From positions 1 to 20,996 of the IMG/VR virus record IMGVR_UViG_3300032311_000248: DNA of 20,996 bases; one strand, given 5' to 3'. This stretch comes from a virus. Below, piece by piece: positions 1 to 20,996 of the stretch. The position numbers and the translations under genes are program-made. The notes below the pieces were generated by a model. That model saw nothing but the letters and a program-made list of their open reading frames with translations. It was not told where the DNA came from and made no database searches. Within the stretch, counting starts at the first letter, position 1, and every line of letters starts with the position of its first letter.

Positions 1-3000
1 ACCAGAGCCGCTGAAAAATACGGCGTGGACCCCGCGTTTGCTTTGTCTACCGCAAAGGCAGAGAACGACGACTTCATGCACAGTGTTAAGAGGAAGTCTA
101 ATAAAGGCGCAATTGGCCTTATGCAGATCATGCCTAACACAGCCAAGGGGTTAAAGATTGACCCATATAACGTGGACCAAAACATTGACGGCGGCGTTAG
201 GTATTTAAAAGAAAATCTTGACCGCTATGGTGGTGACAAGATGCTTGCTTCTGTGGCATACAACTACGGCCCAAACAGCAACTTTTTTAAGACTGGATAT
301 TTACCCGACGAGACACGTGGGTACATTACAAGAATTACCAAGCACGGAGGCTATGGTGACGTGCCTGTAGGCACAATGCCTACACCCCCAATGCAAAAAA
401 TTAGCACAGGAGCCCCAGACATGGCCAAAGCAAAATACGAAGTTACAGTAGCGGAACCAGACGAAAATGATTTAAAGACATGGTCTCCTCCTCCACCTAC
501 AACCGAAGAAAAAGTTGCGTCCAGACCGGTTGATTTAGGAGACGCGATTGCTGGCGGCGCTGGTGCGGTTACTGGCGTGGGTGTTGGCCATTTGTTGCGC
601 CCACCAACGGAGCGCGAACAGACACAAATTTCTCGTGATACAAGAAACGAACTTACTGCCAACCAACAACGTATTGCACTGGCACAGGCTCAAGCACAGG
701 CGCAAAATCAACCTGCACCTACACAGACAACCACACCAACGCAAGAGCGCGGGTACGGCACAAAGAACTGGATCTACCAAGAGTATCCACAACACATAGG
801 CCCGACTGTTGAGGCAATGAACCCCAACACAAAAGCACACGCGGATGAACTTGCTAGTGTTTTGTCACAAGGGAATAAAGTTGTTAGAAACATTCCTCAA
901 GGCGCGCTACCAATGCAAGCCTCGCCGTTTTCAACTTTTCCTAGCGCGATGCCTCCCCCGCCCCCAGTTGCACAAACACCAAACCTTGGTGTTGCACCAA
1001 CACAGGCTAACCTTGCAAATTTAACACCCCCACGCGCACTAACACCTGCTCAGTTACAAATGCAGGTGATTGCTAACCGAGCTAAGAACGTTGGTTCTGG
1101 TAAAGTTGGTGGTGGTATTATGGGGGGTATTGCGGGCCAACAAGCTTACGACGCACAACAAAAGTTTAATCAAGGTGATACCACAGGTGGGGCGTTAAGC
1201 ACGCTTACTTCCGGCGGCGCCGCGCTAACAATGGCTCCTAACCCTAAAGCCAAAGCGGTTGGTGCGGCCGCAACAGCCGCGGGTGGTCTTGGTCAAATTC
1301 TTAAAGGCATTTTCAACACCGAAGACGAAACCAAGTCAGTGTTGCAACCAGACGGCTCACCAGTCAAGTTGAAAAAAGGTGGTGCAGTAAAAAAGCCGGA
1401 CGGCGGCCTGTCCGCCGTTGAGCACTTTGACGGTGGTGGTCGTACTGGACTTGCAAAAACTGTAGCGGGTAAAATTGCCGGCGCGTTTGGTCAGGCCCCC
1501 GGCCAATTGGTTATGCCAACAGCCGAAGAGATTGCAAAATTCACACCCAAACCAACCAAACAGTTAAAATTTAGTGAGGCTATTAGGCCGTACCAAGACC
1601 AGTACCTTGGCGTGCACATGTCTGACAGACAAGGTGTTCATGGCAATCGTTGGGGCGGCACAGGCTTCCCTAACTTCCAAAACATTAACCCTCTTCATTC
1701 AGCCAACAAGGCTGTGTGGATGAATGACAGCGAAGAGGCCGCTAACCGGTTAATTCAATCTTCTAGAGAATTTAACGGCCGTCCTATGGTCAACACCAAC
1801 TACATTGGTGCGTTGGACCAACACAGGTCCAACAAGACCGTGTTTAATGACATTCTTGACACATTCTATAAAAACCAAGCCGCGGGACAAATAACACCAG
1901 AGCAGATTGAGAAAATCAACCAAGCCATTCTGAGCAAAGCCAAGACAACAGGCACGTTAAAAAACCTGCCGTTCAATGATAAGTTTGACATTAGGGACAA
2001 AGATGCTGTCAAGGCAATTGCCGGAGAAACGTTTGAAGGTCGCAAAGCAATTGGCGACCTGCTTGGCACTGGTATTGGCACACGTAAACCCCCAACTGTG
2101 CCCCAGTACTCAAGCATCCTAGACGCGCACGCTGAACCCTTCACCAAGGGCGCACCCACAAGCGCAGTTGGTACGCGTCTGTTTAAGGTGGACAATGTGC
2201 CTGCGCAGTACACAGACGACGTGTTACATCCTGACTATCGTTGGAAAGTAACGGGTGAAGACCAACAGGTGCAGTTCCCTGCGGTGCCACAGAACATTGC
2301 TGTGCGTGACTGGTACAACGAGATCAAGCCACGTATTGGCATGGAGCCCCATGGCAACGCGTGGTTCTCTTATCCAAAGAGACCACAGCTTATCAGCAAA
2401 GACTACATCACCATGGCAGAAGATGCCGGTTATGCAGAGGGTGGTCGGGTACAGCACTTTGACGGCGGTGGTAAGGTGGGTGGGTTGACGCGAATTGCGC
2501 AATCCGCGTATGACATGCTCAAGCTGACGCCTGAGAAGATTGAGGCGTGGCGCAAGCTGAACGCAAAGCCCTACAAGCAACAGCAGGACCCCCAATTGGC
2601 CCAAGCGCTTGAGGCTTACATGACCGGCAAGATCTCACAGGCCGACTACCTGCGCATTATGAACGAGCGCAGGCCAATTCGCCCGTTAACTGAAGTGCCT
2701 GCCGCACACTCTGATACAGACATTGCTTCTGCACTGCTTTCAAATCAAGTTGAGAAAAAAGGTATTTTGGGGGTGAATTTATTTGCTCCACAGGGCATGC
2801 GCGTTGGCAACCGCCTCGACATCCCTGCATACGAACGTTACGGCACCTACGTTGACACGATGCACGACCCTGCAGGCAAGCCCATTGCCTATGGTCATAC
2901 AGGACATTTAAAGAACGTAGAGTTCCAGTCTGATCCCAACAGGGCCATTCGCGTGGGCCTTGGAACCAGAGAACAAGGAATGACCCCCTTGGCACTTGAA

Positions 3001-3309
3001 GAGGGTCAAGGCAAGGCGCCGTTTGCCATGATGGTTGGCGACAACCAAGTCACAAGCAACGACGAGGTCCGCAGGATGCTTGCAGAAGCCCTACAGGACC
3101 CCACATGGCGCCAGATTGGCATGAACCCATATCGCGGGTCACAATTCTACGACAAGGCCGACATGCAACCGGTGTTCAGCGCGGCTGAAAAGATTCAAGC
3201 CGGCCCACTGGTATTGGCCCGTGACGTAGAGAAAACATCGTGGAAAGACCCGCGACTAAAAACCAAATACGGCGTGAACTACGCCGCGGGTGGATTGACG
3301 CACTTATAA
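1..3309 (+). CDS. Large polyvalent virion protein with N-terminal lytic transglycosylase domain (5' end missing)
   Basis: The frame is open from base 1, so the true start lies outside the window; 1102 residues are visible. Residues about 1-110 form a lytic transglycosylase (SLT/goose-lysozyme-like) domain, which cleaves peptidoglycan during DNA entry: catalytic Glu21 (KAEN), GLMQIMPNTA at 39-48 and VAYNYGP at 85-91. The middle (about 160-470) is low complexity, rich in Pro, Gln, Ala and Gly, with two glycine/alanine-rich hydrophobic stretches. Two long globular regions follow (about 510-805 and 860-1095) that I cannot assign; the last resembles the C-terminal domains of phage 'large polyvalent proteins' (from memory). 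FDGGG-type motifs sit at about 460-481 and 812-825, and the protein ends AAGGLTHL. This is the only plus-strand gene and probably the last of a structural operon. The role is probably internal virion or ejection protein; the transglycosylase call is firm. Confidence 0.85.
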   Translation, partial: TRAAEKYGVDPAFALSTAKAENDDFMHSVKRKSNKGAIGLMQIMPNTAKGLKIDPYNVDQNIDGGVRYLKENLDRYGGDKMLASVAYNYGPNSNFFKTGYLPDETRGYITRITKHGGYGDVPVGTMPTPPMQKISTGAPDMAKAKYEVTVAEPDENDLKTWSPPPPTTEEKVASRPVDLGDAIAGGAGAVTGVGVGHLLRPPTEREQTQISRDTRNELTANQQRIALAQAQAQAQNQPAPTQTTTPTQERGYGTKNWIYQEYPQHIGPTVEAMNPNTKAHADELASVLSQGNKVVRNIPQGALPMQASPFSTFPSAMPPPPPVAQTPNLGVAPTQANLANLTPPRALTPAQLQMQVIANRAKNVGSGKVGGGIMGGIAGQQAYDAQQKFNQGDTTGGALSTLTSGGAALTMAPNPKAKAVGAAATAAGGLGQILKGIFNTEDETKSVLQPDGSPVKLKKGGAVKKPDGGLSAVEHFDGGGRTGLAKTVAGKIAGAFGQAPGQLVMPTAEEIAKFTPKPTKQLKFSEAIRPYQDQYLGVHMSDRQGVHGNRWGGTGFPNFQNINPLHSANKAVWMNDSEEAANRLIQSSREFNGRPMVNTNYIGALDQHRSNKTVFNDILDTFYKNQAAGQITPEQIEKINQAILSKAKTTGTLKNLPFNDKFDIRDKDAVKAIAGETFEGRKAIGDLLGTGIGTRKPPTVPQYSSILDAHAEPFTKGAPTSAVGTRLFKVDNVPAQYTDDVLHPDYRWKVTGEDQQVQFPAVPQNIAVRDWYNEIKPRIGMEPHGNAWFSYPKRPQLISKDYITMAEDAGYAEGGRVQHFDGGGKVGGLTRIAQSAYDMLKLTPEKIEAWRKLNAKPYKQQQDPQLAQALEAYMTGKISQADYLRIMNERRPIRPLTEVPAAHSDTDIASALLSNQVEKKGILGVNLFAPQGMRVGNRLDIPAYERYGTYVDTMHDPAGKPIAYGHTGHLKNVEFQSDPNRAIRVGLGTREQGMTPLALEEGQGKAPFAMMVGDNQVTSNDEVRRMLAEALQDPTWRQIGMNPYRGSQFYDKADMQPVFSAAEKIQAGPLVLARDVEKTSWKDPRLKTKYGVNYAAGGLTHL

Positions 3310-3354
3310 GCTGGGAGGAGAAGAGCGGCTACCAAACTGCCCCCTCCGTAGCAC
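3310..3354. other. Convergent gene junction without a clear terminator
   Basis: The plus-strand structural gene and the minus-strand polymerase gene end 45 bases apart. The spacer contains only an imperfect GGGAGG/CCCTCC pairing with a long loop and no U-tract in either direction. I do not call a terminator; transcripts may run into each other here. Confidence 0.5.
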
Positions 3355-5298
3355 TTATTTGCGGTAGCGTGTGTCGATCCAAGACTCTGCCGCAAGCGGG
3401 AAATCTCCCGCCCAACTTGGTGGTGTGGTCAACGACTTCATCACCAATTCTTCAGTTTGTTTCGCGTCCTCTACACGGCATAACGAAAGAATTTCATCAT
3501 GGATCAGGTTAATCACCGACACGCCTTTACCCTCCAGTTCAAGCGAAGCCTCGGCAAGAAAATCTCTTGCGGTTCCTTGAACAGAGGACTGGAAGATACT
3601 AGACCCAATGAGCTTATTACGCCCCCACTTGCGGGTGAACGTGTTCTGACTGGTGACGTGCACCACGTCAGCCAACTTACCCCATGGCGTGTACTCCTGA
3701 ATGACCTCAGGGGCTTGCCAACAAATTAAGCGGCCACTGGGCAGTTGCATCCACAACGCCCCTCTAGCCACTTTAAGTGCCACCTTGCCGGCTTTAAACA
3801 CACTTCCCGGCTCCTTTATCGCGTCGATGGCCGCTTGGCCCATCAGGAACCAACAGTTCTTCACCTTGGCATAGGACAGCCTGTACGCGTTCACGGCGTT
3901 CTCTGCCTGCCCGAGGTCCATCATCACCCCCATGCCTTCAGCGTAGGCCACAAGGCCCTTTGCGCCCTGCCCAAACATGCAACCGAGCACAGCGGACTTG
4001 CTGACCTGACGCATGTCCTTGGTCACCTGTTCGTAGGGCACCTTGTACAGGCTTGTTGCCGCGAATGTCTTGTACTCATCCAGTCCTTGGCGGAATAACT
4101 CCACCTTATCGTTCTGGCCCGCGATCCACGACGCCACCCTGTTCTCGATCGATGACAGGTCAGCGTCCACAAAGGTGTAGCCCTCAGGCGCCTTGATGGC
4201 GTTGCGCACAATCGACGAGCACGCGTCCATCACGCGGTCACCAAAGCGCTCCTTCATGGCCAAGTAGCCCCCGTGCTCCAAACCGATCTGCACCGCGTCT
4301 GCGATGTCTTGGTCCTTCATCCACAGCGCAGGGCGCGCGATATTCTGCAGGTTGATACCGCGACTGGCCCAACGGCCCGTAGAGGCGCCGTGGTACACCA
4401 GACCGTTACGAATGCGCCCGTCCACCTGAACGTCGGCCATCTTGTTGAACTTGGTAACAGACGTCTTGGAGCCTTCAGAGCGCAACTTGAGCACCTTATC
4501 CACGTCCTTGTTAGCGTGGGTCTTCTTGGCCTCGTTCTCAATTGTTTCGGCCTGCATGTCCGTCATTGGCACGCCGTTAGCACGGAACCAGTTGAGCAGT
4601 TGCTCACGCTTAGACACCTCAATGCCACCAGTCAGGCGCGTGATCTCTTCGTTGATGTGGCTCATCTCGTGAGCCACCACGTTCATGATATTCTGCAACT
4701 CTGCGGGGTCCACTGGAACGCCGCGTTGGTTGATCTTCTGTGTGGCCACCCACACAGACTGCTCGGACGGTGACAGTTTACGTAACTTTCCGACGACTGC
4801 AATTTCAGTCTGCACGTCGCGCTTACAGTACTCAAACATCTCGGCCAGTAGTTCTGGGTCCTTACTGAACGTGCCGTCGCGCTTGGGCTTGCTCAACAGT
4901 TGAATGAGCTTCTTGCCGCGCTTGTCTTTTTGAAAGTCTGAAGACATAACCTCGCCGGCCGTGTCCAAGTCTTGGGGGATGTTGTTGGCGGCCGCGATGG
5001 CCATGGAGTCAATGAGTTGCTCCCACTTAATCTCTGGCCACCCAAAGCGGGTGCCTACGCGGTTCCAGATATGGTGCTCAAACGACGCATTCCATGCGGC
5101 GATTAGGCCTCCATTCGCCGCATAATCCAATACCCACTGGGGTACCTGATCTGGCGTCCACACCTGCACGTCGTCCGCGGTAAACCCTGCGGCTATGCAA
5201 ATGATTTCTGTTGTGGGGGAGGATGAATAAACATCAAGGCCGTGGACCTTGAGATCGACCCTGCTACGGGTCTCGAAGTCGATTGAAAGAACTGACAT
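3355..5298 (-). CDS. polA: Family A DNA polymerase with 3'-5' exonuclease domain
   Basis: This 647-residue protein is the phage replicative DNA polymerase. The proofreading exonuclease shows DFE (D7, E9), NASFE (N70, with Glu74 where Asp is usual) and YCKRD (Y157, D161). The polymerase domain shows motif A DLSSIENR (D380, E385, R387), motif B R430...K434...L438...F442-G, QGTARDF at 574-580, and motif C HDE (600-602). There is no 5' nuclease domain, as in T7-type enzymes. L438 aligns with E. coli Pol I Phe762 (T7 Tyr526), the residue that sets dideoxynucleotide discrimination and affects rate and fidelity; F442 replaces Tyr766. The start is supported by an AGGAG site 5 bases before the ATG. 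The gene lies just downstream of an intrinsic terminator, so it needs readthrough or its own promoter, and it converges on the structural gene with a 45-base gap. Confidence 0.97.
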   Translation of the reverse strand: MSVLSIDFETRSRVDLKVHGLDVYSSSPTTEIICIAAGFTADDVQVWTPDQVPQWVLDYAANGGLIAAWNASFEHHIWNRVGTRFGWPEIKWEQLIDSMAIAAANNIPQDLDTAGEVMSSDFQKDKRGKKLIQLLSKPKRDGTFSKDPELLAEMFEYCKRDVQTEIAVVGKLRKLSPSEQSVWVATQKINQRGVPVDPAELQNIMNVVAHEMSHINEEITRLTGGIEVSKREQLLNWFRANGVPMTDMQAETIENEAKKTHANKDVDKVLKLRSEGSKTSVTKFNKMADVQVDGRIRNGLVYHGASTGRWASRGINLQNIARPALWMKDQDIADAVQIGLEHGGYLAMKERFGDRVMDACSSIVRNAIKAPEGYTFVDADLSSIENRVASWIAGQNDKVELFRQGLDEYKTFAATSLYKVPYEQVTKDMRQVSKSAVLGCMFGQGAKGLVAYAEGMGVMMDLGQAENAVNAYRLSYAKVKNCWFLMGQAAIDAIKEPGSVFKAGKVALKVARGALWMQLPSGRLICWQAPEVIQEYTPWGKLADVVHVTSQNTFTRKWGRNKLIGSSIFQSSVQGTARDFLAEASLELEGKGVSVINLIHDEILSLCRVEDAKQTEELVMKSLTTPPSWAGDFPLAAESWIDTRYRK

Positions 5299-5315
5299 AA
5301 CTGCTCCTAAGGCAT

Positions 5316-5329
5316 GCAGACGAATCTGC
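5316..5329 (-). other. Small hairpin with UUCG-type loop before polymerase RBS
   Basis: On the minus strand GCAGA-TTCG-TCTGC forms a 5-bp stem with a UUCG tetraloop. It lies between the upstream terminator and the AGGAG site of the polymerase gene. It has no U-tract, so it may be an mRNA-stabilising 5' leader structure or chance. Confidence 0.4.
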
Positions 5330-5332
5330 GTT

Positions 5333-5362
5333 AAAAAAGAGCAGGGAAGTTGCCTTCCCTGC
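5333..5362 (-). terminator. Intrinsic terminator between DUF3310 gene and polymerase gene
   Basis: On the minus strand an 8-bp GC-rich stem (GCAGGGAA paired with TTCCCTGC, 6-base loop) is followed by CTCTTTTTT. This is a textbook Rho-independent terminator 40 bases after the DUF3310 stop. It would limit polymerase expression from upstream promoters. Confidence 0.85.
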
Positions 5363-5403
5363 TTAAAAGTCCAACCAAGGACTCACCATGAAACACGCTC
5401 CAA

Positions 5404-5616
5404 CTATAACATAGATTTTGTGCGTTTCTTAATTTCGCGCTCAATATACCATTTGGCTTTCTCTAAGTCCTCAATGGCATCTTTCTTCAAGTCGCACCGC
5501 CAGATGTATTTGATTGCGTTACCCAAGTTAAAGCCCATGTGTTCAGTAACTTGAATGCACTCAATACCCGACGGATGCTCCGTGTAGTGCGGGGGGTTGT
5601 TTACTATGTCTTTCAT
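5404..5616 (-). CDS. DUF3310 small phage protein
   Basis: The 70-residue protein matches the DUF3310 pattern: NNPPHYTEHPSGIECIQVTE at the N-terminus, then GNAIKYIWRCDLKKDAIEDL and a helical KAKWYIEREI end. The family is very common in phage replication and nucleotide-metabolism clusters; some annotations call it a nucleotide kinase, but I see no P-loop and do not support that name. The gene starts 5 bases after the reductase stop and is probably co-transcribed with it, then closed by a terminator. No strong Shine-Dalgarno precedes the start (only AAAGA), so translational coupling to the reductase is likely. Pairing with a reductase and polymerase suggests a helper role in nucleotide supply, but that is inference. 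Confidence 0.88.
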   Translation of the reverse strand: MKDIVNNPPHYTEHPSGIECIQVTEHMGFNLGNAIKYIWRCDLKKDAIEDLEKAKWYIEREIKKRTKSML

Positions 5617-5621
5617 TCTTT

Positions 5622-7490
5622 TTAAATTTCACAGACGCCGGCCACGCAGGCAAGCATTTGAGCGCCTTCCACGTTGTCCTTGTTCTCCGCAAACTGCGCC
5701 CACTCGATTGTTGGCATTTGCGCCAACAGCGTGTCGTAGTCTTCCTTGGTGCACTCCTCGTAGGGGGCCTGTCTGTACGTGCCGCCGTCGTGGGGCAGGA
5801 ACGACACACCAGACATCTCGTCAAAGTGGTCCCACACAAACGCGCCGACCTTTGGCCACTCGCTCTCTTTGACCGAGATGGTCACGGAGGGCTTGTGCTC
5901 GCACCAGTGGCGCTGGTACGTCAGCCACAGGCCCAAGTGCTTGATTGCGTCAACGTCGTCGCGTGTGGTCAAACCCTCTGGCGCCTTCTGTGGGAAGCTG
6001 AACACGATTGTGTTGTTGGGCTTCATCACGCACGGCTCGTTGGGGATGCCTTGGGCAACCAAGAACTGAGACAGTGGGTCCTTTATATCACCACGCACGC
6101 GGCGGATGTAGTAGGGCGAGTGGCGTGGGTGAATGCCGCTTGCCGTGTCTGTCAACTGGCTCACCGTGCCGCTAGGCTTAACCGCAGTGATCGCTGTTGA
6201 ACGTGGGATGCCAAGCAGGTCCGCAAACTCTGCGTTGGCCTCTTCAGCCACCAAGCGCAACTGGGGCAACCACAGTGTCGCGCCGCTTGCATCACTCATG
6301 ACCTTGTGGTCATAGATGCCGGTCAAGGACACACCCAACAAACGCTCTTCCTCAGTGTTGCGTTGCCAGACCTTACGCAGGTATGGGAAGTGTGTGAACG
6401 TGGCCTGTATGGTGCCTAAAATGGCCGCCATGCGCACCTTCTGCTTTAGGCTCTCCAGTGTGTCCTCCGGACGCACCATCACCTCTGTCAGGTTACAGAA
6501 CTGGTAGGGGCGCAGAATGATCTCACTGCAGGGGTTGGTGCCAAACTCGTAGTTGGGGTCACGCTTGCCGTACTTGGCCACCGCGGCCTTGGCGGCCTCA
6601 CGGTTGAAAATACCGCGCTCGCCTGAGTGGCTGTTGTACAGCGACGTCCACTCTTCCAAGAACGTGCCCACCGTTGGCTTGACGTCGTACACGGCGCTGT
6701 TGTTGGCCAGTGCTCGGTGGCCTGCGGTCTCCCACCAGTTGCCAGACTTGGCGTGGCGGATGCGCTCGTCGTTCAGGTCGGACAAAGAGATCATGGCCGA
6801 GCGGCGCACACCACCCACCACAACAACCTCGCCGATCTTGCACATCAGGTCGTGGCACTCAAGCGTGTTGAGCTTGCGGCCCTGCGCGGCCTTGAAGATC
6901 TTGATTGTGAAATGGAACAGGTCAACCAGTGGCTCTGGGCCCGACGCACGGCCACCAAACGTCTTCAGAGGCGTTCCTGCGGCGCGCACCTTGCTCACGT
7001 CCCATTTTGGGATCTCGCCGGCGTACAAGTTGGCTAACAACAGGCGGTATGACTTGGCCCAGCCCTCTTTGCTGTCGTGCACGTTGATGACATGCTGTGA
7101 GTCGAATAGGCGCTCTGGCACCTCCGGCAGTTTGCTGGTGTACTTAGATTCCACAGAGAAGCCGACACCTGTACCACAGAGCAGGATGAACATGGCCTCG
7201 TCAAATGACTTGACGTCGTCCACGGGGAGATAGGAGCAGTTGTATACACAGGTGTTGTCACGGTCGGCGGCTTTTCCAGAGGTCATCATGGCGCGCATTG
7301 ACGGCATGATGTGATGGCCAGAGATGGCGTTAAAGATGTCTTGCTTCATTGAAGAATCAAGCTTGGGGGTCTTCTCAAAAACATAATTCACGTAGCGGTT
7401 TACAGTTTCGTTCCAGTCCTCGCGTCGGTTTTGGTCCGGCATGAACTTGGCGTAACGGCTTTTGTGAATGTATTGTTGATATTGGTTCAT
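5622..7490 (-). CDS. nrdJ: Class II (adenosylcobalamin-dependent) ribonucleoside-triphosphate reductase, monomeric
   Basis: The enzyme reduces ribonucleotides to deoxyribonucleotides for phage DNA synthesis. All expected catalytic residues of monomeric RTPR are visible with the spacing of the Lactobacillus enzyme: C85 (YNCSY) and C332 (QFCNL) as the disulfide pair, thiyl-radical C321 and E323 in NPCSEI, and the C-terminal shuttle pair C615/C620 (CVAGVC). The phosphate-binding region KPSGTVSQLTD starts at 438 and is followed by HPRHSPYYIRRVR (454-466). At 622 residues it is shorter than the 739-residue Lactobacillus protein. No small-subunit or NrdD activase gene lies nearby, as expected for a B12 enzyme; the host or medium must supply cobalamin. 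A TATAAT box lies 10 bases before the ATG and no Shine-Dalgarno is visible, which suggests a nearly leaderless mRNA. Confidence 0.96.
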   Translation of the reverse strand: MNQYQQYIHKSRYAKFMPDQNRREDWNETVNRYVNYVFEKTPKLDSSMKQDIFNAISGHHIMPSMRAMMTSGKAADRDNTCVYNCSYLPVDDVKSFDEAMFILLCGTGVGFSVESKYTSKLPEVPERLFDSQHVINVHDSKEGWAKSYRLLLANLYAGEIPKWDVSKVRAAGTPLKTFGGRASGPEPLVDLFHFTIKIFKAAQGRKLNTLECHDLMCKIGEVVVVGGVRRSAMISLSDLNDERIRHAKSGNWWETAGHRALANNSAVYDVKPTVGTFLEEWTSLYNSHSGERGIFNREAAKAAVAKYGKRDPNYEFGTNPCSEIILRPYQFCNLTEVMVRPEDTLESLKQKVRMAAILGTIQATFTHFPYLRKVWQRNTEEERLLGVSLTGIYDHKVMSDASGATLWLPQLRLVAEEANAEFADLLGIPRSTAITAVKPSGTVSQLTDTASGIHPRHSPYYIRRVRGDIKDPLSQFLVAQGIPNEPCVMKPNNTIVFSFPQKAPEGLTTRDDVDAIKHLGLWLTYQRHWCEHKPSVTISVKESEWPKVGAFVWDHFDEMSGVSFLPHDGGTYRQAPYEECTKEDYDTLLAQMPTIEWAQFAENKDNVEGAQMLACVAGVCEI

Positions 7491-7500
7491 TTTATAGTTG

Positions 7501-7506
7501 ATTATA
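7501..7506 (-). promoter_or_regulatory. Candidate -10 box (TATAAT) for reductase gene
   Basis: A perfect TATAAT on the minus strand lies 10 bases before the reductase ATG and directly after a terminator hairpin. No good -35 hexamer is seen at 16-18 bases (the region there overlaps the terminator U-tract). Initiation 6-7 bases after the box would give a leader of only a few bases. Confidence 0.5.
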
Positions 7507-7516
7507 GTTTAGAGAC

Positions 7517-7542
7517 AAAAAAGCCCACGGGTAAGCATGGGC
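7517..7542 (-). terminator. Intrinsic terminator upstream of reductase gene
   Basis: On the minus strand GCCCA and TGGGC pair (5 bp, extended by further pairs across one mismatch) around a loop of about 10 bases, followed by TTTTTT. It closes the transcript of the 63-residue protein gene, 24 bases after its stop. Confidence 0.75.
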
Positions 7543-7565
7543 ATGGATACAGCAAGCTTTTTAAA

Positions 7566-7757
7566 TTACTGCGCTGTTTCTTCTGTGGAAACGTTTGTTT
7601 CCTCTTGAGCGGCTTTGGCGGCCTCTAAAGCTTCTGCTTGTGGTCGGCCTTGGTCAACGATGGCCATGATGGTCATGTTCACGTCAGCAAAGGGTAGACG
7701 GCCAAGCAGGCCCAGAATTTGGTTAACTTCGTCAATGGAGAATTCAAGTTTGATCAT
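7566..7757 (-). CDS. Small conserved phage protein of unknown function
   Basis: This 63-residue protein begins MIKLEFSIDEVNQILGLLG, continues LPFADVNMTIMAIVDQG, and ends in an acidic Ala/Glu/Thr-rich tail. I recognise it as a type of short protein often found beside phage replication genes, but no function is known to me and no catalytic motif is visible. It has its own transcription-unit layout: a hairpin terminator before it, a TATACT box 11 bases ahead of the ATG, no Shine-Dalgarno, and a terminator after it. Expression separately from both neighbours, DUF2815 and the reductase, is therefore likely. Confidence 0.8.
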   Translation of the reverse strand: MIKLEFSIDEVNQILGLLGRLPFADVNMTIMAIVDQGRPQAEALEAAKAAQEETNVSTEETAQ

Positions 7758-7768
7758 GATAAATGTTC

Positions 7769-7774
7769 AGTATA
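7769..7774 (-). promoter_or_regulatory. Candidate -10 box (TATACT) for the 63-residue protein gene
   Basis: TATACT on the minus strand is 11 bases before an ATG that lacks a Shine-Dalgarno site. The spacing nearly equals that of the TATAAT box before the reductase. No -35 consensus is apparent. Confidence 0.35.
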
Positions 7775-7818
7775 TTAAACAAAATAGGTGGTTTGTAGCT
7801 TATAGGCTACAAACCACC
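7775..7818 (-). terminator. Strong hairpin terminator after DUF2815 gene
   Basis: A perfect 13-bp stem (GGTGGTTTGTAGC and its complement, loop of 6) begins 7 bases after the DUF2815 stop and is followed on the minus strand by TATTTTGTTTAA. The U-tract is interrupted, but the stem is unusually long. It may also protect the 3' end of the abundant ssDNA-binding protein mRNA. Confidence 0.75.
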
Positions 7819-7825
7819 AACCTAC

Positions 7826-8341
7826 TTAGACCGCGAAGTCAGAGGCGGCAGAAGAACCGCCACCCAAACGCTCGCCGTCTTCCAACTTTTGCAAGTTGTT
7901 TAAACCGCAGGCAATGCCTTTGGAGCCCTGTTGGTTGTATGCGTAGAATGTCAAAGACGCTCTGCCGTAACAACCAGAATACACCTCATCTGGGTCGAGG
8001 ATTGGATTCAAATCAGCGTCCACAACGCCGGGTTTTTGGTGCGTGTTAGCGTTGATGAAATACGAATTTGCATACGCAGGATCGTCTTTCTCCGTGTCGC
8101 CGTCACGCAAACCACCTTTAAGGTTCTTAGGGATTGTGCCCCCAAAAACTGAAGCGTTTGCCACTTTAGCTTTTTCAAAAGCCGCATTGATTCGGTCAAT
8201 GGTGTCCTTGTCTTTTTTATCGATAATAATCGATACAGAAAACTTGGGTGTCATTCCTTCTTCCATTGCAACGGCTTTAAACACGTGTACAAAAGAAAAA
8301 CGAACTTTATTGGTAACCACTTTTTCAACAATTTTGGCCAT
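7826..8341 (-). CDS. DUF2815 family protein, probable single-stranded DNA-binding protein
   Basis: The 171-residue protein matches DUF2815: N-terminal VTNKVRFSFVHVFKA, PKFSVSIIIDKKDKDTI, GLRDGDTEKDDPAYANSYFI in the middle, and YSGCYGRASLTFYAYNQQG-KGIACGLNNLQKLEDGERLGG near the end. Family members have an OB-fold-like core and act as ssDNA-binding proteins in phage replication modules that also carry DUF2800, family A polymerase, VRR-NUC and SNF2 genes, exactly the set here. The acidic/hydrophobic tail ASDFAV resembles SSB tails that recruit partner proteins (inference). A strong AAGGAGG site lies 6 bases before the ATG, fitting a protein needed in large amounts, and a long hairpin terminator closes the gene. 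Confidence 0.93.
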   Translation of the reverse strand: MAKIVEKVVTNKVRFSFVHVFKAVAMEEGMTPKFSVSIIIDKKDKDTIDRINAAFEKAKVANASVFGGTIPKNLKGGLRDGDTEKDDPAYANSYFINANTHQKPGVVDADLNPILDPDEVYSGCYGRASLTFYAYNQQGSKGIACGLNNLQKLEDGERLGGGSSAASDFAV

Positions 8342-8354
8342 CTTGGCCTCCTTT

Positions 8355-8378
8355 TTAGCTTGTTAGCTTGTTAGCTTA
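8355..8378. repeat. Three tandem 8-bp repeats upstream of DUF2815
   Basis: TTAGCTTG occurs twice in tandem followed by TTAGCTTA (24 bases in all). It lies between the DUF2800 stop and the DUF2815 Shine-Dalgarno site. It could be a protein-binding leader element or slippage-prone sequence. Confidence 0.6.
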
Positions 8379-8381
8379 TTC

Positions 8382-8408
8382 GAGAGCACTTTAAAATAGG
8401 CGGCTCTC
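8382..8408 (-). other. GAGAGC inverted repeat at DUF2800 3' end
   Basis: GAGAGC (8382-8387) and GCTCTC (8403-8408) can pair across a 15-base AT-rich loop overlapping the DUF2800 stop codon. No U-tract follows on the minus strand, so it is at best a weak terminator or an mRNA end structure. Confidence 0.35.
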
Positions 8409-9531
8409 AAGACCCAAACTCTTCTTTCGCTTTTGACGGGACCAACTTCGGCTCGCCTGCAGGTTTGACAATCAGGTCACCAAGAATATCTTGGAGGTGC
8501 CCCTTGCCTACCTGCTTTTCCAATTGTGCCACAGATTTTAAACTGGGTGTGGTGAATATATCATCAATTCCAGCTTTTTGTAGCTTTTTCACCGCATCTT
8601 CTTGCGCCTCTATTTTACGGTTGGTGCTTGTCCGCCCCAATTCGTAACCAGTGGGCAATATGCCATGGTCTGTGGCCTGTGTCAACATGTAATCTTCAAC
8701 GTCAGAAAGCCACTTGCGTGTCTTTGCCGCGTCTGAGAGTATCTTTACCAACTCGGTTTCTGACAAGAGCGCTGGCGCCTTGAAATCAGCCGCCGCGGCC
8801 ACGTTGTTAAAGTCTGCGCGCGCCCTGCACTGTGACTTGGCCTTGCAGAACTGGCAGTGGTCTCCTGCCACAAAATCCCCTTGGCCGGCATACGCCTTCT
8901 TAGCCTTAGGTTTGACTACATGCTCGGCCCAATCTTGCAAGCTTTCCAGTGTCACCGTCTCGGTGGTGATGCTGTCCTTGCGGGGTTGGTGGATCGTGTA
9001 TTCAACGTGGGTAATGTTTGGGTGCACGTCCTTGTACTTGTACCAACCACCAAGGGCGTACAGCCTCAGTTGTGGGTTGTCCTCGGCGTCCACCGCCACA
9101 CCCTTGCCAAATTTAAGATCTATCACCCGAACTTTAGTGTCGCTCATTATGACCACGTCGGCTGTGCCGAAGCCGTCTGGCACCCACTCGCTAAAGTCCA
9201 CGCGTTGCTCAAAGTAAGGGGTGTCACCCTCACCAATTTGCGAACGAACGTAGAGCACGTAGTTGTCTACGTACGCCTCGAACTCTTCGTCATAGTAGGG
9301 CGTTGCCTTGACCTCTGCAATGGCCTCGTTGTACTCCTTGGCCGTGATCTGACCAAAGTGCCGGCGTAGCTTGGCCTCTGCCATGGTGTGGGCTGTGGTG
9401 CCCTCTTGGCTGAAGTCGAACGCGCCTGATTTTCGTTTAGGTTCGGGGAGTACGGCCTCTAGTCGCGCGCTTGGTGTGCAAGACAGCCAACGTTTGGACC
9501 CTGAGGCACTGAGTAGTGCGTGTGTAGCGAT
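8407..9531 (-). CDS. DUF2800 family PD-(D/E)XK nuclease with Cas4-like Fe-S cysteines; apparent AUC start
   Basis: This 374-residue protein is a RecB/Cas4-type nuclease of the DUF2800 family, thought to process DNA ends in phage recombination or replication. Catalytic motifs, numbered from the start used here: E108, GTAD125, D138-LK140 and Q154-LRLYA. Three clustered cysteines in HCQFCKAKSQC plus one near the N-terminus (RWLSC) fit the 1+3 pattern of a 4Fe-4S cluster. The first ATG, at 9384, would delete the family's conserved N-terminus ATHALLSASGSKRWLSC. The frame is open up to 9597 but holds no ATG, GTG or TTG before 9384. An AAAGGAG site lies 6 bases before an ATC codon (9531-9529) exactly where other members have Met, so I place the start there. 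A sequencing error (ATG read as ATC) is the alternative. Confidence 0.88.
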   Translation of the reverse strand: MATHALLSASGSKRWLSCTPSARLEAVLPEPKRKSGAFDFSQEGTTAHTMAEAKLRRHFGQITAKEYNEAIAEVKATPYYDEEFEAYVDNYVLYVRSQIGEGDTPYFEQRVDFSEWVPDGFGTADVVIMSDTKVRVIDLKFGKGVAVDAEDNPQLRLYALGGWYKYKDVHPNITHVEYTIHQPRKDSITTETVTLESLQDWAEHVVKPKAKKAYAGQGDFVAGDHCQFCKAKSQCRARADFNNVAAAADFKAPALLSETELVKILSDAAKTRKWLSDVEDYMLTQATDHGILPTGYELGRTSTNRKIEAQEDAVKKLQKAGIDDIFTTPSLKSVAQLEKQVGKGHLQDILGDLIVKPAGEPKLVPSKAKEEFGS

Positions 9532-9555
9532 GATGCTCTCCTTTATGCAAAGGTG

Positions 9556-9576
9556 AAAAAGCCCCTCTCGGGGCTT
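9556..9576 (-). terminator. Intrinsic terminator between terS-like gene and DUF2800
   Basis: On the minus strand a 7-bp stem (AAGCCCC/GGGGCTT, GAGA tetraloop) is followed by TTTTT. It closes the long replication operon 40 bases after the TerS-like stop and only 11 bases before the DUF2800 Shine-Dalgarno site, leaving little room for a promoter between them. Confidence 0.88.
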
Positions 9577-9583
9577 ACAAAAT

Positions 9584-9609
9584 GTCGGTAGTTGTTAACA
9601 ACTACCGAC
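9584..9609. repeat. Perfect 26-bp palindrome centred on GTTAAC
   Basis: Half-site GTCGGTAGTTGTT is followed immediately by its exact reverse complement, with no spacer. It lies 6 bases after the TerS-like stop and 7 bases before the terminator stem on the minus strand. It could be an operator for a dimeric regulator, a second hairpin of a tandem terminator, or a recombination or packaging signal. Confidence 0.85.
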
Positions 9610-9615
9610 GATATG

Positions 9616-10005
9616 TTACGCCGCTTTTTTGAGCGCCGTAATTAGGTCGGTAACTGCACCAGAAAAATCCAACACAACGTCAGCCTTGACCTCGACTTTG
9701 CTGTTTCGGTCTTCGCGGTACGTGTCGCCAAATTGGCCTCTCAACGCGATCTCTGCCACCCTGCTGTTAAAGGCCTTGTTTTCTACGTTGGCCAATAACA
9801 TGGTCTCCCAGAAGCTTTGGCTGTGGGTAACAGCCATGTCCAGTGCTTCCGCAAACTCTGGGTGGTTTTTCTTGAACGTCTGCGCGGCGCCGGAAGTGAT
9901 TCCAATGCTTGCAAACATCATTTTTTGGGACGCGCCTGTCTTACCCAACTCTATCAGTTGGTCGCACATCTCCGGCTTAAACTCGTATTTGGATTTGGTT
10001 GCCAT
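9616..10005 (-). CDS. terS: Probable terminase small subunit (DNA-packaging, helix-turn-helix)
   Basis: This 129-residue protein has the layout of a common phage small terminase type: basic start MATKSKYEFKPEMCDQLIEL, a helix-turn-helix-like stretch about residues 23-48 (GASQKMMFASIGITSGAAQT), then HPEFAEALDMAVTHSQSFWE and AEIALRGQFGDTYREDRNSK, and a short Ala/Leu/Lys helical tail. Small terminases bind the packaging site and hand DNA to the large subunit. A weak AAGG lies 9 bases before the ATG. It is the last gene of the long minus-strand operon, ahead of a palindrome and terminator. No large terminase is present and the structural gene is on the other strand, so a DNA-binding regulator is an alternative. 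Confidence 0.65.
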   Translation of the reverse strand: MATKSKYEFKPEMCDQLIELGKTGASQKMMFASIGITSGAAQTFKKNHPEFAEALDMAVTHSQSFWETMLLANVENKAFNSRVAEIALRGQFGDTYREDRNSKVEVKADVVLDFSGAVTDLITALKKAA

Positions 10006-10022
10006 GGTGTTACCTTATATTC

Positions 10023-10040
10023 AAGGCCTAAAAAGGCCTT
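10023..10040. repeat. Hairpin AAGGCCT-AAAA-AGGCCTT in the leader of the terS-like gene
   Basis: A perfect 7-bp inverted repeat with a 4-base A loop lies in the 47-base gap between the 63-residue protein gene and the TerS-like gene. Neither strand has a following U-tract, so a processing or regulatory hairpin is likelier than a terminator. Confidence 0.55.
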
Positions 10041-10052
10041 TCCTATATAGAA

Positions 10053-10244
10053 TTACCCATTTTGAGAGGGCTTTTCGACCTTCTGCACCTGAGTATTTGC
10101 GTCACGCACCTGTGCACGGGCCTTTGCCTCACGCAACGCCTCGTTTACCACTAATCTTGTCACCGCTCCGGCCATTTCCTGAATGCGTTGCTCTTTTGGT
10201 TTTACGCCCAAAGATGCTAATAAATTTGTTGCTTCATTTGACAT
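10053..10244 (-). CDS. Small helical hypothetical protein
   Basis: I do not recognise this 63-residue protein. It is hydrophilic and predicted mainly helical (EMAGAVTRLVVNEALREAKA) with a Lys/Gln/Asn-rich end. Its ATG shares one base with the stop of the preceding gene (TAATG), indicating translational coupling. It sits between a sigma-region-4-like gene pair and the TerS-like gene. No enzymatic motif is visible. Confidence 0.75.
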   Translation of the reverse strand: MSNEATNLLASLGVKPKEQRIQEMAGAVTRLVVNEALREAKARAQVRDANTQVQKVEKPSQNG

Positions 10245-10438
10245 TATGCTAATCCTTTAGTTTGCTGTTCACGAAACCTGCGTAAATCCCGCAGTATGAA
10301 ATCATGCTCTTCTTCGTTTTCAAAGTGCCAGATTGACAGCACGTCTTGATCTTTCTCGAACATGGGATGCTTGGCGCCAACCTGAATGTCTATTGTAGGC
10401 CACCCGTGTTTGACGTATTCTACTATATACCCGTTCAC
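10244..10438 (-). CDS. Small hypothetical protein
   Basis: Unrecognised 64-residue protein, acidic in the middle (FENEEEHDFIL) with a basic end (RDLRRFREQQTKGLA). It overlaps the upstream sigma-like gene by 4 bases and the downstream gene by 1, so it is a firm member of the operon although its function is unknown. Confidence 0.75.
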   Translation of the reverse strand: MNGYIVEYVKHGWPTIDIQVGAKHPMFEKDQDVLSIWHFENEEEHDFILRDLRRFREQQTKGLA

Positions 10439-10731
10439 AATTTTAACTCCTTTCGTATTTTTGCAATTGCCGCCCCGTAGTGGTAGCGCCAGTACTTCTC
10501 TGTCACCGCTAAATCGTGGTAGTTGTACCCAGACAGGTGCGCCTCAATGATTTCCCTTTGTTGCGCCGACAACTTTTCAGACACCACGTTGTACACGTCC
10601 TGTATGGTGTCTGAGTCCCACGGCGCCCACCCTATGCCGTTCATCGTGGGCTCGGAGGACGAATCCTCGTGCTCGATGGGATCCGGCTCTTCGTCTGAAA
10701 GCCTGCGAATTGTGGCGTTTACTTTGATCAT
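10435..10731 (-). CDS. Sigma-70 region 4-like helix-turn-helix protein
   Basis: The 98-residue protein has an acidic, disordered first half (DEEPDPIEHEDSSSEPT) and a C-terminal half resembling sigma region 4: LSAQQREIIEAHLSGYNYHD then an Ala/Trp/Tyr-containing recognition-helix segment and AAIAKIRKEL (residues 54-96). Region 4 binds the -35 element and the beta flap. Phage ArpU/RinA-type late activators have a similar C-terminal domain, and I cannot separate the two possibilities. It lacks region 2. The window contains another protein with regions 1.2-3 and no region 4 (19095-19619). The gene overlaps the SNF2 helicase gene by 4 bases. Confidence 0.75.
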   Translation of the reverse strand: MIKVNATIRRLSDEEPDPIEHEDSSSEPTMNGIGWAPWDSDTIQDVYNVVSEKLSAQQREIIEAHLSGYNYHDLAVTEKYWRYHYGAAIAKIRKELKL

Positions 10732-12065
10732 TGTAGTTTGAGCGCGTTCATTAACGCGTTTTGCATGTCGATCTTTCCTTCTAGCACGTCCATGACCTGA
10801 CTGTCAATACTTTTTTGCATGGTCAGGTGATGAATAATTACAGGCTTTTCTTGCCCCTGCCGAAACAGGCGCGCGTTGGCTTGCAGGTAGTCTTCACTGG
10901 ACCATGGCAGGTCAAACCAAACGATCTGCGCCGTGTCACCCACGTTGCACTGTAGGTTCAGTCCGATGCCCACGCTTTTAGGGTGGCACAGTAGCACTGG
11001 GACCTTACCAGAGCGCCACAGGGCTATTGTTTTCTCGTCGTCAGGGCTGAGTAGCACCGCGTCAGGAAAAGCGCCCTGAAGCCGTTTTAGGCTGTGCTTA
11101 AAGTTGTAGAACACAATGGTCGGCGTGTCGTCCAACATGTCGGTCAGGTACTCCAGTTTAGTGTCGTGGATGTGCACCACCTCCTTGGTCTCTGAATAGA
11201 TAGACCCCGCGGTCATTTGCAACAGCTTGCCCGTGAGCACGCCGGCACTGGCCGCGGTCAGTGTCTCCTTTTCCACCTCGACCACCATCTCCTTGCGCAT
11301 GGTGTTGTAGGCCTGCTTGGCCGCCTTCTCCCACTCAATGGTGTGCACAACGTCCTGCCGCTGTGGCATGGTCAGATAGTCCTCCTTGCGCAGGGACACG
11401 CATATGTCCCCGATCAGGGCGTCAATCTGCTCCTTTGCGTTTGGCTTTAGCTTCCAACTCCAGACCATCCCCGTCCTGCGATCCCTTGTATCTGGCTCGA
11501 AGAACTTCTCCTTGTAAGAAGAGATCGATCTGCCTAGTCGTTGGCCCAAATCCAGAATACCGACTTGGGTCCACAGGTCTAGGTATGACTTGGGTGTTGG
11601 TGTCCCTGTCAGGATGTACCGGTGCTCGAAATTCTTTAGTTGTGCTTTCAAAGATTTCCATCTTTTTGAAGACGGGTTTTTGAACCTGCTCGACTCGTCG
11701 ATTACTAATGTTTTCCAACGCGGCAATGAGGCTTGCTCGAACATCCATACCACGTTCTCTACATTGATCAAATACACGGTCGAATCGCTCTGCAATGCTT
11801 TCATGCGCTCCTGTGGTGTTCCCACAATGAGGGCAAACTTCATCTTCTCTGTGTGCGTCCAATTTTCTGCCTCCTGTTTCCAAACGTTTTTAATGACGGC
11901 CTTCGGGCCAATGATCAGCGTCTTGCCCTCAAGTTGGCTGAGTATTGTCAGCGCCGTGATTGTCTTGCCCAGTCCCATGTCCATCAACAGTCCCATGTGC
12001 GGCTGGGTCTTGCTCTCCTGCACTAGACGCTGTTGGTAGGGGTGTAAATTTTTTAATGACAACAT
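10728..12065 (-). CDS. SNF2-family DEAD-like helicase/ATPase
   Basis: This 445-residue SF2 ATPase has all main motifs: Q-like HPYQQRLV at the start, motif I DMGLGKT (29-35), II DESS (123-126, in place of DEAH), III LTGTP (152-156), V SVGIGLNLQ (364-372) and VI QANARLFRQGQ (395-405). It would translocate on duplex DNA and remodel protein-DNA or branched structures. The short length and lack of accessory domains match the SNF2 protein usually found with VRR-NUC and DUF2800 in phage replication modules. The start ATG overlaps the HNH gene stop by one base (TGATG). Its stop overlaps the start of the sigma-region-4-like gene. Confidence 0.95.
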   Translation of the reverse strand: MLSLKNLHPYQQRLVQESKTQPHMGLLMDMGLGKTITALTILSQLEGKTLIIGPKAVIKNVWKQEAENWTHTEKMKFALIVGTPQERMKALQSDSTVYLINVENVVWMFEQASLPRWKTLVIDESSRFKNPSSKRWKSLKAQLKNFEHRYILTGTPTPKSYLDLWTQVGILDLGQRLGRSISSYKEKFFEPDTRDRRTGMVWSWKLKPNAKEQIDALIGDICVSLRKEDYLTMPQRQDVVHTIEWEKAAKQAYNTMRKEMVVEVEKETLTAASAGVLTGKLLQMTAGSIYSETKEVVHIHDTKLEYLTDMLDDTPTIVFYNFKHSLKRLQGAFPDAVLLSPDDEKTIALWRSGKVPVLLCHPKSVGIGLNLQCNVGDTAQIVWFDLPWSSEDYLQANARLFRQGQEKPVIIHHLTMQKSIDSQVMDVLEGKIDMQNALMNALKLQ

Positions 12066-12547
12066 CAGTAGCCTGCTCTTTCCCTTGCTGTAGCGTCGTT
12101 AATAATGCGATGGCGCGTGGGGCGAGTGACATAGGTATTTGCAGGGTCGCCAATTGGGGGCGGTCGTGCACCTCCATTATTTACCTCCTTTATCTTTTCG
12201 TGTGTCCAGTCCGCCACCTTGTACAACTCGTCTTGGGTTGCGTTGGACTTGATCATGTTTGCTCTGTTGCTTAACCACGCTACGTTTCCTTTTACGTATC
12301 CTTTTTCTGGAATAATGCGGTCCAAACTTGGTGAGTCTGGGCCGCTCGATCCCACAGTGCCCGAGTGTCCAAACCCCCAAAGGATCTTGGTCTTAAAGAT
12401 TGGACAATACTCAGGCGCGATTGCACATAGGTACTTGTGATCCAACTCAAATGGGATACCTGCGGCAAGGGCGCGCCTCTTAACGTTAAACATTGTTTTG
12501 GCAATGTGGTTTCGTTTTTTGGCCTCATGAGCTTCGTCGTCTGTCAT
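12065..12547 (-). CDS. HNH/endonuclease VII-like nuclease
   Basis: This 160-residue protein carries the C-terminal signature of phage recombination-endonuclease-VII-like HNH proteins: SPSLDRIIPEKGYVKGNVAW then LSNRANMIKSNAT. The SLDRI block (74-78), N88 and the N94-R95-A96-N97 segment are the conserved positions. C41 and C48 (CAIAPEYC) may bind a structural zinc, though the second CxxC pair of classic endonuclease VII is not obvious. The C-terminal 35 residues are basic and Pro-rich. Such enzymes cut branched DNA or act as homing nucleases. Because it is tightly embedded in the operon, with a 4-base overlap with VRR-NUC and a 1-base overlap with SNF2, a resident replication or packaging nuclease is likelier than a free-standing homing insert. 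Confidence 0.85.
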   Translation of the reverse strand: MTDDEAHEAKKRNHIAKTMFNVKRRALAAGIPFELDHKYLCAIAPEYCPIFKTKILWGFGHSGTVGSSGPDSPSLDRIIPEKGYVKGNVAWLSNRANMIKSNATQDELYKVADWTHEKIKEVNNGGARPPPIGDPANTYVTRPTRHRIINDATARERAGY

Positions 12548-12825
12548 AGTTGGTCAACGAACTCGTCTACTTCTTGCTCGCTCATCAAGACGTGCGTGAA
12601 CACCCCCTGACTCAGAAGCACCTTGTGCATGAACTCCTGCCTTGCGCTTAGTTCTCCCTTGGGGTCCTTCAACTCCACTGGGATTATCTTGCCCTTGTAA
12701 AACACCAGCCTGTCCGGCACCCCCGTCATCGACGGGCTCACCCACTTCAGGCACAGGCCCCCCTTCTCCTTGATCTTTTTGACCAGTCTTTGTTCGATTT
12801 TCTTTTCGTTTTGCAATTTTGGCAA
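12544..12825 (-). CDS. VRR-NUC domain nuclease
   Basis: The 93-residue protein consists of a single VRR-NUC domain of the PD-(D/E)XK superfamily: E11 in the first helix, MTGVPDRLVF with D38, ELK (E51, K53) after a beta strand, and Q63 in the following helix. Stand-alone phage VRR-NUC proteins are believed to resolve branched DNA and usually partner with an SNF2 helicase, as here. The whole gene except its last 10 bases lies inside the open frame of the metalloprotease-like gene in another frame. Its own stop overlaps the HNH start as ATGA. Codon content and conserved motifs show that this is the selected frame in the shared region. Confidence 0.95.
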   Translation of the reverse strand: MPKLQNEKKIEQRLVKKIKEKGGLCLKWVSPSMTGVPDRLVFYKGKIIPVELKDPKGELSARQEFMHKVLLSQGVFTHVLMSEQEVDEFVDQL

Positions 12826-13207
12826 CCTCCACTAAACAGGCTGTAAACATCTGGCGCACCAACCACTCGGTCAAGTACGCCCGCGACTCTTCACCAAAGT
12901 CCTCCACCTCTTCGCCAATGTGCTCTAACACACGCGCCACCACGTGTGTGGCCTCGTGGGCCACCACGCTGGCTAGCAGGGCCGCGTTGTCAACGCACTC
13001 GATCAGGTTGAACACCACGATGACAATAGCCTCTTTGTTTGTAGAGAAGCTGTGTGTCTCCGCAATGCCCAACTCTAACGGTGCCATGTCGGGCTGTGCC
13101 GCTATGCCGTGGTCTCTCAGCACCTTGTAGAACGCCTTGGATGTAAAGCACATCTTTACAGGCACCGGAAAGAAACCGACATCCACATGAAAATATGTAT
13201 CGCTCAA
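12554..13207 (-). CDS. HExxH metalloprotease-like phage protein with out-of-frame tail over VRR-NUC
   Basis: Residues 1-127 resemble a conserved phage protein with a zincin-like signature: FFPVPVKMCFTSKAF near the N-terminus, then ASVVAHEATHVV (H84, E85, H88) and a downstream GEESRAYLTEWL with E106/E107 as possible third ligand. Substrate and role are unknown. The start is TTG, overlapping the primase-helicase stop, with GAGGA 9 bases upstream. Related proteins, from memory, end soon after the Glu helix. Here the frame stays open for 90 more codons, all inside the VRR-NUC gene, giving a Gly/Gln/Arg-rich tail of low complexity. The tail may be real overprinted protein, or the true stop may have been lost by mutation or a base-call error. 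Confidence 0.75.
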   Translation of the reverse strand: MSDTYFHVDVGFFPVPVKMCFTSKAFYKVLRDHGIAAQPDMAPLELGIAETHSFSTNKEAIVIVVFNLIECVDNAALLASVVAHEATHVVARVLEHIGEEVEDFGEESRAYLTEWLVRQMFTACLVEVAKIAKRKENRTKTGQKDQGEGGPVPEVGEPVDDGGAGQAGVLQGQDNPSGVEGPQGRTKRKAGVHAQGASESGGVHARLDERARSRRVR

Positions 13208-15519
13208 AATATATCCTCGCGTTCAAAGTTGCTGATACTGTCCACGTACTTCTGTGCCTTCGGGTTAAGCTTGATGCCAAGGTACACGTTGGCCGACTCA
13301 CCATCAATGCGCACCCTTGTCGCTGTCACGCGGTGATCCTGCGTTGCCGCAAGAAACCTGCGCTTGAACGCCATGTCACTTCCGGGCGGTATGTTTTTGG
13401 CGGTGGCCCACTTGCGCCAACACACGAACACCTCGTCCTTCATAGCCGTGGCCTCTAGGTCGTACACCAACGCGTCTGTGACAAACGACCCAATCGGGTT
13501 GCCTAGCTCCTCCATCAACTCCAGTAACTCGCGCCCTGTTGTTGGTTGTTGGAACCTCTGTCCCTCGCGCGCCATGCGTCGTTGCTGTCCTGCAATAGCC
13601 CAGTTAAAAATAGCAGGCAACTCCTTGGCCAACTTGTCGGCCAACAGCGTGTCCTCTTTGCCATAAAAACTATTGCTCATCTTTAGCACGATCATCCTGC
13701 CCGTCAAAGCGTTGGAGTTTTCCGTCAACTGCAAGGCCTCGTTTGAGTAGATCACGATGCGCGTCGGCAAATAGCCGCTCCAAGCTTCCTTGTTCTTCCT
13801 GTTCACAGTCACAGTATCCCCGCCAACAATCCGGAGCAACTGGCTCACTACAGCGCCCCTGTTGCGCTCCGGTGCGCGTGCGTCCGTGAAACTCGCTAGC
13901 AATTTTCCTAGCCAAGGTTGAAGTCCAAAAGTGTCGCATAGTTCATCCAGTTGTGGCGCCACCGTGTTGTGTTGCCCCAAGAGGCTAACGAGCACCTTGT
14001 TGATCGTTCCCTTACCAGAGCGGCGCGGGCCAATGATGTTAAAGAACTTCTGCTGTGACGAGTCCCCGCTCAGAATGTAGCCGAACATCTCCTGCAGGCA
14101 GTCAACGCTTTGTGGGTCGTCGTGCCATATGTCCTGCAAGAAACGCTCCCACGTTGGGCACGTCGCATCAGGGTCGTACGCAAAGGGCAAACTGTTTTGC
14201 GTGAAGAAACCCAAGCTGTGTGGGATCAGCATGTTTTGCTCTGTGTGAAAGATGCCATTCTCAAGCGACACCAGTTTGCTCGGGTCGGGCCTGTTGCTAC
14301 CGTACCCCTCAAGCCACACCGGTGGTTTGGTGTTGGCCGTGTTGGGCAGGTGCGTCACCGCGTGCACCGCGTCAAGGATCGACGAGACGTGCGCAGGTGT
14401 TGGGTTGAACGGCATCAGGTTCTGCTTCTTGTCGTACTTCTTGCACCGGTCCAAGAACGTGTACAGCATGGAGCGCACCGTCGCCTCTTCAATGTCTTGG
14501 TAGTGCGTGCCCTTGTACTGGAACATGTCACCCGCGTAGGTTGTAAGTGACGTGCCCTCCTCGCACGTGAACTGACTGGCCAAGAACTCTTTAGCGTGGT
14601 TCAGTGGCCCGCCTGTGAGCACCTTCTCACCGTTGGCCACCACCTCGGCCTCCTTGGCCTTGTTAACCTTGAACACCAGTGATCGCAGTGTTGTGCCGCC
14701 ACTGCCACCAAAGCTGTCCCACTTGGCCGCGCACTGACCCGCCGCATAAGACCCGCAGGCCCCGTCGCTGTCAGACCACCGGTCCCACAACTCAAGCGCC
14801 TCGTAGTCGCCACCGAACTGGTGGTGCAGTGCCATGCCCACCGCCAACCACTCTGTGTACCCACAGTCTGGGTCCAGTTGTGTCAGCAGGTCGGTCTCCA
14901 CACGGGCCAAGTCCCACCCGTCAAGTGGTGGGCTGTAGTCCGCAAACGAGTCGCCCGATCGGTAGCTTCTGCGTGCGGGCACGATGTGCTGTAAGTCCTG
15001 CTCCTGATCGGGTATGTTGCCGCCTAACGTGTGGCCTGTCACTGTGAAGTAACGGCCCTTGGGGTAGATCTCTAAACCCTTCTCGTGGTCAACGTGCGCC
15101 GCGTTCAACTGCGCGCGTGTGAATATCTTGATGCCGGTGCCTGAGGGGCTTATTTCTGCGTACCCTAAGACAGCGTCTTTAATGGCCTGCGCTTCAGGCG
15201 TAAGAGACGTTGGGCCCTGAACGGCATCCACGCAGTCGTCCAAGTCAATGCCCATGATACTGTCGCTACCGTCAAAGACAAAACCAACACCGTCGAAACG
15301 ACCTGTTTGATAAGCTTCTTGTGCATGGAGAAAGTCACACCACGTTGTTGGGTTTGTAGAACTTGCTGACGACCCATTTGACTGCAGTGGTAACTTTGAC
15401 CACCGCTTGTTCGACCCTTCCCCAACCTCGACTAACCGCCACAAAACCCAACGGGAGATTTTCTTGAGGCTGATCGGGATATTCTCGAACTGAACTTCTA
15501 GTACTGTTGGCTTGTTCAT
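13204..15519 (-). CDS. Bifunctional AEP primase-polymerase / SF3 helicase
   Basis: This 771-residue replication protein combines three parts. Residues about 1-180 form an archaeo-eukaryotic primase/prim-pol domain with GIDLDD (D92, D94), SPSGTGIKIF (124-133) and EIYPKGRYFTVTG (150-162). Residues about 200-285 resemble a PriCT-2 linker (YTEWLAVGMALHH, ELWDRWS). Residues about 300-771 form a D5/P4-type SF3 helicase with Walker A GPRRSGKGT (497-505), Walker B-like KLLASFTDA (539-547), the sensor-like YSNEALQLTENSNALTGR (591-608) and a C-terminal winged-helix-like region. The AEP motif II residue after GTGI is Lys rather than the more usual His. The protein would unwind the origin and make primers, so it is the probable initiator and replicative helicase. 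AAGG lies 11 bases before the ATG. Confidence 0.94.
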   Translation of the reverse strand: MNKPTVLEVQFENIPISLKKISRWVLWRLVEVGEGSNKRWSKLPLQSNGSSASSTNPTTWCDFLHAQEAYQTGRFDGVGFVFDGSDSIMGIDLDDCVDAVQGPTSLTPEAQAIKDAVLGYAEISPSGTGIKIFTRAQLNAAHVDHEKGLEIYPKGRYFTVTGHTLGGNIPDQEQDLQHIVPARRSYRSGDSFADYSPPLDGWDLARVETDLLTQLDPDCGYTEWLAVGMALHHQFGGDYEALELWDRWSDSDGACGSYAAGQCAAKWDSFGGSGGTTLRSLVFKVNKAKEAEVVANGEKVLTGGPLNHAKEFLASQFTCEEGTSLTTYAGDMFQYKGTHYQDIEEATVRSMLYTFLDRCKKYDKKQNLMPFNPTPAHVSSILDAVHAVTHLPNTANTKPPVWLEGYGSNRPDPSKLVSLENGIFHTEQNMLIPHSLGFFTQNSLPFAYDPDATCPTWERFLQDIWHDDPQSVDCLQEMFGYILSGDSSQQKFFNIIGPRRSGKGTINKVLVSLLGQHNTVAPQLDELCDTFGLQPWLGKLLASFTDARAPERNRGAVVSQLLRIVGGDTVTVNRKNKEAWSGYLPTRIVIYSNEALQLTENSNALTGRMIVLKMSNSFYGKEDTLLADKLAKELPAIFNWAIAGQQRRMAREGQRFQQPTTGRELLELMEELGNPIGSFVTDALVYDLEATAMKDEVFVCWRKWATAKNIPPGSDMAFKRRFLAATQDHRVTATRVRIDGESANVYLGIKLNPKAQKYVDSISNFEREDIF

Positions 15520-15552
15520 CTATTTGTGCCTTTTCATTTGGTGAATAGTTTA

Positions 15553-16314
15553 TCATTTTTTATCTCCATTTTTAAGAAACGTGCCATAGACCCTCGCCAT
15601 TTGAAAGAACAGGCTTTCATCATTCAATGCGTGTGCTTCCTTGGCCAGTGCAAGGGTCACAAAATCTGCAATGACCCGCAAGTTTAACTGGTGCCTTGTC
15701 CACCCCTCTAAGCCCTCTTGGTGTATTGCTTTGCCGTTTCTTGACAGGCTGTCTGTGATAATGTATGCCTCAGGGTTAATTGTTAACCACTCTTTTACGC
15801 ACCTTGCGTCGTCTGATAAGACGGCCGCGTCGGGGTACTGCTCGGCCATTTGCTTTAACTTTTTAAAGTCTGGCGTGCGGTCCGTGCCCCTCAAGTGAAC
15901 TACACGAGGCAGTGGAATTTGTGATATGTCCCGCAAACACTTTATCTCTAGCCTCTTTGCCAGTGTTACCATGCTCCACGTGCGTGGGCCTACACCAGAG
16001 TGAACCCACACGGGGGTATCACCGTCCGCGTCTTCTAGCTGAAACTCCACGTAGTCTTTGATCCTATACACCCAGTCGCCGTTTGGCTTTTCCAGTGCGT
16101 CGTTCCAAAACTCTGGGTACGCTGTGCCCTCAGGCTCGCCCCTTGGAACGCCTCGCACGTCAAAGTACGTGTAAAACCCCGTCTGCCACATTGTGTCGTA
16201 CCAGTCAACGTACAGGTGCCGGTTGTACTTGACGGCCACGTCAATGCAGTACGATAAACACTGGAGCCTGTCCGCAAAACCTTCCCACCCCTTACTGACA
16301 ATTACCTTGCTCAT
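15553..16314 (-). CDS. Fucosyltransferase-like glycosyltransferase (NodZ/GT23-type motif)
   Basis: The 253-residue protein resembles GT-B fucosyltransferases of the GT23/GT11/GT65 group. N-terminal KGWEGFADRLQCLSYC fits the glycine-rich acceptor loop, and VVHLRGTDRTPDF (138-150) carries the HxRxTD motif that binds GDP-sugar phosphates. VLSDD (165-169) and a late ADFVTLALAKEA segment also fit the fold. The protein lacks a signal peptide and is probably cytoplasmic. It sits directly upstream of the primase gene in the replication operon, 33 bases away, and overlaps the gene before it by 4 bases (ATGA). Substrates could be host surface glycans, a phage protein or modified DNA; the sequence does not tell. 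The fold call is moderately sure, the sugar specificity is not. Confidence 0.7.
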   Translation of the reverse strand: MSKVIVSKGWEGFADRLQCLSYCIDVAVKYNRHLYVDWYDTMWQTGFYTYFDVRGVPRGEPEGTAYPEFWNDALEKPNGDWVYRIKDYVEFQLEDADGDTPVWVHSGVGPRTWSMVTLAKRLEIKCLRDISQIPLPRVVHLRGTDRTPDFKKLKQMAEQYPDAAVLSDDARCVKEWLTINPEAYIITDSLSRNGKAIHQEGLEGWTRHQLNLRVIADFVTLALAKEAHALNDESLFFQMARVYGTFLKNGDKK

Positions 16315-16667
16315 TTTTTAATCCCTCGAATGTGGTCTGACGCAACGTCTCTTGCCTGCTTCATCTCCATCAGGCTCATCTCTGTCTCTTTAATCTGCTC
16401 GTCCATCTCATTGACGATGGCCTGTCCGTACTTCTCTGCGGCCTCCTCGGCTGTCAGGTCTTGAAGTGTCGCCTTGTTGAGCACGCTGTCTCTGTCCTCT
16501 ATGCCATGGTACCCGAACTGCACGATGCCCTGCATCTCTAACACAGCGATCACAGCCATGGGCATAATTAGCACGATGGCCAACGCTGTGATGGGGTCCA
16601 AAAAATACGCCGTCACAGACGCCAGTATCGCGCCAAATAAATAGATCGCGTAGATAATTTTCTTCAT
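16311..16667 (-). CDS. Small inner-membrane protein with C-terminal coiled coil
   Basis: No family is recognised. Residues about 4-22 and 26-46 are two hydrophobic helices with a short turn containing Asp-Pro, followed by a cytoplasmic, strongly charged helical region (about 70-115, EMDEQIKETEMSLMEMKQAR) with coiled-coil heptads. The layout resembles small phage membrane proteins that alter host membrane functions, but no specific role is supported. The start and stop each overlap the neighbouring genes by 4 bases. Confidence 0.8.
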   Translation of the reverse strand: MKKIIYAIYLFGAILASVTAYFLDPITALAIVLIMPMAVIAVLEMQGIVQFGYHGIEDRDSVLNKATLQDLTAEEAAEKYGQAIVNEMDEQIKETEMSLMEMKQARDVASDHIRGIKK

Positions 16668-16870
16668 TGGTTTTCCCCGCAGGTTGCTAGTGTGTCGTTG
16701 ACTATCTCGGCAATGTGGCCGAACACGTCCGCCATTGGGGTCTCGTATTTGTAGTGCTGTCGTAACTGCGCCTCAATGTCTAGCAGGGCCATGATGGCCG
16801 TCTGCCCGTGCAGGGCGTACCTCAGTTTGTCCTCGTCTTGTGGGTACTCGAACTCTAGTGTGGCTTTCAT
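16664..16870 (-). CDS. Small conserved phage protein (MKATLEFEYPQ type)
   Basis: This 68-residue protein begins MKATLEFEYPQDEDKLRYAL and continues AIMALLDIEAQLRQHYKYE. It resembles a short protein family common in phage early regions (from memory), with an N-terminal beta strand, a ligand-like acidic stretch and an amphipathic helix. Function is unknown. It overlaps both neighbours by 4 bases. Confidence 0.8.
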   Translation of the reverse strand: MKATLEFEYPQDEDKLRYALHGQTAIMALLDIEAQLRQHYKYETPMADVFGHIAEIVNDTLATCGENQ

Positions 16871-17199
16871 GCTTTGCTCCAGTCGTATCCGTCATCGTCT
16901 TCACCGGCACGTGCTCGGTCTTCAAAGATGTACTTGGGTTGATAATTTTGCGTGTAGTCGACCCACGCCTCCTCGTAACGCATGTATTCCAAATTTGGAA
17001 TAAACAGCGGCGTCAGTCGCCCGTCCTCCTTGACAGACCCCAGACAGCGCGTGGCCGGTGTGCGCGTTGCACGCCAGACCTTACGGGCACGGCGCACACG
17101 TAGCCACGCCTCCCTAACTTCCTCGGTCCATTGGGCCGCCTGTTTGGGGGACAACCGTTTAAGGTTGGCTTCGTATACTTCGCGCTCGTTGTCTGTCAT
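16867..17199 (-). CDS. Hypothetical basic/acidic protein
   Basis: Unrecognised 110-residue protein. I start it at the ATG at 17199 (MTDNEREVYEANL) because AAAGGA lies 7 bases before it and this ATG follows the upstream stop by one base; a longer frame upstream begins inside that gene. The middle is Arg/Trp-rich (WTEEVREAWLRVRRARKVW), which may bind nucleic acid; the end is acidic (EDDDGYDWSKA). No catalytic motif is visible. Confidence 0.75.
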   Translation of the reverse strand: MTDNEREVYEANLKRLSPKQAAQWTEEVREAWLRVRRARKVWRATRTPATRCLGSVKEDGRLTPLFIPNLEYMRYEEAWVDYTQNYQPKYIFEDRARAGEDDDGYDWSKA

Positions 17200-17200
17200 C

Positions 17201-17398
17201 TCAGTCCTTTGGTGGTGGCGTGTAGCCCTTGCCTTCAGCGATGGCGGTTTTGAGCACGCTAATGAACGCAAAATTCAGCAGGTACCGTGTTGCCAGTGGG
17301 CCCATGTTGATGTTGCAGTCACAGGACCCGTCCTCGTTCTCCTGCACGTGCTCTACCCTGATGTAGTCAAAGTCCTTAATGTCAACTTCTGAGATCAT
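17201..17398 (-). CDS. Small hypothetical protein
   Basis: 65 residues from the ATG at 17398, chosen because the open frame further upstream runs back into the small membrane protein gene; the ribosome site there is only a weak GAG. The N-terminal half is acidic (EVDIKDFDYIRVEHVQENED). The second half, ATRYLLNFAFISVLKTAIAE, looks like one amphipathic helix, and a Pro-rich end follows. Two cysteines in SCDC may be functional. Unknown role. Confidence 0.65.
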   Translation of the reverse strand: MISEVDIKDFDYIRVEHVQENEDGSCDCNINMGPLATRYLLNFAFISVLKTAIAEGKGYTPPPKD

Positions 17399-17400
17399 AA

Positions 17401-17544
17401 TTAACTCGCTAGTTTGTACAGGCCGACGTTTGCAAACGCGTAGCCTAAATACGTTAAACACATAGGCATGTTGCCCTTGAGCCCCTGCTCAACTGCCACG
17501 CCCGCATAAATTAGCCCTGTAAGGGCAATTAACCACCCGCTCAT
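17401..17544 (-). CDS. Tiny phage membrane protein
   Basis: A 47-residue gene found by reading the gap between two longer genes. It starts MSGWLIALTGLIYAGVAVEQ and ends YLGYAFANVGLYKLAS, forming two hydrophobic helices around a short polar turn (GLKGNM). An AGAGGAG site lies 8 bases before the ATG, and its stop is 2 bases before the next ATG. Short two-helix proteins with the same G-Y-A-x-x-N-V-G-L ending are familiar from many phage early regions. Its role is unknown, perhaps in membrane modification. Confidence 0.78.
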   Translation of the reverse strand: MSGWLIALTGLIYAGVAVEQGLKGNMPMCLTYLGYAFANVGLYKLAS

Positions 17545-17548
17545 ACCC

Positions 17549-17755
17549 TTACTCCTCTTTTTTGCCCTTATGAGGTCCACTACATTCTGCCTCCACCAAC
17601 TTAACGAACTTTACCAACTCCTTGTCGTAGTCACAAGACCAGTCTATCGTGGCGCCTCTCGGTTTCCAATAGCTATCCTTTGACCACATAATAAAACCGG
17701 CCTGTTCTGCTAATTGTAGCATTCTAGCACGATTCATGCCAGTTTTAATCGTCAT
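17549..17755 (-). CDS. Small hypothetical protein (LAEQAGF type)
   Basis: 68 residues. GGAG sits 7 bases before the ATG. The pattern MLQLAEQAGF ... ELVKFVKLVEAEC matches that of the protein at 17900-18106 (IIEMAKQAGW ... LWAFAKLVAQHEREAC), so the two look like paralogs of a small family common in phages. The middle differs (SYWKPRGATIDWS). Function unknown. It overlaps the upstream gene by 11 bases in another frame. Confidence 0.75.
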   Translation of the reverse strand: MTIKTGMNRARMLQLAEQAGFIMWSKDSYWKPRGATIDWSCDYDKELVKFVKLVEAECSGPHKGKKEE

Positions 17756-17903
17756 TGTTTTTCTCCACTTGCGGAAAATAAAAGGTCTGGAAATTCACAG
17801 CCGTTTCCCCGTCCTTGGTCAGCACCACCAGTGTTGCCGCAGTCAAGTCCATGCCATAAATTGTGCGTAATGCTCGCCACACTCTTTGCATTTCGTTATT
17901 CAT
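17745..17903 (-). CDS. Small hypothetical protein
   Basis: A 52-residue gene found by hand. It reads MNNEMQRVWRALRTIYGMDL, then a beta-rich segment (TLVVLTKDGETAVNFQTFYF) and an Asn/Asp-rich end. Its ATG overlaps the stop of the previous gene by 4 bases (ATGA), and it fills what would otherwise be a 144-base gap. No recognised family. Confidence 0.68.
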   Translation of the reverse strand: MNNEMQRVWRALRTIYGMDLTAATLVVLTKDGETAVNFQTFYFPQVEKNNDD

Positions 17904-18106
17904 GTTTGTCCCCTTGCTCGGATGGCTTTTTCAACAAGAATTTTTGTACTGCCGTAGCAGAACTCATCACAAATCTTTGCACAAGCCTCACGCTCATGCT
18001 GTGCTACTAGCTTGGCAAATGCCCACAAAGGCTCATATCCGCTTTCACCATGTGCATATTGCCAGCCAGCTTGTTTAGCCATTTCAATGATTTCATCTTG
18101 TGTCAT
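17900..18106 (-). CDS. Small conserved phage protein (AKQAGW/FAKLV type)
   Basis: 68 residues from the ATG at 18106, which overlaps the upstream stop by 4 bases; the longer open frame before it is a low-complexity read of the upstream gene. The sequence MTQDEIIEMAKQAGW and FAKLVAQHEREACAKICDE is typical of a widespread family of short phage proteins without known function. Cys residues in EACAKICDEFC could bind metal, which is speculation. It is a likely paralog of the 17549-17755 protein. Confidence 0.78.
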   Translation of the reverse strand: MTQDEIIEMAKQAGWQYAHGESGYEPLWAFAKLVAQHEREACAKICDEFCYGSTKILVEKAIRARGQT

Positions 18107-18342
18107 GTTTGTCCCCTGTATGTCAACTCGGGCGCCGTGTACGTGGTGCCCTTCCAGTCTGCGTGGTACGCGCTCCTGACCTTCTTGGCCTCCAACTCGG
18201 CCGCCTTCTTGGCCTTTGTGTCCCGTTTGTACGCGTTCATTTTCTCCCTGTTGGCCTTGGCCCACTCGCGCTCTGCCTCGCGCTTGCGCTCTAGGCGCCG
18301 TTGGTTTGTTGCCCACACGTCCCGTATGTCGCCTTTAGCCAT
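18103..18342 (-). CDS. Small basic coiled-coil-like protein
   Basis: 79 residues dominated by a long Lys/Arg/Glu/Ala helix (RRLERKREAEREWAKANREK, then AKKAAELEAKK), followed by a short Tyr-rich tail. AAAGGAG lies 8 bases before the ATG. The composition suggests nucleic-acid binding or oligomerisation. No family is recognised. Confidence 0.72.
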   Translation of the reverse strand: MAKGDIRDVWATNQRRLERKREAEREWAKANREKMNAYKRDTKAKKAAELEAKKVRSAYHADWKGTTYTAPELTYRGQT

Positions 18343-18511
18343 GGTTCCTCTCCTTTAATTTAGCCTCCGCCCATTTTACCCCGTGCAAAAACGCAACGTC
18401 GCCGATGTAGATGTCAGGTATCTCGCGCTCCGAGACGCCCCTCCACGGCCGCACGTCCTCGTCTCTCCTGCCCATGCGGTCGATCTCCCGCTGTACGTCT
18501 TCGTCTCTCAT
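18335..18511 (-). CDS. Small hypothetical protein
   Basis: 58 residues from the ATG at 18511, preferred over an ATG 7 codons upstream because it forms the ATGA overlap seen throughout this operon and has AAGGGG 5 bases ahead. The first half is rich in Arg/Asp/Glu (DVQREIDRMGRRDEDVRPW), then GDVAFLHGVKWAEAKLKE. Unknown function. Confidence 0.65.
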   Translation of the reverse strand: MRDEDVQREIDRMGRRDEDVRPWRGVSEREIPDIYIGDVAFLHGVKWAEAKLKERNHG

Positions 18512-18843
18512 GTCATCCCCTTGCGTGCGCATGGTGCGCGTTCTGCGAACACCGCCGCCAGTAGGTGGTCGGCTCCCTTGTTAGGCCCGTGGTACCGGCC
18601 CAGTCCCTCGCGTGTCCACTTGAGCAGTGTCTCGCGTGTCGGCGCCATGCCCGTGGGGCAGTGCGTGATGCCCGTCATGGCGTCGTAGGCCCCGAGCACG
18701 TAACCCGCGGCCTGCACCGCCTCAGGGGTGTACTGGTCCTTCAGCGCCGCGCGCAGGTTGTCGATCGACAACTGTTGGGAGTAAGCGCTCACTTCAAATA
18801 GGGCGCACCCAATAAGGATGAGGGTTTTAACTGGTCTCAACAC
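18508..18843 (-). CDS. Secreted Rap1a/Tai-like domain protein
   Basis: About 111 residues. An N-terminal signal sequence (LRPVKTLILIGCALFEVSA) could be cut after SAYS, or at Cys in the lipobox-like LIGC. The rest resembles the Rap1a/Tai immunity-like fold: AAGYVLGAYDAMTGITHCPT, an RETLLKWTREGLGRY helix and AAVFAERAPC, with the two conserved cysteines of that fold. In Serratia, Rap proteins neutralise type VI secretion amidase effectors in the periplasm. In phages and many genomes such domains are of unknown purpose. An AAGGAG site 6 bases before a GTG favours that start over the ATG 5 codons upstream (18858). It overlaps the upstream gene by 17 bases. Confidence 0.7.
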   Translation of the reverse strand: MLRPVKTLILIGCALFEVSAYSQQLSIDNLRAALKDQYTPEAVQAAGYVLGAYDAMTGITHCPTGMAPTRETLLKWTREGLGRYHGPNKGADHLLAAVFAERAPCARKGMT

Positions 18844-19102
18844 TGTCGTCTCCTTCATGTCTGTATTCCATCTCAGCCGCTAGGCTGTTTAGTTGGTCAT
18901 ATGCGTCGGGGTTCCATATTGCGTCGTCTAACGACGGGCCAATAAGGGTTTGGTGTATGGTCCACGTGTCCGCCTCTTGGGTGAACAAGGGCCTCAGGTA
19001 CCGGCCCAACATCGCGTCGTCTACTAATCGGTCGGCTCTCGCCCGCTCCAATTCGTACGACCGCTTGTAGGCCTCCACCAGTTGTATCATTCTGTCAATC
19101 AT
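18827..19102 (-). CDS. Hypothetical protein
   Basis: Unrecognised 91-residue protein. It starts with a helical segment (MIQLVEAYKRSYELERARAD) and has an acidic second half (PSLDDAIWNPDAYDQLNSLA, then EMEYRHEGDD). It overlaps the sigma-factor stop by 8 bases, so the two are co-translated. It might bind the sigma protein, but only the position suggests this. Confidence 0.7.
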   Translation of the reverse strand: MIDRMIQLVEAYKRSYELERARADRLVDDAMLGRYLRPLFTQEADTWTIHQTLIGPSLDDAIWNPDAYDQLNSLAAEMEYRHEGDDSVETS

Positions 19103-19619
19103 GTTCTTCTTCCGTTACTTGGTCTTTCTTGAACGCGTCCAATGAGACCGGTTGTCTCTGGCTCACCACCAGTCTATCACGGACCCTGCTCTCTGTCAGG
19201 CCCGCTATCTTGGCCACCTCTTTGGTCGTTGGCTCCCTGTTGAGCACTTGGGCCAACTCGGTCTCCACCCGCTTGATCTTGCGCAGGTCCTCCTGCACCG
19301 CCACCGGCACGTGGATCATCAGCCCCTTGTTCTCCACCGCCCTGAGCACTTGGCTCTTGATCAGTGTGCGCGCGTAGCTTGCAAACCTTCCCTGCGGTTT
19401 CCACCTGTGCGCCGCCTTCATCAAGGCCATGTAGCCTTCTTGCAGTAGGTCGTCCCGTGTCATGCTCCCCGCCATGTCCCACTGCGGCAACTTCTGCACG
19501 ATGTACACCACCAGCCCCATGTTGGCCTCCACCAAGGCCTCGTGGGCCTCCTCGTCACCCTGCACGATTCTGTGGTGCAGGTCGATCTCCTGCTGTGCCG
19601 TCAGTAGTTTGCGTCTCAT
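19095..19619 (-). CDS. Phage sigma-70 family factor with regions 1.2-3, lacking region 4
   Basis: 174 residues: LTAQQEIDLHHRIVQGDEEA (region 1.2/2.1 start), EALVEANMGLVVYIVQKL (2.1), DDLLQEGYMALMKAAHRW (2.2), GRFASYARTLIKSQVLRAVE (2.3-2.4), IHVPVAVQEDLRKI and a helical region 3 ending LTESRVRDRLVVSQRQPVSL, which corresponds to the start of the 3.2 linker. The protein then stops after a short charged tail, so the -35-binding region 4 is missing. It should still bind core polymerase and a -10 element. A separate region-4-like protein is encoded at 10435-10731. The position early in the operon suits control of middle or late phage genes. Confidence 0.88.
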   Translation of the reverse strand: MRRKLLTAQQEIDLHHRIVQGDEEAHEALVEANMGLVVYIVQKLPQWDMAGSMTRDDLLQEGYMALMKAAHRWKPQGRFASYARTLIKSQVLRAVENKGLMIHVPVAVQEDLRKIKRVETELAQVLNREPTTKEVAKIAGLTESRVRDRLVVSQRQPVSLDAFKKDQVTEEEHD

Positions 19620-19882
19620 TCTTGGTCCATTGTGTTGTTATAGTCGAGCATGGCCTGCACCCCATCCTCTCTACCGGCCTGATAGGCGTCCCATGACTCA
19701 CAGTCGCACACGTACCGGCCCGCTTGGTGGCTTGCCTCTCTCGCAAACCCGTGTGGCGCCTTTGAGTGTGGGTTGCACTTAGGCTGTTTGGCCCCTTGGT
19801 CGTACGCAAACTGCACCATCTCAATGGTGCGCGGGTCCGCGTTGACAATTTGCAACATTTGCGTGATCTCGTCTCGGTTCAT
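19616..19882 (-). CDS. Small phage protein, possible Cys-containing
   Basis: 88 residues from the ATG at 19882, which overlaps the upstream stop (ATGA) and has AAGGAG 9 bases ahead. MNRDEITQMLQIVNADPRTI is followed by FAYDQGAKQPKCNPH and GRYVCDCESWDAYQAGREDG. Cys/His spacing (C, H, then CxC) might bind a metal ion. Function unknown. Confidence 0.75.
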   Translation of the reverse strand: MNRDEITQMLQIVNADPRTIEMVQFAYDQGAKQPKCNPHSKAPHGFAREASHQAGRYVCDCESWDAYQAGREDGVQAMLDYNNTMDQE

Positions 19883-20046
19883 TCTTGTGGCTCCTTGACT
19901 GCCACCTCGGTCCACGCCTGTAGGTGCACCACCTCGTTGTCCTTGGTCACACAGTAAGAATACATGCCGTCAATGTGCTTGAACTCCAACTCCATGCCAT
20001 TTTCTAGCACGATCGTGCTGTTATTTGGTACTTCGTATAATTTCAT
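19879..20046 (-). CDS. Small conserved phage protein (DGMYSYC type)
   Basis: A 55-residue gene found by hand in a gap between two longer genes: MKLYEVPNNSTIVLENGMEL, then HIDGMYSYC and VVHLQAWTEVAV. AAGGA lies 6 bases before the ATG and its stop overlaps the next ATG. A DGMYS-[YL]-C followed by VVHL-[AQ]-A pattern is common in short phage proteins (from memory). It is probably a small beta-sheet protein; its role is unknown. Confidence 0.78.
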   Translation of the reverse strand: MKLYEVPNNSTIVLENGMELEFKHIDGMYSYCVTKDNEVVHLQAWTEVAVKEPQE

Positions 20047-20055
20047 TTTGTTTCC

Positions 20056-20277
20056 TTATCGCAGATAAACTGCCTGTATGCGCTCGTGGCCTTTGTGCTC
20101 GTCCTCTTCGTCCACCAACTCGTGGGTCCCATAATACCACTCTGCGTTGACGTTCAGCGCGATCTTCTCTTCGCTGTGGTGCGTAATCTCGTTCACCCCA
20201 CCCTCGTACCCTGAACACAACACCATCAGGTCAGGGTCGTAGGCCTGCAGTATAACAATTAGGTCTTTTACTTTCAT
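20056..20277 (-). CDS. Small conserved phage protein (KDLIVILQ / SGYEGG type)
   Basis: 73 residues from the ATG at 20277, which overlaps the previous stop by 4 bases and has AAAGGAG 8 bases ahead; the longer frame upstream is a shadow. MKVKDLIVILQAYDPDLMVL is followed by SGYEGGVNEI, an acidic middle (ELVDEEDEHKG) and a beta-strand end. It resembles a widespread phage family found in early regions, with no assigned function. Confidence 0.8.
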   Translation of the reverse strand: MKVKDLIVILQAYDPDLMVLCSGYEGGVNEITHHSEEKIALNVNAEWYYGTHELVDEEDEHKGHERIQAVYLR

Positions 20278-20489
20278 GTGTTGCGCTCCTTTAGTATTTG
20301 TTCTAAGGCCTGTGCGTATGCAATATAGAACGGGCCGCCTCCATGCTCGTCCGCCCACCTTGCCGATTCAGCCATATCCTGCTCGGTCAGGCCAACCCAC
20401 CCGCGCTTGGGTTTTTTGGCGCCCTCGTAGATCACCTGCATGCGCAACTTGGACTCTGTCTCTGCGCTGTTGAAATCATCTTGGTTCAT
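20274..20489 (-). CDS. Small conserved phage protein (WVGLT type)
   Basis: 71 residues with the WVGLTEQDMAESARWA motif and an ending YIAYAQALEQILKERNT. Similar short proteins, often with a tryptophan-valine-glycine-leucine-threonine core and a helical end, are widespread in phages of Burkholderiales and other Proteobacteria. Role unknown. It overlaps both neighbours by 4 bases. Confidence 0.8.
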   Translation of the reverse strand: MNQDDFNSAETESKLRMQVIYEGAKKPKRGWVGLTEQDMAESARWADEHGGGPFYIAYAQALEQILKERNT

Positions 20490-20728
20490 AGTTCATACTC
20501 CTCGTCAATTACAGGCCACACTAGCAGTGGGGTGTCATTGCCAATATACGCGCCTTCTATGTTGTAGTCAATGAAATCCATGGCCTCGTCCCACTCCATG
20601 CCGTCTCTTTCCATAAGTACGCTTATGATCTGGTCCCCACTGTACACAAACACAGGTATGCGTTCACCGTTTTGGTGTGTCAGGGTTGTCCCTATGATCG
20701 CCTTGTCTAAGTCGTTCCATCTTTTCAT
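20486..20728 (-). CDS. Small conserved protein (NIEGAYIG type)
   Basis: 80 residues from the ATG at 20728 (MKRWNDLDKAIIGTTLT), preferred over an upstream ATG because the earlier stretch is a shadow of the neighbouring gene and GGAG lies 13 bases ahead. It contains ERDGMEWDEAMDFIDYNIEG, then AYIGNDTPLLVWP, a pattern seen in short hypothetical proteins of phages and bacteria. Unknown function. Confidence 0.75.
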   Translation of the reverse strand: MKRWNDLDKAIIGTTLTHQNGERIPVFVYSGDQIISVLMERDGMEWDEAMDFIDYNIEGAYIGNDTPLLVWPVIDEEYEL

Positions 20729-20864
20729 CACGTTCTTTCTCCAGTTGTTTTTTAAGTACATACTTCGCGTCGGGCCTGCTTGCAAACCACCTGCTCAGTC
20801 TCCTGTCGTCGTCCTGTAGTAGGCCCTCCGGCCAACCAGTCTTTTTAATGTCTTGTCGTGCCAT
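20664..20864 (-). CDS. First gene of the minus-strand operon, small basic protein
   Basis: 66 residues, strongly charged: MARQDIKKTGWPEGLLQDDD, then SRWFASRPDAKYVLKKQLEK and a Lys/Arg/Glu helix. It overlaps the next gene by 65 bases in another frame, more than elsewhere in the operon. The ATG follows a DnaA box by 3 bases, and there is only a weak TGGA as ribosome site. A DNA-binding role would fit the charge but is not proven. Confidence 0.6.
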   Translation of the reverse strand: MARQDIKKTGWPEGLLQDDDRRLSRWFASRPDAKYVLKKQLEKERDEKMERLRQGDHRDNPDTPKR

Positions 20865-20867
20865 AAG

Positions 20868-20876
20868 TTATCCACA
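20868..20876 (+). promoter_or_regulatory. Perfect DnaA box (TTATCCACA)
   Basis: The nine bases match the strict E. coli consensus TTATNCACA. The box lies between the first early gene and an AT-rich stretch with direct repeats, as in an origin or a DnaA-regulated promoter. A single box can occur by chance. Confidence 0.5.
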
Positions 20877-20929
20877 GTGGTAAAAAAGCAACACTTTTAA
20901 AAATGAATACTTTAGTTTAGTTTTGTGTA

Positions 20930-20951
20930 GGGTTTGCAGGGTTTGCAGGGT
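20930..20951. repeat. 9-bp direct repeats (GGGTTTGCA x2, plus GGGT)
   Basis: Two exact tandem copies of GGGTTTGCA and a partial third lie upstream of the first minus-strand gene. They are GC-rich islands in AT-rich sequence and could be iterons or operators. Confidence 0.65.
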
Positions 20952-20996
20952 ATATTATTTATTTTATTATTTTTAAAAAAAAAAAAAAAAAAAAAA
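20951..20996. other. AT-rich segment ending in a 22-base A run
   Basis: Only A and T occur from 20951 to the window end, finishing with at least 22 A. It may be a DNA-unwinding element or an assembly edge artefact. Confidence 0.6.

Follow-up and report, generated by a model that had tools for sequence, protein, structure and literature searches.

Fucosyltransferases of family GT23 are the closest described systems to the phage glycosyltransferase (GT) analysed here. Rhizobial NodZ, an alpha-1,6-fucosyltransferase of this family (PDB 2hhc, 3siw, and 3six), is matched by the profile of the phage family over its full length and gave the best fold match. Both are soluble GT-B enzymes with GFGD and HxR motifs and a GDP-sugar donor site, in the case of the phage enzyme by prediction. 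They differ in length (253 aa in the phage enzyme vs about 320 aa in NodZ) and in the loop in which the phage enzyme reads HLRGTDR and NodZ has a sequence of its own; structural alignments gave 14–17% identity. The setting also differs, a phage cassette in one case and the nod genes in the other. Human FUT8, likewise of GT23, is a further fold match, and its HxR..D(K/R) loop and its TDD segment (SDD in the phage enzyme) can be aligned. However, the phage enzyme lacks the extra N- and C-terminal domains of FUT8 and has Gly in place of the second Arg of an RR pair, and the FUT8 base Glu373 is not conserved.

Phage-encoded NodZ-type fucosyltransferases occur in two cyanophages. S-SCSM1 encodes a NodZ-type gene together with a GDP-mannose 3,5-epimerase (GME) and several glycosyltransferases (PMC9602691), and S-SRM01 also carries a NodZ-type gene (PMC8557907). 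These proteins were among the best matches in BFVD, with identities of 11–14%. Both cyanophages are large and carry a set of wall-glycan genes, which in S-SCSM1 includes GDP-fucose synthesis. In contrast, the gene studied here stands alone within a replication operon, and related operons carry GME or a UDP-xylose synthase only. A published cyanophage gene set already combines a NodZ-type gene with this epimerase; what is new here is the compact subfamily missed by the libraries, its occurrence as a one-gene cassette among replication genes, its fusions, and the minimal operons that include GME.

The alpha- and beta-DNA-glucosyltransferases of T4 are phage GT-B enzymes as well, and their genes are situated in early or replication regions. 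They fell outside the significant fold matches of the present enzyme, with which no genes for modified-base synthesis were found.

Gene, family and predicted fold

The gene is part of a stretch of 20,996 nucleotides (IMG/VR record IMGVR_UViG_3300032311_000248), here called the window, from a virus of freshwater bacteria. The first-pass annotation of this DNA had proposed a GT23/NodZ-like GT-B enzyme directly before the primase-helicase on account of the motifs GWEGFADRL and HLRGTDRTPDF. The position 15553–16314 proved right and the gene itself lies on the minus strand: from 16314 to 15553 there is an intact open reading frame of 253 aa with an ATG start, and the plus strand of this segment contains 11 stops. 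Both motifs are present in the translated ORF, at residues 9–17 and 140–150, respectively. The following features were assigned:

15553..16314, minus strand: NodZ/FUT8-like GT-B glycosyltransferase gene, 253 aa (ORF, profile, AlphaFold, and Foldseek)
16264..16290, minus strand: N-terminal putative donor-site motif GWEGFADRL, residues 9–17 (conservation in the family alignment; aligned with GFGDCL of NodZ)
15877..15897, minus strand: HLRGTDR motif, residues 140–146 (profile alignment; unbiased conservation test)
15808..15816, minus strand: SDD, residues 167–169, counterpart of the TDD segment of FUT8 (profile alignment and conservation)
15721..15723, minus strand: H198, invariant in 39/39 members of the family alignment and outside every search pattern

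Three other contigs encode a protein with 96% identity. The codon differences to these contigs comprise 33 synonymous and 11–12 nonsynonymous exchanges, and this excess of about 3:1 fits purifying selection. Because of these contigs, the synonymous excess, and the distant homologs described below, the ORF is more than a chance ORF and can be regarded as a real gene.

Single-sequence searches with the window protein gave no match in Pfam, PHROGs, NCBIfam, PDB sequences, phage records, or plasmids; a weak match was obtained to a human faecal phage record (L085, E 0.1). By tblastn, relatives with identities down to 26–28% were located in numerous further phage contigs as well as six metagenome-assembled genomes (MAGs). 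Distant homologs were reached with loosened search patterns. An intermediate alignment (A2) was padded with conservative synthetic variants, which served only to loosen these patterns, and all results after this step rest on real sequences. Searches with real alignments led to 50 viral loci and 6 MAG loci. An alignment of 39 family members (A4) is the basis of the profile, model, and conservation results.

The A4 profile matched Bradyrhizobium NodZ (2hhc) with an E value of 6e-12 over the full length (profile residues 2–255) and, more weakly, FUT8 (0.03) and plant FUT1 (0.17). Conversely, the Pfam NodZ family (PF05830) matched 16/39 members of A4 (best E value 1.6e-5) and gave no match to the window protein itself. 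AlphaFold run on A4 produced a model with a pLDDT of 92.2 and a pTM of 0.90; a model calculated from four near-identical sequences only reached a pLDDT of 41 and was left unused. In a Foldseek comparison of the predicted model with the PDB, ranks 1–5 were all NodZ (E 2e-8, probability 1.00), and the 38 PDB folds with E ≤ 0.001 consisted of NodZ, Arabidopsis FUT1 (AtFUT1, GT37), and FUT8. A fold search in BFVD gave the fucosyltransferase of cyanophage S-SCSM1 as best match. We also considered POFUT-like protein fucosylation enzymes (POFUT1/2, GT65/GT68) as closest fold; this was rejected as no POFUT occurred among the 38 PDB matches of the predicted model. Since family profile, structure model, and fold search agree, the assignment of the predicted structure to the GT23/NodZ-FUT8-like GT-B class is confirmed. 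Structure prediction and fold search had been proposed along with the initial reading; they place the protein, with a NodZ-like fold, inside the GT-B enzymes.

In the N-terminal motif G12, D15, and R16 are invariant in 39/39 members of A4. D15 aligns with an Asp of NodZ in the profile alignment. In CePOFUT1 the catalytic residue is Asn43 (PMC3180450), and D15 occupies the same motif place when mapped by eye. H140, R142, and R146 align with His363, Arg365, and Lys369 of FUT8, which contact GDP and the sugar (PMC7033129). H140 and R142 are found in 39/39 members and R/K146 in 38/39; D145 and W38 are likewise invariant. The invariance of HLRGTD in A4 was discarded as evidence because 38/39 members match a search pattern containing VHLRGTD. 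In an unbiased test, loci were fetched by the N-terminal pattern only, and HLRG[T/N/S]D was kept in 40/40 of the loci long enough to show the motif. A loss of the HxRxTD residues, named at the outset as an observation that would speak against the reading, was not found; these residues persist in the homologs. Residues 147–149 vary in A4, and no conserved acid at a fixed position matches the base Glu373 of FUT8. As no conserved counterpart was found and the phage family has Gly in place of the second Arg of this RR pair, we only infer from the sequence that the window enzyme is catalytically active.

A slot beside the primase-helicase gene

The GT gene is located upstream of the primase-helicase gene with 33 nt between its stop and the primase-helicase ATG, and its start overlaps an upstream gene for a hydrophobic protein of 118 aa by 4 nt. 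It runs in the same direction as polymerase, RNR, and helicase genes. The surroundings are as follows:

13204..15519, minus strand: primase-helicase, 771 aa, right neighbour of the slot (PHROG DNA primase, 8.7e-91; Pfam PriCT_2, DUF5906, and D5_N)
15553..15561, minus strand: right copy of AAAAAATGA with the GT stop (a single copy in GT-less relatives)
16311..16319, minus strand: left copy of AAAAAATGA, where the stop of the upstream gene overlaps the GT start codon (junction compared with the GT-less relatives L008 and L010)
16311..16667, minus strand: gene of the 118-aa hydrophobic protein, left neighbour of the slot (order conserved in relatives)
16664..16870, minus strand: conserved gene, 68 aa; just upstream of it relatives have a second slot, which is empty in the window
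16867..17199, minus strand: conserved gene, 110 aa, left border of the second slot (conserved order)

The junction in GT-less relatives reads AAAAAATGATAAACTATTCACC. These relatives have a single copy of AAAAAATGA and the window has one before and one after the GT gene, so the insert amounts to 758 bp, bounded by repeats that form translational overlaps. The ATGA stop/start overlap is preserved across the insertion. No RNA structure was supported at the gene junction (z 0.05). Among 27 loci with 95–99% primase identity, gathered by a primase search, the GT gene was present in 3 and absent from 24. Judged from these loci, the gene is an accessory, swappable single-gene cassette in a slot beside the primase gene.

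The content of the second slot, which is bordered by the genes of 110 aa and 68 aa, varies among relatives: four carry a GT2 gene there, eight encode a protein whose C-terminal domain is a 2OG-Fe(II) oxygenase, and one encodes a Cupin_8/JmjC protein. The GT gene has four carriers, the window plus three relatives; the second slot is visible in three of the four and is empty in each of these. Examples of such hydroxylase-type genes of close relatives are L026:4422-5405 and L019:4273-5421 (Cupin_8/JmjC and 2OG-Fe(II) oxygenase domain, respectively).

Some other genes were noted in passing. The same co-oriented gene run contains a sigma-70-like factor with regions 2 and 3 (19095–19619, minus strand). 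Two ORFs on the minus strand, 12554–13207 and 12544–12825, overlap in different frames; the shorter one reads by eye like a VRR-NUC-type nuclease and the longer one has a low-complexity C-terminal part. Some primase relatives encode a beta-ketoacyl-synthase-like protein (L067:6865-7992; a cluster of eight loci).

Relatives and partner genes

In the tree, the window enzyme groups with a homolog (L094) whose gene sits downstream of a terminase gene. The other nine members of this clade lie between terminase and portal genes or are fragments of such an arrangement, and in other lineages the gene belongs to head modules or has DNA polymerase genes nearby. From this tree, the location of the window gene in a replication operon looks derived.

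A DxD protein with a match to Nucleotid_trans (PF03407) adjoins the GT gene in several loci. Natural fusions of this PF03407-type DxD domain family to the GT in one ORF were observed in L090:5202-6743 and L118:2428-3855. A second type of partner is a DxD protein with an SVFGDN motif. PDB profile searches with both partner families gave no useful match, and for this reason the SVFGDN-type partner is called a glycosyltransferase only tentatively.

GME was detected in 7/50 GT records (E about 1e-94 to plant GME). Its gene is adjacent to the GT gene or one gene off in L091, L120, L099, and L100 and about 6 kb off in the L108 group. UDP-xylose synthase occurs in L097 and L101. Epimerases of PF01370 were present in 9/50 GT records vs 0/46 GT-less primase relatives, which amounts to a trend and does not test for independent events, given that the records differ in length and relatedness.

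Five of the homologs from bacterial MAGs form one clade in the tree, and two of them (L138:2034-2861 and L139:7171-8004) have a sulfotransferase gene as neighbour; in L139 a very long repetitive ORF is close by as well. Of 301 genomes from the bacterial family to which the Comamonadaceae MAG belongs, 1 had the gene, the one already known, and a broad spread in this family was rejected.

Proposed function and alternatives

We propose, with moderate confidence, that the window enzyme depends on GDP-L-fucose or GDP-L-galactose and transfers the sugar to a glycan, which is probably located on the host surface; donor, acceptor, catalytic activity, and benefit are what we infer here. It would belong to the NodZ/FUT8 (GT23-like) group as a compact and soluble GT-B glycosyltransferase of the inverting type. 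Homology points to GDP-L-fucose or GDP-L-galactose (6-hydroxy-GDP-L-fucose) as donor, whose pyrophosphate would be held by R142 and R/K146; the acceptor would be a sugar, with one of its hydroxyls receiving the transferred residue. The window and a sister contig of 36.5 kb, like all contigs compared here metagenomic fragments, yielded no sugar-nucleotide enzyme such as an epimerase, no GT2, and no partner transferase, so donor and acceptor are probably made by the host. Among acceptors, a host envelope glycan, such as an LPS or capsule precursor, is the most likely; its alteration during infection could stand in the way of superinfection or of adsorption to debris. The cassette entered the slot between the small membrane-protein gene and the primase gene and is translationally coupled at its start. 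In the window phage, the protein family goes unnoticed by Pfam, PHROGs, and NCBIfam, and the proposal provides it with a likely function.

The main rival of the proposal is glycosylation of the virion, in which the same enzyme class would extend a short glycan, attached by another transferase, on the phage's own capsid or tail protein. The nearest tree relatives of the window enzyme lie between terminase and portal genes, partner glycosyltransferases adjoin it or are fused to it in relatives, and virion glycosylation is documented as a shield of mycobacteriophages (Freeman 2023, as cited in PMC11652166). The terminase-portal placement of most close relatives fits virion glycosylation as well as it fits our proposal and counts against the latter. 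In the window lineage, however, the gene is part of a replication operon, no protein-priming partner transferase was found in the window and the 36.5-kb sister contig, and the fold is closest to the sugar-acting enzymes NodZ and FUT8, not to the POFUTs. We regard virion glycosylation as rather unlikely here. It appears improbable that the enzyme modifies a cytosolic protein or a small molecule of the host, for instance to block a defence system. Such a role would suit a gene that is accessory, stands alone, and belongs to an early operon, and protein-type hydroxylases (2OG-Fe(II) and JmjC/Cupin_8) are swapped into the neighbouring slot in relatives, suggesting protein modification as a theme of the region; but the sugar-nucleotide enzymes and other glycosyltransferases of related cassettes fit glycan assembly better and no defence link was seen.

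Glycosylation of a modified base in the phage DNA, after the manner of the T4 alpha- and beta-glucosyltransferases, had been brought up by the first-pass annotation on the basis of the replication setting, that is, the position just upstream of the primase gene and the co-orientation with polymerase, RNR, and helicase genes. This hint was not supported and we consider this role highly improbable. The annotation had suggested looking for a pyrimidine hydroxymethylase or GDP-sugar genes: the latter are present in relatives and were not found in the window and the sister contig, and thymidylate synthase/hydroxymethylase relatives (PF00303) were not found in 10 related, incomplete contigs of up to 68 kb. 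TET/JBP (PF12851) gave no match in a test run without a positive control. T4 glucosyltransferase is absent from the 38 significant PDB folds, and in BFVD the best match to a DNA glycosyltransferase had an E value of 0.087. Known DNA glucosyltransferases use UDP-glucose, whereas the present family is accompanied by GDP-sugar enzymes; its partner genes encode nucleotide-sugar enzymes and other glycosyltransferases. Close relatives are situated in head and packaging modules between terminase and portal, and, as stated above, the replication placement looks derived. Glycan-modifying genes appear to enter replication operons as clean cassettes of a single gene, and proximity to a primase gene is therefore no evidence of DNA modification.

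Returning to the host glycan proposal, GDP-L-galactose is a plausible donor, as GME, which makes GDP-L-galactose, is the sole GDP-sugar enzyme found with the family. Tentatively, and as a possibility we hold less firmly than the proposal itself, the phage family could consist of L-galactosyl- (or L-gulosyl-) transferases and not of fucosyltransferases, the solitary window enzyme being a reduced version that takes its donor from the host. GDP-L-galactose chemistry, with GME known as the enzyme of the plant vitamin C branch, is thereby hinted at as a recurrent tool of aquatic phages. One three-gene operon with 4-nt overlaps (L175:3303-5766) encodes a DxD protein of the SVFGDN type, the NodZ-like GT, and GME, the last of which matches plant GME with an E value of 2e-101.
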